The notes under the pieces were generated by a model that had not been told where the DNA came from, made no database searches, and worked only from the letters and a program-made list of their open reading frames with translations. From Gammaproteobacteria bacterium (GTDB lineage: Bacteria; Pseudomonadota; Gammaproteobacteria; Pseudomonadales; Pseudohongiellaceae), in the NCBI GenBank assembly GCA_019654215.1, contig BPDI01000001.1, positions 1-64,000 on the forward strand: 64,000 bases of DNA, written 5' to 3'. The position numbers were made by a program, and so were the translations under genes. Of this stretch, positions 1 to 64,000 are shown in pieces. Numbering within the stretch: position 1 is the first letter of the stretch; each line of letters begins with the position of its first letter.

Positions 1-1198
1 AAGCTCGCGGGATGAAATGGCGATAGCAATTTCCAATGAAATGGGCGCACCCATGGGCTTGTCCAAAACTGCGCAATTAGGCAGTGGGCTTGGTCACTTC
101 ATGAATATTCTCAGCGTGTTAGACAATTATGAATTTGAAGAAGTTCGAGGTACCACAAAAATTGTAAAAGAACCTGCAGGAATATGTGGATTTATAACTC
201 CATGGAATTGGCCACTTAATCAGATCGCCTGTAAGGTCGCCCCCGCTATCGCTGCCGGTTGCACTATGGTGTTAAAGCCAAGCGAAATAGCGCCAGTAAG
301 CGGCTACATTCTAGCGGAAATCATTGCCGAATCAGGTTTGCCCGCAGGTGTTTTCAATTTGGTAAATGGTGATGGCCCAACAGTTGGTGCTGCAATTTCT
401 GCACATCCTGATATTGATGTTGTTTCGTTTACTGGATCAACCCGCGCAGGTCGTGAAGTCGCCAAAGCTGCTGCAGAGGGAATTAAGCGAGTTACTCAAG
501 AACTGGGCGGCAAATCGGCCAATATCATCCTCGATGACACACCGGATTTCGGCCGAGCAGTAGCCGGAGGTGTTGCCGGCTGTTTCGGTAATAGTGGTCA
601 ATCCTGTAACGCACCAACTCGTATGCTTGTACCGAAAGCAAAAATGGCAGAGGCAATTGAAGCAGCAAAAGCTATTGCCGCCAAATCAACTGTAGGCGAT
701 CCGCAAGCGGAAGGCACTCGCCTTGGTCCTGTAGTAAGTGAATTGCAATTCAACAAGATTCAGGGATTGATTGAAAAAGGGATTGAAGAAGGTGCCGAAT
801 TGATAGCTGGAGGGCCTGGTCGACCGGATGGAATAAATAAAGGCTACTTCGTACAACCAACCGTATTTGCCAATGTCACCAACGACATGACTATCGCCCG
901 AGAGGAAATATTCGGACCGGTATTGTCAATTATTGGTTATGACGATGATAGCGATGCGGTAAGTATCGCCAATGATACTGATTATGGTTTATCTGGGTAT
1001 GTTTCAGGTCAACCCGATCATGCGCAATCAATCGCGCGTCAACTACGTGCCGGTAATGTTCACATTAATGGAGCCGGCCCTGATTTTTCAGCTCCGTTTG
1101 GAGGTTACAAACAATCTGGTAACGGTCGCGAATGGGGCGTAGAAGGATTCGAAGAATTCCTCGAAACCAAAGCGATGATGGGAGCAGTTGCTGAATAG
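1..1198 (+). CDS. NAD(P)-dependent aldehyde dehydrogenase, 5' end cut by the window (allele A)
   Basis: C-terminal five sixths of an aldehyde dehydrogenase that oxidises an aldehyde to a carboxylic acid with NAD(P)+. Visible family motifs are the PWNWP segment, the cofactor-loop GSTRAGRE, the general-base glutamate in ELGGKSAN, the catalytic cysteine in GQSCNAPT, the EEIFGPVL segment and the C-terminal [13 protein letters not shown]. The first clean ATG is at 17, but comparison with the second copy at 4107-5538 shows that the gene starts about 80 codons earlier and that one base is missing near position 11, so the start at 17 is not real. A VOC-family gene follows 59 bases downstream. The substrate cannot be read from sequence. 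Confidence 0.9.
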   Translation, partial: SSRDEMAIAISNEMGAPMGLSKTAQLGSGLGHFMNILSVLDNYEFEEVRGTTKIVKEPAGICGFITPWNWPLNQIACKVAPAIAAGCTMVLKPSEIAPVSGYILAEIIAESGLPAGVFNLVNGDGPTVGAAISAHPDIDVVSFTGSTRAGREVAKAAAEGIKRVTQELGGKSANIILDDTPDFGRAVAGGVAGCFGNSGQSCNAPTRMLVPKAKMAEAIEAAKAIAAKSTVGDPQAEGTRLGPVVSELQFNKIQGLIEKGIEEGAELIAGGPGRPDGINKGYFVQPTVFANVTNDMTIAREEIFGPVLSIIGYDDDSDAVSIANDTDYGLSGYVSGQPDHAQSIARQLRAGNVHINGAGPDFSAPFGGYKQSGNGREWGVEGFEEFLETKAMMGAVAE

Positions 1199-1257
1199 AT
1201 CTAAGAAGCTGAACGGTTTCCAAGATTTATATTAGTCGCAAGAAAGGAAGTCAGTTT

Positions 1258-1662
1258 ATGGGATTAGAAACACAGAAAAGCTCAATCGACATCGGCATCA
1301 TTGTTAAAGACATAGATGCCATGATGAAATTCTATGGTGAAATTCTCGGCCTAGATCTGGAAGCAACGATTCCAATGCCAGGCGGTGGCACCATGAATCG
1401 ATTTAAGGTTGGTGACAGTATCATCAAATTGATAGCACTAGATCCTGCGCCGTCAGCTGAAGCGGAGCCCGGCGGTATTCGTGCTGCTAGTGGATATCGT
1501 TATTGGACAATTTATGTGCCAAGCCTTGAAGAAATTATTGGCAAGGTTGAGGCCGGTGGTGGCAAAGTTGTCGTTCCGATTCGAGAAATTCGCGAGGGTG
1601 TTTCGATAGCATTTCTCGAAGATCCAGACGGCAATTGGGTAGAGCTATTGCAAAATAGCTAA
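1258..1662 (+). CDS. VOC (glyoxalase/bleomycin-resistance fold) family protein
   Basis: 134-residue protein of the vicinal-oxygen-chelate superfamily. It opens with a beta strand and helix, DIGIIVKDIDAMMKFYGEIL, where many relatives have a metal-binding His in the first strand and this one has Asp. It closes with the typical EDPDGNWVELLQ strand that carries a ligand glutamate. A ribosome-binding site (AAGGAAG) precedes the ATG. The gene follows the aldehyde dehydrogenase and ends in a strong terminator, so the two probably form an operon. The reaction (isomerase, lyase or ring-cleaving dioxygenase) cannot be assigned. Confidence 0.85.
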   Translation: MGLETQKSSIDIGIIVKDIDAMMKFYGEILGLDLEATIPMPGGGTMNRFKVGDSIIKLIALDPAPSAEAEPGGIRAASGYRYWTIYVPSLEEIIGKVEAGGGKVVVPIREIREGVSIAFLEDPDGNWVELLQNS

Positions 1663-1673
1663 GAATGAAGCAC

Positions 1674-1703
1674 AAAAAAGGGATTCAAAAGAATCCCTTT
1701 TTT
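1674..1703. terminator. Bidirectional rho-independent terminator
   Basis: Perfect inverted repeat: a 13-base arm (1674-1686), loop AAAA and the matching arm (1691-1703). The outer six pairs are A:T, so each strand sees a GC-containing stem ending in U6. It sits between the convergent VOC gene and the secreted gene ending at 1718 and can serve both. Confidence 0.85.
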
Positions 1704-1717
1704 GTTGCATTTTACTC

Positions 1718-2206
1718 TTACCAAATGCTTCGAGCATTCAATTCGATGTCAAAAGTATTGCCGTCGGGCTGGCCCACATGAATTACGAAAGTATCTTCGT
1801 CAGGATTACTATAGCCTAAAGTCGGCATTCCAAATCCTGACACGTCTTCAAACTTCACCGAGTTCTCAGTAATTTCAACCAACTCTAATTTTTGAGCAGC
1901 TTCTGTGCGAGGCTGAAAACCAGCATCCCATTGCTGAATGTGCAGGACTAGAGAACCATCGGCCTCTTCAATAGTAATTACTTCAAACATACTAGTTGCG
2001 TCAGCACCGGTCATGCGCACTGCAGCCATCAGTGATCGGCCTTCAGTTGAAATCCAATTTTCTTCTAGCTGGTTTGGACCTAAGTTTCCTGCCCAGTTCC
2101 CTGTCATCCAACTAAGCTGATCGATGGTAGCAGGGGGACCTGCCAATACGCTCCCAGTCATTGCTACAAAAGACAAAACGACTAGGGACTTAGTTAATTT
2201 CTTCAT
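1718..2206 (-). CDS. Secreted DUF6265-like (lipocalin-like) protein
   Basis: 162-residue exported protein. A signal peptide (KKLTKSLVVLSFVAMTGSVLAG) precedes a small beta-rich domain with WMTGNWAG and EENWISTEGRSLMAA, resembling DUF6265 proteins, which pair a W-x-x-G-x-W motif with a later EEHW-like segment. The function is unknown in the family. The start at 2206 is preferred over the upstream ATG at 2224 because GGAG lies five bases before it and the signal peptide then begins directly. It shares the bidirectional terminator with the VOC gene. Confidence 0.75.
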   Translation of the reverse strand: MKKLTKSLVVLSFVAMTGSVLAGPPATIDQLSWMTGNWAGNLGPNQLEENWISTEGRSLMAAVRMTGADATSMFEVITIEEADGSLVLHIQQWDAGFQPRTEAAQKLELVEITENSVKFEDVSGFGMPTLGYSNPDEDTFVIHVGQPDGNTFDIELNARSIW

Positions 2207-2236
2207 ATTTACTCCAACCTCCAAACAAATTAAAAA

Positions 2237-2565
2237 CTACTGCGTTACTTTTTCCAACCAAGCATCTAATGATTCCCAGTTCATTCGAAACATATGCGGC
2301 GCACTGTCGAGAATAGCCGCATCCAAATCAACTCCCGCTTCAGTAAGCGCATTAACAGTTTCTTCGAATCGATTTGCCCAACCCAGTTGATCGGCTCCAC
2401 CAATGCGCAAATAAACTGGAAAGCCAGCTAATCTACGATTATCAACAACTGAAGTTGCTAATGCAGGCACCGCTGCAACCCAAAATAGTTTTGCGGATTG
2501 CGACGGGCAATTTCTAAAGCTGACATTCCTCCATTAGAGATACCAGCAAGTAGCACTTGGGGGTT
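2237..2565 (-). pseudogene. Alpha/beta hydrolase, C-terminal fragment, frameshifted and cut by artefact
   Basis: Reading the minus strand from about 2565 gives VLLAGISNGGMSALEIARRN, which contains the nucleophile elbow GISNGG of a serine hydrolase. A frameshift near 2480 then moves to the frame that carries FPVYLRIGGADQLGWANRF and ends with an APHMFRMNWESL segment, where the acid and histidine of the triad would sit. The N-terminal half is lost in the homopolymer block that begins at 2564. Whether the gene is broken in the organism cannot be judged. The real gene is likely an exported esterase or peptidase-like hydrolase ending just upstream of the DUF6265-like gene. Confidence 0.6.
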
Positions 2566-3757
2566 TTTTTAAAACCCCCTTAAAATTTTGGGGGGTTTTT
2601 CATTTTTCCCCCGGGGGGAGAATTTCCCCAAAAATTTTTAAAAGGAAAAAAAAAAAGGGTTTTTTGGTTTTTTTTTTAAAATTTAAAAAAATTTTTTGGA
2701 AAATATTTTGGGGGGTTTTTTTTTTTTTTAAAAAAAGCCTTTTTGGGTTTTTTCCCCCCCCCTTCCCCATTTTAAAATTTTTAAAAAAAAAAAATTTTTT
2801 TTGGGGGAAAAAACCCCTTCCGGGGGGGGAAAAAAAAAAATTTTGGGGGGAAAAAAAAAAATTTTCCCCCCCCCGGGGGGGTTTTTTCCCCCCTTTTTTA
2901 AAAAATTTTTTTTTTTTAAAAAAAATTTTTAAATTTTTTTAAAAAAGGTTGGGGGGGTTTTTTTTTGGTAAAAGGCCCCCTAAATTGGTTTTTTAAAATT
3001 TTTTTTAACCCCCAAAAAAAAAAAATTTCTTCCTTTTTTAAAACCCCGGGGCCCCCCGGGGGGGGGTTTTTCGGAAAAAGCCCCCTTTTAATTCCCCTTC
3101 CTTTTGGGTTTTTTTTTTGCCCAAAAATTGACCCCAAAACCAAACCCCAAAAAAAAAGGGGGCCCCTTTTCCCAAAACCCAAAAAAAACCCCCTTTCCCC
3201 CCAAATTTTTTTTAAAACCCCTTTTTTAAAACTTTCCCCCCAAAACCCCCCCTTTTTTCCCCCCCCCAAAATTTTGGTGGGAAAACCCCCTTTTTTTTAA
3301 ATTTTTTTTTAAAAAAAAAAAGGGGGGGGAAGGCCCCCCGGGCCCAAAACCCCCCCCCCCCAAAAAAAGGGGAGGGGGGGCCCCCTTAAACCAAATTTTT
3401 GGGAAAAGGGTTTTTTTTAAAAAAAAAAAAAAAATTTTTTTTTTTTCCTTTTTTTAAAAAAAAGAATTTAAGAAAAAATTTTTTTAAATTTTTTCCCCTT
3501 TTTTTCCCCTTTTTTTTTTTTTCCGGGGCCCCCCCCCTCCCCGGGGCCCCTTTTTTTTTTTGGGGGGCCCCCCCAAAATTTCCCCCCACCCAAATTTTAA
3601 AAATTTTTTTTTCCCCCCGGGGGGGGTTTTTCGCCCCCCCCCAGGGTTTTTCCCCCGGCCTTTAAAAAATTTGGGGTTTTTTTTTTTTAAATTTTTTCCC
3701 CTTAAAAAAAGCCAAATTTTTTTTAAAACCAAAAGGGGTGGCCCCCAAAAAAAAAAA
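2564..3757. other. Homopolymer-run artefact block with no biological reading
   Basis: About 1.2 kb made almost only of runs of two to fourteen identical bases with sharp edges on both sides. Open frames inside encode only repeated Lys, Phe, Gly and Pro and match no protein type. No natural repeat class looks like this. It is most simply a very low-quality read segment with inflated homopolymers that was kept in the consensus. ORFs within it are not reported. Confidence 0.9.
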
Positions 3758-4006
3758 TTGGCGGCAATAGCTTTTGCTGCTTCAATTGCCTCTGCCATTT
3801 TTGCTTTCGGTACAAGCATACGAGTTGGTGCGTTACAGGATTGACCACTATTACCGAAACAGCCGGCAACACCTCCGGCTACTGCTCGGCCGAAATCCGG
3901 TGTGTCATCGAGGATGATATTGGCCGATTTGCCGCCCAGTTCTTGAGTAACTCGCTTAATTCCCTCTGCAGCAGCTTTGGCGACTTCACGACCTGCGCGG
4001 GTTGAT
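3758..4006 (-). repeat. Exact inverted copy of 436-684 (aldehyde dehydrogenase, allele A)
   Basis: The minus strand here matches plus-strand 436-684 base for base by eye. At 4003-4006 it switches within the shared bases ATCA to a sequence that corresponds to the start of the VOC gene (1258-1298). The upstream part, 4007-5538, is a different allele. The result is a chimeric reading frame on the minus strand, from the ATG at 4044, that fuses a VOC start to the middle of the dehydrogenase. It is a joining artefact and not a gene. Confidence 0.85.
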
Positions 4007-4106
4007 GCCGATGTCGATTGAGCTTTTCTGTGTTCTAATCCCATAAATTGACTTCCTTTCTTGCGACTAATATAAATTTTGGGAAAACCCGTTCAGCTTC
4101 TTAGAT

Positions 4107-5538
4107 CTATTCAGCAACTGCTCCCATCATCGCTTTGGTTTCGAGGAATTCTTCAAATCCTTCTACTCCCCATTCGCGACCATTACCAGATTGTTTGTAA
4201 CCTCCAAACGGAGCTGAAAAATCAGGGCCGGCTCCATTAATTGAACATTACCGGCACGTAATTGACGCGCGATTGATTGAGCGTGATCTGATTGGCCTGA
4301 AACATATCCGGATAAACCATAATCAGTATCATTGGCGATACTTACTGCATCCATATCATCGTCATAACCAATAATTGATAATACCGGTCCGAATATTTCT
4401 TCTCGGGCGATAGTCATGTCGTTGGTGACATTGGCAAATACGGTTGGTTGTACGAAGTAGCCTTTATTTATTCCATCCGGTCGGCCAGGCCCCCCAGTTA
4501 TCAATTCGGCACCTTCTTCAATCCCTTTTTCAATCAACCCCTGAATCTTGTTGAATTGTAATTCACTTACTACAGGGCCAAGGCGAGTGCCTTCTGCTTG
4601 CGGATCGCCTACAGTTGATTTGGCGGCAATAGCTTTTGCTGCTTCGATTGCCTCTGCCATTTTTTCTTTTGGCACAAGCATGCGAGTTGGTGCATTGCAG
4701 GATTGACCGCTATTACCGAAACAGCCGGCAACACCTCCGGCCACTGCTCGGCCGAAATCCGGTGCGTCATCAAGGATAATATTGGCCGATTTACCGCCCA
4801 GTTCTTGAGTTACTCGTTTAATTCCCTCTGCAGCGGCTCTGGCTACTTCCGACCAGCGCGGGTTGATCCAGTAAACGAAACAACATCGATATCAGGATGT
4901 GCAGAAATTGCAGCACCAACTGTTGGGCCATCACCATTTACTAAATTGAATACACCTGCGGGTAAACCTGATTCGGCAATGATTTCCGCCAGAATGTAGC
5001 CGCTTATTGGCGCTATTTCGCTTGGCTTTAACACCATTGTGCAACCGGCAGCGATAGCGGGGGCGACCTTACAGGCGATCTGATTAAGTGGCCAATTCCA
5101 TGGAGTTATAAATCCACAAACTCCTGCAGGTTCTTTTACAATTTTTGTGGTACCTCGAACTTCTTCAAATTCATAATTGTCTAGCACGCTGAGAATGTTC
5201 ATAAAGTGACCAAGTCCACTGCCTAATTGCGCAGTTTTGGACAAGCCCATGGGAGCGCCCATTTCATTGGATATTGCTATTGCCATTTCATCGCCGCGAG
5301 CTTTCAATCCAGAAATGATATTACTTATGACCGTCTTCCGCTCTTCTATGGAAGACCGTGACCAGACACCGAATGCAGTTCTAGCCGCTTTCGCAGCAGT
5401 ATCAACATCTTCAGCTGTGCCGAGGCTGATAGTCGCGAATGCCTCTTCAGTGGCAGGATTCATTACGTCCAGTGTATCTCTGCCAGCGGGTTCAACCCAT
5501 TCGCCATTGATAAAAAATTTGTTGTAGGCCGTGGTCAT
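4107..5538 (-). CDS. NAD(P)-dependent aldehyde dehydrogenase, full length (allele B), two frameshifts
   Basis: Complete aldehyde dehydrogenase of about 477 residues. It begins [12 protein letters not shown], typical for the family N terminus, and keeps PWNWP, the LGGK glutamate (about residue 247) and the GQSCN cysteine (about residue 281). One base is missing near 4853 and one near 4241; bridging them gives a continuous protein ending at the TAG at 4107-4109. Compared with the copy at 1-1198 it carries scattered, mostly synonymous third-position changes, so it is an allele from another strain or a recent paralogue. The downstream sequence on this strand (4106-4007) again leads into the VOC gene start, as it does in allele A. 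Confidence 0.88.
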
Positions 5539-5709
5539 TTTTAAACTCCTATTGCGGTGCTGCGATTAACATCTTAAAGCTCAATTTTTGAGTAAGAGCC
5601 AAAACGGCTGGCTAGTATACCCGAGAAACAAAACTATAAAGAAGATGTTGCCGATAAATGTAAGAATGAATAAATCAATGAAATCCAATGGGTTTGGAGA
5701 ACATGTTCA

Positions 5710-6459
5710 ATGATTGCTTCTTTTAGCCGGACAGTTGGCAGCAGACTGGCTTCCTATTTATCGAAACCTCAGCCAGGTTACCAACGTCTCGATACAGTAT
5801 GCATTGAAGATGTCGCGAAAGTATTAAAAACCGGTGACATTGTACTGGTAGAGGGGAACACCCGAATCAGTGTTGCCATAAAATACCTCACTCAGTCTTC
5901 TTGGTCGCATGCCTGCCTGTTTGTTGGCAGTGACGGAGATAGAGCCGAAAAGGAAACGCTTTTAGAAGCAGATCTGGTAGAAGGTGCGCGCCTGGTTAAT
6001 CTCAAGCGTTATGAAGAATTTAATCTACGCATCTGCCGGCCTGTGAATTTGACCGAACAGGAAAAGAAAATGCTAATTAGTTTCGCCAAATCGAAGCTGG
6101 GTAATAAATACGATTTGAAAAATGTCATTGATTTAGTTCGATACATTATTCAAAAGCCGCCGGTGCCCAATCGTTATCGACGATCTATGATTGCCCTCGG
6201 GAGCGGAGAGCCAACTAAAGTTATTTGTTCGACTTTGATTGCGGAGTCGTTTCAATCTATTGATTATCCAATCTTGCCCGAAAGAGACCGAGAGCAGGGA
6301 TCAGAAGGTGAAGTTCCTCAATATTACAGGCGCCATTTCACACATTTTACTCCCAGAGATTTTGATCTATCGCCGTATTTTGAAGTGGTAAAACCAACTT
6401 TAGAGAAAGGCTTTGATTTTAAAAACCTGAAATGGAAAGAGGATGATTCCGGAACCTGA
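5710..6459 (+). CDS. YiiX/YebB-like permuted NlpC/P60 cysteine hydrolase
   Basis: 249-residue protein resembling the permuted papain-like amidases (YiiX/YebB-like). After a short amphipathic N terminus, LKTGDIVLVEG starts the domain. SWSHACLFVG holds the expected catalytic histidine, LLEADLVEGARL the acidic strand, and VICSTLIAESF the catalytic cysteine, in the His-before-Cys order of the permuted fold. Members of the wider family cleave peptide or lipid amide bonds; the substrate here is unknown. No classical signal peptide is seen. GGAG stands about ten bases before the ATG. The gene is divergent from the aldehyde dehydrogenase. Confidence 0.75.
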   Translation: MIASFSRTVGSRLASYLSKPQPGYQRLDTVCIEDVAKVLKTGDIVLVEGNTRISVAIKYLTQSSWSHACLFVGSDGDRAEKETLLEADLVEGARLVNLKRYEEFNLRICRPVNLTEQEKKMLISFAKSKLGNKYDLKNVIDLVRYIIQKPPVPNRYRRSMIALGSGEPTKVICSTLIAESFQSIDYPILPERDREQGSEGEVPQYYRRHFTHFTPRDFDLSPYFEVVKPTLEKGFDFKNLKWKEDDSGT

Positions 6460-6467
6460 TTCGCTGT

Positions 6468-7520
6468 TTAGATAATACCGAGAAGTGTATTTATCGCCGC
6501 ATCGTATTGAGGATCACCGCGCGTGGTATTTTCGTACTCGAATTGAACTTCGATTTCAGGATTAACGCCAATTCCTTCAAACTCGTTACCATCAATCAAC
6601 AATTCTTCAGCCGACAGATAGTCGATCGACGCTCCATCGTTCCCATTATTTAGAGCAAAATTTCCAATTTGCCCAGGAGTGGAGTTGCCGAGACTCACGA
6701 CTCGCTCGAGTTTATCCAGTTGATAGGCAAAAAGTTCCGGGCCGCCTCGGGTATCTTCATTTAAAAGAAGCGCTATAGGTTTTCGGTAGTTGGCGAATTC
6801 GAGAACTGGAGATATTTGTGCGAAATTAAACCCGCTATTAGGTGGTTCAGTAACAGAAAAATAAGAGGACTTATCGTTGAAAACTAAATCCAGATGTTGA
6901 GAATCCAGAAAGCCGAAGCTGTTACGTAGATCGAAGATTATCCCGTCGCAGTGATCGAGATTTCGAATCAGCTCCTGGTAATTAATTATGTCGTTCGTGC
7001 TGCGACTGAGAGCCCAAAAACGAATATATCCAATGACCTTATTTCCAGCGGAGAATTCCTGAACCGAGTTTGCAGTCGCACTACGGTAACTATCGAAAAG
7101 GTTCTCATAAACAGGCGCTAGAGAAAGTTCAGTAGAACTATCTCCCCGTTGAATCCTTAATTGGTGTTCACTAGTAATCCGGACAAAGTCGCCGCTGCCA
7201 TTTCTTTCCAGATTAAAAGAATGAACCGGGTGGAATGGCTCATTATCCGCAGAGAGAATAACATCGCCACGATCTATTCCTGCGGCATGAGCGGGATAGC
7301 CTTCGAGCACTGCGGTAACGAGAAAGCCTGATTCTTCGAAGCGACCTTGAATCCCGATATGATTTAGTGCAATTCGTTGCTTAGAATCAGCAACGAGAAA
7401 AGATTGCAGCAAATAGTATTCTAGATCTTCACTAGAAACCGGTCTCTGATTACTGGTTTGTGCAAAAACAAAAGTCGCTGATGCTGTTTTAAAAATAAAT
7501 AGTAGAATGCGTTGCATCAT
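6468..7520 (-). CDS. S41-family peptidase-like protein with PDZ domain, catalytic Ser absent
   Basis: 350 residues. An N-terminal hydrophobic signal is followed by a PDZ-like region (GRFEESGFLVTAVLEGYPAH, then AAGIDRGDVILSADN) and an S41 core with CDGIIFDLRNSFG. In active C-terminal processing peptidases the nucleophile lies in a T-x-S-x-x-E stretch; the aligned stretch here is EDTRGGPELFA, with Gly where Ser is expected, followed by the usual STPGQIG turn. The protein may therefore be a non-catalytic relative that binds peptides. It begins two bases after the stop of the glutathione transferase gene, so the two are co-transcribed. Confidence 0.75.
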   Translation of the reverse strand: MMQRILLFIFKTASATFVFAQTSNQRPVSSEDLEYYLLQSFLVADSKQRIALNHIGIQGRFEESGFLVTAVLEGYPAHAAGIDRGDVILSADNEPFHPVHSFNLERNGSGDFVRITSEHQLRIQRGDSSTELSLAPVYENLFDSYRSATANSVQEFSAGNKVIGYIRFWALSRSTNDIINYQELIRNLDHCDGIIFDLRNSFGFLDSQHLDLVFNDKSSYFSVTEPPNSGFNFAQISPVLEFANYRKPIALLLNEDTRGGPELFAYQLDKLERVVSLGNSTPGQIGNFALNNGNDGASIDYLSAEELLIDGNEFEGIGVNPEIEVQFEYENTTRGDPQYDAAINTLLGII

Positions 7521-7522
7521 GC

Positions 7523-8146
7523 TTATTTAATTAGATCCATTGTGCGTTTCGCAGCTGCCCGATCATAGTGGCGGTTACGAAGGTCGGTATACTTTTGTGG
7601 AACATCAAATTCGAAACGAATTGCCCAGTTAAAAGTTTGTGCTAATAGGATGTCTACTATGCTGAAATGATTGGCTATAGCAAATTCATTTTCATCTAAT
7701 AAATAGTCAAGCGTTCGAACTGCCTTATCAAACTCGAACTTCGCCGTATCAAACATTTGGGGGATCCGTTGTTCTTCCGGTAAAGCAAACATGTGCTTAC
7801 CTGTACTCCACAGAGGTTGCTCGAGTTCTGCTAAGACAAAAGAAACCAATTCATCATGTTTTGCCAACGTTTGAAGGTCAGTGTTGGGAATCAAACCAGA
7901 CTCAGGCGCCTTGCGGGCAATATAGTTCAGAATGGCAACGCTTTCGGTCAATGTCATGTCTCCGTCGATAAGCGTTGGCACTTTCCCTTGAATATTAATA
8001 GCGAGATAAGAGGGATTTTGTGCACTATCAGGTACCTCAGCTTCGGTGCGCAATTTGATTGGCACGTATTCGTATTCGAGCCCGCTTTCCTCCAGAGCCC
8101 ATAGACATCTGAATGATCGGCTTTGTTGCATTCCATAGAGTTTCAT
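7523..8146 (-). CDS. Glutathione S-transferase family protein
   Basis: 207-residue cytosolic GST. The thioredoxin-fold N terminus reads KLYGMQQSRSFRCLWALEES, with a Ser-rich active-site region, then GKVPTLIDGD and TESVAILNYIA, the glutathione-binding Glu-Ser pair. An all-helical C-terminal domain follows (FDKAVRTLDYLL, FSIVDILLAQTF). The length fits the family. Likely roles are glutathione conjugation or peroxide reduction; the class is not certain. The downstream S41-like gene follows at once. Confidence 0.85.
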   Translation of the reverse strand: MKLYGMQQSRSFRCLWALEESGLEYEYVPIKLRTEAEVPDSAQNPSYLAINIQGKVPTLIDGDMTLTESVAILNYIARKAPESGLIPNTDLQTLAKHDELVSFVLAELEQPLWSTGKHMFALPEEQRIPQMFDTAKFEFDKAVRTLDYLLDENEFAIANHFSIVDILLAQTFNWAIRFEFDVPQKYTDLRNRHYDRAAAKRTMDLIK

Positions 8147-8164
8147 TTTTAATTCCTACAAATA

Positions 8165-8198
8165 AAAATGGTGTAACTGATTTCAGTTACACCATTTT
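8165..8198. terminator. Perfect inverted repeat, terminator-like, upstream of the GST gene
   Basis: Fifteen-base arms (8165-8179 and 8184-8198) around a four-base loop, beginning AAAA and ending TTTT. The stem is strong and flanked by short A/T runs on both strands. It lies 19 bases before the GST start, so it may stop read-through from the lectin-like gene at 8405. A regulatory operator is the alternative. Confidence 0.55.
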
Positions 8199-8307
8199 AA
8201 ATGTTTTTCCTTTAGTTCGCTTTTTTGATCTTAGGTTAAATGATGAATTCGACCAAAAATCTTACTAAGTGAGTGTTAAGGCGTTATAAATACAGTGAAG
8301 TCGAGGT

Positions 8308-8367
8308 GGAAATTAAATCTGAAGCGGAGTTTACATAGCAGTAAAAGACTGTTCAGATTTAATTTCC
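8308..8367. repeat. Inverted repeat downstream of the lectin-like gene
   Basis: Perfect 16-base arms (8308-8323 and 8352-8367) separated by 28 bases, 38 bases beyond the stop at 8405. The stem is A/T rich with GG/CC at the base. It may stabilise the 3' end of the lectin-like transcript; no clear U-run follows on the minus strand. Confidence 0.5.
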
Positions 8368-8404
8368 AATTAAGAATTCACAAATCCAATTTCTTAAAAT
8401 TCAT

Positions 8405-9058
8405 TTAGTCGATAGCAAAGCAGTAGAAGTATCCATTCCCCGCAGTTCGGATTAGATCTTCTTGGCTACATCCAGCTGATCCATGAGCGCTATTCCATGA
8501 AGTTGGATTCTGACCACCGCCGACACGGTCGAAGTGACCAACATGCGCGGAGCCTTCGCTATTGCTGGTCCAGTTATTACATGTATGGTTTGAGCCATCA
8601 TCAACTGTACGGCCATCCAATGTTGAGCCAGTTAAAATGTCATGCTGGTTTGGTGAATCTCCAACCCCATTTACCTCATCGCCGTTCTCGGTGAGTGACC
8701 CTTGTTTATTCAGGTTATTGCTTGGTCCGTGTAACACATTCAGGTTGGAAGCTACTTCAACACCATTTGAGTTATACCAGGGACCGAAGCCAATTCGATC
8801 TCTAGCATTAACTGCTGGGGAATTTACAGTTGAATGAGCGCTTAAATAAGCACGCCAAGTTTTTCCACTAGAACCCGCCGCTGATGCTAGAGCATCGCAA
8901 TGAGCATCCGCGCCAGTCAATCCGCCCAAGCTAGCCCCATCACCTAGTCCAACGCTGGTAATAAAGAAGCTCATTTCATTGTCTTGAGAATTTACCGAAG
9001 TAAAAGTAGCTGCGGCAGTTAAAAGTGCAGCTGTGATAAATAGTAAAGATTTCTTCAT
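8405..9058 (-). CDS. Secreted lectin-like (C-type-lectin-fold type) protein
   Basis: 217-residue exported protein. A signal peptide (KKSLLFITAALLTAAATF) precedes a domain beginning FFITSVGLGDGASLGGL and GADAHCDALA. It continues with TWRAYLSAH, ARDRIGFGPWYNSNG, NQHDILTGSTLDGR, CNNWTS and a C-terminal GYFYCFAID. Proteins of this kind are usually annotated as bacterial lectins. The four cysteines (C in DAHCDAL, HTCNNW, AGCSQ, FYCF) could form two disulfides in the periplasm or outside the cell. The ligand is unknown. It stands alone on the minus strand with inverted repeats downstream. Confidence 0.65.
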   Translation of the reverse strand: MKKSLLFITAALLTAAATFTSVNSQDNEMSFFITSVGLGDGASLGGLTGADAHCDALASAAGSSGKTWRAYLSAHSTVNSPAVNARDRIGFGPWYNSNGVEVASNLNVLHGPSNNLNKQGSLTENGDEVNGVGDSPNQHDILTGSTLDGRTVDDGSNHTCNNWTSNSEGSAHVGHFDRVGGGQNPTSWNSAHGSAGCSQEDLIRTAGNGYFYCFAID

Positions 9059-9181
9059 CGATCTACTCCTCGATTATTATCTAACTTCTATTTTTATATT
9101 TCTGTATTTGTAAAATCTTGTTCAACAGCATGGGGACTAGCAGTTTACTTGGTCCCCATGGCTAATGGAAACGGACAGAGC

Positions 9182-11170
9182 CTAATAATCTGGCAAAGCC
9201 ATCGCAGTTAAAGAACTTCCTGTCTGCAAAATGATGTGTTGCTTGCCATTATGTACCCAGGAGCTCATTCCATAGCGCGTGTTTTCAGGTACTTCAGCCC
9301 GTGCCAATTCTTCCCCAGTCTGCTTGTTGACGGCAAATATATGAGGTGTGCCGTCAGCAGTGACGTTTGTGTATATCAGCATGTTACCGGTTACCACCAT
9401 TTGTCCAACAGCGCCTGATCCGGTATTGCCAATGTCTATACCATCTAGGGCAGGCAAGTTACGAATACGATCTGGAGTTTCACCAGCTGGCAGCATCCAG
9501 AGATGATCGCCGCTGTTCATATCGATCGCAGTGATTCTGCTATAGGGAGGCTTCCAAAGTGGAATTCCGGCAGGATGACGGGGAGATGGGCCACCGCTGG
9601 CCGCCGCATAGCGAGAGAGTGTTACACCGGTTGGTTCGTCGTAATAAGTGTCAGCTTCCTCACCGGAAACCAGCCGCCGAGAACCGCAGCTGTAGCGGGA
9701 CATGATGTACATCACCCCAGACTCAGGATCAGCAACTGGAGGATGAGTAATATTCACTGCTCCGGTGGGGCACATCAATGCGGCTTGCTTACCTGAAGGG
9801 TCATTCGCACGCATTGGAGGATTAAACAAAGGGCCCATTTGGAATTCGGCCACTGCCTGTAATGCTTGTTGTTTTAACTCCGGAGTGAAATCCACCAGCA
9901 ACTCTTCACTGGAACCAACGTACTCAAAAGCCGCTGGCTTGGAAGGAATTGGTTGAGTGGGAGATAGTTGTTCACCAGGGACAGTGGAAGCAGGCATAGG
10001 TACTTCTTCGATAGGCCAAACCGGCTCGCCGGTTTCCCGATTAAATGCATAGACATAGCCTTGCTTGGTTGCCTGAGCGACGATCGGACCATTGTCGGTA
10101 TCCAAGAGAATCGGCGCAGTAGGCGTATCAAAGTTCCAAATATCATGGTGCACCATCTGGAAATGCCACGCTCTTTCCCCGGTTTTAGCATCGAGGGAAA
10201 TCAAACTGGTACCGTAAAGATTGTCACCGGGGTGATGGCCACCGTAATAGTCGATGGTCACACCATTGGTAGGGATATAAACAAGACCTAGCTCCTGGTC
10301 AGCGGAGATGGGCGCCCAGGACGAGATATCCCCGGTGTATTCCCAGGCATCGTTTTCCCATGTCTCGTGTCCATATTCACCGGGTTGTGGAATCACATTG
10401 AACTTCCATAGAAAATCACCAGTCCGAGCGTCATAACCAAGAATGTCACCTGGTACATTTTCGATTCGAGATTGGTTGTAACCCTGCTCAGCGGAGTTGC
10501 CGACGATGACAACATCATTGACCACAATTGGTGGAGAAGACGAGGTGATATAACCGCGCTCTAACGGAATGCCTTCATAGGGATCGTAGGGATGACCAAG
10601 ATCTTTCAACAGGTCAACAACACCAGTCTCTGGAAATCCCTCAATTTCCACACGGCCCCCGAAACCTTCAAGCGGTCGTCCAGTTTCTGCATCGAGAGCA
10701 GTTAGGAAAAAGCCTGGCGATATAATATAAATAACATCGCGGCCATCAATATTGGCATAACCAACACCTTTGCCGTAGTCGGCACGCATTGAATATTCCC
10801 AGCGACCAGTATCTGGTTCGCGGTAAGACCAAATTGTCGCTCCGGATTGTGGGTCGATAGCCACGACGTGGCGACGTGCACCAGCAACGGTGTAGAGTTT
10901 GCCATTTATATAGCTGGGAGTTGAACGGCCACTTTGAGCTTCGAAACTAGCCCCATCCCATTCCCAGGCAACTTCCAGATCCGCAAAATTTTCAGCCGTG
11001 ATCTGTGTTGCGTCGGTTGAGCGAGTATGCTCAAAGTCGTTTCCTAAGGTTGTCCATTCCACCGTATCTTGCGCGAATGAGCTAGCGCTCGCCAAAAGGG
11101 CAAGTGGCAGTGCAATTAGCCCTTGGTGAAGGGGCCGTAAAGGTCGAAGGAAGTGCCAAATTTTTATCAT
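9182..11170 (-). CDS. PQQ-dependent quinoprotein dehydrogenase (alcohol/glucose type), exported
   Basis: 662-residue beta-propeller dehydrogenase. A signal peptide ends near SSFAQ. Family marks are GNDFEHTRSTDATQI, the repeated W motifs such as PQSGATIWSY, DARTGDFLWKF and RETGEPVWPI, MVHHDIWNFDTPTAPIL (a metal/PQQ-site segment of this family) and TVPGEQLSPTQPIPSKP. It would oxidise an alcohol or aldose in the periplasm and pass electrons to quinone or cytochrome c. No heme motif is fused. The start at 11170 is chosen because GAGGTG lies just upstream and the signal peptide follows; another ATG exists at 11197. No PQQ synthesis genes lie nearby. Confidence 0.9.
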   Translation of the reverse strand: MIKIWHFLRPLRPLHQGLIALPLALLASASSFAQDTVEWTTLGNDFEHTRSTDATQITAENFADLEVAWEWDGASFEAQSGRSTPSYINGKLYTVAGARRHVVAIDPQSGATIWSYREPDTGRWEYSMRADYGKGVGYANIDGRDVIYIISPGFFLTALDAETGRPLEGFGGRVEIEGFPETGVVDLLKDLGHPYDPYEGIPLERGYITSSSPPIVVNDVVIVGNSAEQGYNQSRIENVPGDILGYDARTGDFLWKFNVIPQPGEYGHETWENDAWEYTGDISSWAPISADQELGLVYIPTNGVTIDYYGGHHPGDNLYGTSLISLDAKTGERAWHFQMVHHDIWNFDTPTAPILLDTDNGPIVAQATKQGYVYAFNRETGEPVWPIEEVPMPASTVPGEQLSPTQPIPSKPAAFEYVGSSEELLVDFTPELKQQALQAVAEFQMGPLFNPPMRANDPSGKQAALMCPTGAVNITHPPVADPESGVMYIMSRYSCGSRRLVSGEEADTYYDEPTGVTLSRYAAASGGPSPRHPAGIPLWKPPYSRITAIDMNSGDHLWMLPAGETPDRIRNLPALDGIDIGNTGSGAVGQMVVTGNMLIYTNVTADGTPHIFAVNKQTGEELARAEVPENTRYGMSSWVHNGKQHIILQTGSSLTAMALPDY

Positions 11171-11658
11171 TATTATCACCTCATTAAATTTCGGCATAAA
11201 CTATGAAACCAGCGGGTTAAGTTCCTTAAATACCTAGTTTGAGATTAACGCAGCTGATGCTTTTTGTCATGCGTACAATCGGTGCTGGATGGACATCTAA
11301 GCCCTAATTTCAGGCTCCGTTTCCAAACCTAAGGCAATGCGGACAATCAATCTGCTGTGCCACTGTTCCTACACTGTGGAACTAACTGATGCATAGCCGA
11401 AGGCATGGTCACTATTTGCAGTAATTCTTCGAATCTCAGTAAGATTTTTTGAATTTATGAAACTAATTATTTCGCAGGCTCTTTAATGTGAGCCTTCTTT
11501 TTTCAAACATTGAGAATTAAGACGAACAGTGTAAAAGGTATAATAGTTTTGTTGTAATGCTTCCAGACATGAGTGAACGTTATTTGTCTTCACCATTATT
11601 CGTAAATATTTTTGAAGAGTCTGACGATGAATGGTTGGTATCTCTTTGGGAGAAAGTT
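11171..11658. other. Intergenic region with an orphan plus-strand terminator
   Basis: 488 bases between divergent genes. It should hold promoters for the quinoprotein (minus) and the cyclase (plus). A TATAAT hexamer is visible at 11539-11544, but no good -35 box stands at the right distance. The only other clear structure is the hairpin at 11476-11502. No tRNA or coding sequence is seen. Confidence 0.5.
11476..11502 (+). terminator. Rho-independent terminator without an obvious upstream gene
   Basis: Stem AGGCTC (11476-11481), loop of eight, stem GAGCCT (11490-11495), then TCTTTTTT. It ends plus-strand transcription, yet no plus-strand gene precedes it within this intergenic region. It could end a small RNA or shield the cyclase gene from read-through. 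Confidence 0.55.
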
Positions 11659-12642
11659 ATGTGTAGGAAAAACAAAATTCTCATAGCAGCTGCTGTATTG
11701 CTGTCCACCTCTTTAGTAATGAATACGAACGCACAGGAAGAATTAAGTCAGGAAGAAGTTAATAGCTGGTTTGAGACTCTTTCCAACTGGGGGCGTTGGG
11801 GCGCGGATGACCAATTGGGTACAGTAAACCTCATTACCACAGAAACCCGAATTGCTGCTGCTCGTTTGGTTGAAACCGGTGTGTCAGTTTCTATGGCACA
11901 TCCAATTCTTACAGATGAGGCTGCGGATAATTTTAATCCATATGATCATCGAATGACCTCTATCGGAAGTAGCCCCGGACCCTGGTCTGGCGATTTTATC
12001 GGGGTCACTTATCATGGCTATGCTCACTCCCATCTAGATGCGCTTTGTCATCGTTTTCAGTTTGGCACGATGTATAACGGCTATTCCGAAGATGAAGTCA
12101 CAGAAGAAGGTTGCCAACAACTTTCTATCGCCGGCTTTGGTGATGGCATATTCGGGCGTGGCATCGTAATGGATTTTCCAAGATTAAGAGGCATTGATTG
12201 GTTAGAAAACGGTACTGCCATTACTCCCGAGTGGTTGGAAGAATGGGAAGCAGAACATGGAATTACTATAGGTTCAGGTGACATTGTTTTAATTAGAACA
12301 GGTCGCTGGCCTCGTCGTGATGCGTTAGGCCCTTGGGATCTTTCTCAGAATTCTGCTGGATTACATGCTTCTACCGTTGCCTGGTTTAAGGAGCGAAACA
12401 TCGCGATGATAGGTAGCGATAGCGCGCTAGATGTAAAACCTTCCTATGTTGAAAATTTCCCACAACCAGTTCATGCGCTAGTTTTGGTCGCATTGGGAAT
12501 GCCTATTTTTGACAACTTGGATTTAGAAGCGGTGGCTGAAGAAGCAGTGCGTCATGGTCGACCAGAGTTCCTGTTCACGACGGCCCCTTTGCGAGTTGAA
12601 GGTGGTACAGGTTCGCCGTTAAATCCAATTGCGACCTTCTAA
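11659..12642 (+). CDS. Cyclase family protein (kynurenine-formamidase-like metallohydrolase), exported
   Basis: 327 residues, with a signal peptide ending near TNAQ. The domain begins SNWGRWGADDQLGTVNLIT and has the metal-binding segment YHGYAHSHLDALCHR, the counterpart of the family HxGTHxDxPxH signature. Later come GSGDIVLIRTGRW and AMIGSDSALD. The family hydrolyses amides or cyclic substrates using Mn or Zn; the substrate is unknown here. The ATG at 11659 has GGGAGA upstream, while the longer frame from 11557 lacks a signal at its start. A thioredoxin-fold isomerase gene follows 15 bases on. A paralogue is at 52050. Confidence 0.85.
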   Translation: MCRKNKILIAAAVLLSTSLVMNTNAQEELSQEEVNSWFETLSNWGRWGADDQLGTVNLITTETRIAAARLVETGVSVSMAHPILTDEAADNFNPYDHRMTSIGSSPGPWSGDFIGVTYHGYAHSHLDALCHRFQFGTMYNGYSEDEVTEEGCQQLSIAGFGDGIFGRGIVMDFPRLRGIDWLENGTAITPEWLEEWEAEHGITIGSGDIVLIRTGRWPRRDALGPWDLSQNSAGLHASTVAWFKERNIAMIGSDSALDVKPSYVENFPQPVHALVLVALGMPIFDNLDLEAVAEEAVRHGRPEFLFTTAPLRVEGGTGSPLNPIATF

Positions 12643-12657
12643 GCGAAATTTAAGAAA

Positions 12658-13299
12658 ATGTTGCAACCCATCGAAGTCTTCTTCTCTTTTCGCAGTCCTT
12701 ACTCCTATCTTGCTACGCCGGATATGTTGCGATTGGAGTTAGACTTCGACGCGGAAGTAATATTGAGACCTGTTTTGCCACTTGCTATAAGAAGGCCCGA
12801 CTTTTTCAACCCAGAAAATCTAAAGCGCGCCAAGTACATTCGCATCGACTGGTTAAGGCGCGCTGAATTTCTGGGCATGGCAGGCGTCTGGCCTGATCCT
12901 GACCCAATCGTGCAGGACATGGAGACCTTTCAGATTGCAGAAGATCAACCTTACATTTATGAATTAACCAAATTAGGCGTGGAGGCTGAGAGGCAATGCA
13001 AAGGTGTCGAGTTTGCCAAAGAGGTTTCGCATCTAGTCTTTGGTGGTACTAAAAACTGGAATGAAGGCGCACATATGGCTGATGCTTGTGAAACGCTCGG
13101 ACTCGATTTCATGCAAATGAGGAAAGCAATCGAAGATGGCGATCATCTCGAAGTAATCCAGTCTAACCAGCAAGCATTGGATGATAGTGGTCATTGGGGT
13201 GTGCCGAGTTTCTTACTGAATGATGAAGTATTTTTCGGTCAGGATCGTGTTGCTACTCTGCGTTGGCGGCTCGAACAGCTCGGCCATAAAAAAATATAG
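12658..13299 (+). CDS. 2-hydroxychromene-2-carboxylate isomerase / DsbA-like thioredoxin-fold protein
   Basis: 213 residues of the kappa-GST/DsbA fold. The N terminus IEVFFSFRSPYSYLATPDML has Ser-Pro where oxidoreductases have Cys, as in HCCA isomerases. VQDMETFQIAEDQPYIY and the closing GVPSFLLNDEVFFGQDRV are typical of the family. HCCA isomerases act in glutathione-dependent aromatic ring degradation; this member could act on another substrate. It is packed between the cyclase and the TPR gene, whose ATG follows its stop directly, so it is part of an operon. Confidence 0.85.
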   Translation: MLQPIEVFFSFRSPYSYLATPDMLRLELDFDAEVILRPVLPLAIRRPDFFNPENLKRAKYIRIDWLRRAEFLGMAGVWPDPDPIVQDMETFQIAEDQPYIYELTKLGVEAERQCKGVEFAKEVSHLVFGGTKNWNEGAHMADACETLGLDFMQMRKAIEDGDHLEVIQSNQQALDDSGHWGVPSFLLNDEVFFGQDRVATLRWRLEQLGHKKI

Positions 13300-14310
13300 A
13301 TGCGAATACGATTCTTAAAGTATTTAAGTGCCATTCTGCTGTTTATGAATGCAGTAATTAGCGCTCAAGAAAACGCACCTGAAGAACAGGGTCCAGAAGT
13401 CACTGAGGCGCGCGCTCTGGAAATTTCACAGGAACTATCCGCGCGGCAGACCGCCATTGAGAATATTCAGAGCGATCTGGGAATTTATGATCCGTTTGTT
13501 AATAGAAGCTTATGGTGACATGGGTCATTTCTATTCAGAAATAGAAGATTATGAAAATGCCATTCGACTTTATACAGAGGCACTGCAAATCTCTCGCATC
13601 AATACTGGCTTATACAGTCCTGAACAAATTCCGATTCTCGATTCGCTAATCGAAGCAAATAGTCGCAACACTGATTGGCAAGAAGTCGACGACTTCCAAG
13701 AACTGCATTACCTGATCAATTCACGCATTTATGAGTTAACGGAGATTGAATATATTGCTGCAGCAGAAACCTATGGCGCGTGGAAGTTGCGAGTCATCAG
13801 AGAAAATTTATTAGATCAATCACGTTTCAGCTTGCTTAACACGGCAGAAAATTTAAGTGATTTCTATGCCCGTACTATCGAAAGATTAGAATTGATTCCG
13901 GATGTGAGACAAGAAGATTTAATCACCGTAATCTATGGTAAATCCCAAACTGATTTGACCCTGGCCCAAGTTGTGGCTTCAACTCCCTATACCGCTTTTG
14001 AGGGAACCGAAAGTCAGTCCATAGTCAGGTACGTTGCACTAATGTGCGCACTGTTTCAGGCCAGGTGTCGCGGCAGTGTTATACAGTTCAGGTGGAGAAC
14101 CCACGTTATCGACTTTCCCAGCGTGATGCTAAGCGGTTCGCACTGCAGCGCCACACCCGGGATATTTCGCGCGCAATTGAAAGATTGGAGGGGATTAAAA
14201 ACGCCAGTTCCGAGCTCACTTCAGGCGAAAGGCAGGAAATCGATAACCAAATAGCACTGCTGGTGACTGAATCGGAACAATTAGTGCGATCTTCAGGCAG
14301 ACTGTTTTAA
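13300..14310 (+). CDS. Exported tetratricopeptide-like protein, frameshifted twice
   Basis: About 335 residues once two frameshifts (near 13500 and 14035) are bridged. A signal peptide ends near VISAQ, followed by an acidic Glu-rich stretch. A TPR-like helix pair follows (GDMGHFYSEIEDYENAIRLY), then YSPEQIPILDSLIEAN, a pattern seen in gammaproteobacterial TPR proteins, and a helical C terminus. The stop at 13516 is TGA, but the continuation lies in another frame, so it is a sequence error and not a recoded codon. The gene starts directly at the stop of the isomerase gene. Its role is unknown, probably a periplasmic scaffold. Confidence 0.65.
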
Positions 14311-14468
14311 TCCGCGGTTCGGAGCAGCTGCCTTTTCCACCTCCATTTCATGCCCAAATAGCCTATTTCGGACAATTTTGCTGGAATTTTTTCCCCACAA
14401 AAGGTACAAAAGAACCCGCTGAATCGAGTTATTCTCGGCTCAGCCTCTAAAAATAACTGGAGGAGATT

Positions 14469-15011
14469 ATGTCTCAATTTGCCAATCGGCTAGCTCGAGT
14501 CCTTCTGTCCGCTTTAGTGGCAGTTTTAGCACTTGGGGGTCAGTTTGCGGCAGCTCTTGAAGAAGGGGATAAAGCGCCTGATTTCTCGCTGCAAGCTTCT
14601 GATGGTGCAACCTACACGCTTTCTCAGTTCGCTGGTGACAAGCCTGTAGTTATTGCCTTCTTTCCTAAAGCCTTTACCGGCGGCTGAACTATGCAATGTA
14701 AAGCGCTGCGTGACAGTGCCAGAGAAATTCAGAGTTTCGATGTTGCATACTTTATGGCCAGTGTAGATACGCTGGAAGACAACACAGCTTTTGCCGCTGA
14801 GCATGAAGCTAATTTTCCGATCCTTTCAGATCCTACAAAGGAAATGACTGGTGATTATGACGTCCTAATGGAAGTCGGATTTGCCAATCGCTGGACGTTC
14901 TATATCGATACGGACGGCACCGTCCTTAAGATCGACAAGGGAACCAACCCAGCAACGGCGGGACGAGATCTAGTAGCCAATATGGAAGAGCTGGGTTTCA
15001 ATAAGATCTAG
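14469..15011 (+). CDS. Candidate selenocysteine-containing peroxiredoxin (in-frame TGA at the peroxidatic Cys), exported
   Basis: 180 codons read through one in-frame TGA (14685-14687). A signal peptide ends near [22 protein letters not shown] and FPKAFTGG then lead to TGA and [10 protein letters not shown]. In AhpC/TSA peroxiredoxins this position, after the FTxG turn, is the peroxidatic cysteine. The remaining thioredoxin fold ([50 protein letters not shown]) is intact in the same frame, which argues against a decayed gene. A hairpin with SECIS-like features follows the TGA. GGAGG-like bases precede the ATG. It would reduce peroxides in the periplasm. Substitution error of a Cys codon is the main alternative. 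Confidence 0.8.
14688..14722 (+). promoter_or_regulatory. Candidate bacterial SECIS element
   Basis: Downstream of the TGA, GCGCTG (14703-14708) pairs with CAGTGC (14714-14719), six pairs with one G-U, around loop CGTGA. The loop starts 21 bases after the TGA and its second base is G. Bacterial SECIS hairpins that recruit SelB have their apical loop about 16-37 bases after the codon with a G in the first two loop bases. Seen by eye; not folded by program. Confidence 0.55.
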
Positions 15012-15037
15012 TTCGCTAGATTAACTAGTTAAATAAG

Positions 15038-15068
15038 AACCCGATTGCTGCTAAGCGATCGGGTTTTT
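15038..15068 (+). terminator. Rho-independent terminator of the peroxiredoxin gene
   Basis: Eleven-base stem with one G-U pair (15038-15048 with 15055-15065), loop of six, then a T-run. It begins 26 bases after the stop codon. Confidence 0.85.
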
Positions 15069-15396
15069 GTTTGACTGGAATAAATGAAACTAAGTTCAGA
15101 AATACTGATCTAATAGTTAACGTTTTTCGTTTTGAGTGCGTCTAAGTATTTGAGAATGACTCAAATACAGTACATGGAAGTACTGCTCATTTGCGGAGCA
15201 AATGCGAGAAAAATACAAGGAAAATTGGACTTTTATGCCAGTATTTTCCTTACGGCAGAAGGAAATTTCTTGGGAAAATTATGTCTAAATTGTGGCACAT
15301 CGTGTCTTCATTCTTATGGTTCGAGTTACAAGTTGTTGCGGTATCGGCCCTATGCCAGAATACTCTTACTGCTTTAGGTAGGGGCGGGCAGTAGAC
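15069..15396. other. Intergenic region with four successive hairpins
   Basis: Between the peroxiredoxin terminator and the DUF3014 gene. Four inverted repeats follow each other: 15146-15154/15160-15168 (nine pairs), 15168-15173/15180-15185 (six), 15188-15194/15198-15204 (seven) and 15217-15225/15243-15251 (nine). The two open frames here (15132 and 15191) overlap and have no convincing protein character. A tiny frame at 15281-15394 (37 residues, one hydrophobic stretch) ends just before the DUF3014 start; I do not call it. A structured RNA or leader is possible. Confidence 0.4.
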
Positions 15397-16314
15397 ATGT
15401 CCAAATCAGGTCTTTTCGCAATCGCAGCAGTGGCAATATTGACACTGTTATCACTTGTATATTTCGCGGCTACGCTTGAGACGCGGCAAGGCACCACAAC
15501 TGTGGTGATCGAGCCACCTGTGCCTGCATTACAGCCAGCCGAGCCAGCAGAAAGGCCGATTCTTAATCGAGAGTCGAACTCACCCTTACCGCAAATTCGA
15601 ATCCAGCCTCGGGAAGAGCCGCCTCCTGTTGCGGTAACTGCTATTGAAGAAGTAGAAGTCGCTCCGCCTCCTGAAGAAGTTGAAATAGTAGTAGAACCAG
15701 AAGTAAATATAGAAGACGATGCTGATGTTATGCAGCTACCCTCGCTTAACGGCTCAGATTCTTTTGTATTCGATGGATTAAGAGCAATTCAAAACGGTGC
15801 TGTGCTTGTTGATCTTTTAGCTCGAGATCAGATCGTCAGAAAGTTCGTGGTCTTCGTTGAAAACATTAGTCGCGGAGAATTTCCGCAAACCGGATTGCCC
15901 TATCGAGCCCTTGGCCAGGACATGCCGGTTAGAAACATCGACGATAATTTGTTCGTCATGGATGAATCAGCTCATGCAAGATTTGACTATGCAGTGCAAA
16001 CATTCGTATCTCTAGATGCAGAATCAGCGATGGCTTTTTATCGAACGCTTTCACCGCTGTTTCAACAGGCCTATGCAGAGATTGGTTTTAGAAATGTAAG
16101 TTTCGATGACACACTAAGAGCTGCAATAAATAATGTTCTTCGCACTACTAATATGGAAGGCCCTTATCAGCTAGTAAGGCCATCTATCATGTACCTGTAT
16201 GCAGATGCTTCCATCGAAAACCTGCAGGAAGTTCATAAACAACTACTTCGCATTGGCGCAGACAACACAATCTTGTTAAAAGCAAAGTTGCGCGAATTCG
16301 TTGCTCTTCTTTAG
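15397..16314 (+). CDS. DUF3014 domain-containing membrane-anchored protein
   Basis: 305 residues. One N-terminal transmembrane helix (residues about 5-27) is followed by a Pro/Glu-rich linker and a conserved periplasmic domain, from SDSFVFDGLRAIQNG through QIVRKFVVFVENISRGEFP to the C terminus. This architecture matches DUF3014, a family of unknown function common in Proteobacteria. The gene lies nine bases upstream of the sulfurtransferase gene. No catalytic residues can be proposed. Confidence 0.75.
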   Translation: MSKSGLFAIAAVAILTLLSLVYFAATLETRQGTTTVVIEPPVPALQPAEPAERPILNRESNSPLPQIRIQPREEPPPVAVTAIEEVEVAPPPEEVEIVVEPEVNIEDDADVMQLPSLNGSDSFVFDGLRAIQNGAVLVDLLARDQIVRKFVVFVENISRGEFPQTGLPYRALGQDMPVRNIDDNLFVMDESAHARFDYAVQTFVSLDAESAMAFYRTLSPLFQQAYAEIGFRNVSFDDTLRAAINNVLRTTNMEGPYQLVRPSIMYLYADASIENLQEVHKQLLRIGADNTILLKAKLREFVALL

Positions 16315-16323
16315 ACATAATCC

Positions 16324-17172
16324 ATGCCAAAAATTAGTTCATCTCTGGTTGATACCGAGTGGGTCGCTGAAAATTTGAATGACAATTCTGTCGTTATGCT
16401 TGATACGTCAGTGCCTCCGGTTGTGCCAGGTTACGTCCCAATAAATACTGAAGATAACTTTTCTGTAATTCCGGGAGCACGCCGCTTCGACTATGACGGT
16501 GTTGTGTGTAAGCCAAATAGTTCATTGCCCCACATGATGCCAACTGCTGAATTGTTTCAAGAAGAAGTTCGAAAACTCGGTGTGAGTTCTGATAGCACAA
16601 TCATTGTTTATGACGATGTTGGTCTGTATGCCAGTCCTCGGGCCTGGTGGATGTTTCGTGCCATGGGCCACGAAAAGGTTGCCGTGCTCAATGGTGGTTT
16701 GCCTAAATGGATTAGTGAAGGAAGAGAGTCCGTGGATGCTTATGCCGAAGTTGAGCTTGGAAATTTTGTAGCAAACTTGGATGAAAATCTCTTTTGTGAT
16801 TTCGAAGTGGTTTTAAAGGCACTATATGATCCGAGCTGTGAAATTTTAGATGCACGATCGAAGGCTAGATTTAAAGGTGAAGCACCAGAGCCGAGACCAG
16901 GAGTGCGTGGCGGACACATGCCTAATGCCAAGAATTTACCTTTTCCGCAAGTTTTGGACGGTGGAGAACTTAAATCTATTGTTGAATTGGAAGAAGTGTT
17001 TGCGAATCTTGTAGAGAAAAATCAGAAAATTGTCACTAGCTGTGGTTCCGGAATCACTGCGTGTATCTTAACTCTTGCAGCAACTGTTGCGGGTTACAAA
17101 AATCTTTCCGTTTATGATGGCAGTTGGTCGGAATGGGGGCTCCCTTCCAAACTTCCTGTAGTAACTGATTAA
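16324..17172 (+). CDS. sseA: Thiosulfate/3-mercaptopyruvate sulfurtransferase (two rhodanese domains)
   Basis: 282 residues with an N-terminal rhodanese domain (VVMLDTSV, IPGARRFDYDG) and a C-terminal catalytic domain with EILDARSKARF, RGGHMPNAKN and the active loop CGSGITAC. The CGSG[IV]TA loop is characteristic of 3-mercaptopyruvate sulfurtransferases rather than CRKGVT-type thiosulfate enzymes. It would move sulfane sulfur from mercaptopyruvate to an acceptor in the cytosol. No signal peptide is present. The gene ends at a strong bidirectional terminator. Confidence 0.85.
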   Translation: MPKISSSLVDTEWVAENLNDNSVVMLDTSVPPVVPGYVPINTEDNFSVIPGARRFDYDGVVCKPNSSLPHMMPTAELFQEEVRKLGVSSDSTIIVYDDVGLYASPRAWWMFRAMGHEKVAVLNGGLPKWISEGRESVDAYAEVELGNFVANLDENLFCDFEVVLKALYDPSCEILDARSKARFKGEAPEPRPGVRGGHMPNAKNLPFPQVLDGGELKSIVELEEVFANLVEKNQKIVTSCGSGITACILTLAATVAGYKNLSVYDGSWSEWGLPSKLPVVTD

Positions 17173-17196
17173 AAGTTAAAACTAAGCTTCAAAAAG

Positions 17197-17232
17197 AAAG
17201 CCCTTCGAATAAACACATTCGAAGGGCTTTTT
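17197..17232. terminator. Bidirectional rho-independent terminator
   Basis: Perfect 14-base stem (17197-17210 with 17217-17230), loop AAACAC, and flanking A/T runs on both sides. It lies between the sulfurtransferase and the convergent cupin gene. Confidence 0.85.
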
Positions 17233-17288
17233 AAATTATTTACTAAATTAATTCCGAGACTGAAATAGACGGCTCCAGACTTTTTTAA

Positions 17289-17751
17289 TTATCGTTCGGG
17301 TTGTGGAATCTGCGTCGTAATAACTGGACCCATTCCCATAATCTGCACAATTACTTCCTCGTCTTTCGCCATGTCATAGTGATGACCTTCTGGCGGTTGA
17401 TAAATAAACGTGCCTTCAGGAACCGCTAGCATGTCATCGGGATTATAAATGTCAGCTTTCGGTCCCCAGGATGTATACCAGGTTCCTTTAATTACAGTGA
17501 TGTAACGCGCCGTGCTGTGGTAGTGGGGTCGACTGCCTGCTCCAGGGGGAAAGTAATACGAATGGCATAAAGGCCGGGCCTGGATGGATCACCATAGATG
17601 GTTTCACTTCGGGCTCCACCCTGAAATAAGTCATCTGGAGTCGCGATAATGAATCCCAAGTCATCTGGTTGTACGCTTTGTGCAGTGGAGGTCTGGAGCA
17701 AAAAGATAGCGAGCGTCATATTGCAAACAATCCGTGCTTTATTAGTTTCAT
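17289..17751 (-). CDS. Exported cupin-domain protein, frameshifted
   Basis: About 150 residues with two frameshifts. A start at 17751 (GGAAAG upstream) gives a signal that joins, after one shift near 17720, to LAIFLLQTSTAQ. The mature part has DDLFQGGARSETIYGDPSRP, then after a shift near 17540 PPGAGSRPHYHSTARYITV, the cupin motif 1 with two histidines, and finally EGTFIYQPPEGHHYDMA, motif 2. It fits a small metal-binding cupin of the anti-sigma or dioxygenase-like kind. It is divergent from the permease and hydantoinase genes and could act on the same compound or be unrelated. Confidence 0.7.
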
Positions 17752-17993
17752 TGTTCTTTCCTCTTTTTGTATAAGCTATTTCGGTAGAGAGTAACTAAAT
17801 TCTGACTCGAGTCATAGGCTTATCGACCCCCTGCCAGGTCGATAAATGTTATTTTAGAACTGCTAATGTGGTGATTAATCTCAACACTTAGAATAACTTC
17901 AACTTACTGGCACTCGGGAAACGATTCAATGCTTTCGGCCAAGGCTTGCATAGGCTAGCATGCATTTTTCCTTGCAATATTGTAGCTTCCGGC

Positions 17994-19299
17994 TTGAGTA
18001 ATTTTACCGACCATTTCGATGAGAGTGCCCGTAAGGCAGTAACAGAGGACGAGACAGTATCAGGCTGGTCAGTGGGCCTCGTGTTATTCGGTATCTGCCT
18101 GACTCTTCCTACCTTGTATACCGGAGCAATTACTTCAGAAAATTTAGGATTTTTGGTACAGCCCAAGCCGTGGGCTTGGCCAGTCTGGTGCTAGCCGTAA
18201 TGTCTATACCGGCAGCCATTGTTGGTGCTCAGACGAGATTTAGTAGTTACCTCATCTACCTTTTTGTATTTGGTAAAAAAGGATCTAACTATGTAAACGC
18301 CTTGCTAGGATTAACTCTGCTTGGATGGTTCGCAGTTACTGCAGGATTTTTTGGTGAAACCCTGCACATCGCTTTTATAGAATTCTTTGGCGCATCACCG
18401 CCTACCTGGTTGCTCACACTGATATCCAGTGCTCTGATTATTGTTACAACAATTTTTGGATTTAAGGCAATTGATCGGCTGGCACTGTTTGCAGTACCGC
18501 TGCTTATTATTTTTCTGATTTATGTGAGCAATTTGTCATTGGGTGGAACAAATTTATCTCGGTGTTGGAGATAGAAGGATCGGATCCGGAATATTTCACT
18601 ACCGCCGTTTCTACGATCATTGGATCTCTCATTGTTGGCGTGGTGTTAATGCCCGATCTTGCTCGTTATGCAAGATCAACTAAGGATTGCATTACTGCAT
18701 CTGTATTTGGGAATGGGGTCGGCAAAAGTTTTGCTATGATGATAGGCGTTATTCCTGCCATGGTAACCGAATTACTGGATCCTATGGCTTATATGATTGC
18801 TCTGGGATTGGTTGGCAGTTCCTTTGCCATTTTAGTATTTGCAACTTGGACTACTAACAGCGTGAATCTTTATAGCTCTACTCTCGCTATTGCTGTTATT
18901 AGGGCGAAGACACAAGAATGGAAGCTCGCCATTACTTGCGGTGCTCTGGGAACTGCGCTGGCAATGATTGGAATTACCGAATACTTCGTAGATTTTTTGG
19001 AGTGGTTTGGTGTAATCGTTCCGCCAGTTGCTGGCATTTATTTAACAGATTACTTTTTCCTGAAACAAAAAAATTACTCCATCGATTTGAAAAATAAAAT
19101 TTCCTGACTATGATCATGCTGCATTGATCGCTTGGATCGTTGCCACAATTATTTCAATTGTGCCTTTGTAAGTGAAATTTCCCTTACCGCTATTCCCAGT
19201 TTGGATGCATTGCTTGTTACAAGCCCCATCTATTTAATCTGTCGTCACGCTTGGCCATCTATGTTGCCGAGGCATGAGGTAGAAGATTTATGCGAATAG
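17994..19299 (+). CDS. NCS1-family nucleobase/hydantoin:cation symporter, frameshifted
   Basis: About 430 residues with at least three frameshifts (near 18170, 18565 and 19108). Eleven or so hydrophobic segments are seen. SVGLVLFGICLTLPTLYTGA matches the first helix of cytosine permease-like transporters, and the segment GSLIVGVVLMPDLARYARS resembles the conserved SLxxGxxxxxDxxRYxR region. The C terminus SLDALLVTSPIYLI lies in a third frame and ends at 19299, overlapping the next start. The TTG at 17994 is the likely start but is uncertain. It would import a nucleobase, hydantoin or allantoin-like ring, in line with the hydantoinase gene that follows. Confidence 0.75.
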
Positions 19300-20820
19300 G
19301 TATCGATGTGGGTGGTACCCATACCGACGCAGTGCTTATGGATGGTTTAACAGTCGTAAGTTCCTATAAGGCGTTAACAACTAGGGATGTAAGACGAGGA
19401 ATTATCGAAGCATTGGACGCAGTGCTCTCAGACGCTGGAGTCGAACCCGCTGCAATTGAAGCAGTTATGATTGGCACGACTCATTTCACTAATGCGGTTA
19501 TTGAGCGCAAAGAGCTCATGAGACCGCGATTATCCGTGCCTGTCTACCCACCGGTTCTGGGCTTCCACCCATGGTCGACTGGCCTAAAGACATAGCAGAA
19601 GTAGTAGGGAACCATTGCTATATGGTATCCGGCGGTCATTTGTTTAATGGAATTCCATTGCTGAGATAAATGATGTAGAAATTGACAAAGTAATCCAGAC
19701 ATTGCAGCAAAAAAGTGAATGACATTGCAGTATCTGCCGCATTCTCACCGGCCAATGCCGAACATGAAATTATCATTAGCAAAAAGGTTCGCGAAAAAAT
19801 TCCCAATGCCAATATTTCGCTCAGTCATGAAATCGGTCGACTCGGAATCCTGAACGAGAAAACGCTGCATTATTAAATGCCTCTCTAGGCAATCTTGCTG
19901 ATCGTTTGTTTCAAACATGCGCATAGCTTTAGAAGAAAGGCAAATTGATTGTCCGTTTTATATTAGTCAAAACGATGGCACGTAATGTCTGCCGACTATA
20001 TTGCGCGCTACCCTGCATTAACCTTTTCCAGTGGCCCCACAAACAGTTTGCGCGGGCTGCGATTCTATCGGGGATCGATAACGCTATCGTCGTAGACATT
20101 GGGGCACTACTTCCGATGTGGGAGTTCTTGCCGACGGATTTCCTCGTGAGAGTAATAGCCATATAAATGTAGGTGGCGTGCGAACAAACTTTCGCATGCC
20201 AGATATATTAACGATAGGGCTGGGAGGAGGAAATTTAGTGCGGGATAGTGGAATATCTATAGGCCCGCAGTCAGTTGGCCACCGCCTGGTAAGTGAAGGT
20301 CTGGGTTTTTGGGGGAGATACCTTAACCACAACCGACATAGCAGTGGCAAATGGATCCTGCGAAGTGGGAGATAAAGATCGCATTTCTCGATTGGACAGC
20401 GATGAAGTGGAAACTGCAACGCAAACGATTCACAACATCATCGACGATGCCATAGATAAGATGCGTCCCAGTAAAAAACCGGTGCCAGTAATATTGGTAG
20501 GCGGTGGTGCGATATTGATCTCAAGACAATTGGAAACAGCGTTGCAGCTAATTCAACCGGAATATGCAGAAGTTGCAAATGCTATTGGTGCAGCAATTGC
20601 ACAGGTAGGCGGTGAAGTCGAATACATCGTGAGTTATTCAGAAATCGAACGTGAAACTGCGTTAAAGAAAATTACTGAAGAAGCAGAACTAAAGGCGATT
20701 TCAGCTGGGGCGGACGAAAGCACACTCAGAGTATTAGATGTAGAAGAAACTACTATGAGCTACATGGATGATGATGCGGCACGACTTCGAATAAAAGTTG
20801 TTGGAGTTTTAAAAAGTTAG
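19290..20820 (+). CDS. Hydantoinase/oxoprolinase family protein, heavily frameshifted
   Basis: About 510 residues. The N-terminal domain begins RIGIDVGGTHTDAVLMDG, the actin-like phosphate loop of hydantoinase A/oxoprolinase. GTTHFTNAVIERK, VSGGHLFNG and a second DIGGTTSDVGVLADG motif follow in other frames, then GGVRTNFRMPDILTIGLGGG and VPVILVGGGAILI near the C terminus. At least five indels interrupt the frame; all domains are recognisable, which fits sequencing error better than decay. The family opens cyclic amides with ATP. The start overlaps the end of the permease gene and DUF917 follows four bases later. Confidence 0.75.
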
Positions 20821-20824
20821 TGTA

Positions 20825-21917
20825 ATGAAAACTATCGGTGCGGAACATATAAAAGATCTTTGTGCAGGGGCTGCTTTTCTTGCCACCGGCGGCGGAGGAG
20901 ACCCCTATGTCTCGCAGCTTCAAGCAGAACGGCTATTAAAAAAGTACGGGCCTGCAACGCTAATGCTACCTGAAGATGTGCCGGATGATTTTTTTGTGGT
21001 AAGCCTCGGCATGGTGGGTGCGCCGACTGTCACTCTAGAACAACTACCAACAGAAGAAGAAGCAATTGGCGCATTAAATAAATACGAAGAAGTAACCGGT
21101 AAGAAAATCGATGCAATCGTTCCTTTTGAAGTAGGTGGAGGTAATAGCACCATTCCTTTATACGTTGCTGCGATGAAGGGTTTGCCTTGTATCGATGGCG
21201 ATGGAATGGGAAGGGCCTTGCCAGAAGCACAGATGATGACCTTTTCTATTTATGGTGCTCACCCAACGCCTGCTGTAGTTATGGATTCATTTAACAACTT
21301 TTTTGGTGCTAAATTGTGAGGATGCTCATAAATTCGAAGTTGAGATTCGCGCTCAGGCGGTAAAAATGGGTGGTATGGTGAGTTCGGCAGAGCATGGCAT
21401 GTCAGGCAGTTTGGTTCGCCGCAGCACAATCCCCGGCACCATCAGTTTCGCCACACAAATAGGAAATCTGATGCGAATGCACGGGGGGTTAATTGATGTC
21501 ATCCAGCCAGAGCTGTTTGAGTTTTTTGGGCAAAGCGATTACGGAATCATCAAACATCTATTTACTGGGAAAGTATTGGACAGCTACCGGGAAATAATCG
21601 GTGGTTATGATGTTGGAACAGCAGAGTTACAAAGTTGCGATGATCCAAATGAAAAAATGTTGCTCTATATAAAGAACGAATATTTAGTAGCAAGAGTTGG
21701 GGAAAAAATAGTTGCCAGTGTTCCAGACTTAATCTGCATCGTGGAGCAGGAAACCAGTAGACCACTAAATGCAGAGCGCATGCGTTATGGGCAGCGAGTT
21801 AGTGTATTTGGAATAGGCTGCACGCATCATTACCGATCACCCGAGGCTTTAAAGGTTACTGAGCCTAGAGCGTTTGGTTTTGATCTGGATTATGTGCCAT
21901 TAGAAGAAATTGATTAA
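20825..21917 (+). CDS. DUF917 domain-containing protein, one frameshift
   Basis: About 363 residues. The start KTIGAEHIKDLCAGAAFLAT followed by GGGGDPY is the hallmark of DUF917. PFEVGGGNSTIPLYVAA, GLPCIDGDGMGRALPEAQM and, after a shift near 21310, VKMGGMVSSAEHGMSG and DLICIVEQETSRPL complete the domain. DUF917 genes are commonly next to hydantoinase/oxoprolinase genes, as here, and are thought to act with them on cyclic amides; the exact reaction is not known. It is the last gene of the permease-hydantoinase-DUF917 operon. Confidence 0.85.
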
Positions 21918-22083
21918 CTGTTTACTGCTAATACGCACTGTCGGTAATAACCGTTATTGAAGGATTAGGTTCAAAAATGCTTTATCTGAATCAGCGACCT
22001 TTTTAAAGCGAGCGGTTAATTCTTTTACTCCAGCTATAGCGAAGTCGCTGGTAATATAGATCATTACAAAATAAAACGTGAGA

Positions 22084-23513
22084 ATGAATATGAAACTAAA
22101 ACTGTCATTGCTTCTGGTCTTCGGTATGACTGCGACTCTGGTTTCGGCACAACAATTAGTAGGCGATAAATTGACTAACGCCCGAGCGGCCGATGGCATG
22201 TATATCAGTTGGAAAGAGCACATCATCGATGATCCTGAAAGTGCTGGTTTCGCCTTAAGCGGCAGTGATGGGTTGGTCATGGCAGACCTAGATCAAGATG
22301 GCTTCGAGGATATAGTTTCCGTTCATGAGTCCGATGAAGAGTATGATTCCACGCAAGAACAGCCAGGATTTGTTCCTCCACCAGCGGGACATGTTCGCAT
22401 CGCATTTGGCTCTTCTGATCCTGATGAATGGTTTAACATTACAATCGCAGAAGGTACAGATTCGCCTGCGCCCGAGGATGCCGTAATCGTAGACATGAAT
22501 GGCGATGGCTATCTAGATGTAATTGCGGCAGCAGAGCTTTCTCATCTGATTTATTTACAAAACCCAGGGAAAAATGCGCGCATAGAAGAATGGAAAAGGC
22601 TGATATTGCCGCAAACCGAAGGGCGCGGTTCTTATATACGTTATTTGCTGGTGATTTTGATGGTGACGGTACCCCTGAACTGACCGCTCCGAATAAAGGT
22701 GCTCAGAGACCTGGCCCCTTCTGACTATGCTCGATCTACCCCAGTAGAATTGCACGTGCTAAGTGGAGATCCTTTAAAGGGGACAGTTGGCGGCGCGTGG
22801 AATTAGGCCGATATAGCATCCCACAACTTTCAGAGCCAGTAGATCTAGATAGTGATGGCGACCTTGATATCGTAGTTGGTACTCGCGGTGAAGGGCGCCT
22901 TTGGGGTTTTTTGAAAATCTTGGTAATGGCAACTTGGATTTTACTGAGCATGCTATAGGAATAAATGGCGCACGTATGGCTGGTTTTAACTTGGAGTATG
23001 TCGATCTTAGTAACGATGGAAGATTGGATATTATTGGAGCATTGGTACTGGATTAGCCTGGATCGAACAACCGGAAAAAATGACGATACTTGGAATGCCT
23101 ATCCTATAGGAGATTTTGCGCCAGACAGTATGACCGGGATGGAGTTCGCTGATATTGATCAAGATGGCGATATGGATTTAATTGGGGGTAGTTATAGCCG
23201 AGGACCTCGTACTGGCGATGGTGATGTTGACATGCATGATGCATTGGGTCGAATAGGATGGTTCGAAAACCCTGGCGATGCCAAAGAAATTTGGACTCGC
23301 CATGATATTTCTCGTCGTAAGCGGGGAATGTTTGATAAATTTATTGCTAGAGATGTGGATAAGGATGGTGATATTGATTTTGTTGCCACTCGAGGCAATA
23401 GCTATCCTTACGATGGTGTGTTCTGGATTGAGCAAATTAGAAGTGAAGAACCAGTAGCAGCTTTTACGCGTGCTCGAGCCGTAGAAAGCGAGGAAATGCC
23501 ACTGCCGAATTGA
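22084..23513 (+). CDS. Exported VCBS/FG-GAP repeat protein, frameshifted
   Basis: About 475 residues broken by several indels between 22640 and 23060. A signal peptide ends near TLVSAQ. Repeats carry calcium-binding D-x-D-x-D-G-type loops: ADLDQDGFEDIVS, VDMNGDGYLDVIAA, DLDSDGDLDIVVG in an intermediate frame, DIDQDGDMDLIGG and DVDKDGDIDFVAT. Six or seven such repeats would form a beta propeller outside the cytoplasm. The role is probably binding or structural. The start is either ATG 22084 or 22090 with GTGAG just upstream. Confidence 0.75.
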
Positions 23514-23667
23514 TGATTCTTGTTTAAGGGAAGACGATTATTTGCTTAGCGCAAAGTGAGGTAAGGTCTGAAAGTTATAAGTAAAAGGAAAGCGCTCTTC
23601 ATAACGCCTGCATTTTTATATTTTTTATTTTTTCTCTGGTACACCAATCTTGAGGGGCCTCTAACTC

Positions 23668-24203
23668 AAGAAGAAATTGATACAGTGCTCTATCGATTAC
23701 AATCTCAACAGGCTTCGCCAGCGGAAATTGCTCGTATGCGCTATTTCATGGAAGAAGACACTGGCAAACAATTCATTATGATTAATTTGATCGACCCTAA
23801 TCCTAATCCTCCTGAACTATCAGGTACTGGACCAGGGGCAAGCAGTGAGCAATTAATGGGCTACTACATGGAGTATATGTATCCCGCACTCTTAAAGCGG
23901 GCCTCCCACCCGGTGTTTGCTGGGACTGCAATAGCACCTTCGATGGATATTATTGGAATAGAAGGGGCGGAATACTGGCAGCAAGGCGCATTGATGCGCT
24001 ATCGAAGTCGAAGAGATTTGTTGCAGATAGCAGCGAACCCGATTTTCAGTGAGCGCCATGATTACAAAAAAGCGGCGCTCACGAAAACTATTGCCTATCC
24101 GGTCGAAGTGAATCTTTATTTAATGGATCCAAGATTTTTGTTGGCATTGATTCTTTTGACTCTAATTTTGACGATTGACGCATTGATTTATCGTCGGACC
24201 TAA
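23668..24203 (+). CDS. Unknown protein with N- and C-terminal membrane helices
   Basis: Not recognised. Reading upstream from 23685 in frame adds SKRKALFITPAFLYFLFFLWYT, a strong membrane helix, and the frame closes at 23662. No ATG lies in that extension; a CTG at 23668 behind GAGG is the best start seen, or an indel hides an ATG. The middle is soluble and contains EEDTGKQFIMINLIDPNP and a YYMEYMYPALLKRA segment. A second helix (FLLALILLTLILTIDALIY) ends the protein at about residue 178. Its middle is reminiscent of DUF1330-type ferredoxin-like domains but I am not sure. Confidence 0.5.
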
Positions 24204-24221
24204 CGTTAGATAAAATTGAAA

Positions 24222-25210
24222 CTAGTTTTCAGCAGCAATACGTTCCTGCATTCGCGCACCACGTAATGAGTTACCCCAAGAATAATTGCCTTCGTGGCAA
24301 GCGTACTCATATAACACTCTTCCCTGTTCCATTCGTGTGAACGGAATCTCCGCAGTAAAGGGTTGTGTATATAGCTGAGGATCAGTAACTGTGTATTTAT
24401 AAAGTATATTGCCCTCGCTGGTTAGTGAAAGTCTTTCTTCTACTTCGAAAGTTTCTGTCGAGAGAATTGGTGGGTAGGAATGCTCGTCTCGGAAATTATT
24501 TGTGTGAATAACTAGCGTGTCGGCTTCCCAATAGCCAATTGAATCGCCCATCCATTTTGGAAATCCATGTTCTGGATGTTCGCTATTAATACGGATTATG
24601 CGGGCATCATAAGGATACTCTCCCAGTATCATAAGATAGTCTTCGGTTTGACAATGTGTGTATAAGGGGAGAGACCGCGCTGAAACATCATTGATAGTTG
24701 AGGGCCAGCTATTAAACATCTCTCCGCAGCCCAGCCGAATTCAGGACCGTCAAGGTAACGACCTGACCTATTGAGGTTGGTAAAAAAATCGTCCCGCTCA
24801 GACGCTTCTTTTAACGGAATTCTCCCATTGGGGGGATCGATTATAAGTGACGTGCGGTATTCGCCATTCACTCGTGCAATGCCAATTGGAAATTCATCAA
24901 AGTCGTCATCGGCTTGATTGGTAACTCGTGAACCAGCTTCGGGTGGTGCGCGATCAGGATCAAGTCGTGATGCTCTTTCATCCAGCTCCAGCAGTGCCTG
25001 ATTAACCAAGGTTATAGCTTCTTCATCTGTGTATCTGCGTTTTTCCCCTAGACCAACAGGTCGCTGCAAAGGTGTTTGATATAGATTATTCCAATAACCC
25101 TGAAAATTCGGATGACCGAATTCGGTGCGTGAAAGCTCTTGGCTTAACACGGCTATGGGCGCTAAGAGGATACCGCTGAAATATAGAAAAGCAGAATAAT
25201 GAAACTTCAT
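24222..25210 (-). CDS. Secreted protein of unnamed family X, copy 1 (one frameshift)
   Basis: About 329 residues when one indel near 24665 is bridged. A signal peptide (FSGILLAPIAVLSQ) is followed by HPNFQGYWNNLYQTPLQRP, YRTSLIIDPPNGRIP, AAERCLIAG, QTEDYLMILGE, MGDSIGYWEADTLVIHTNNF, ILYKYTVTDP and the C-terminal YEYACHEGNYSWGNSLRGAR. The same ordered blocks occur in three other genes in this window (44167, 48230 and 54186), so this is a paralogous family. I know of no function for it. This copy is the most divergent, with YTHIVQ where the others have YNNN. The gene is convergent with the unknown membrane gene. Confidence 0.75.
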
Positions 25211-25458
25211 GAAGTGCTAGTTTTTATTATTTACATCCGCACATTGTTTTTAGTCGTACGATCTCCGACTTCATGTTCAGTATTTAACACTCAAGCCCAG
25301 TCGATTAAAAGCAATTTCGTCGTTCTCCTAAGCATAATTTGATTAAACTATATAAAGAACTTAACGAATCTATGGAGGGACGGATCGGATCAGTTTTTGT
25401 TAGAATAAGTCCGGTATTTGCGCTGGTTTTACGTTCCGGTGAGCAATGAGGATACTAA

Positions 25459-26454
25459 ATGAATAACACTTCTACTTGTGTGGTTGTTGCTGCGTTGTAT
25501 CGCTTTGCTAAGTTTCCTGACTTCGAATCTTTTCGTGAGCCACTCCAAGAACTGATGCTCAAAAAACAGGTGCGTGGAACATTGTTGCTGGCTGCAGAAG
25601 GCATTAATGGCAGTATCGCGGGGTCACGGGACGCTATTGATAGCATACTGGCATGGTTGCATGAAGACGAGCGCTTTAGGGGATTGGAAGCGAAAGAATC
25701 TTATGTGAATGAAAACCCTTTTTATCGAACCAAAGTAAAACTAAAGAAAGAAATCATCTCCATGGGTGTCGAAAATATTGATCCCAACCATATAGTCGGA
25801 ACTTATGTCGAAGCAGTGGACTGGAATGATCTCATTAACGATCCTGAAGTTTTGCTGCTGGATACTCGAAACAAATACGAAGTGGAAATTGGGACTTTCA
25901 AAAATGCAGTCAATCCTGGAACTGATTCCTTTCGTGAGTTTCCTGAATATGTGGAGCAAAATCTCGATCCAATCAAACATAAAAAAGTTGCAATGTTTTG
26001 CACTGGTGGTATTCGCTGCGAAAAATCTACGGCTTATTTAAAACAACAAGGATTTGATAAGGTTTATCATTTAAAAGGCGGCATCCTTAAATACCTCGAA
26101 GAAGTTTCTGAAGAAAATACACTTTGGAACGGTGAATGTTTTGTCTTCGATAATCGTGTAACGGTGAATCATCGATTAGAACAAGGAAGCTATGACCAGT
26201 GCCACGCCTGTCGCATGCCTATTACAGAAAAAGACAAGAATAGAGAGCAGTATCAGAGAGGCGTCAGTTGTCACTACTGTTTTGACAAACAGTCTAAAGA
26301 ACAAGTGATGCGATATGCCGAACGAGAACGCCAAATACAATTAGCGAAACAGAGAGGCGAGGAACATCTGGGCCAGCCCATGGGCGAGACCATGGCAAGA
26401 AGAAGACGAGAAAAATTGCGCCTTAAAGATGAACAACGTAAGACGGTGAAGTGA
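25459..26454 (+). CDS. trhO: tRNA uridine(34) hydroxylase TrhO (YceA/UPF0176), rhodanese-like
   Basis: 331 residues. The N-terminal ferredoxin-like half has [19 protein letters not shown] and [18 protein letters not shown]. The rhodanese half has [17 protein letters not shown] and the active loop [15 protein letters not shown] with the catalytic cysteine near residue 180, then [14 protein letters not shown]-terminal Cys cluster (CHACRMP, CHYC) is also typical. The enzyme takes part in oxygen-dependent formation of 5-hydroxyuridine at tRNA wobble position 34. The protein is cytosolic, intact and monocistronic in appearance, with ATGAGGA-like bases upstream of the ATG. Confidence 0.93.
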
Positions 26455-26498
26455 AACTTTAATTATGAATTCAATGGCAATTGAAAGACGAGAAGCTT

Positions 26499-26908
26499 AT
26501 GGCTCTTGAGCAACCACCTCTAAGTCCATTCGGTGCCTTTATTGGCATTCTATCGATGACTATTCTACAGGCAAAGCAACTTGCTCAGTTGAATTAGAAG
26601 AGCGCCATCTAAATAATGGCGGAAGAGTACACGGTGGTGTGCTCAGTTCCCTAGCGGACACTGCTGCTGGTGCGGCAGTGAGATCGGTAAGGCCTAAAGA
26701 ATCCTTTGCGGCGACTACTGATCTCGCTATTTCCTTTATACGGCCACCGACTGGCAAAAAGCTTAGTGCTAAGGCAGAGGTCTTTCATGCAGGCAAACAA
26801 TTATATCGAGTAGAGATTGCTATCTTCAGTAACAAGAAACTTGTGGCGAAATGCAGCACCACGTTTATGGTCGTTGAGGCACTCAGAGAATTACAGGGAA
26901 AGGAATAG
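26499..26908 (+). CDS. PaaI-type hotdog-fold thioesterase, one frameshift
   Basis: About 136 residues. The start ALEQPPLSPFGAFIGIL joins, after an indel near 26555, to GKATCSVELEERHLNNGG, RVHGGVLSSLADTAAGAAV (the HGG motif and catalytic acidic helix of PaaI-like thioesterases) and DLAISFIRPPTGKKLSA. Such enzymes hydrolyse acyl- or aryl-CoA thioesters in the cytosol. The ATG at 26499 is preceded by AGAAG. It follows trhO by 44 bases and may share its transcript. Confidence 0.8.
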
Positions 26909-27162
26909 TAACTTTTTTACCGATAGCGTTCATTGGAATAATTGTTGGTAGTTTGCTGTGTAAGAATTTTGCTTCTCTATTTCTGTCGATGAGTTCATTC
27001 GGCAAACAGTAATTAATAACTATCCCGCGTCTTCTAGAAAACCGAAATAGTTTCAAGAGATAACTATCTGGATAGTAATGCTGAAAACTAGGCTTATATG
27101 GTAATCTCATTCATGGGTATAAATATTGCTACCAGGTCATCTGAAGAAAGCAGGGGTATAGT

Positions 27163-28542
27163 ATGAAGAGCGAAAACGAATCTAACTTGCAAATTAATCG
27201 TCGTGACTTCCTTAAGAAAAGTGCGATTGCGTCTTCAGTATTAATCGTACCTCGGCATGTTCTCGGTGGATCATCCCATGTTGCTCCGAGCGATAAGGTT
27301 AACATCGCAGGTGTGGGTGCGGGTGGAAGAGGACGTGCGAACATTCGAGCCTGTGCACACGAAAACATTTACGCCCTTTGTGATATTGATGATGATCAAG
27401 TGGCACAAACCCTCAGTGAAGACTGGGCGGCTTCATTCAACGGTCGGGCAAAAACTTATCGCGACTATCGAGAAATGTTGGAAAACGAGTCTGAGCTCGA
27501 TGCCGTGTTATTAGTACTCCAGATCATATGCATACACCAATTGCGGCAGCAGCAATGGATTTGGGAAAACACCTTTATATAGAAAAAACCCCTTTGTCAT
27601 ACGGTCGCAGAAGCACGCTTTCTAGCGAGACGGGCCCAACAAACAAATATCGTTTCCCAGATGGGAAACCAGGGTCATGCGGAGGAGGGAGGACGCCTAA
27701 TTAATGAATGGGTAGCCAAAGGCGTACTTGGTAAGGTCCAAGAAGTACATTGCTGGACTAATCGTCCAGTTTGGCCTCAGGGTATTAATCGGCCGGTTGG
27801 ATCGGATTCCATTCCTTCCAGCATAGATTGGGATTTATGGCTGGGAGCGGCCCCCCACAGACCTTATTTGGCTGATCGCTATCATCGATTTAACTGGCGG
27901 GGGTGGATGGATTTTGGCACCGGCGTAGTGGGGGATATGGGCGCTCACATTATCGATCATCCCTATTGGGCCCTAGATCTTGGTCTTCCTACAAAAATTT
28001 CTGCTAGTTCCAGTCGATTTGGAGCAGATTTCGAAACCTTTCCCATGGCTTCTAAAATTCATTTCGAATTTCCAGCCAAAGGCAATCGTCCTTCGGTGAA
28101 AATGACATGGTATGACGGCGGTCTGTTGCCGGAAAGGCCAGAAATACTCGAACAAGGTCGAATGATGGGAGATAACGATGGCGGCGTGCTGATTGTAGGA
28201 GATAAAAACACGCTGATGCACGGTGTCTATGGACGTGAGCCACGTCTCATACCAGAGACAAAACATATCGAGTATCAACAACCTGAGAGGACAATGGCCC
28301 GTTCACCTGGGATTCATCAAGAATGGATCGACGCTATTAAGGACCGTAGCAAAATGACCACTTCTCATTTTGAGTATTCAGGGCCTCTCTCGGAGACCAT
28401 GCTACTTGGTAATATTGCAACCGTACGAGCCAGTGAAAACAAAATTCTTGAGTATGATGATGAAAATATGCGATTCACTAATGATGATGGAGCAAACTCA
28501 TATCTCGATAAAGATTATCGATCAGGTTTTGGATTGGGGTAA
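27163..28542 (+). CDS. Tat-exported Gfo/Idh/MocA-family oxidoreductase, one or two frameshifts
   Basis: About 460 residues. The Tat signal [19 protein letters not shown] begins the protein. The Rossmann part follows with [18 protein letters not shown] and, across an indel near 27515, the [20 protein letters not shown] and EKTPL segments that match the DxxHxxP and EKP signatures of the family. The C-terminal domain has [32 protein letters not shown] and [16 protein letters not shown]. It would oxidise or reduce a sugar-like substrate with tightly held NAD(P) in the periplasm. A second shift lies near 27595. The adjacent monoheme gene may be linked. Confidence 0.8.
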
Positions 28543-28685
28543 TTGCAAACAATAATTATTAGAAGTAAACCAAAGTCGAATGGAGTGCGTAACAATATTG
28601 AATTCGTGCTGTTGCAATAGATTCGTGGCTTGTAGTCAGAATTGCGCTAACAAAAAAATCAGGAAATCTTAAAGTTGAAAAAAGT

Positions 28686-29540
28686 TTGGGTAAAAGATTT
28701 TTGAAAATATTTCTCACAGCATGTTTTTCTTGTGGCCTAATTTTTGCGACTTCTCCCTCTTTCGCTCAGCTGCCAGAATTGTCGACTCCTACAACCGCAA
28801 CAGGAACGGAAACGACCGCGAAGTTTTTTGGTGGTGCAACTGCAGATAACGGTTCAACCTATGCTGACAGTTTTGCATTCGATGCTCCAATCGATATCGA
28901 CTTGGAAATTCAGGTTGAAGTTAGCCATATCAACACAGTGGGAAATCTTTATGTAATTATTTTGTGGGAAGGAAATTATTTTGTAAGAGATGAAAATGGT
29001 ACTTATCATCTATGGGATTTGTCGATAGAAAATTTCCGTGCAGCATTTCCAGCTAAAACTCTACAGTCTTCAGAAGCTATAAATATTGTTGACGACGTGG
29101 CATTTGGCCCCGCTGGTGTTTCTGACACCAAGTTGGATTTCTTAGTGGCTTACGACACCATGGCAGTACCTAGTGAATTTTTCTTCAATGGTGTTCCTTT
29201 GTCAGTTTCGATAGAAGCAGAGAAAGCAAATCCTCAAGTTGCAAAAAGTTTACAGATTTTTACTGACAATATTCATACACAAATTATTCAAAACAATTGC
29301 ATTGCCTGTCACGTGAGTGGCGGTGCGGCGGGCGGCACTTCTCTGGCATATGCAGCTTCTTCGATGCAAGCCGCCTTGGAATCAAACTACAACTTATTGG
29401 TTAGCTACATTAATGGCGGTGGTGGCGCAAGTTTGCTTTCTAAGCCGCAGGGTATTGGTCACGGCGGCGGTGCTAGACTGCAGCCGGGCACTAATCTCGA
29501 TAATCTGTCTGCCTTCATAGAGGCGGTATTAGCAGAGTAG
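28686..29540 (+). CDS. Secreted monoheme c-type cytochrome-like protein
   Basis: 284 residues with an N-terminal signal (ACFSCGLIFATSPSFAQ). The first two thirds are beta-rich with no recognised motif (DIDLEIQVEVSHINTVGN). The C-terminal third carries one heme attachment site, NNCIACHVSGG, in a small helical domain ending NLDNLSAFIEAVLAE, as in cytochrome-c-like domains. It is probably a periplasmic or surface electron carrier fused to a binding domain. The TTG at 28686 is used as start; the region just upstream may contain an indel that hides a better start. Confidence 0.6.
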   Translation: MGKRFLKIFLTACFSCGLIFATSPSFAQLPELSTPTTATGTETTAKFFGGATADNGSTYADSFAFDAPIDIDLEIQVEVSHINTVGNLYVIILWEGNYFVRDENGTYHLWDLSIENFRAAFPAKTLQSSEAINIVDDVAFGPAGVSDTKLDFLVAYDTMAVPSEFFFNGVPLSVSIEAEKANPQVAKSLQIFTDNIHTQIIQNNCIACHVSGGAAGGTSLAYAASSMQAALESNYNLLVSYINGGGGASLLSKPQGIGHGGGARLQPGTNLDNLSAFIEAVLAE

Positions 29541-29574
29541 GTTAAAAAGTCCAGAACTCACGGCAATCCCGCTG

Positions 29575-29703
29575 CTATCGCGCCGCTCGACCTACATATC
29601 CCTGGAATGTTCGCTCGACAAAGTCGTCAACGCCTGGGACGAACAGTACTGCGAGTACTGTGAGAACTAACACGATTACCATTCCCCAATAGAATTGTCT
29701 CAT
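29575..29703 (-). CDS. Small single-helix membrane protein (42 aa)
   Basis: Starts at ATG 29703, 14 bases beyond the stop of the upstream secreted gene, with GAGG nine bases before it. The sequence RQFYWGMVIVLVLTVLAVLF forms one hydrophobic helix, followed by VPGVDDFVERTFQGY and a basic end. Good initiation signals and close coupling support it as a real gene. The function is unknown. Confidence 0.5.
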   Translation of the reverse strand: MRQFYWGMVIVLVLTVLAVLFVPGVDDFVERTFQGYVGRAAR

Positions 29704-29716
29704 TAGTTAATACCTC

Positions 29717-30235
29717 TTAGCTCCGCGGTTCGGCTTCGAATAACCAAACACTTCCACTTTCAACGGAGGCGGCTGTGGTCTGTGATGGATATTTATTGGT
29801 AATTGCCGCAGTAATGCCTTCCAAGTCCGGACCTGATTGTATTCGGCGCAAGTTTCTTTCATAACGCACACCGTTTATACGAACTATGGCGCGGCCATCG
29901 GCCTCAGCTTGCAGTGGCCATTGCTTCCACATTCTCCCCACCGTGGTGCCCATGTATCCCGACCAAACATAAAGCTTGCCTTCATTCTCTGCAGTCCAGA
30001 TAGTGCGCGTAGTGGGCGGGTTTATGAGTTGTAGCTCAATTAACGGGATATCATCAACAAAACTCCAGTCTGGTTCTGGTCCAGAATAAAGTTCACCTTC
30101 TACGAGGGGGCCGCCGGAAAAAACGAAATTGGAACCATCGGAAAGACGTTGCTTAACTGCCGCAGTTGAAACCGCAGTGACAGGAATAAGTATTAAACAG
30201 AGTACAACGATTATTGTGTTTTTAACTATGGGCAT
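29717..30235 (-). CDS. Exported protein of unknown function
   Basis: 172 residues. An N-terminal hydrophobic segment (TIIVVLCLILIPVTAVS) is a signal peptide or anchor. The rest contains PLIELQLINPPTTRTIW, KLYVWSGYMGTTVGRMWKQW and DGRAIVRINGVRYERNL, which resemble the beta barrel of FMN-dependent nitroreductase-like or pyridoxamine-oxidase-like folds only in general look. I do not recognise the family. It lies 18 bases downstream of the VOC gene on the same strand and upstream of the 42-residue gene, so the three probably share one transcript. Confidence 0.6.
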   Translation of the reverse strand: MPIVKNTIIVVLCLILIPVTAVSTAAVKQRLSDGSNFVFSGGPLVEGELYSGPEPDWSFVDDIPLIELQLINPPTTRTIWTAENEGKLYVWSGYMGTTVGRMWKQWPLQAEADGRAIVRINGVRYERNLRRIQSGPDLEGITAAITNKYPSQTTAASVESGSVWLFEAEPRS

Positions 30236-30253
30236 AATTATTTCTCGATGAGA

Positions 30254-30646
30254 TTAGTAGATTATGAACTCGATTAAATTATTATCAGGATCCCTTGTAT
30301 AAATACTAGTGCCTTCCGTGCTACCACCATTCATTCCGCCTACTCTAGGAACTGGGCCTAATTCTACTTCAGCTCCAGCAGCATTTATTGTGGACAATAG
30401 TTCATCTTGGTTGCCTTCCCAAACAAAGCATATGTCTCCGGATCCTGGCGCCGCGGTAAGACCTCTTAAGGTAAACTGCGGATCTTGCCATAAGTCAGGC
30501 ATGTGAAAATTTATTTTGTTATCCCCGAAAGTAACGGCTTGGATGCTCCCTTGGTCAACCACACGGCAGCCAAGCGCGCTATAAAACGCTATCATTTCTT
30601 CAACCCGTTCCATGGGCACTGAAACATGATCGAACGATTTAATCAT
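30254..30646 (-). CDS. VOC family protein
   Basis: 130 residues. KSFDHVSVPMERVEEMIAFY opens with the metal-ligand histidine of glyoxalase-fold proteins. GDNKINFHMPDLW supplies a second His, GDICFVWEG replaces the mid-domain ligand, and TRDPDNNLIEFIIY ends with the ligand glutamate. It is a fosfomycin/glyoxalase-like enzyme of unknown substrate. A following gene is 18 bases away, and a strong terminator at 30823-30854 separates it from the TonB receptor upstream. Confidence 0.82.
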   Translation of the reverse strand: MIKSFDHVSVPMERVEEMIAFYSALGCRVVDQGSIQAVTFGDNKINFHMPDLWQDPQFTLRGLTAAPGSGDICFVWEGNQDELLSTINAAGAEVELGPVPRVGGMNGGSTEGTSIYTRDPDNNLIEFIIY

Positions 30647-30822
30647 AGCTGGAAATAGTACTACCTTTCATAGAGGATCTTACATACTCCATGGTGGTTA
30701 TAAACTGGAGAGGAACAATTGGTACAGTAAAATCTTTAACATAATGAGCAAGTGCGGCGATTGTTAGTAAATCAGCGACTAAAATTCTAAAAAACACTTT
30801 GCTATAGCGTTTCTCTGTAGCC

Positions 30823-30854
30823 AAAAAAAAGGGCGATAATTGATATCGCCCTTT
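30823..30854 (-). terminator. Rho-independent terminator of the TonB receptor gene
   Basis: On the minus strand an 11-base stem (30854-30844 with 30838-30828), loop TCAAT, runs into U8 (bases 30830-30823). It begins 45 bases after the receptor stop at 30899. Confidence 0.85.
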
Positions 30855-30898
30855 CTCTTTCTCTTTTCTATATAAGAAACAAGTATCTTATCACTTAA

Positions 30899-33507
30899 TT
30901 AGAAATTAACATTTATGCGGCCGTAGTAAAAGGCTCCTTGCCAGTCAACGTACGATCCAGATGCATAGACCCTTCCGCAACAGTAGTCACCGATTTGGTC
31001 TTTTTCAGGGTACTCGTCCCCTATGTTACGTCCACCAAGAGTTAAGGAAACCATATCATTGAGACGATAAGTTGCCTCTAGATCAAGAAACCATGTGGCG
31101 TCGTAATCTTGAATATTAGGCCATGGGTTTCTGTTTGAGTTCGACCACTCACCATAGTAGCTAGCCCTAGCCGTTAGGCGAAGGTTATCAATGGTATGTG
31201 TAAGCGTACCAACACCTTTCCAATCTGATAGCAAGTTCTCAAAATCGTACTCGCTTTCAACATTCAGATATTCACTGGGGTCAGAATCAAACTCTGTATC
31301 ATTCCAGCTTACGGCTATGGATAGGTCCGTTACCTGGGTGACTGGATATGTTGCAACTATATCTACACCTTCAGTTGTAGTGTCAAAGCCGTTGGCAAAA
31401 TAGAGCACACCACCAATAGTGTTAGCACCAGGAACTCCTGCAGCGTCTAACTTCAAGTAGTTCTGATAGGCGTCGCCTGCGGTTGGGTCAGTAGACACAT
31501 CTCTAGTCGAAACAGCTTGAGTTCGGTCTTCTATGTCGATCTGGTAATAGTCGACGGTCACATCAAGATCTCCAAGGCTTGCAACAAAACCTAAGGTCAA
31601 GTTGTCAGACTTTTCTGGCACTAGAGGAACAGCTCCAAGAGCTTGCGCTACAGGGCCGCCGGCCGGGAATAATCCGGTTGCGACCGGGAATCCGTTTGGT
31701 AAGCGCGTAGACACGTTGGTTGTACCTTGTTGCCCGGGAGTCGGAGCTCGGAATGCAGTACCGTAGGATCCTCGCAGTGCAAGGCCATCAGTCAGTTCAT
31801 ACCGGCCCGCAATCTTCCATGTAAGCTCAGAGTCGAAGTCATCATAGTCTTCGTATCTCAGCGCACCTTGAAGGAAAAGTTCGTCAGTAACATCAGCACT
31901 GAGGTCTCCGAATAGAGCATAAGAAGTTCTTTCATACAGCTCGGAAAATTGAGGTGAATAGCCCGGGAATCCATTAGAGCCAACACCTACAACCCTATAA
32001 ACCGGATCACTCGAATCCGCACAATTCAGGGTAGAGCCGTTAGCTATGACTGATGCACCAGCCGCAGTGGGCGTATTGCCGTTACAAAAGCCAAACGGAT
32101 CCTTAACCGCGTGAGGACCTGCTTTGTAGGAGTCAGGTTCCCCCTCAACAACTTCATAAGACTCGTCTAAATAGGTTGCGCCAAACGCAAAAACAACTGG
32201 GCTCGCCAGATTTGAATCGAATTCATAAGTGAAGTCAGCAGAAAATTGAGTTTCCTCATTAATCAGGTCTCCAGGTCTAAAACTCTTAGGAGAAGCTCGA
32301 CCCATCGAGGGATTAATCGTATTAGCTAATGTATATTGAATTTCATTTTCGCCGTGGCGTGCACTAAAGTCATAATTGAGGCCGTTGTCCCAATTCCCTC
32401 TAATACCACCAGCGAGTGAAAAATCTTCAATCTCGCCAAAGAATCTGGGAGTGAATCCACCAGGATATTTCTCTAACGGGTCATAAATGCCCCGTTCGAC
32501 TCACGGAGTTGTTCAATTGTTCCATTTCTCGGGTAACGATAGAAAAAGCTACCGTCTGATTCGCTCTCTCTGTAGTTACCAAATGCATATAACTCAGTGT
32601 CAGCGTCGATATCGTAACCAGAATTGAAGAACAAGCTTATAGCTTCAGCATCCGGCTCGCCCCAAGGCTGCACAACGTCACCATAACCTGTGTTAGCTGC
32701 GGCTGTACCGGCTTGATACGTTGCGTCTTCGGTAAACGCCGTGTATGACTTGCTTGAGTTATAGCCTGGAAGATTGGGATCTACACAAAACCATGAATTA
32801 CAATACTGTTCACCGCGACTTGTCGCGTCAGCCTCATAAATCTCAGCTGAAAGGCTAAGAAAGCCGCTATCACCTAAAGGAAGGCCGATGTTACCTGAAA
32901 TTGTGTACGTTTCTCCGTCTCCTTCAGAATATTCGCCTTGCTGAATGCTGAGGCTGCCGCCGGAATTATTCTCTTTAAGTCTAAAGTTGATAACACCTGC
33001 GATCGCGTCAGATCCATATTGTGCCGACGCTCCATCTCTAAGAACTTCCACACTGCCAATTGCAGATGCAGGAATAGTTGCTATGTCGGGGTTTTGGGTA
33101 CCGCTCCCGCCAATTGATACGAGCGCAGAACGATGGCGTCGTTTTGAATTCACCAATACCAAGGTTTTATCCGTAGGCAATCCTCGCAACTGTGCGGGAC
33201 GAATAAACGTCGCACCATCAGAGATTGGTTGCCGGGCTAAATTAAAAGAGGGAACAAGAGTTCTTAAGATATCGTTTGTATCCGTATAGGATACTGCCTC
33301 TAAATCTTCAGCCGAGAAAACGTCAATAGGAACGGGAGAGTCCCCAACTGTTCGTGGTCGGCCTCGAGCACCCGTTACGATTATTTCTTCTAATCCGCTA
33401 GCTTCTTCCTGTGCTTGTGCCACAGAAACAAACCCAGCGGGCGCTAGCATTCCTAGCGCTACAGCGCTAGCAAGAAGCTTTTTTGCCAATTTAGGTCTAC
33501 CGTTCAT
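30899..33507 (-). CDS. TonB-dependent outer-membrane receptor, one frameshift
   Basis: About 870 residues. A long signal (KKLLASAVALGMLAPAG) is followed by the TonB box and plug start LEEIIVTGARGRPR. The plug is seen in RGLPTDKTLVLVNSKRRH and VEVLRDGASAQYGSDAIAGV. The C-terminal beta barrel ends with a terminal aromatic (RINVNF). A shift near 32480 separates the plug and early barrel from the rest; bridging restores one protein. It imports a substrate across the outer membrane using the Ton system; substrate unknown. No sigma/anti-sigma pair is adjacent. Two cysteines in an extracellular loop (QYCNSWFC) could be a disulfide. Confidence 0.92.
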
Positions 33508-33939
33508 TTATTCCCCCTTTGGAATTAATGCTAACCAAATAACTAGTTGTTCTGAAAATCTAATTGATCTTTCTGGGATAAGTTAAGGCGCGCGTCGAGA
33601 GGTGGTTTGACAGAAAACTGTGGTTGCTACCCAATCTCGCGAAATGTCCTTTCCCCAAAAGGTTAAGCCTAATTTCCCTAATGCAAAATGTCCACAAAAG
33701 AAATGGTTATATCGTTCAGTTTATGCCTGTTTTTAGGACATTTTTCCTTTTTATGTTGAGAAATTTACAGTTTCGGGCCAACCACTACCAGTAGGGGCAT
33801 ATTTATCGATAAGCCACAACAGGTTGGTTAAGATTTACATAGAAAAATAGAGGAATTTATCGGACAAATAGCAATTTGAGAGTAAACTAGCGAATAATCT
33901 CCAGAAAGGCTCACTTCAGGCTGCTAAAGGAACACAAAA
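33508..33939. other. Divergent intergenic region
   Basis: 432 bases between the TonB receptor (minus) and the peroxiredoxin-like gene (plus), so promoters for both should be here. The A/T-rich part around 33720-33890 is the likeliest place. I see no convincing paired -35/-10 boxes, no riboswitch-like fold and no coding sequence. Confidence 0.4.
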
Positions 33940-34486
33940 ATGCCGCAGAAACTCAATCCCGGAGAACTTTTCCCCAGTTTGAATCTAAGCCTTTTAGGTG
34001 GGGGTTCTTTAAATATGCCAGAAGATTTGAGTGGTCCAATGACTCTCGCCTGTTCTATAGAGGCATTGGTGACCCTATTGTTGTCGGCTCTTAGCTGGCT
34101 ATGCGGCACGCCGTGATGCGTTTGCTGAACAAGGGGTAAAAATCATAGCAGGATCGGTGGATGATGCCGAAAAGACGGCGCCGATAGCCAAAAATCTGAA
34201 TTTTCCTGTTGCCATTAAATGACTCGAGCTGATGGCGATGCTATGGGCTCTTGGTGGGAAGAAAAGCGAGAAATAATTCAACCAAGCGAGTTTCTCTTGT
34301 CAGAAAAAGGGAAAGTATGATTCAACTTATTCCAATGGACCTATAGGTAGGATGGATCCGGAAGAAACTCTTTCATTAGTTAAGTATCTGAACGAGCAAA
34401 GGGCCAAAGTTAAGGCAGCATCTAGAACTCTTCTTTCTAGGATTTCTATAGGGGGAGGGAATTATGACGACAATAATTGCGTTTAG
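33940..34486 (+). CDS. Candidate selenocysteine-containing AhpC/TSA-like protein (TGA in a UxxC motif), frameshifted
   Basis: About 180 codons with several indels. The start PQKLNPGELFPSLNL and LSGPMTL leads into LFYRG (indels near 34050 and 34063). HW, TGA (34070-34072), then PYCCRLLAGYAARRDAFAEQ continue in a single frame. Relatives have FYRGxWCPYC, so the TGA stands exactly at the first Cys of a CxxC site, giving UxxC. EQGVKIIAGSVDDAEKTAPI and, after a shift near 34225, MTRADGDAMGSWWEEKRE and IIQPSEFLLSEKGKV complete the thioredoxin fold. AGG stands nine bases before the ATG. It may be a thiol-dependent oxidoreductase or peroxidase. The end is uncertain because of indels. Confidence 0.7.
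34085..34113 (+). promoter_or_regulatory. Candidate bacterial SECIS element
   Basis: Lower stem CGGC (34085-34088) with GCCG (34110-34113), an internal loop, upper stem GCTG (34094-34097) with CGGC (34104-34107) including one U-G pair, and apical loop GCTATG. The loop begins 25 bases after the TGA and its first base is G, as expected for SelB recognition. It is weaker than the hairpin at 14703; judged by eye only. Confidence 0.4.
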
Positions 34487-34820
34487 TTTCGCAGCAATAT
34501 CCATCGCTGCTCTTATCTTTTTGGTTGCTCCCGGAGTAATTCTTGAACCATTCACTTTCCCGCTGGAAGCGGTGTTTACCAAGGCTTGGAATACCATAAG
34601 AGCCATTCTCGGTATCGCATTTGTCGTCGTCGCTCCTGGCAGCCAGAATCCGACACTGATATATACTCTCGGCGTTTTATTCTTAGTCGCAGCGATTGTT
34701 GTCGGTGTGATGCCGAAGGAACATTTTGTTAATCTAACTAATCGGTACCGCTATTTTCCTCAGTGGGCTCGCGATTGGGTGGGGCGCTGGCACTCATGGC
34801 TCTTTGGTACCTGGCGCTGA
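34464..34820 (+). CDS. Small inner-membrane protein of unknown function
   Basis: 118 residues with three hydrophobic helices (IIAFSFAAISIAALIFLVA, TIRAILGIAFVVVA and IYTLGVLFLVAAIVVGV) and a basic, Trp-rich cytoplasmic tail (PQWARDWVGRWHSWLFG). It has no recognised domain. GGGGGAGGG lies just before the ATG. The gene overlaps or touches the end of the peroxiredoxin-like gene, so it may be translated with it. Confidence 0.65.
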   Translation: MTTIIAFSFAAISIAALIFLVAPGVILEPFTFPLEAVFTKAWNTIRAILGIAFVVVAPGSQNPTLIYTLGVLFLVAAIVVGVMPKEHFVNLTNRYRYFPQWARDWVGRWHSWLFGTWR

Positions 34821-34945
34821 TTTTACTTTAGCAATTTGTAACGAATGGTCATTCTTGTCTAGGTCTGCTTGGTCCGAGCAATTAGGCTCGTGTTAGAATT
34901 TTAATCGGAACCAAAGCTTCTGAACTTCTCTTGGGAATGACTTAA

Positions 34946-36965
34946 GTGGTTGAGACAAAAATAATAAAACGATCATTACTTAAAATTTTCTGCGCTGTTG
35001 CTGGTCTAGCAATCGGCCACAATTCTTTGGCCCAAGACAATGAACAAGCTCATCCATTAGTTCCTCTGTTTGAAGAAAACTGTGCCACCTGCCAGGCCCT
35101 ACTACCCAAACCGCGGGCATTAACTTTAGTGCCCTCATGCAGGAAACACCGCTGGTAAAAAACCTGGAAACCTGGCGTCGGGTAATCGGCGCATTAGAAG
35201 TTGGAAAATGCCTCCTCCAGAAGCGCCTCAACCTTCCGATGAAACCAGAGCTGAGATGCTGACGCTGTTACGCCAGGACATTGAGGAATTCGATTTTTCG
35301 GTCTTGGACAATCCCGGCTTCGAGCTTATGCGTCGACTCACACACACGGAGTACGATAATACTGTTCGTGATTTATTCGGTGTTGAATTAAATGTTACTG
35401 AACGATTTCCTACAGAGCTGATTGGCAATAGTGGTTTTGAGAATTCTTCAAATACTTTGTTTCTTCAGTCTTCATTAATGGAAAGATACATTGGTGCTGC
35501 CCAAACTATTGTCGATTTGGGATTGCCATCTGAACCAACAACCGATGCACATTTTCTTACTCGAGAATTAATTTATGTGATGACACCTGACGCTAATATG
35601 TCCGAAGAAGCAGCAAGCACAGCGGTTTTCGAATCCTTTTTAAACAAGGCCTATAGACGTCCGGTTACTGATAAAGAATTAAGCAATGCAAAAGAGCAAT
35701 TTTTTGCGGCTCGCACCAGTGGACTGTCATACGAAGGCTCGATTAAACAAGTCATCCAATCAGTTTTAATCTCCCCAAAATTTTTATTGAGGGTCGAAGT
35801 AGGTAGCGAGGGAGCCGATTCTTATCGGGTTAATGATTATGAGCTTGCTTCAAGACTTTCTTATTTTCTCTGGGCAACGATGCCTGACCAGGAGCTTTTT
35901 GATTTAGCTGCAGAAGATAAATTAAGTGATCCAGAAGTTATTCAACAACAATTGTCACGAATGTTGGCGGATGAAAAAGCCAACACATTAGGCGATCTTT
36001 TTGCAGCGCAGTGGTTGGGCTTTCATAATGTTGGAACCCGCATCTGGCTGGATCCAATCGATAATCCCTGGTGTACCGACACTCTCATGAACGCCATGCG
36101 CGACGAGACTTCCATGTTTTTCATGTCGTTGTTGCGTGACGACTTGCCTATTCGCACACTGATCGATGCAGATTTCACCTTCGTGAATGAAGAGCTGGCC
36201 AGCACTTTGTATGGTATGGACTACATTCGAGGTGATCACATGCGCCGGGTTCCGATTTATAACCCTAATCGGGGCGGTGTTCTTGGGCACGCCAGCATTC
36301 TCGCTTTAACATCGAATTACAAGACCACCAGTCCGGTTAAGCGTGGTGTGTATGTACTCGACACCATATTAGGCACACCCCCTCCTGAGCCTCCGCCCAA
36401 TGTTGGCATATTGAGCCAAGAGTTGCAGGAGATGGAAGAAATGAGTTTCCGCGAAAAAGTGGAGATGCATTCTTCCAACGCATACTGTAGTGGTTGCCAC
36501 AGCAGAATCGATCCTATTGGTTTCAGTATGGAAAACTTTGCCTACTTTGGTCAGTGGCGCGACACTTATGATTTCAGAACCCGAGTGGATTCCCCCGATG
36601 AAGCTGATGAATCAATCACTCTCAATACAGAAACGAGCCCTGATCCTATAACTATTCACTTTAAGAATACGAGAAGACCAATTTCTGCCGGAGGATCGTT
36701 GCCTGATGGAACAAGATTCGATGGTCCAGCAGGTTTGAAAGAAGCGTTGCTACGAGATCGTCATGACGATTTAATTAGACAGGTCGTTTCGAAAATGTTG
36801 GCTTATTCGTTAGGACGCCAACTTGAGTACTACGATGAACCGGCAGTTTTAAAAATCATTGCCGCACTCGAAGCTAACGACTACCGATTTCAAACACTCT
36901 TAGAAGAAGTTGTAGCGAGTTATCCGTTTCAGTATAAAAAAAACCCAGGCGAGGAGATTCACTAA
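34946..36965 (+). CDS. Exported DUF1592-type multidomain cytochrome-like protein, pair 1
   Basis: About 673 residues with one indel near 35105. A signal ends near HNSLAQ. FEENCATC starts a heme site that continues in the next frame. FELMRRLTHTEYDNTVRDLF is DUF1587, AYRRPVTDKELSNAKEQF is DUF1595, VNDYELASRLSYFLWATMPD is DUF1592, SILALTSNYKTTSPVKRGVY with CSGCHSRIDPIGFSMENF is DUF1588 with a second heme site, and LAYSLGRQLEYYDEPAVLKI is DUF1585. This domain order is known from planctomycetes and marine proteobacteria; the function is not established. The stop overlaps the next start (TAATG), so it is translationally coupled to the DUF1552 gene. Confidence 0.88.
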
Positions 36966-38314
36966 TGAAATCCTGTACTTTCTCCAGGCGCGCTATTCTG
37001 CGCGGTATTGGAGCAGCGGTTGCATTGCCATTGATGGATGTTGTGCCTGCTTTCGCACAATCCCCATTGCCAATTCCGTCTGGAACAAATCGACTCGCTT
37101 ACCTCTATTTTCCGAATGGAATTCCCAGAGGTATCTGGTATCCAGAAGAGACGGGGCCGAATGGCGAGCTGATAAAACTTAATGAGTGGATGAGTCCGCT
37201 TGAACCTCACAAGCAGGACATCAATATTCCTAGCAATGTGTGGACACCAGAAGGTAACGGTCATGTTAATGGCACACCAACTTGGTTAACCGGACACAGT
37301 TATGACTCACGCGCTGTAAATGCCGGAGGAGTTTCCGCCGATCAAATCGTAGCTCGTCATTTACGGGAAGAAACATTGCTCCCTTCATTGGAACTATCAA
37401 CCAAGGGTGAGGGTTACTTTTCTAATTCATTGCCACGAAATGCTATCTCCTGGTCTGCACCAGATAGGCCCATGGCAAGAGAAATCGAACCGCGCACAAT
37501 TTTCGATCGTATGTTTAGTACACAATCTAGTGTGAACAGTAATCGCTCTGTGATGGATGCTGTGCTTGCCGAAGCTCGATCATTAAATAGTGTGGTTAGC
37601 TCGGCTGATAGGTTACGTCTGGACGAATATTTTGAATCAATTCGCGCACTAGAGCGGCGCATTGAGTTTGCAGAAACACAATCAACTGAAATGGCAAATG
37701 ATGGCGCGCTTACCGATACGCTGGTTGCACCTACCCCGGGTATTCCTGCAGATCATCAGGCCTATATTCGTTTGATGATGGATTTGATGATCATGGCGTT
37801 TCAGTCCAATGCAACTCGTGTTGTGACTTTTATGCTGGATCACGGTCAATCAAATCGCTATTTCAATTTTATTCCAGAAGTTAAAGGTACTTGGCATGCG
37901 CTATCTCACTATCAAAATGCTTCAGGCATGACGGAAGATGATGATGGCACTACATCCTGGGAGTCAGTAGAGCAAAAGCGTGCCATGTATGCTGAAGTGA
38001 TTCGCTGGCACCACACGCAAGTCGCTTATTTATTCGATCGCATGAAGTCTATTCGTGAGTCCGACGGTAATACCTTATTAGATAACTCAATGATCCTAAT
38101 GGGTGGCGCGCTTGGTGACGGTAACGAGCACGACGCTTCCCACTTGCCTACCTTATTGGCGGGTCGCGGCGGAGGAACTATTCGCACTGGTCGTTTTATA
38201 GAGCATGAAGAGCAGATTGACCTGGGCACGATCCATCTAGCGCTTATGCAGCGCATGGGTGTGCAACTGGATAAGTTAGGCACGGCAGAATCGGCGTTCC
38301 AAAATCTAATATAG
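36965..38314 (+). CDS. DUF1552 protein with twin-arginine signal, pair 1
   Basis: 449 residues. The N terminus SRRAILRGIGAAVALPLMDV is a Tat-type signal. The body has LAYLYFPNGIPRGIWYPEE, GTPTWLTGHSY, SVMDAVLAEARSLNSVVSSAD, DLMIMAFQSNATRVVTFMLD, NSMILMGGALGDGNEHDA and HLPTLLAGRGGG, all characteristic of DUF1552, which belongs to the alkaline-phosphatase/sulfatase-like (DUF1501-related) group. It is intact. It always sits behind a DUF1592 gene, here and at 61483, so the two proteins probably work together in the periplasm. Confidence 0.9.
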   Translation: MKSCTFSRRAILRGIGAAVALPLMDVVPAFAQSPLPIPSGTNRLAYLYFPNGIPRGIWYPEETGPNGELIKLNEWMSPLEPHKQDINIPSNVWTPEGNGHVNGTPTWLTGHSYDSRAVNAGGVSADQIVARHLREETLLPSLELSTKGEGYFSNSLPRNAISWSAPDRPMAREIEPRTIFDRMFSTQSSVNSNRSVMDAVLAEARSLNSVVSSADRLRLDEYFESIRALERRIEFAETQSTEMANDGALTDTLVAPTPGIPADHQAYIRLMMDLMIMAFQSNATRVVTFMLDHGQSNRYFNFIPEVKGTWHALSHYQNASGMTEDDDGTTSWESVEQKRAMYAEVIRWHHTQVAYLFDRMKSIRESDGNTLLDNSMILMGGALGDGNEHDASHLPTLLAGRGGGTIRTGRFIEHEEQIDLGTIHLALMQRMGVQLDKLGTAESAFQNLI

Positions 38315-38533
38315 AGTTTAAATCTCGCAATAGATTAATATCGAGCAATAGCGACTTGTGAATAGCGTTATCAGTGCCGTCTGATGATGTGAGAATGTTA
38401 GATCACTCGGACTCAAAAAATGCTGATTGTTGCCTTCAGTATGTTCGTGCTTTCGTTGCGTGATCGCAAAGAGTAATCCTTGATTCAGCTATAGCTCCAA
38501 GGCTCATGAGTATCAGATCTTCGTGTATGCCGA

Positions 38534-40345
38534 TTAATTCCCCCCAAGGGCGAATACGAATAGGGTATGCCCGATATTGGAAACTCCAGTGAGTGCGCTC
38601 AAACCCAATTGGCCGGCATGTTGCGCAGCTGCCTGCGTTCCGCTGGGAGCAAATACGGCAACAAATTGTTTTCCATCAACCGCATAAGAAATCGGGGCCA
38701 TGTCACTCGCTCCATTCAGGATAGTTTGCCAGAGCATTTCGCCAGTCCATTGGTCAATGGCATGAAAGCGGCGATTAGTGTCAGCGGCAAAGAGAAGGCC
38801 GCCGCCGGTTGTTAACATGCCGTAAAGAGGAGTCTCGAGCTCAAGGCGCCATAAAGATTTGCCTGTGGTTACATTGATTGCTTCTGGTTGGCCAAGATGA
38901 CTGGCCGGTGAGGGGACAGTCGCAATATAAGAAGTGTTATAGCCAGTATCGATTGATGGTTCAAGTGAATTAAGTTTCATTACTGAGCAGGGGCCATTAA
39001 AGGCAGGCACATAGTAGGCATTGGTGAGTGGGCTGTATGCTCCCTGAGGTATCTGTCGATTTTCACGACAGATAGTTGCTTCATGATCTACGTCTGCAGT
39101 CATGATTGCATCAGGTTCAATCATATAAGCGCCAGTTGTCCCGTTATAACTTGCTATGATGTTTTGATAGGCCGTGGGTCGTGCGTACAAAAATTCGCCA
39201 TCAGATCTGTCATAAGCATAGAAGATGGCGTCTTTAGAAAATGAACCTATAACTAATTCGCGAGTTTCGGTTGGATCAATATTAGGATTAACACCTAATG
39301 CATCAGGTGGTTCAGGATTGACTGGAATGTCTACCAGGATGCGATCATAGACTGCATCGTCGTTCCACATATCAGAATGATGTTGCGCCCACCAAACCAA
39401 TTCGCCAGTACGATGGTCCAAAGCAACTGTCGATCCCTGGTAAAGTCGATCGGGATATTCACCGTTCGTGCCAGCTAACTCTGGTTGTTGTGGTGCACTA
39501 GAACCAATTCCGAAGATAAACAGACCCCGTTCTTTATCTACCGCTGGCGTCATCCAGGGCGACATGTTTCTGCGCTGTTCTAATGGATAAACTTGCGGAT
39601 CATCGCCCCAGGTATTGTGCATGGGGTCGTTTGGGGTGGGGCTGGTGAGCCAGCGCCAGAGTAAGGAACCGTCCTCAGTGCTGTATGCGGAAAGGTGACA
39701 AGGATCAGGTGCCGTCCAGGCAGTGCAGTTATACGGTACGACTATTGATCCACCAAACGCTACCGGTGCACCACTTGGTTGCTGACCGGATTGGTAATCT
39801 ATCATTGCTGCTTCCCATATCAAACGCCCAGTGGCGGGATTCAGTGCGAACAACATTCCATCAGTTGCATGGGAAATAAGTTTATCTTCATAAATAAAAA
39901 CACCGCGGCCCCGATGTACCGTAAGTCGTGTTTCAAATCCGGAAACGGCAGCTGCTAAGGGGCGTGAGTATTGCCAAATCAGATCGCCTGTTGCAGCGTC
40001 GTGAGCTGAATATTTTTCATCAGCATGACGGATGTACATTATGCCGTCATACACCGTTGGCTCTATCTGCATACCATTGGAACCTGGTGCAGCAGGCGCA
40101 AACTCCCAAGACCAGGCAAGCCTTAATTGGTCAACATTGTCACGATTGATTTGGGTGAGGGGGCTATAGCCCCAATTTTCGTAGCCGCCGCGCCACATTA
40201 ACCAGTCTTCAGCTTCAGGATTGTTGAGAGATTCCTGGGATATAGGATGAAAATCGATTTCCCCCGGCAACTGTGACCATGCCTGCATACTTATTATTGA
40301 GATTGAAAGTAATATGCAGCGGAGCTTTTTCTTCTTGTTTTTCAC
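38534..40345 (-). CDS. PQQ-dependent quinoprotein dehydrogenase, exported
   Basis: 603 residues. A signal peptide ends near MQAWSQ. Beta-propeller W motifs recur (DWLMWRGGYENWGYSPLTQI, ATGDLIWQYSRP, RTGELVWWAQHHSDMWNDDA, TTGKSLWRLELE and WTGEMLWQTIL). GSTVALDHRTGE is the middle of the propeller. The vicinal Cys-Cys ring of methanol dehydrogenases is missing; two single cysteines occur near PYNCTAWTAPDPC. It probably oxidises an alcohol or aldehyde in the periplasm; it shares only family resemblance with the gene at 9182. It stands alone, convergent with the DUF1552 gene. Confidence 0.88.
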   Translation of the reverse strand: MKNKKKKLRCILLSISIISMQAWSQLPGEIDFHPISQESLNNPEAEDWLMWRGGYENWGYSPLTQINRDNVDQLRLAWSWEFAPAAPGSNGMQIEPTVYDGIMYIRHADEKYSAHDAATGDLIWQYSRPLAAAVSGFETRLTVHRGRGVFIYEDKLISHATDGMLFALNPATGRLIWEAAMIDYQSGQQPSGAPVAFGGSIVVPYNCTAWTAPDPCHLSAYSTEDGSLLWRWLTSPTPNDPMHNTWGDDPQVYPLEQRRNMSPWMTPAVDKERGLFIFGIGSSAPQQPELAGTNGEYPDRLYQGSTVALDHRTGELVWWAQHHSDMWNDDAVYDRILVDIPVNPEPPDALGVNPNIDPTETRELVIGSFSKDAIFYAYDRSDGEFLYARPTAYQNIIASYNGTTGAYMIEPDAIMTADVDHEATICRENRQIPQGAYSPLTNAYYVPAFNGPCSVMKLNSLEPSIDTGYNTSYIATVPSPASHLGQPEAINVTTGKSLWRLELETPLYGMLTTGGGLLFAADTNRRFHAIDQWTGEMLWQTILNGASDMAPISYAVDGKQFVAVFAPSGTQAAAQHAGQLGLSALTGVSNIGHTLFVFALGGN

Positions 40346-40625
40346 GACTCTTCCTCAGGACTTGTGAGCATCTAATGCTAATTCTTTATGGGACTGATAG
40401 CCACGGCGCAACACCTAAGAAATCCAATACATTTACTGCGCTTCTAATCATCATCAGAAAAGACAACTTAGATTTTGATCTGATTCAAATTGAATTCAGG
40501 GTATAACTTTTCTCTTTTCTGATAGTAACAAAGCTGCCATTAATTGGAGAAATACTTGATGAAGAGCCTCTTACCCTATTAATACTGTTAAGATGTGTGC
40601 CGGTGCCGATCAGATTATTAAATCT

Positions 40626-41405
40626 ATGAAAATTGCATGTTTAGAATGTTTCTCCCCAGGAAATTCAGAGGCTGATGCTCTGGCGACGGCAATTTATTTG
40701 GCTCGCTCAGGTCTCGATGTTTCCATCATTGGCACTGACAATGAATCCAATAGTGCGGCAACTAAAGTTTTACTATTAGATGAAGTAGTTAATGTTGATC
40801 TTTTATCCAGCGTTCCGGCAGATCAATTTTTTAGCGAAGAAAATTTGTCGCAACTACAACTATCTTTGAAACTATTCGACTACATCTATGTGACTGGAAA
40901 AATTTTTTCTCTAATAAATGAAAAAGTAAGAAGCAGTTTGCTAAGTGAATTGAAAGAACTGCGAGCTGTTGGAGCTAAAGTAGTATTTGATTGTAATCAC
41001 AGTGCAGCAAGTTGGAGTGACGAAGAGTTGGCAGCTAATACTTACACCGAAATTCTTAAAATTACTGATATCAGCCTGCCTAATTTTCTGGAAGAATCCG
41101 TGTTATTTGGTGACAAAGATGTTGGAGAATTAATTGCGCGTCATCACGGGCTAGGTGTTCAGGAAATAGCATTAAAAAATGGCACAAAACCAAATTGGCT
41201 GTCTACCAAGCCAGAAAAACCACCAAAAGAATTTCCAATAGAGAATATTGAGCAGCCATTGGACGAGGGTGGTGCGGGCAACGCATTCAATGCCGCATAT
41301 ATAGCAACAAGATTAAGTGGTAAGACTTATTGCGGATCTATCAAGCAAGGGCAAATCTTAGCAGCGCAGGTTGTTTTAAACTCTGGTGCGATTCTCCCTA
41401 AATAA
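40626..41405 (+). CDS. PfkB-family sugar-kinase-like protein with Asn in place of the catalytic Asp
   Basis: 259 residues from the ATG at 40626, or 270 from 40593. The fold is that of PfkB/ribokinase, closest in look to 2-keto-3-deoxygluconate kinases. SEADALATAIYLARSGLDVS is the substrate-binding helix region, VVFDCNHSAASW matches the usual DxNxRxxLW strand, and DISLPNFLEESVLFG matches the NxxE strand. The closing motif is DEGGAGNAFNAAYIATRL; active enzymes have DTTGAGDxF, where the Asp is the catalytic base. Asn here suggests lost or altered activity, or a single-base error. No signal peptide. Confidence 0.7.
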   Translation: MKIACLECFSPGNSEADALATAIYLARSGLDVSIIGTDNESNSAATKVLLLDEVVNVDLLSSVPADQFFSEENLSQLQLSLKLFDYIYVTGKIFSLINEKVRSSLLSELKELRAVGAKVVFDCNHSAASWSDEELAANTYTEILKITDISLPNFLEESVLFGDKDVGELIARHHGLGVQEIALKNGTKPNWLSTKPEKPPKEFPIENIEQPLDEGGAGNAFNAAYIATRLSGKTYCGSIKQGQILAAQVVLNSGAILPK

Positions 41406-41506
41406 ACTCCGGTAACGTAAATCCAATCGATTGCCTGTAGACTCACTTAAACTGGCTGTTTTATGCTTATTTATATCTCTCCAAGACAACAATAAAAATG
41501 GAGTAA

Positions 41507-43024
41507 GTGATGATTAAAAAGCCCCTCGTTATAAGCGCTGTGCTATGTGCGCTACCGACCATTGGCTTGGCTCAATCCTGCGAAAATCTGAGTTCCTTTT
41601 CCATGGAAAATATGCAAGTTGACGCCACTGAAGTAGTGGCGGCAGGTAGTTTCTCTCCAACAGGTGCTAATGCTAGCAGCGCGCAGCTTTACCAGAGCCT
41701 TCCTGAGTTCTGTCGCGTTTCATTGACGTTAACTCCCTCACCGGATTCCGATATAAAGATGGAACTTTGGTTACCAACTCAGTCCTGGAACGGCAAATAT
41801 CTGGCTGTTGGTAACGGTGCTTTTACCGGGAATGTACGTCACTCAGCAATGGCGATGCCATTAAGTCGCGGGTATGCAGCCAGTTCAACCGATACTGGTC
41901 ATTTGGGCAATACTGCAAGTTTTGCTCTTGGTCATCCGGAGAAAGTTTACGACTTTGGCTGGCGTTCTGTGCATGAGATGGCGGTTACTTCGAAAAGAGT
42001 GATTGATGCGTACTATGAAGATGGGCTGCGTTATTCCTATTTCACAGGTTGTTCTGCTGGTGGGAGACAGGCAATGAAAGAAGCACAGCGATTTCCGACA
42101 GATTTTGACGGTATTGTGGCGGGAGCCCCGGGCCTAGATTGGACAGGTAGGGCTGCGGCTTCACTTCGCATAGCAACTCACTTGGAAGCAAATCCTACCG
42201 CGCAACTTAGAGAATCAGATCGAGAGCTTTTACACAGAACTGCCTTAGATTTTTGTGATGCTGAAGATGGAGTTGTTGATGGAATAATCAGCAACCCAGA
42301 CCAATGTAATTTAAATCCTGAAGTGCTGCAGTGTAATGAAGAAAATGCAGGAGCCTGTTTATCCGAAGCACAAGTTAGTACTGTGAAAATGATGTACTCT
42401 TCACCAATCAATCCGGTTACGGGCCGAGAAATCACCGGTTTACTTCCTGGTAGTGAGCTTGGCTGGACTGACCTGGGTTGGACCCGCTCTGCTCGGGCCA
42501 CCGGTTTAGATCAATACAGATATCTTGTTTATGAGGACGAAAACTGGACTATTGATCAATTTGAATTTGAACGCGACATTTACAGAGCAGAAAGAAAAGA
42601 CGACGATACCTTAAACGCCTTAAGTCCGGATTTGTTTGAGTTTGTTGAAAATGGCGGCAAATTGATTGCTTATCATGGCTGGGCTGATCCGCAAATTTCT
42701 CCAGCGAATGCAACTCAATACTTCGAGCGCGTTAGTCAGGTAATGGGTGGTCGCGATCGGATTCATGATTCATTAAGATTGTTTATGGCGCCAGGCATGG
42801 GTCATTGCGCTGGAGGCCCCGGGGGCCCAAAAAGCTTCGATTCGTTATCGGCTTTGGAGAACTGGGTTGAAAACGGCGAAGCACCTGACAGCATAATCGC
42901 GGTGCATCGTACCGATGGCGCAGTGGACATGAGTCGTCCGCTTTGCCCTTATCCGGAAGTTTCAATTTACAATGGTTCTGGCAGTACAGACGAAGCCGAG
43001 AACTTTACTTGCAGTGCCCCTTAA
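41507..43024 (+). CDS. Tannase/feruloyl esterase family protein, exported
   Basis: 505 residues with a signal peptide ending near IGLAQ. The nucleophile elbow is GCSAGGRQAMKEAQRFP near residue 185. The acid is in IAYHGWADPQISP and the histidine in APGMGHCAGGPGG, giving the CS-D-HC signature of the tannase family in which two cysteines clamp the catalytic site. The length fits. It would hydrolyse esters of phenolic acids or a related secreted substrate. The DUF6282 gene follows 11 bases later. Confidence 0.9.
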   Translation: MMIKKPLVISAVLCALPTIGLAQSCENLSSFSMENMQVDATEVVAAGSFSPTGANASSAQLYQSLPEFCRVSLTLTPSPDSDIKMELWLPTQSWNGKYLAVGNGAFTGNVRHSAMAMPLSRGYAASSTDTGHLGNTASFALGHPEKVYDFGWRSVHEMAVTSKRVIDAYYEDGLRYSYFTGCSAGGRQAMKEAQRFPTDFDGIVAGAPGLDWTGRAAASLRIATHLEANPTAQLRESDRELLHRTALDFCDAEDGVVDGIISNPDQCNLNPEVLQCNEENAGACLSEAQVSTVKMMYSSPINPVTGREITGLLPGSELGWTDLGWTRSARATGLDQYRYLVYEDENWTIDQFEFERDIYRAERKDDDTLNALSPDLFEFVENGGKLIAYHGWADPQISPANATQYFERVSQVMGGRDRIHDSLRLFMAPGMGHCAGGPGGPKSFDSLSALENWVENGEAPDSIIAVHRTDGAVDMSRPLCPYPEVSIYNGSGSTDEAENFTCSAP

Positions 43025-43035
43025 AAAGGCCATAA

Positions 43036-43920
43036 ATGAAATTTGCTCTTCCACTGATTGCAGTTGCGATTAGTTTTCCTGTTTTTGCGCAAAACGAAGA
43101 GGTCGATCTTACTGGCGTAATCGACATGCATGTTCATGCAGGGCCGGACTCCAGGCCCCGTGCTATGAACGACTGGGAAGCTGTGCGCATGGCAGAAGCT
43201 GCTGGTTTGCGTGCAGTCTTACTAAAAAATCATTTCACTATGACTCCCGATAGAGCGGCACTGGCGGCACAACTTGTTCCAAATCTACATGTGTTTGGCG
43301 GTGTTGCATTGAATAGATCAGTCGGCGGAATTAATCCTGAAGCTGTGCGCCAAATGGCTGCCTTTAGTGGTCAGCGCGGCAAAGTGGTTTGGCTTCCTAC
43401 CTTTGATTCTGAGTTCTTCGTAACAAGAGCAGGAACATCTGGTCCGTTTGTGCCGGTTTTGGAAGATGGCAGACCTGTTGCGGGATTGATTGAAGTGTTT
43501 TCAGTGGTTGCTGAGAATGATTTGGTATTAGCTATGGGCCATTCTTCTCCAGAAGAAGTGCTGGCTTTGATTCCATTCGCGCAAGAACAGGGAGTAGAAA
43601 ATATCTTAGTTACTCACGTTTTTGGTCAGGATGCGACTCGCAGCCAGATTCGACAAATGGCTGCGGTCGGTGCAATCATGGAGATGGATTGGTTAGCAGC
43701 TTATACCAATCCGCCACTGCTTGATGATTATGTTGAAGTAATTCAATCGGTCGGAGCTGAAAGCTTTATCATCTCATCCGATTTCGGTCAGGAAGGAAAT
43801 CCAGACCATGCCACCGGCATGCGCGACTTTATCATTGCCTTACGTTCGCGGGAAATTAACCAGGAACAAATCGATATAATGGCGAAATACAATCCGGCGA
43901 AATTGTTAGGATTGGATTGA
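43036..43920 (+). CDS. DUF6282 (amidohydrolase-superfamily-like) protein, exported
   Basis: 294 residues. A short signal (PLIAVAISFPVFAQ) precedes DLTGVIDMHVHAGPDSRPRA, whose HxHxGPD resembles a metal-binding TIM-barrel opening. LRAVLLKNHFTMTPD, LALIPFAQEQGVENILVTH and FIISSDFGQEGNPDHATGM are the other probable metal-site strands. DUF6282 proteins are poorly characterised metallo-hydrolase relatives. It appears co-transcribed with the tannase-family gene and ends just before a 246-base gap. Confidence 0.85.
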   Translation: MKFALPLIAVAISFPVFAQNEEVDLTGVIDMHVHAGPDSRPRAMNDWEAVRMAEAAGLRAVLLKNHFTMTPDRAALAAQLVPNLHVFGGVALNRSVGGINPEAVRQMAAFSGQRGKVVWLPTFDSEFFVTRAGTSGPFVPVLEDGRPVAGLIEVFSVVAENDLVLAMGHSSPEEVLALIPFAQEQGVENILVTHVFGQDATRSQIRQMAAVGAIMEMDWLAAYTNPPLLDDYVEVIQSVGAESFIISSDFGQEGNPDHATGMRDFIIALRSREINQEQIDIMAKYNPAKLLGLD

Positions 43921-44166
43921 ACTGTACCAGACCATATTTCCTGGACCATTCCTCGCCACTTCTTAAAGTTTTCCTGTGGAAAACTCACAGAAAAAGCTTC
44001 ATGACAGCTACCGAACGACAACCAAGCATATCGCCCTGTTGCGTTTCGCATGAGATCTAGAGCATCTGCTCGCTATTCAAACTTGCCAAAACCGCGATTG
44101 AGGCGTAATTTCCTGACTAACGAAACGCATTAATCGCTTGTACTATAATAAAAAGAGGTATTTTGA

Positions 44167-45132
44167 ATGATGATTCAAAGCACTCATAAGAAAGCAGCAT
44201 GGTTAGTTGTGTTGATGGGCGTTTTTGCCGCTCCATCTTTGTTAGCGCAAACAGAAGTAATCCCCCGCCTAACTAATGGGCTTCCCGATATGCAAGGCAC
44301 CTGGGATTTTCGGACTATCACTCCCTTTCAGCGTCCCACGGCACTGGGTGAGCAGGATGAATTCCTCACCGTAGAAGAATTCGCAGAATTCGAAGCCGCA
44401 GAGGTAGTGCGCCGCGATCGGGACAATTTTACCGACACTACAACCACTGGTGACTATAACCAGTTCTGGTATGACCGCGGAGAAGAGTTGCTGGATGACC
44501 GTCGTACTTCTCTCATTACTGACCCTCCTACTGGGCGTATTCCAGAATTGACTGAAGCTGCCCAGCAGAAAAATGCTGAGCGCAGAGAACTCGCTCGACT
44601 AGCTGAGGGAATCGAAGTTCGACCTTTGGCAGAACGATGCATTATGGGATTCAATTCCGGACCTCCTATGATTCCCAGTGCGTATAATAATAATGTTCAA
44701 ATCGTACAAACTGATGACTATTTCCTTATTCATAACGAAATGGTTCATAACGTTCGACCCGTACGTTTAGCTGATACAGCCCACCGCGATACTCCTCGCA
44801 AATGGGAAGGGGATTCGGTAGGAACTTGGGAGGGGGACACCTTAGTTATCGAAACCAGAAACTTCGCCCGTGAAACTGCCTTCGGTAACTCGTCGGCGAA
44901 TATGCATCTCATCGAAAAATTCTGGATGATCGATGCAGATACACTTGGTTATGAATTCACAGTCGAAGATCCAACAACCTGGACGGCACCCTGGACTGTA
45001 ATGTTTCCAATGCGCAGAGGAGAGTTGCCAATCTACGAGTATGCCTGCCATGAGGGAAATTACAGTATGGCTGGCATTCTTGCCGGATGGAGAAGACTGG
45101 AGTCTCTAGGTCAATCAGGTCAGCAAGATTAA
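44167..45132 (+). CDS. Secreted protein of unnamed family X, copy 2
   Basis: 321 residues, intact. A signal peptide ends near SLLAQ. The family blocks run in order: PDMQGTWDFRTITPFQRPT, RTSLITDPPTGRIPELTEA, AERCIMGFNSG, PSAYNNNVQIVQTDDYFLI, WEGDSVGTWEGDTLVIETRN, DTLGYEFTVEDPTTW, and PIYEYACHEGNYSMAGIL. No catalytic motif is evident and no cytoplasmic-type fold is recognised. GAGG stands nine bases before the ATG, and a TATAAT at 44144-44149 lies unusually close. The function is unknown; it follows the tannase/DUF6282 pair. Confidence 0.85.
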   Translation: MMIQSTHKKAAWLVVLMGVFAAPSLLAQTEVIPRLTNGLPDMQGTWDFRTITPFQRPTALGEQDEFLTVEEFAEFEAAEVVRRDRDNFTDTTTTGDYNQFWYDRGEELLDDRRTSLITDPPTGRIPELTEAAQQKNAERRELARLAEGIEVRPLAERCIMGFNSGPPMIPSAYNNNVQIVQTDDYFLIHNEMVHNVRPVRLADTAHRDTPRKWEGDSVGTWEGDTLVIETRNFARETAFGNSSANMHLIEKFWMIDADTLGYEFTVEDPTTWTAPWTVMFPMRRGELPIYEYACHEGNYSMAGILAGWRRLESLGQSGQQD

Positions 45133-45167
45133 AGGTAGAAGTTCACTACCAAAAGAAACAATTTAAT

Positions 45168-45202
45168 AAAGGGTCGGAGTAATTTAGTTGCTCTGGCCCT
45201 TT
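45168..45202 (+). terminator. Probable rho-independent terminator of family X copy 2
   Basis: Imperfect stem AAAGGGTCGGAG (45168-45179) with CTCTGGCCCTTT (45191-45202), including wobble pairs and one mismatch, then TTATTTT. It starts 36 bases after the stop. Confidence 0.6.
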
Positions 45203-45292
45203 TATTTTCCTTTCGATTTGGTTCGTACCCAAGGCGTATGTAAGTCAGGCGAACGACTTGACTTTATTTAGCAGTATAAGCAGAAGTGGAAA

Positions 45293-46531
45293 TCACTTAA
45301 TTTTAGTGCCGGTGAGTTCAGCGATTGCCGACAAAGTAGTTTGAGCAGCGTTTAGTCCTAAACGGAAATCATCATCGGTAAACGTAGTCCAAACATCCAA
45401 CGGTGTATGCCAAGTTGGATTCCATCCAGCTCCAGTATGCATACCTCGTTCATTTTCCCGCAAACTAATTGATGGCACTTCATTCATAAAAGGAGTGGAA
45501 TCAGTATTAGTCATGTGGGGTCCAACTGTCGCTGGGTAGTCGGTGTTGTACTTGTCGGCAGCAGCTTTAAACATGAAGGCGAGACGCATTGATTCGTCAG
45601 TCAAATCAGAATTGGATTGAAATTCGATGTTCACATCAGCTTCGGAACGTTGGTCCCGACTAACTGTTCCATCCGCTCTTGGCGCGCCATGATCCCAAAG
45701 CATCATGTCATGTTGAATCATTCCTAACCAACGGGGTTCAGGATACCTGCCAGATCCAGGTGGGTTTTCAATTCCCTGTAAATCTTTGCGTTGTTCGACA
45801 TAGGCGTATGACCCATTCAGCCCGGTTTCTTCGTTGTTCCAAAGTGCGAATCGAATAGATACTTCAGTCTCTACATCCGGCGAATTGAAGATGCGTGCAA
45901 GCTCCATTACTAACGCCGTGCCGGATGCATCGTCATTAACCGCTTCATTAACACCATGACCATCCATATGGGCGCCAAGAATATACATCTCTTCTGGACG
46001 AGTTGTACCGATCTTCGTGCAATATACTTCCGTGCGAGGACCGTTTACTGGTTCTTCCCGATTAAGTTCGCGAATCCTCTCATCAGGTTGGGCCATCAAA
46101 TCACGATTAACTCCGGTCTGAGCGCGGTAGCCATAAATAGAAGAACCACCAGGCCCACTGCCATTGCGTCCAACTTTTCCTCCAGTTGAAGTAGTTAAAT
46201 CGACTATCTCATCAGATTGTGATCTCCGCTGACGGGGAGGGCGTGGCTCAGGATCAAAAACATAATGGAGGCGTTCTGTATTTGTGCATCCTACTGCTTG
46301 GAGTTGTTCTTCGATCCAATCTACCGCACGTCGGTTACGTTCTGTTCCTTGTCTTCGATCGCCGAATTGTGCCAAGCCCTTTATGACCGCTTTATAGCCT
46401 TCAAGATCGAGTCTACTAACGAGCTCTCTAATGGGATCCTCTTCGTCATCCTGGGCATAGGTGATGCTTATTCCGATTGCAACCACTGCAGTGAGGATGG
46501 CGATTTTTGTCAGACTTTTTTTCTTGTACAT
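45293..46531 (-). CDS. M28-family zinc aminopeptidase-like protein, exported
   Basis: 412 residues. A signal ends near SITYAQ. The di-zinc core is seen in ILGAHMDGHGVNEAVNDDAS (His and bridging Asp), FALWNNEETGLNGSYAYVEQ (general-base Glu-Glu) and YPATVGPHMTNTDSTPFMNE. The length fits exported M28 peptidases. The start at 46531 is chosen because GGAG precedes it at seven bases, while the longer frame to 46576 has no signal at its start. It cleaves amino-terminal residues or other small amide bonds. It is divergent from the amidase gene. Confidence 0.88.
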   Translation of the reverse strand: MYKKKSLTKIAILTAVVAIGISITYAQDDEEDPIRELVSRLDLEGYKAVIKGLAQFGDRRQGTERNRRAVDWIEEQLQAVGCTNTERLHYVFDPEPRPPRQRRSQSDEIVDLTTSTGGKVGRNGSGPGGSSIYGYRAQTGVNRDLMAQPDERIRELNREEPVNGPRTEVYCTKIGTTRPEEMYILGAHMDGHGVNEAVNDDASGTALVMELARIFNSPDVETEVSIRFALWNNEETGLNGSYAYVEQRKDLQGIENPPGSGRYPEPRWLGMIQHDMMLWDHGAPRADGTVSRDQRSEADVNIEFQSNSDLTDESMRLAFMFKAAADKYNTDYPATVGPHMTNTDSTPFMNEVPSISLRENERGMHTGAGWNPTWHTPLDVWTTFTDDDFRLGLNAAQTTLSAIAELTGTKIK

Positions 46532-46724
46532 ACTGCGCTCCAAGGATACTGCGAACTGTTTCGAGAGCATAAGCAAGCTTGGCCTTTGAGTCTAGTTGAT
46601 GAATAATTGGTTCGAAGCTCTATAGGGGGAATATGAATTGGGAAGCCATTGGCGCCGTCGTTAAGGTAGTAGGCGCTCCCGAGCTATGCAAGTCTTAAGT
46701 CGATGAATAAGAATAGGTGTGAAA

Positions 46725-48209
46725 ATGAAACGCAGAACATTTTTAGCGAACAGTGGCAAATTAAGTTTGGCGCTGTCCTTCCCTTATACATTAAATAAGC
46801 AAGTATTCGCCACATCAATGCCATCTGATCTAACTAGTTTAACTGCTATTGAGCTTTCAACAGCAATTCGCGAAAAAGAAGCTAGCTGTGTTGAGGTCAT
46901 GCAGGCCTACCTGGATCGCATTCACAAGTACAATGGCACCTATAACGCTATTGTCAGCTTGCAGGCTGATGATGACTTGCTAGCGCAGGCCCAAGTGGCA
47001 GACAAAGAATTGGCAAATGGCAACTACCTAGGTTGGATGCACGGAATGCCTCACGCAGCAAAAGATTTAACCGCAGTTAGAGGAATTCCATATACCAGTG
47101 GATCTCCAATGTATAGAGATCGAATTCCTGATCGAGACAGCGCTTTGGTGGCGCGCATTCGCGATGCAGGTGCGATTTTTATCGGTAAGACAAATACACC
47201 GGAATTTGGTCTCGGCTCTCAATCTTATAACCCAATCTTCGGTGCTACAGGCTGTGCCTATAATCCAGAATTAACTTCTGGCGGCAGTAGCGGTGGTGCA
47301 GGTTGTGGATTAGGAATCCAGTTATTACCAGTTGCTGATGGCAGCGATATGATGGGATCGCTGCGAAATCCTGGCGCATTCAATAATGTGATTGGTTATC
47401 GCCCGAGTACAGATGTTATGAGCGCGCGTAATGCAGACCCCAGGCCGCTATCAACATCAGGTCCGATGGGGCGCAACACTGCAGACACGATTCAATTGCT
47501 CAAAACAATTGCAATTAAAGACATTGGCGATTCTTTTAATCCCTTAAGTCTTGCTGACAAGAAAATTGCTTGGCTGGGTGACTTGGATGGTTATTTGGCG
47601 CTAGAAGATGGAATCACACAATTAAGTGAATCGAGCTTGTCTATGATAGCGGATGCTGGCGCCGCAGTTGAATCGGTCATGCCCGATTTCAATTTCGATA
47701 ATCTCTGGTTTAGTTGGACGACTCTTCGTCATTTAGGTCGAGCCAATATGAAACGCTTTTACGATGACCCTGCTACGCGAGATATGCTGAAACCCGAAAT
47801 GATCTGGGAAATTGAACAATCGGAAATTCTCACTGAAGGCGATCGTGCTCGTGCCAATGCTTATCGAGGCGAATGGTTAAGAGAATTAGATCGACTCTTT
47901 ATGCAATATGACTTTCTGGCCATACCAACGGCGCAGGTTTTTCCTTATCCGAAGACGACGAGTTGGCCAACTGAAATCGCAGGCCGCGAAATGAATACCT
48001 ATCACCGTTGGATGGAGATCGTGATATTGGGCAGTCTTGGAGGCCTGCCTGTGATTAATGTTCCCGTCGGGTTCGACGCGCAAGGAAGACCTATGGGAAT
48101 ACAAATCATGGGTAACTTTGGTGAAGATAAGAAAGTGTTGGAGTTTGGTCTTGCCTACGATCAGATTGCTGATTTTTTGAATCAGCGGCCACAAATGAGA
48201 GAGGTGTAA
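46725..48209 (+). CDS. Amidase-signature hydrolase with Tat-like signal
   Basis: 494 residues. The signal KRRTFLANSGKLSLALSFPY has the twin-arginine form. The amidase-signature triad is visible: Lys in MPHAAKDLTAV, cis-Ser in TSGGSSGGAGCG, and the nucleophile Ser in SDMMGSLRNPGAF. GSPMYRDRIPDRDSALVARI and TNTPEFGLGS support the assignment. It would cleave amides outside the cytoplasm. The GTG at 46719 also opens the frame, but the ATG at 46725 suits the AGG site better. Twenty bases later comes family X copy 3. Confidence 0.88.
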   Translation: MKRRTFLANSGKLSLALSFPYTLNKQVFATSMPSDLTSLTAIELSTAIREKEASCVEVMQAYLDRIHKYNGTYNAIVSLQADDDLLAQAQVADKELANGNYLGWMHGMPHAAKDLTAVRGIPYTSGSPMYRDRIPDRDSALVARIRDAGAIFIGKTNTPEFGLGSQSYNPIFGATGCAYNPELTSGGSSGGAGCGLGIQLLPVADGSDMMGSLRNPGAFNNVIGYRPSTDVMSARNADPRPLSTSGPMGRNTADTIQLLKTIAIKDIGDSFNPLSLADKKIAWLGDLDGYLALEDGITQLSESSLSMIADAGAAVESVMPDFNFDNLWFSWTTLRHLGRANMKRFYDDPATRDMLKPEMIWEIEQSEILTEGDRARANAYRGEWLRELDRLFMQYDFLAIPTAQVFPYPKTTSWPTEIAGREMNTYHRWMEIVILGSLGGLPVINVPVGFDAQGRPMGIQIMGNFGEDKKVLEFGLAYDQIADFLNQRPQMREV

Positions 48210-48229
48210 AAGGAGCTAATTTACTAGTT

Positions 48230-49261
48230 ATGAAGTTGTCAGCAGTATTTGTTTTTTTTATGACTATTTGTAGTTCAACGCTAGCGCAAGACTATGAGGT
48301 TCCAAGAACAGAAAACGATCAGCCTGATCTTAATGGCATCTGGAACTTTAACGATTCGACCCCATTTGAAAGGCCGGATCGTTTCGGCACGCGAGAGTTT
48401 CTCAACGCAGAAGAATTAGCCGCTCGAGATCAAAGGTTGGCGACCGGTCAGGATAGAAGGGATGCGAGTGAAGCAACGGTATCTGAACGGGTCATGAACG
48501 TGCCGACAAATGATACAGGCGCTTACAATTTGTTTTGGTCTTATTATGATGAACCTTATCCTAATGATCGTACTTCACTCATCATTTATCCTCAGGACGG
48601 AAAAATTCCAGCTACTCAGCCAGGGGTAATAACACAACTTTCTCCACCGGGATCTAATCCCTGCAATTATGGCGGAGTAGTAATTTCAGATAGACCAGTG
48701 CGAGTGTCATGGGGAGGAATATCCTGTGATAGGCCGGAAGATTTCGGCCTGGCATCTCGCTGTATGGCTTTTCCGCAAACTTTTCCTCCCCATATCAAAG
48801 CTAACTCATACAATAATAATTTGCAGATTGTGCAAACCAAAGATCACGTCATGATTCGATCAGAATTAGGAAATGATCCACGGATTATTCCACTGGACGG
48901 GCGTCCATTTCTTAACGAGTCAATTCGCAGTTGGACAGGTTCTTCCCGTGGCCACTTTGAAAGAGATACTCTGGTTGTAGAAACGCGAAACTTTACTGGA
49001 AAGTTGGCAAGTCTGTTCTTACGTACTAATTCCTATGGTAGTGCTGAAAACTTGGTACTTACAGAGCGTTTTACCCGAGTGGGGGAAAATGCGCTGGATT
49101 ACGAGTTTACAATCGATGACCCCACTACATTTGTTGACCGGATTACGGTAAAAACAAATATGTCCAGGCTGGGCGCGCCGATGTATGAATTTGCCTGTCA
49201 TGAAGGAAATTACGCGCTGGAAAACATGTTGCGTGCAGCCCGAATTGTCGAGCAACAATAA
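48230..49261 (+). CDS. Secreted protein of unnamed family X, copy 3
   Basis: 343 residues with a signal peptide ending near SSTLAQ. Blocks in family order are PDLNGIWNFNDSTPFERPDR, RTSLIIYPQDGKIPATQPG, LASRCMAFPQTFPPHIKANS followed by YNNNLQIVQTKDHVMI, DPRIIPLDGRPFLN, WTGSSRGHFERDTLVVETRN, DYEFTIDDPTTFVDRIT and YEFACHEGNYALENMLRAAR. It has an insertion relative to copy 2 around residues 140-175. The gene sits between the amidase and a PQQ sugar-dehydrogenase-like gene with short gaps, so it is in an operon of exported enzymes. Function unknown. Confidence 0.85.
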   Translation: MKLSAVFVFFMTICSSTLAQDYEVPRTENDQPDLNGIWNFNDSTPFERPDRFGTREFLNAEELAARDQRLATGQDRRDASEATVSERVMNVPTNDTGAYNLFWSYYDEPYPNDRTSLIIYPQDGKIPATQPGVITQLSPPGSNPCNYGGVVISDRPVRVSWGGISCDRPEDFGLASRCMAFPQTFPPHIKANSYNNNLQIVQTKDHVMIRSELGNDPRIIPLDGRPFLNESIRSWTGSSRGHFERDTLVVETRNFTGKLASLFLRTNSYGSAENLVLTERFTRVGENALDYEFTIDDPTTFVDRITVKTNMSRLGAPMYEFACHEGNYALENMLRAARIVEQQ

Positions 49262-49282
49262 ATTTTCCTAAGGAGCCTTGCT

Positions 49283-50374
49283 ATGAAAAAAGTTTATTTG
49301 GTAGTGCTTAGCCTGCTAGTAACCAATTGTGTCGCACAGGAAGCTGATTTAAATAGTTTGCGTCTTATCGATGGATTTTCTGTTTCAATCTATGCCGAAC
49401 TTGAAAATCCGCGGCAGTTGGCACTGGGATCCAACAATACGGTGTATGTTGGTAGTTCGCGTGGTCGAGTCTTTGCGATAACTAATTCTGATGGGGCAGA
49501 CCATGGTGACAATGTGGTTACGGTTGCGGAACGACTCAATACTCCTAATGGAGTTGCTTACCATGATGGTGATCTTTACATCGGTGAAATTGGACGAATA
49601 AGCAAGATTGAAAATATTGGTAATAAATTAAGCGGTGCGTCACCAACAATTACGGTGAATGATTCACTACCAAATCGCAGACATCATGGCTTTAAATTTT
49701 TGGAAATAGGTCCGGATAATAAAATTTACTTGCCAGTAGGAGCACCCTGTAACGTTTGTGAGGAAGACGAAATATTTGCAACTATTTTAAATATGAATCT
49801 TGATGGCAGCGATTTACAAATAATTGCTAATGGAATAAGAAATACTGTCGGTTTCGATTTTCATCCCGAGTCTGGCCATCTCTGGTTCACCGATAATGGT
49901 CGGGATATGTTAGGTGATGATTTGCCGGCTTGTGAGATAAACAGGTTAAGTAGTTTTGGCCAGCATTTCGGGTTTCCTTATATTCACCAGGGTGACCTGC
50001 CTGATCCGCGTTTCGGTATCGGTCATAGCCCGGCGGACTATACACCACCAGTGTTAAAACTTGGCGCCCATGTGGCGCCTCTCGGTATTGCCTTTTATCG
50101 AGGCGACTCTTTCCCCTCCGGCTACAGCAATACTGTCTTCTGGGCGGAACATGGTTCCTGGAATCGGTCGCGGAAAAGCGGATATCGCGTGATGATGGGC
50201 CGGGTCAGCAACGACAACACTACAATTATTTCTAATGAGCCTTTTGTGGAAGGATGGTTGCAGGGGCAACGCAATTGGGGACGTCCAGTTGATGTACTGA
50301 ATATGCCTGATGGATCTATATTAATTTCTGATGATATGGCAAACGTGATCTATCGAATTGATTACGAAGGATAG
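49283..50374 (+). CDS. PQQ-dependent sugar/sorbosone dehydrogenase-like protein, exported
   Basis: 363 residues forming a six-bladed propeller like soluble glucose/L-sorbosone dehydrogenases. A signal peptide ends near NCVAQ. LIDGFSVSIYAELENPRQLA, ERLNTPNGVAYHDGDLYIGE, RRHHGFKFLEIGPDNKIYLP, GIRNTVGFDFHPESGHLWFT and NGRDMLGDDLPACEINRLS are family marks; HHG may hold the catalytic histidine. AVFWAEHGSWNRSRKSGYRV-like residues close the propeller. It probably oxidises a sugar or aldehyde periplasmically. The next gene starts inside its last codons or shortly after. Confidence 0.85.
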   Translation: MKKVYLVVLSLLVTNCVAQEADLNSLRLIDGFSVSIYAELENPRQLALGSNNTVYVGSSRGRVFAITNSDGADHGDNVVTVAERLNTPNGVAYHDGDLYIGEIGRISKIENIGNKLSGASPTITVNDSLPNRRHHGFKFLEIGPDNKIYLPVGAPCNVCEEDEIFATILNMNLDGSDLQIIANGIRNTVGFDFHPESGHLWFTDNGRDMLGDDLPACEINRLSSFGQHFGFPYIHQGDLPDPRFGIGHSPADYTPPVLKLGAHVAPLGIAFYRGDSFPSGYSNTVFWAEHGSWNRSRKSGYRVMMGRVSNDNTTIISNEPFVEGWLQGQRNWGRPVDVLNMPDGSILISDDMANVIYRIDYEG

Positions 50375-50384
50375 AAAGACAACG

Positions 50385-51374
50385 ATGATTTCTTCCAAAT
50401 CCTCTTATTTGACGATCTTTGCATTTGTTTTGCTATTACCTGTTAATGAAACTTTAGGGCAGGATGGAAATGTATTTCGCAATTCGGGTATTGAAGTTCC
50501 GTCAGCGACAGATCGCCCCGAGGGCGTAATTGAAGTTAATGCCATTTTCGACGGTTATTCTGTTAACTATATAAACGATGTTGTCTACGCAAGTTATGGC
50601 GCGCGCGATGTTGTTTTAAATTTGTTAATGCCGACTCTAAACACAAACGAACCATATCCATTGGTCATGTTTGTGCAGGGCTCGGCCTGGTTGCCACAGA
50701 ATGTTTATAGTACCTTGCCAATATTTGTGGATTTGGCTCGAACTGGTTATGTCATAGCAAGTATAGAATACCGCCACTCTAGGGAAGCAATCGCGCCAGC
50801 CCAAGCCCAAGACGTAAAAGCCGCGATTCGTTTTATGCGCGCCAATGCAGAACGCTATAACATCAATCCAAATAAAGTTGCTATTTGGGGAACATCCTCT
50901 GGCGGTCATTTGGCGGCATTGACTGGAACCAGTGATGGCGAGGAATCATTTTTAACGGCAGATAATTTAGAGCAGCCAAGTAACGTTCAAGCAGTGATCG
51001 ACTTTTTTGGCCCAACGGACTTTCGTCGCATGGACGATCATCCCAGTCAGATTACCCATGACAATCCGGGCTCGCCGGAATCCTTGGTAGTGGGAGGGCC
51101 GATTCAGGAGCCAGAACAGGAAGCCCTGGTAAATTCTTACAATCCGATTGCTTACATCCGAGCAAATAAAGAAATACCGCCTTTTCTAATAGTCCATGGT
51201 GATGTTGATAATCTGGTACCGTTTAATCAAAGTGTGTTGCTGTACAATGCTTTGCAGGAAGCAGGTAAAGAAGTTACTTTTTATCGCATAAATGGCGGAG
51301 GCCACGGGCCTGGAATCTTTTCAAATGCAATGATGTCAATTGTGAAAGAATTTCTTGATCTGCATCTCGATTAG
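50385..51374 (+). CDS. Alpha/beta-hydrolase (BD-FAE/esterase-like), exported
   Basis: 329 residues from ATG 50385. A hydrophobic signal (YLTIFAFVLLLPVNETLG) is present. The nucleophile motif is GTSSGGHLAALTGT, with the acid in FLIVHGDVDNLVPF and His in NGGGHGPGIF. AIRFMRANAERYNINPNKVA is the usual lead-in to the elbow. It resembles carboxylesterases of the BD-FAE/feruloyl-esterase type. An alternative start at 50358 lies inside the upstream gene. It is the last gene of the 46.7-51.4 kb run. Confidence 0.85.
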   Translation: MISSKSSYLTIFAFVLLLPVNETLGQDGNVFRNSGIEVPSATDRPEGVIEVNAIFDGYSVNYINDVVYASYGARDVVLNLLMPTLNTNEPYPLVMFVQGSAWLPQNVYSTLPIFVDLARTGYVIASIEYRHSREAIAPAQAQDVKAAIRFMRANAERYNINPNKVAIWGTSSGGHLAALTGTSDGEESFLTADNLEQPSNVQAVIDFFGPTDFRRMDDHPSQITHDNPGSPESLVVGGPIQEPEQEALVNSYNPIAYIRANKEIPPFLIVHGDVDNLVPFNQSVLLYNALQEAGKEVTFYRINGGGHGPGIFSNAMMSIVKEFLDLHLD

Positions 51375-51634
51375 TTATGAAAAGATAGCCATATTTAGTT
51401 CAACCGCAACTATTCCAACTTGGCCTTTCTTATCTCTTTCTGGTTATCGTTCTATAAGCAGTTGTGATGGGCGAAACCAAAACACAAAACACTAGTTACT
51501 AGTTTTGCTTTAATAAGCGAAAGAAACATTCTGGTCGAAGAAAAAGATCTTCGGTCAGTTAATCCTGAGCAATAAGCCTTCATAGATTGCTGCTTTAACT
51601 CCGTCGAACACTGGTCGGGCTATTCCATAATTAC

Positions 51635-51829
51635 TTAAACTTCCCGTTCCCAAATACAACACTGACACTTACAAAGCGGATGATCGATATGACGAGGGCC
51701 AGCTAGGTATTGCTGTCGTGTGAATTTGAATACCTTGTAACGATGGTAAAACACACAAGCTAGCAACCCCATCGCGATCAGCAGCGCTGGTATTGTTACT
51801 AAGAACGCGAGTATCACTTGCCAAGTCAT
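51635..51829 (-). CDS. Small Cys-rich membrane protein (64 aa)
   Basis: One N-terminal helix (WQVILAFLVTIPALLIAMGL) and a basic tail with HPLCKCQCCIWE, four cysteines in close spacing that could bind a metal. AAAGGG stands about nine bases upstream of the ATG. It is isolated in a 675-base gap between plus-strand genes. I do not recognise it and it could be spurious. Confidence 0.4.
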   Translation of the reverse strand: MTWQVILAFLVTIPALLIAMGLLACVFYHRYKVFKFTRQQYLAGPRHIDHPLCKCQCCIWEREV

Positions 51830-52049
51830 TTATAGTTGCCCTTTGTTATGGATCCCTGATATGGCTTTTCCCGCGGGATACTTGAGTCATAGACTATTTT
51901 GGAACGATTTGGACTTTAAACCCGGAATGGCGCATTTCTTGGATTACCTAATTTTAATCGTTGGATTGGCGTTGGACTTTAAAGGAACTGATCGATAGAG
52001 TTATCTATCGCTGCAATTACTCGACATTAATAACAATAAGGAGCTTGAG

Positions 52050-53039
52050 ATGCGCCCGCTAAAGCTGATAGTTCCAGTAATTTCCCTTGCTGCTCTGGCT
52101 TTCTTTTTTCCCACTAGTGCTCAGCAAGATCTTCCATTTGTTTCCGAAGCTCAGTTCCAAGAGTGGCTCGACAATTTAAACAATTGGGGTCGCTGGGGGG
52201 CAGGCGACGAAATTGGCACCCTAAATTTAATAACTCCACAAAAACGCAAAGAAGCTGCGGGACTGGTGCAGAGTGGGGTAACTGTTTCATTGGCGCGCAA
52301 TTTGGATGATGTGGAAAGCATCGATAATCCCTGTCCGGTTGAATGGGAAATGGCCAATGCATCTCCAAGTGGTGCCAGCGATCGAATCACCTTTCGTTGC
52401 ATACATGGACCAGGTGTAACCCATATAGATGGTTATGGTCATCGCTTCTTCGACGGCAAGATGTGGAATGGAATCGAAATGGAGCAAACGGTGACCATGG
52501 AAGAAGGAGCAACTGTAAATGCGGTATTAAATATGAAAGATGGCATTGTTACTCGTGGTGTGTTGTACGACATTCCGCGCTCGAAAGGAGTTGATTTTCT
52601 TCCTGGTGGCTATCGCGTAACGGTTGCAGATCTAGAATCCTGGGAAGAATTATCCGGAGTAAAAGTTGGGCCTGGTGATGCCATGTTGTTTCGTTGGGGG
52701 CGTTGGGTAAAACGTGAGATAGATGGGCCATTCAATACCTGGGACGAAGCAGCGGGCTTGGACAACAATGTTATTCCCTGGCTGCGCGAAAGAGATGTAG
52801 CCATAATTGGTTGGGAGACTCCAGGTTATACGCCGCGACTAGAGGGAGATTTACCTACGCTAGCGTTGCATGATTTTGCATTGACTATGTTAGGTATTCC
52901 ACTGATCGATCGCGCGGACTTAGATGCTTTGGCGAACATGGCAGCTTCACAAAATCGTTGGGAATTCATGCTTACCATTGCACCATTACCAATTCCAAAC
53001 GGGACTGGATCGCCAGTTAATCCTATCGCAGTTTTTTAG
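52050..53039 (+). CDS. Cyclase family protein (kynurenine-formamidase-like), exported, paralogue of 11659
   Basis: 329 residues with a signal ending near PTSAQ. LNNWGRWGAGDEIGTLNLIT closely parallels the gene at 11659. The metal-binding segment reads CIHGPGVTHIDGYGHR, and VGPGDAMLFRWGRW and AIIGWETPGY follow. It keeps His and Asp ligands of the family. The reaction is probably hydrolysis of an amide or lactone. AAGGAG stands upstream. It is 11 bases from the following hydrolase gene, which suggests an ordered two-step pathway. Confidence 0.87.
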   Translation: MRPLKLIVPVISLAALAFFFPTSAQQDLPFVSEAQFQEWLDNLNNWGRWGAGDEIGTLNLITPQKRKEAAGLVQSGVTVSLARNLDDVESIDNPCPVEWEMANASPSGASDRITFRCIHGPGVTHIDGYGHRFFDGKMWNGIEMEQTVTMEEGATVNAVLNMKDGIVTRGVLYDIPRSKGVDFLPGGYRVTVADLESWEELSGVKVGPGDAMLFRWGRWVKREIDGPFNTWDEAAGLDNNVIPWLRERDVAIIGWETPGYTPRLEGDLPTLALHDFALTMLGIPLIDRADLDALANMAASQNRWEFMLTIAPLPIPNGTGSPVNPIAVF

Positions 53040-53050
53040 AGGAGTGAGTC

Positions 53051-54031
53051 ATGGCATCGACGCGTAGAGATTTTATTAAAACCGCTGGCGTTGCCGCAGC
53101 AACCCTTAAGGGTATAAAGCCCAGGACAATTTTTGCTCAGGCTGCCATAAAAACTGTGCAAACTGATGTATTGCAAATCGCTTATGAAGAACACGGGCCC
53201 AGTGATGGATTTCCTATCATTCTCGTACATGGATTTCCATACGATGTACGTTCCTTCGATGGAATGCCCGCTCCGCTTGTCGATGCAGGTTTTCGAGTAT
53301 TGCTGCCTTATATTCGCGGCTATGGTGAAACCCGATTCTTGGATCCCGATGCGCCTCGTATGGCTGAACAGGCAGCTATTGCCCAGGACCTTGTGGACTT
53401 TGCTGATGCCCTAGGCATAGACCTATTTGCAGCTGCAGGATTTGATTGGGGTAACCGAGCTATTTGTATTACATCGATACTGCATCCCGACCGAGTTGTT
53501 GCCCAAGTCGCCTGTGGCGGTTATTCAGTCCAGGACACAATCACTCCTGGTGCTCCGGCACCTGCACGTTTCGAAGCACTGCTCTGGTATCAGTGGTATT
53601 TGAACACGGAGCGAGGGATTCAGGGTTTAACAGAAAATCGGCACGACATTATTCGTTATCTCTGGGACACCTGGTCACCAGCATGGAGCTACAGTGATGA
53701 AGATTATGCGCGCTCGGCTCCCTCATTCGACAATCCAGATTTCGTCGATATCTGCGTTCACTCTTATCGCCACCGACATGTTAATGCGCCCGGCGAGGAA
53801 AGATTTCTCGAAGTAGAACGTCGTCTCGCTGAACGGCCAGTGATTTCTGTCCCTGTAATAGTCTTGCGCGCTGCACAAAGCGGCTTCGGCCGGCCTTCAT
53901 CAGATCCGGCTGGAGATCAGGCGCGATTTTCAGATTTGCGTGGCAGGAGAATTGTGGAAGGTGCGGGTCACGATTTACCTGCGCATCGGCCAGACTCTGT
54001 GGTCGATGCATTACTGGAGTTGCTTGCTTAG
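53051..54031 (+). CDS. Epoxide-hydrolase/haloalkane-dehalogenase-like alpha/beta hydrolase with Tat signal
   Basis: 326 residues. The Tat signal is STRRDFIKTAGVAAATLKG. The oxyanion-hole motif is LVHGFPYDVRSF and the nucleophile elbow GFDWGNRAI has Asp, as in epoxide hydrolases and haloalkane dehalogenases rather than serine esterases. PYIRGYGETRF is the usual strand after it. The histidine is in EGAGHDLPAHRP. Hence it likely opens an epoxide or removes a halogen, or acts as a related C-C hydrolase, in the periplasm. GAGG stands upstream; it is coupled to the cyclase gene. Confidence 0.85.
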   Translation: MASTRRDFIKTAGVAAATLKGIKPRTIFAQAAIKTVQTDVLQIAYEEHGPSDGFPIILVHGFPYDVRSFDGMPAPLVDAGFRVLLPYIRGYGETRFLDPDAPRMAEQAAIAQDLVDFADALGIDLFAAAGFDWGNRAICITSILHPDRVVAQVACGGYSVQDTITPGAPAPARFEALLWYQWYLNTERGIQGLTENRHDIIRYLWDTWSPAWSYSDEDYARSAPSFDNPDFVDICVHSYRHRHVNAPGEERFLEVERRLAERPVISVPVIVLRAAQSGFGRPSSDPAGDQARFSDLRGRRIVEGAGHDLPAHRPDSVVDALLELLA

Positions 54032-54185
54032 AATTTAGCTCGCGATAGCGAAGTCGTTTGTACGAAAGGGTGGCCTGAAACTATTGAAAACTCGAGTTTT
54101 TAAGGGTTTCTCCAATATCCAGATATGAAAAAGTACCGCGACAACGGCTGACGCTTTACTGGTAATTACCAGAGGTTTTTTCGAA

Positions 54186-55166
54186 CTAGCGTTCGGAATT
54201 TTGTTTTTCTAGGTTCCTCGCTACGGAAAGAATATTGATCAAACCGTAATTGCCTTCGTGACACGCAAACTCATAAATCGGTTGATCACCTCGAATCATT
54301 GGATAGGAAACTGTCCAATCACTTTCCCAAGTTGTGTCGTCCATAACTTTTAATGTGTATTCTAATTGATCTTCGTTATTGCGATGAAAACGTTCTTCAA
54401 TTTCTAAATCGACATTGGCGCGACGAAAACTCGACTTTTCTGAAAAGTTTTTAGTACGAATGACTAATGTATCTCCTTCCCAGTGCCCGCGAGAATCACC
54501 GTGCCATTGCTGCAATGAATCTGGAAGATGAGGACGGCCATCGATTGGAATGATTCGGACCTCATGAATCATTTCGATGTATAACATGACATGGGTGGGC
54601 GTCTGAATAATTTTCATATTGTTGTTATAGGCCTGAGGTAACATGCTCTGAGGAATTCCCCATGTTATGCATCGCTCGGTCAGGCTTCTATCGATCCAAC
54701 TGTCGGCAGGACCGCGTCCTTCTCGTGATTTTGCGCGTGCTTCGGCTTTTAGAATAGCTTCCTGGGTGTAAGGCGGAATGTGACCAGTTGCTGGCAAAAC
54801 CACCAGAGAAGTTTGTCCGGTTGCCACAACTGCCGAGCCATAATCCAGATCTTTAGGATCGTGCACTGAAATGCCACCGCGGCCCGAATCTAAAGGTCGA
54901 CCATCCGGTCGCGCTGCGCTTGCTGCCTCATAATCTCTTATCTCACCTGGCGTAAAAAAGGCTTTGCCTTCGAATCGCTCCGGACGCTCCAATGGGGTAA
55001 TAGTGCGTCTATCCCAAACGCCTTGAAGATTAGGATGACCCCAGGGAGTCAGGTCAGCAAGATAAGAGGTCAGGTTCTGATTGAGAGATTGCCCGTAAGT
55101 AGAGAGGGATACCAATGCCAGGGCCATAGCAGTGCTTGCACCAGTAAGGAATCGTCGATTGAGCAT
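54186..55166 (-). CDS. Secreted protein of unnamed family X, copy 4
   Basis: 326 residues from the ATG at 55166, which has GGAG seven bases upstream; a longer frame starts at 55178. A signal-like N terminus contains NRRFLTGASTAMALALVSLS. Family blocks: HPNLQGVWDRRTITPLERPE, TSLVVLPATGHIPPYTQEA, ERCITWGIPQSMLPQA followed by YNNNMKIIQTPTHVML, RIIPIDGRPHLP, WHGDSRGHWEGDTLVIRTKN, LEYTLKVMDDTTWESDW and IYEFACHEGNYGLINIL. It is convergent with the hydrolase gene and follows the enolase-superfamily gene on the same strand. Function unknown. Confidence 0.85.
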   Translation of the reverse strand: MLNRRFLTGASTAMALALVSLSTYGQSLNQNLTSYLADLTPWGHPNLQGVWDRRTITPLERPERFEGKAFFTPGEIRDYEAASAARPDGRPLDSGRGGISVHDPKDLDYGSAVVATGQTSLVVLPATGHIPPYTQEAILKAEARAKSREGRGPADSWIDRSLTERCITWGIPQSMLPQAYNNNMKIIQTPTHVMLYIEMIHEVRIIPIDGRPHLPDSLQQWHGDSRGHWEGDTLVIRTKNFSEKSSFRRANVDLEIEERFHRNNEDQLEYTLKVMDDTTWESDWTVSYPMIRGDQPIYEFACHEGNYGLINILSVARNLEKQNSER

Positions 55167-55405
55167 GGTTGTCTCCAACTATTTTGTTTTCACTTATTCT
55201 AGTTTTTTTAGAGTTTTCGAGCCAGTGCCATAATATTATCATTCCATCAGCGTTCTTTTCGATCGCGCCTTTCTCTGAAGAATATTTCGCGAGACGATTT
55301 TGCTGGCTAATTTTGTTTGGCGAGATAGGAGAGCGTAAATAGTACGGTAATCGTACCCGTCACTTCTCCAGCTGCTCCTATTTCATCCCTGTCCCATAAA
55401 AGCCC

Positions 55406-56629
55406 TTAAATTCGATGTTCTTCTAGTACGCGTTGATTGAGCGTAATGCCGTAGCCTGCCCTATCAGATACAGCAATCGTGCCGTTAGAGAATGTCTCGG
55501 TAGGTTCGATTAGCGTTGCCCTCCAAAGTTGCTCTCCCCATTGGTACTCCAGAATATCGAAATTTGGTAGCGCCGCACAAAGCGCAACAGATGCCGCGGT
55601 TGAAATTGGGCCACTTGGATTATGGGGAGAGACCAACACGTTAAACGTCTCTGCTAATGATGAAATTTTGATGGCTTCCCACATCCCGCCACAGTGTTTT
55701 ACGTCAGGCATAATGATGTCTACTGCTCGCCGCTCGCACAGCGGTCGAAATCCTTCCATTCCAAACAAGAATTCTCCTCCTGCTAATACCTGGCTAATTG
55801 CTTCGCGGATAGTCTTGGTGTTTTCAGTTTGAGTCGGCGCAACTGGCTCCTCATACCAGCTTAGATTAGCTGCTTCTAATTCGCGGGCTACATCGATGGA
55901 CATTTGTGTATCGAAGAAACTGTGAGCATCGATCTTAATCGCGATGTCATCACCAACTCGGTCTCGCATCGCGTAAATACAATTGACGCCTAGTTGTTTT
56001 GCGGCTTGAACTTCTTGTGGGGGTGAATCAAGCGAAGGAAAGCCATCGAATGGTGCGGCTTTAATTGATTTTAATCCATCGGCAACTGCTCGTTCTGCAT
56101 TGTCGGCAAAACCTTCTGGTCCGCGATCGGAAGTGGCGCGATTAATATTGGCATAAACCGGCAAGCTCTCGTGCAACAGTCCGCCAACTAAATCATAAAA
56201 AGGTATTCCTAAGGATTTTGAAGTCAGATCCCATAGTGCTTGTTCGATTGCACTAAATGCAGTCGCCAGCACACGATCGCCAGAAGCAGCGAGCTCCCAA
56301 CCTCGCTGTCGATACTGTTGTATGTCGAATGCCGACTCGCCTTCAACCATTCGATAAAACTGATTGAGCTCATTCAATTCTGTGCGCCTACCAAGAGAAG
56401 CTTCGCCAATTCCAGTTACGCCATTGCTCCGGTAAGGCGCACGATAATCCAACTGGTTCGATTAGTGACGGAAACCGTATACACATCTATGTTTCGTACC
56501 TGCACATTGCGATCTGCGGTTGTGCTCTGTGCGAAAACATTACTTAGAGGAAAAGCTGGCTACAGAACCGAGAAAAAGAGACGCTTGTTGAACAAAACGG
56601 CGACGTGATTGCACGATTGGCGATTTCAT
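55406..56629 (-). CDS. Enolase-superfamily (mandelate racemase/muconate lactonizing-like) enzyme with Tat-like signal, frameshifted
   Basis: About 408 residues. The start at 56629 gives SRRRFVQQASLFLGSVASF, a twin-arginine-type signal; shifts near 56550 and 56445 lead to NVFAQSTTADRNV and RSNGVTGIGEASLG. The barrel keeps AFSAIEQALWDLTSKSLGIP, IAIKIDAHSFFD and NLSWYEEPVAPTQ (two metal carboxylates), LAGGEFLFG (the third) and VSPHNPSGPIS. It probably catalyses a dehydration or racemisation of a sugar acid or aromatic acid. Exported members of this superfamily are unusual. It lies upstream of family X copy 4 on the same strand. Confidence 0.8.
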
Positions 56630-56795
56630 AGTTTTGTTATCTAATGAATTTAATCATGGCTCCTAATTCAAATAAGTCTGCAAAGTCACTATTAAAAAAT
56701 TCTAGTAGAGACGATTTCGCTGAATCTTTCCGTGAAACCTGATTCCTGCTAGTCGATTTTGAAACCTGACTCAATGCCTCCGGTAAATCTAGCAG

Positions 56796-57044
56796 TTATT
56801 TGTAAAGCATTGCACCAACACCACCGGCCACAAACCCGACTGCAGAAAAAATTAACGGCATTCCTATTAGCGCAAGAAAAGCGAGTGCGGTTCCTAAATT
56901 CAAGTTGCTAGTAAATAGCTCGTAAAGGAAACCGCCAAAGGAATAAAGAATCCCGCAAATAAATCCTGCAACGGACATAACTAACCCAATCAGTTTGGCA
57001 AAGAATAACACCTCTATACTTTTTAATTTCGCCATAATCTCCAT
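56796..57044 (-). CDS. Small two-helix membrane protein
   Basis: 82 residues. IGLVMSVAGFICGILYSFGG and ALAFLALIGMPLIFSAVGFV are two membrane helices with glycine-rich faces. It resembles DUF3566-like membrane modules loosely. The first ATG is 57044, but the one at 57035 has GGAG close upstream; either could be used. The role is unknown. Confidence 0.6.
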   Translation of the reverse strand: MEIMAKLKSIEVLFFAKLIGLVMSVAGFICGILYSFGGFLYELFTSNLNLGTALAFLALIGMPLIFSAVGFVAGGVGAMLYK

Positions 57045-57344
57045 TTTTCGATTTGCTCAATAAAGTGAGCAGCTTCTTTGCTGGTTATAGATTATTTGAT
57101 TCTGTTCCAAAGCGCCCAGGTCGGATTGCCCATCACAATTTATATTGAGTCTGTTTAATGGATTTCTGAATTAGTTTTTCTATCAAAATTAAAACGTAAT
57201 CCTCTATTATTTTTATAAGAGGGTAATCATGCTTGCGAATAAACCAAAAACCAAGGCATAGAATGCGTTAAGAAAATAAGTTAGATAGTGCGATGAGTTT
57301 GATTTCGTAAATTTATGAGTGAGTAGTTAGCAATCGAAATTAAG
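57045..57344. other. Intergenic region with nothing recognised
   Basis: 300 A/T-rich bases between two minus-strand genes. No hairpin terminator, RNA gene or convincing coding sequence is visible. It probably holds the promoter of the small membrane gene and the untranslated end of the ankyrin gene. Confidence 0.4.
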
Positions 57345-58862
57345 TTATCTTGTTAGGGCTTCTTGCTCAGTGCGTTCCTGTGCATCCCTTTCCCAATAAC
57401 GCCCAAGGTCTTCGCCTAAAGTAGTATCCGCACCTAATGTTTCCAGGTGATCGGCAATATGGGGAAGGGTTTGTAGTGAGCCAGCGCGATATTCGCCTTG
57501 AGATGCAATTAGCCAGGGCGTTTGGCCACGATTATTTATGGCATTGATGTCCGCACCTTGCGCTACTAAATAACTAAGGAGTTCTTCTCCAGCTAAATAA
57601 ACCGCGCCATGCAGCGCAGTTTGATTGCGTTGGTTTTTCTTATTGATTTCGATGCCAAGTTCCAAACACTTTTTAACGGCCGGAAGCGCTGCCTCCTGCA
57701 GAGCCACAATGTTGTCATCAAACCAGCGGCGATTATATTTATCCTGTCCTTCAACAAAGTCAGCACCCGCAGCAACCATAAGTGGTGTTGTTCCGTCATT
57801 CGAATTAATAAAAGGATCTGCTCCTCCTTCTATTAATAAAGCCATCATTTCTAAATCGTTGTATCCTGCTGCTAAGAAAAATGGCGTTGCGCCAAGTTTG
57901 TCTACTGACAATCCGTTATCGATAAGAATCACACGAGAAAAAACAGGCATATTGCGCGCAAGTTTCGCATCGGGATTGGGGCCATTTTCAAGTAATGCCT
58001 TTGCCAAGGCATGCATCTGATGCTGAACAGCAGAATGAAGCGCTGTGCGGCCTGCGCCATATAGGTCAGGGTCGGCACCGTTCTCTAATAAGAAGATCGC
58101 CATTTCTTCATGTCCGCTATCGATAGCAACCATCAATGCACTAGCATTAGTTTCTGGTATCAATACCCAGCGGGCATTGGTATTGCCTGAAATACCATCG
58201 GGGGCAGATTCATTTGCATCAGCGCCTTTATCAAGCAGCAACTTACCCAGTTCTACGCTGCCTTGCTGTGCTGCGAATAAAAGCGGTGTGTAATTGTTTT
58301 GAGACCGAGCGCTTACCAGTGCACCTCGATCGATTAATAATCTTGCTGCATCTAGATGGCGTTCCGCTACAGCCATCATTAAAGCTGTATGGCGCTTGTT
58401 GTTCTCAGTAGCGTTGGGGTTTGCACCTGCTGAGAGTAGTAGCTCCATGACTGTAGTGTTACCCACGTGAGATGCGATCATCAGAGAAGTCTCACCAGAA
58501 GATCGTGCTGCATTTACGTCAGCACCCTTATCAATCAGCAAATCAACTAAATGGGGGTTTGCATTCAGTGCTGCTAGAGAAAGAGGAGATACACCGTGAT
58601 CATCGCTGGCATTAGGGTTTGCACCATGACCTAATAAAAGTCCGGTGATGCGTTCATCGTTGCGGTAAATGGCCCAATGCAAGGCTGTCGCGCCGTCACC
58701 CTGCGGCTCGTTTATGTTAACTCCCTGAGCGAGAAGTTTTTCTACTTCATCTGTATTTTGATTTTTAGTGGCTTCAATGAGGGGGGTTTGCGCCATTACC
58801 GCCAAGGGCCAGGTTAGAAAAAGGGAGATAAGGATGTTGTAGATACTGAAGCGAAGTTTCAT
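57345..58862 (-). CDS. Exported ankyrin-repeat protein
   Basis: 505 residues. A signal peptide (ILISLFLTWPLAVMAQ) precedes about 10-11 ankyrin repeats. Each shows the TALHxA and LLxxGADxN pattern, for example DGATALHWAIYRNDERI, LLIDKGADVNAARSSGE, LLLSAGANPNATENN, LLIDRGALVSARSQN and LVAQGADINAINNRGQTP. The non-repeat C terminus is acidic. An exported ankyrin solenoid implies a protein-binding role in the periplasm. It is divergent from the DUF1592 gene with 180 bases between, so the two may share a regulatory region and a process. Confidence 0.88.
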   Translation of the reverse strand: MKLRFSIYNILISLFLTWPLAVMAQTPLIEATKNQNTDEVEKLLAQGVNINEPQGDGATALHWAIYRNDERITGLLLGHGANPNASDDHGVSPLSLAALNANPHLVDLLIDKGADVNAARSSGETSLMIASHVGNTTVMELLLSAGANPNATENNKRHTALMMAVAERHLDAARLLIDRGALVSARSQNNYTPLLFAAQQGSVELGKLLLDKGADANESAPDGISGNTNARWVLIPETNASALMVAIDSGHEEMAIFLLENGADPDLYGAGRTALHSAVQHQMHALAKALLENGPNPDAKLARNMPVFSRVILIDNGLSVDKLGATPFFLAAGYNDLEMMALLIEGGADPFINSNDGTTPLMVAAGADFVEGQDKYNRRWFDDNIVALQEAALPAVKKCLELGIEINKKNQRNQTALHGAVYLAGEELLSYLVAQGADINAINNRGQTPWLIASQGEYRAGSLQTLPHIADHLETLGADTTLGEDLGRYWERDAQERTEQEALTR

Positions 58863-59042
58863 GGCTTTAATATTTTCAGTTTTCTGCTCAAAACCAGTAA
58901 TCAGTGGCTATTTACGATCAAACGGTATCACTCTGGCTTTTGACATACAAGAGGTGAATAGCTATAGTCAATTTAGAAAAAAGCCACAAAAAATAAGGTG
59001 TTAGCTGCTGAAAAGTTCGGTCTTGACCTTAGTTAAAAGCAC

Positions 59043-61486
59043 GTGAAGAAAATAAAAAAGGTAATTTCTAACTTGTCCTTCTTAAATAGAATATTCAGAC
59101 CATCAGTGGGGCTTGGGTTAACAGTCCTAATTGTGACTGCGTTTCATAATTTTCCTCTTTTAAGCCAAAAAAACCATGCACAAGATCTTGCTCCTGTTCA
59201 AGCAGATCAATATCAACAAATGGTCGAACAGTATTGTGTGGTTTGCCATAACGAGCAACTTGCGAATGCTGGAATGATTATTCCGGAAGTTTCATTAGAG
59301 TCTATTCCTCATGATGCAGAAATCTGGGAAAGGGTAATTCGCAAACTGCAAACTCGCGCGATGCCGCCGTTGGAAATGCCGCGACCAAGTGAAGCTCAGT
59401 ATCAAGGGTTTGTGGGGTTTCTTGAAAATATAATTGATGGCGCGGCAGCCGCTCAGCCTAACCCTGGGCGTGTGCATGCATTCCACCGGTTAAATCGACG
59501 CGAGTACCGGAATGCGATTCGGGATATTTTCGATTTAGATTACGATGCCTCAGCACTGCTGCCTCCCGACGATTCTGGTTATGGATTCGATAATATCGCC
59601 GACGTCTTATCTGTCTCACCAATGTTAACGGAGCGTTATTTGGGAGCGGCGCGAAAAATTAGCCAACTTGCGGTCGGAGACCCGACGCTTACACCTAACA
59701 CTGAAATTTTCGAAGTCGATAAACTATTACGCCAGGATGTGCGTGTGAGCGAAGAATTGCCATTTAGTTCACGCGGCGGAATTTCGGTAAACCATTATTT
59801 CCCAGTAGATGGCGAGTATATTGCGCGTATATTTCTGCTCCGAACTTACAATGGAATAATTCGTGGCTTGCATGAATCTAACGATTTAGAAGTTCGTTTA
59901 GATGGCGAGTTAATCAAAACTATAAAAGTAGGAAGACAGCCTGGTGAAGAAAGTGGCAACGGCCTGATGTCGAGGGTGTAGAGGTTAGTTTCACTGCTAA
60001 CGCTGGTCCAGCGAATCTCGGTGTAAATTTTGTCGATGATAGTGCCTTATCTGAGGGCATGCTGAGACCTTACTAGCGATTACTAGTTACGAATATGCGG
60101 GTGATCGTGTTGAGAAAAGTGGCATAGCGCGGGTCGAATTACGTGGCCCTTATGGCGAATTGTCCAGGGGCGATACTCCGGCCCGTCGCAAGATATTTGT
60201 GTGTCAACCAGCCTCATCTGAAACTCAGGATGAAGAACAATGTGCGAGTCAGATTATCGATAACATCGGCCGGCTTGCCTATAGGCAGACTTTGTCCGAC
60301 ATCGAGCTGCAAACCCTAATGGGATCTTATCGGGCGGGAAGAGCCGAAGGTGATTTTGATAAGGGTATAGAAATGGCACTGCGTCGTATCTTGGTTAGCC
60401 CTAATTTTCTATTCAGAGAATTGCAGGATCCCCGGAGCGGGCAAGAAGGCGATGTATATCAAATCTCCGATGTAGAACTTGCTTCCCGGCTTTCTTTCTT
60501 TTTATGGAGCAGCATTCCAGATACTGAGTTACTGAATTTGGCAGAATCCGGGCAGCTGAGGAATACCGGAGTACTGGAGCAGCAAATAGAGCGCATGCTG
60601 GCTGATAGTAGAGCTGATCAGTTAATTGCAAACTTTACGGAGCAATGGCTGTACCTAAGAAATATTTATCTAGTTGCCCCAGACCCAACGGAGTTTCCTG
60701 ACTTCGATTCTAACTTGCGCTTAGCGATGGCTCAGGAAGCTTCTTTGTTTCTTAAAAGCCAGTTTCGGGAGAACCATTCTGTATTGGATTTGCTGACAGC
60801 TGGTTACACTTTTTTAAATGAGCGCTTGGCCAAGCACTATGGCATTGAGGGAATTTACGGCACCCACTTCCGCCGAGTGAACCTGGAAAACGATGCCAGA
60901 GCAGGCTTATTAGGAAAGGCCAGTATCTTGACCGTGACATCTTATGCTCACCGAACATCGCCAGTAGTGCGAGGAAAGTGGCTATTGGAAAATGTGCTCG
61001 GTACACCACCACCCCTCCACCACCGGACGTGCCTGCTCTCTCGGAAAATGAAGACAAAAATGCTAGGCCTTTGTCGGTGAGGGCGAGGATGGAAGCCCAT
61101 CGCGCTAATCCTGTTTGTGCGAGCTGTCATAAAGTGATGGATCCACTTGGATTTGCACTTGAAAATTTCGACGGATTGGCCGTTATCGTTCAATAAGCGA
61201 GTCAGGCGACCTTATTGATACTTCTGGCACATTAGCTAATGGTGTAGCAGTAGAGGGGCCATTAGATTTGCGCGATGCTTTGATTGCAGAACCTGAGGTT
61301 TTCACGACAACGGTTGCGAATAAATTATTAACCTATGCTTTAGGGCGGGGAGTGGAGTACTATGACGCCCCAGCAGTAAGGCGAATAGTGCGAGGTGCCG
61401 CAGCAGACAATTATAGTTGGTCGGCAATCATCGCAGGAATTGCAAATAGCACGCCCTTCCAGATGAGGAGGATCGAGGCACAATGA
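59043..61486 (+). CDS. Exported DUF1592-type multidomain cytochrome-like protein, pair 2, frameshifted
   Basis: About 815 residues with at least four indels (near 59975, 60080, 61010 and 61190). A signal/anchor (GLTVLIVTAFHNFPLLSQ) is followed by a heme site QYCVVCHNEQLANAG, RVHAFHRLNRREYRNAIRDI (DUF1587), a beta-rich carbohydrate-binding-like insert with YIARIFLLRTYNG and EVRLDGELI, LAYRQTLSDIELQTLMGSYR (DUF1595), ISDVELASRLSFFLWSSIPD (DUF1592), CASCHKVMDPLGFALENF (DUF1588 with heme site) and LTYALGRGVEYYDAPAVRRI (DUF1585). It is longer than the pair 1 protein through the insert. It overlaps the DUF1552 start (ATGA). The start codon is GTG. Confidence 0.82.
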
Positions 61487-62832
61487 TTATTACTAAAAAA
61501 GCCTTGCCGCGCCGAACTTTTATCAAGGGAGTTGGTGCAGTTTTAGCGCTTCCTTTATTGGAGTCGATGTTGCCCGCTTTGGCACGAGCAGAGGGGCTAA
61601 ATAAAACAGCGCAACGGCTCTTTGTTGGCTACGTTCCCAATGGCGTTATTATGGACAACTGGACGCCGACTCAAATTGGCAGCGACTTTGTTTTCCCTTC
61701 ATCGTTAGAGCCTTTGTCAAAGTACAAAGACAAAATCTCAGTGTTATCCGGATTGGCGTTACATCCCGCGATGCCGCAGCCGGGCGAAGGTACAGGGATC
61801 ATGTTCGCGCCTCAGCCGCTTACTTAACCGGCGCCCATCCAAAGAAAACTGAGGGTGCAGATATCCATTGCGGCGTATCCATGGATCAGATAGCTGCGAA
61901 TTACATTGGTGATACAACTCAGATGCGCTCATTGGAGATAGCACTCGATCCGAACGAGTTAATCGGTGCCTGTGAAGCAGGATGGAGCTGCGCCTATGCC
62001 AATACGCTGAGTTGGCGCAATGAAGTAACACCTCTGCCCATGGAGAATCAGCCGCGAGCTGTTTTCGAGAGATTGTTCGGTGATTCTGACGATACTTCCA
62101 AAGCCGCTCGAGAATCACGTCTGATTGAGGAGCGCAGCATTCTCGACTCACTGTCACGGAAGTGGATAAATTACAGAAGACGCTCCCAATTCATGATCGA
62201 CAGAAAATTGATCAGTACCTAGAAGCAATTCGCGATGCTGAGCGACGCATCGCTATCGCTGAAAAGCAAAACGTCGAATTACCGCAGATGGAAAGACCTG
62301 CAGGGGGAATTCCTGACACCTTTGCCGAACATGCTCGCTTAATGTTCGATTACAACTAATGGCATTTCAGACCGATATTACGCGTGTTATTACGTTTATG
62401 ATGTCTAGGGAAGTGTCACCTCGTAGTTACCCAGAATTAGGAATTCCTGACCCGCATCATGGTTTGTCACATCACCAGGACAATCCGGTGCAAATGGAAA
62501 AATTGGCACGCCTTAACAGGCACCATATTGAGCAGTTTGCCTACTTCATGGATAGATTAGCTGCAACACCAGATGGTGAAGCGACACTATTGGATAACAT
62601 AGTCATGCTTTATGGATGCGGAATTAGTGATGGTAATAAGCACTTGCATACTGACTTGCCGTGCTTCGTTGCTGGTGGTGGATCCGGTACTCATAAAGGA
62701 GGTCGCCACATTAAGTTTGAGGATGACTTGGAAATCAGTAATCTGCAGTTAACTATGCTGCAAAATTTTGGTGTGGAGCTCGAAACCCTTGGAGATAGCT
62801 CAGGAACTATTTCGGGGTTGTTTAATTCCTAA
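61483..62832 (+). CDS. DUF1552 protein with Tat signal, pair 2, frameshifted
   Basis: About 450 residues with indels near 61815, 62165 and 62355. The Tat signal PRRTFIKGVGAVLALPLLES begins it. RLFVGYVPNGVIMDNWTP, GAHPKKTEGADIHCGVSMDQ in an intermediate frame, YLEAIRDAERRIAIAEKQNV, MAFQTDITRVITFMMSRE, PDPHHGLSHHQDNPVQMEKL, NIVMLYGCGISDGNKHLH and LPCFVAGGGSG follow the DUF1552 pattern in order. Same pairing and coupling as at 36965, but a clearly different sequence. It ends at a strong terminator. Confidence 0.8.
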
Positions 62833-62853
62833 CAATATAAATTTTTAACTCGC

Positions 62854-62887
62854 AAAAGCTCGTATCAGTTTAGTGATGCGAGCTTTT
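62854..62887 (+). terminator. Rho-independent terminator after the DUF1552 gene
   Basis: Stem of about 14 pairs with one wobble (62854-62867 with 62874-62887), loop GTTTAG, then TAGTTTTT. It ends only eight bases before the phosphotransferase ATG at 62895, so the hairpin also occupies that gene's leader. Confidence 0.75.
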
Positions 62888-62894
62888 AGTTTTT

Positions 62895-63893
62895 ATGGAA
62901 CTTGAAGAATTAGAAAAAAGATTAATTCCATTTAGTCGTTTTCATTATCGTGACGAGACTGCAGAAGTTGTTGATGTGTTTCGCATGCCGGGACATGCTG
63001 GTTTTTCCTATGGCTTTTCAGTCAGACAGGTAGATAATTTTGATAAATGGTATATACGCTTGCCTCCACCTAATGTGAAGTTGCAAGGGACCGCTGATGT
63101 ATTAAGACAAGTTGCTGCGTTGAGGTATTGCCAGAATCTGTTCCACATTGTGTAGTCAGTGGTCCGGGGGATGATGACCAATGGTTTGGGCGGCCTTATT
63201 TTGTAGTCCCCCAGCTGGAAGGTGATATTGTTAGAGTTAAAAGCGAGAGAATTAAAAACTTGTCGGCTGATACCCGCTTTGATATGGCAAGGCAGGCCAT
63301 TGGTGCGCTAGTGGAGATTCATAGAGTTGACTGGCGGCGAGCGCCTTATTTGGGAGCACCGGTTTCTTTGCAGTTTGATGTAGAGCGTTGGGATCGTTTT
63401 GTTAAGAAAGCAGCTAACCAATCTAAGCTTCAACTAGTCCCCGAAGTTAAACGATTGTTGTTGGACAAAATTTCCTAGGCAATCCTACGTAGGAATCTTC
63501 CATGGTGACTTCCAATGGTCAAATTTATTCTATTCAGATAGGAACGAATTACTTGCCGTTATTGATTGGGAATTGGTTGGTGTGGGAGCGACTTTGAATG
63601 ACATCGGCTGGCTTGCTACGTTCAACGATCCAGATGCCTGGATGGATACCAATCATGCCAATCATGTAATGCCTCATGCAAAGGAACTAATCGAGATTTA
63701 TGAAGAAGCCTGGGGAGCTAGGCCCTTTCCCCAGATAGATTGGTTCAGGGCATTAGCGGGTTATAAATTTGCCATTATCACGGGGTTTAATTTAATGCTA
63801 CATCGCCGCGGTAAGCGCGATGACCCGGTATGGGAGACAACCAAGGATTCAATGGAATCTTTATTGCTAAGAGCAAAGGCTTTACTTAACTAA
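62895..63893 (+). CDS. APH-like phosphotransferase family protein, frameshifted
   Basis: About 330 residues with indels near 63135 and 63475. The start ELEELEKRLIPFSRFHYRDE is followed by an N-lobe (GFSYGFSVRQVDNFDKWYIR) and, across shifts, RPYFVVPQLEGDIV, ALVEIHRVDWRRAPYLG, the catalytic loop FHGDFQWSNL and the metal loop AVIDWELVGVGATLNDIGW. The pattern HGDxxxxN plus IDWE is that of aminoglycoside-phosphotransferase-like kinases, many of which phosphorylate small alcohols or act beside acyl-CoA dehydrogenases. No signal peptide is present. Its substrate is unknown. Confidence 0.8.
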
Positions 63894-64000
63894 AACAAAG
63901 GAAAGTTCCAAGCTTATGCTAAACTCTCGGCTCTTCATAGATCGAGTCGTGTCGCTTATATACTCTAATCCGGGGATAGATTGAAGAAAGAATTAATTTC
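63894..64000. other. Right edge, possible start of a further gene
   Basis: The last 107 bases hold no complete feature. A TTG at 63981 behind GGGGATAGA opens a frame KKELIS that runs off the window and could be the start of another plus-strand gene. The support is weak. Confidence 0.2.

What the first reader, a model, noticed from the sequence alone, without database searches (positions are those of the whole stretch)
33940..34486. Second TGA-for-Cys case: an AhpC/TSA-like protein with a UPYC motif
Seen: FYRG (after a one-base indel) is followed by His-Trp, TGA (34070-34072), Pro-Tyr-Cys and an uninterrupted helix. Relatives have FYRGxWCPYC, so TGA replaces the first Cys of CxxC. A two-part hairpin with apical loop GCTATG starting 25 bases after the TGA could serve as SECIS. 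Two independent TGAs in one window, both exactly at redox cysteines of thioredoxin-fold proteins, are hard to explain by random error. Known: peroxiredoxin-like UxxC selenoproteins were reported in marine metagenomes. Indels in this gene lower certainty.
Basis: partly seen in the sequence, partly recalled or inferred. Interest (0 to 1): 0.85.

Follow-up and report, generated by a model that had tools for sequence, protein, structure and literature searches.

The report
Selenoprotein gene with paired RNA hairpins
A marine bacterium's redox gene uses a stop codon to insert the rare amino acid selenocysteine, and the RNA signal behind that codon appears to be built from two hairpins in a row, an arrangement that the published model of such signals does not cover.

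Summary
TGA 34070-34072 lies in frame at the first redox position of an AhpC/TSA-like UPYC motif, and is very probably a selenocysteine codon. The same bin holds tRNA-Sec, SelA, SelB and SelD. All 34 matching genomes of 146 searched have exactly one TGA there, as do 72 of 80 named loci; the other 8, all distant, have Cys. In 390 genomes of the order, SelB is over cut-off in 10 of 10 Sec carriers and 1 of 17 Cys carriers. The frame breaks look like assembly errors: they cluster over four adjacent genes, while mismatches keep a coding pattern. Instead two tandem hairpins follow the TGA, both selected beyond the protein; the first also covaries. The second has a CGUG loop at 39 nt, like the loops of sister genes at 20-24 nt. 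I infer that hairpin 1 folds out 17 nt and brings the true SECIS, hairpin 2, into range. In 8 of 72 loci hairpin 2 is missing and hairpin 1 has a GUU loop. The protein kind is known (Prx-like UxxC); the tandem signal is a new variant.

The parts
33940..34440 (+). Prx-like (AhpC/TSA, PF00578) selenoprotein gene; mostly 157-165 codons in relatives; five frame breaks in this assembly; the 3' end is uncertain (about 34424-34486)
34070..34072 (+). TGA read as selenocysteine, first position of the UPYC redox motif
34083..34099 (+). Hairpin 1 (HP1): 7-bp stem, loop CUU at 34090-34092, 17 nt after the TGA; proposed spacer hairpin
34106..34123 (+). Hairpin 2 (HP2): loop CGUGAU at 34112-34117, 39 nt after the TGA; proposed SelB-binding SECIS
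14469..15011 (+).

Best explanation
This is a genuine selenoprotein gene of a gammaproteobacterium (nearest named relatives are MAGs labelled Gammaproteobacteria, Pseudomonadales, OM182 or Pseudohongiella). It encodes a small AhpC/TSA-family redox protein, probably a thiol-disulfide oxidoreductase, whose active site is U-P-Y-C. UGA 34070 is decoded as Sec by SelB with tRNA-Sec, both encoded in the same bin. SHOWN: the conserved TGA, the machinery genes, and two tandem hairpins downstream that are kept beyond what the protein demands. INFERRED (about 0.65): SelB binds HP2, whose CGUG loop matches the SECIS loops of other Sec genes in these genomes. HP1 folds 17 nt out of the path, so the 39-nt linear distance acts like about 22 nt, close to the 20-24 nt of the sister genes. 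INFERRED from known chemistry: the selenolate attacks a disulfide or peroxide and is resolved by the Cys three residues on. The frame breaks are most likely assembly errors.
For: Machinery: tRNA-Sec 65.5 bits, over cut-off, and ARAGORN anticodon tca; SelB 310 bits; SelD 282; SelA 367.9 with neighbours. Conservation: 34 of 34 matching genomes, out of 146 searched, have exactly one TGA; 29 of 29 loci read have it at UP[YF]C; 72 of 80 named loci TGA, 8 Cys. Order-wide, 27 of 390 genomes match: 10 Sec (138-295 bits) and 17 Cys (60-88 bits); SelB over cut-off in 10 of 10, 1 of 17 and 57 of 390 overall (Fisher). RNA: the codons whose synonymous identity exceeds expectation by more than 0.35 are +4, +5, +13, +14 and +16 after U and no others in the gene; +13, +14 and +16 are identical in 29 of 29. 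Against a synonymous-codon null, HP1 z=13.6 and HP2 z=16.6 (64 loci), 8.4 and 10.1 after thinning to 22; six shifted controls z -3.6 to 1.0. HP1 covariation: 22 two-sided cells, 0 of 500 shuffles as high; 9 such cells left in 29 thinned loci; the competing long pairing 2 cells, 390 of 500. Loops: 21 of 38 other TGA genes sampled in 16 genomes have a CGUG hairpin at 20, 21 or 24 nt, against 0.7 (maximum 5) in codon-shuffled copies. Purifying selection: 30 of 41 mismatches to the nearest relative are at codon position 3.
Against: No experiment shows Se incorporation. HP2 at 39 nt lies outside the published 16-37 nt range (PMC13188914, passages read), while HP1 at 17 nt lies inside it, and HP1 keeps a G-first loop in 27 of 64 HP2 loci. 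HP2's covariation is weak: 6 two-sided cells in 73 rows, 4 in 29 thinned loci, and a +2 slide gives more (23, though only 57.6% pairing); its case rests on frozen codons, the synonymous null and the loop. For HP1 the number of pairs with two-sided changes is not unusual (3; 181 of 500 shuffles), and 12 of the 22 cells are one pair type at one position. SelB is also present in many near relatives without this gene (83 of 146 genomes over cut-off, of which 30 carriers), so there it discriminates little. The window copy cannot be translated as assembled; no polished reads were available.
Confidence: 0.9

Rival explanations
1. HP1 is the SelB-binding SECIS in all members, at the ordinary distance; HP2 is an accessory element, for example a pause or anti-termination hairpin.
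For: HP1 keeps 4 to 7 of 7 pairs in all 72 Sec loci and has the stronger covariation; its loop at 17 nt fits the published 16-37 nt range. The 8 loci without HP2 presumably work with HP1 alone. G-first HP1 loops occur in 27 of 64 HP2 loci.
Against: In 37 of 64 HP2 loci, and in the window, the HP1 loop lacks the conserved first G. HP2 has the CGUG loop that is common in the other Sec genes of these genomes and frozen codons in 29 of 29. Where HP2 is missing, HP1 has a GUU loop in 8 of 8, as if it had taken over; L223, found later, agrees.
Confidence: 0.25
2. The window copy is a decaying pseudogene of a former selenoprotein.
For: Five frame breaks in under 300 bases against the nearest relative.
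Against: Twelve one-base gaps inside four adjacent genes between 32492 and 35205 are all bases missing from the window, and no gap lies in 35206-37398; 30 of 41 mismatches sit at codon position 3, like the neighbour gene's 105 of 165. SelA and SelB of the same bin are broken too. Both hairpins can still form in the window.
Confidence: 0.05
3. The TGA is a base-calling error for a Cys codon, or an ordinary stop.
For: The patch is error-prone.
Against: The same TGA is found in 33 other genomes and 72 named loci (the two sets overlap). The frame stays open for over 100 residues after it in the 29 relatives read.
Confidence: 0.01
4. UGA is a sense codon genome-wide (a reassigned code).
For: Several TGA-containing ORFs in one genome.
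Against: TGA ends 10 of 50 mechanically listed ORFs of at least 150 codons in the window; the TGAs read sit at redox Cys positions and are followed by hairpins; the Sec machinery is present.
Confidence: 0.01

Closest known systems
Prx-like thiol:disulfide oxidoreductase selenoproteins (PF00578, UxxC; 'Prx-like 1' of the Global Ocean Sampling selenoproteome, PMC2398784; Prx-like UXXC of the Sargasso Sea set, PMC1088965; listed in PMC13188914)
   Same: Same Pfam family, Sec as first residue of UxxC, reported from marine bacteria, downstream hairpin.
   Different: No Cys form was found among the close relatives, no NCBIfam model reaches its cut-off in three relatives, and the recoding region has two tandem hairpins. 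Whether those papers' reads include this subfamily could not be checked.
Bacterial SECIS model (bSECIS; PMC13188914 Fig. 2 legend)
   Same: Small apical loop with G-U near its start, stem of at least 4 bp, downstream of UGA in the coding region.
   Different: The G-U loop hairpin lies 39 nt from UGA (model 16-37) behind a second conserved hairpin. A simplified version of the model passes 21 of 73 sequences, and 11 of 73 with the G[G/U] loop pattern.
Sec peroxiredoxin, TxxU type (window 14469-15011)
   Same: Same genome, same PF00578, same CGUG loop.
   Different: Peroxidatic TxxU motif, hairpin at 21 nt.
ResA-type thiol-disulfide oxidoreductases and peroxiredoxins of known structure
   Same: Best PDB sequence matches are ResA (1.5e-07) and peroxiredoxins (from 2.3e-06).
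   Different: Remote similarity only; their active-site residues were not compared here.

Membership tests
Prx-like UxxC selenoprotein (PF00578) | AhpC/TSA domain | tested here: met
   Window fragment 29.3 bits (cut-off 26); full relatives L037, L038, L059 50.8-58.9 bits
Prx-like UxxC selenoprotein (PF00578) | In-frame UGA at the first Cys of CxxC, with Cys homologues | tested here: met
   34 of 34 matching genomes TGA; 72 TGA and 8 Cys of 80; 18 of 18 distant order-wide loci Cys
Prx-like UxxC selenoprotein (PF00578) | Host encodes SelA, SelB, SelD, tRNA-Sec | tested here: met
   SelA and SelB are frame-broken in this assembly
Prx-like UxxC selenoprotein (PF00578) | Selenium present in the protein | not testable with these tools
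   needs mass spectrometry or 75Se labelling
Canonical bSECIS (PMC13188914) | Spacing UGA to apical loop 16-37 nt for the hairpin with a G[G/U] loop | tested here: not met
   HP2 loop starts 39 nt after the TGA; HP1 at 17 nt has loop CUU without G in the window
Canonical bSECIS (PMC13188914) | G in the first two loop positions, stem of at least 4 bp, loop of 3-9 nt | tested here: met
   HP2: 4-bp contiguous stem, loop CGUGAU
Canonical bSECIS (PMC13188914) | MFE <= -7.5 kcal/mol | tested here: inconclusive
   HP1 -7.1, HP2 -3.5, HP2 with its lower stem -8.3
Typical peroxiredoxin | Peroxidatic PxxxTxxC motif (recalled) | tested here: not met
   The site is [FV][YF]RG[HY]WUP[YF]C in relatives; in the window only the 14685 gene was seen with the TxxU form

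The most novel reading that the evidence does not exclude
A bacterial SECIS that works at a distance because a conserved spacer hairpin folds out the intervening RNA, with evolutionary handover: where the distal CGUG hairpin is lost, the spacer hairpin carries a GUU loop and serves as the SECIS itself. If so, the ribosome-to-SelB geometry, not the nucleotide count, sets Sec insertion in bacteria.
Probability: 0.5. Interest if true: 0.65.

Novelty: new variant of a known kind. Interest (0 to 1): 0.5.

Why it matters
It supports a selenoprotein subfamily in which no Cys form was found among close relatives. Its recoding signal falls outside the standard search model, so SECIS-based searches would probably miss many members (21 of 73 pass a simplified version). 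The tandem hairpins, with natural variants that keep one or both, offer a ready-made test of what sets the allowed UGA-to-SECIS distance in bacteria.

Tried and rejected
A single long pairing of codons +4/+5 with +13 to +16: 97.1% paired in the 30-row set but with no two-sided change, and in 73 rows 2 two-sided cells against a shuffle mean of 2.6. Genome-wide TGA reassignment. Pseudogene. Rfam gave no match, neither in 34000-34300 at E up to 5 nor in the whole window at gathering scores, so there was no curated SECIS family to lean on.

Led nowhere or failed: searches (a tblastn option in my script, nothing anchored; time-out), both rerun in corrected form. One search read minus-strand loci the wrong way round and was redone. 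In the 30-row set, covariation of the two hairpins together was weak (5 two-sided cells, 3 of 500 shuffles); HP1's became clear with 73 rows, HP2's stayed modest and is nearly gone after thinning (4 cells in 29 loci that include HP2-less ones). L126 was counted without HP2 by the automatic rule (63/9 split) and moved by hand to the HP2 group (CGGG loop) for (64/8). For the SECIS comparison I fetched 40 TGA-bearing PF00578 matches of those listed (a cut list), not all of them; two (L202, L206) were the gene under study and were dropped, leaving 38. The distances come from picking the longest stem: 33 of 38 fall at 20-23 nt, 3 at 35, one each at 13 and 16; codon-shuffled copies give 7.2 (maximum 13) at 20-23 and 18.5 (maximum 26) with any such hairpin. 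Alignment A2 holds 20 of the 29 relatives read. The free energy of the region in the 8 HP2-less loci is not clearly lower than the null (-11.4 against -10.3 +- 1.2).

Full report
Observation. The window reads His-Trp-TGA-Pro-Tyr-Cys-Cys-Arg with TGA at 34070-34072, followed by an open stretch of about 50 residues in that frame. The start (33940, MPQKLNPGELFPSLNLSLL...) is in another frame, the part from about 34222 to 34316 is again out of the TGA's frame, and the C-terminal part from about 34325 is back in it. The fragment 34064-34219 with TGA read as Cys matches PF00578 at 29.3 bits against a cut-off of 26.

The machinery is in the same bin. The window's assembly (2.96 Mb, 71 contigs, 72.9% complete) has a tRNA-Sec over the Rfam cut-off at 65.5 bits, confirmed by ARAGORN with anticodon tca, SelB at 310 bits, SelD at 282 bits and SelA at 367.9 bits with its neighbours in the frame. 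SelA and SelB lie in pieces in different frames, as the target gene does.

Conservation of the TGA. The 52-residue fragment matched 34 of 146 genomes (own genome included) at E<=1e-6, and all 34 matches contain exactly one TGA. Of these, 29 relatives' loci were read in full: all 29 have TGA at UP[YF]C in open frames of 129-165 residues counted from the first ATG. Among 80 named loci from GTDB species genomes (the best 80 of 252 confirmed), 72 have TGA and 8 have TGC or TGT. The 8 Cys forms are the most distant (31-41% identity), five of them from Actinomycetota or Chloroflexota records. In 390 genomes of the order, 27 match the 20-sequence alignment at E<=1e-15: 10 Sec carriers (own included) at 138-295 bits, all with TGA at the site, and 17 genomes whose 18 loci have Cys at the site, mostly in a YRGxHC motif, at 60-88 bits. 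SelB is over its cut-off in 10 of 10 Sec carriers, in 1 of 17 Cys carriers (G483) and in 57 of 390 overall. In the closer set, 30 of 34 carriers have SelB over cut-off; of the other four, G016 and G032 have a match under it that looks like a partial SelB, G040 only a match at the level that an EF-Tu would give, and G019 none at E<=1e-55. In that set SelB is common anyway: 83 of 146 genomes are over cut-off.

The frame breaks. The nearest relative, MAG UBA3498 (L066), aligns over 6.47 kb at 89.8% identity. Between 32492 and 35205 there are twelve one-base gaps inside four neighbouring genes, each a base missing from the window (one in the TonB-receptor-like gene, five in this gene, four in the next small gene, two in the gene after that). 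Further small gaps of both directions lie in the stretches between the genes (33636-33940, 34423-34457), and one compensating pair lies near 32133; none lies in 35206-37398. Of 41 mismatches in this gene 30 are at codon position 3, against 105 of 165 in the downstream gene. This fits a poor-quality patch of the assembly over genes under normal selection, not the decay of one gene. TGA ends 10 of 50 mechanically listed ORFs of at least 150 codons in the window, so it is not reassigned.

The recoding signal. In 29 relatives the codons whose synonymous identity exceeds the pooled expectation by more than 0.35 are +4 (CGC), +5 (CGG), +13 (CGC), +14 (CGT) and +16 (GCG) after U, and no others; the last three are the same in 29 of 29. 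They fall in two hairpins: HP1 (window 34083-34099, loop 17 nt after the TGA) and HP2 (34106-34123, loop 39 nt after the TGA). I tested them against a null that redraws synonymous codons from the usage of the same genes outside this region (400 draws). In 64 loci with HP2, HP1 pairs 6.28 of 7 (null 4.35, z=13.6) and HP2 5.86 of 6 (null 4.42, z=16.6); after thinning to 22 loci z is 8.4 and 10.1; six shifted copies of the HP1 geometry give z from -3.6 to 1.0. On 73 aligned sequences HP1 has 22 cells changed on both sides (0 of 500 shuffles as high); 12 of them are one pair type at one position, probably one inherited change, and the number of pairs with such changes (3) is not unusual (181 of 500); 9 two-sided cells at three pairs remain in 29 thinned loci. 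HP2 has 6 (1 of 500), 4 after thinning: too few to lean on. The competing long pairing has 2, below the shuffle mean.

Which hairpin is the SECIS? In 40 TGA-bearing PF00578 genes taken from 16 relatives' genomes, 38 are other genes than this one; 21 of 38 have a hairpin of at least 4 bp around a CGUG loop 20, 21 or 24 nt after the TGA (codon-shuffled copies: 0.7 on average, maximum 5), and 38 of 38 have a hairpin of at least 5 bp with a G in the first two loop positions, 33 of them at 20-23 nt (shuffled: 7.2, maximum 13). The window's own other case has loop CGUGA at 21 nt. HP2 has the same CGUG loop but at 39 nt; subtracting the 17 nt folded into HP1 leaves 22 nt. HP1's loop in the window is CUU, without G, and 37 of 64 HP2 loci lack a G in first place there. 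Eight of 72 loci lack HP2: L111, and seven that group with one HP2 locus (L114, Myxococcota) at 97/94 support. All eight have the HP1 loop GUU with codons CTG TTA, against 7 of 64 HP2 loci; their HP1 is still selected (z=4.7) and the HP2 position is not (z=0.2). Two loci found later lack the CGUG loop and have the same HP1 apex: L223 (2 of 6 HP2 pairs) and L222, which however keeps 5 of 6 HP2 pairs around another loop, GCGGAC. I read this as a handover of the SelB-binding role between two hairpins. It rests on few independent events. The tree puts loci with HP2 on the deep branches of the Sec clade, but the root by Cys forms has only 84/53 support, so the direction is unsure.

Comparison with the literature. 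The protein kind is known: UxxC Prx-like selenoproteins were reported from the Sargasso Sea (21 UXXC sequences, PMC1088965) and, with pfam00578, from Global Ocean Sampling (225 'Prx-like 1', PMC2398784), and are listed in a 2026 review (PMC13188914); I saw found passages and tables of these three papers, not their figures. The review gives the bacterial SECIS model as a 3-9 nt loop, 4-16 bp stem, G in the first two loop positions, spacing 16-37 nt and MFE <= -7.5, and says that a subset of elements does not fit. My simplified version of it (contiguous stems only) passes 21 of 73 sequences, and 11 of 73 with the G[G/U] pattern, while 58 of 73 have a G[G/U]-loop hairpin beyond 37 nt. No paper listed in my searches (listings only, some cut) is, by its title and abstract start, about tandem SECIS elements in bacteria, and no listed paper holds both 'OM182' or 'Pseudohongiella' and 'selenocysteine'. 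I also saw found passages of PMC12013277 and PMC8659212; neither describes tandem bacterial elements in the passages shown.

Function. The best PDB sequence matches are ResA-type thiol-disulfide oxidoreductases (1.5e-07) and peroxiredoxins (from 2.3e-06); no NCBIfam model reaches its cut-off in three full-length relatives. With UxxC instead of the TxxU peroxidatic motif, a thiol-disulfide or peroxide reductase is the likeliest activity; that step is inference from the motif.

Noticed in passing
window 14469-15011: Sec peroxiredoxin ORF without frame breaks, TGA 14685-14687 ([14 protein letters not shown]), and a 6-bp hairpin with loop CGUGA 21 nt downstream: an ordinary TxxU selenoprotein.
   Followed up: partly
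G000:C5:101023-101487 (L026) and G000:C13:49129-49524 (L027): Two more single-TGA AhpC/TSA genes in the same bin, with W-U-P-[YF]-C motifs and hairpins with loops CGUGG and CGUGC 20 nt after the TGA.
   Followed up: partly
window 32492-35205: A patch of the assembly with twelve one-base gaps inside four genes against a 90% identical relative, and none in the 2.2 kb that follow: gene calls here will be fragmentary.
   Followed up: yes
L111's genome (G147, record CATOTI010000002.1): At least 11 of its 21 PF00578 matches hold exactly one TGA (listing, which was cut): a very selenoprotein-rich bacterium.
   Followed up: no
L114 (JAPYTP010000063.1): A record named Myxococcota carries this otherwise gammaproteobacterial Sec gene, HP2 included: horizontal transfer or a mis-binned contig.
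   Followed up: no
L220, L221: Both hairpins look competent: HP1 with loop GUU and HP2 with CGUG, a possible intermediate of the handover.
   Followed up: no
window 35208-38314: Two long neighbouring genes downstream look like the DUF1592/DUF1552 pair of planctomycete-type cytochrome clusters (names recalled, not searched).
   Followed up: no
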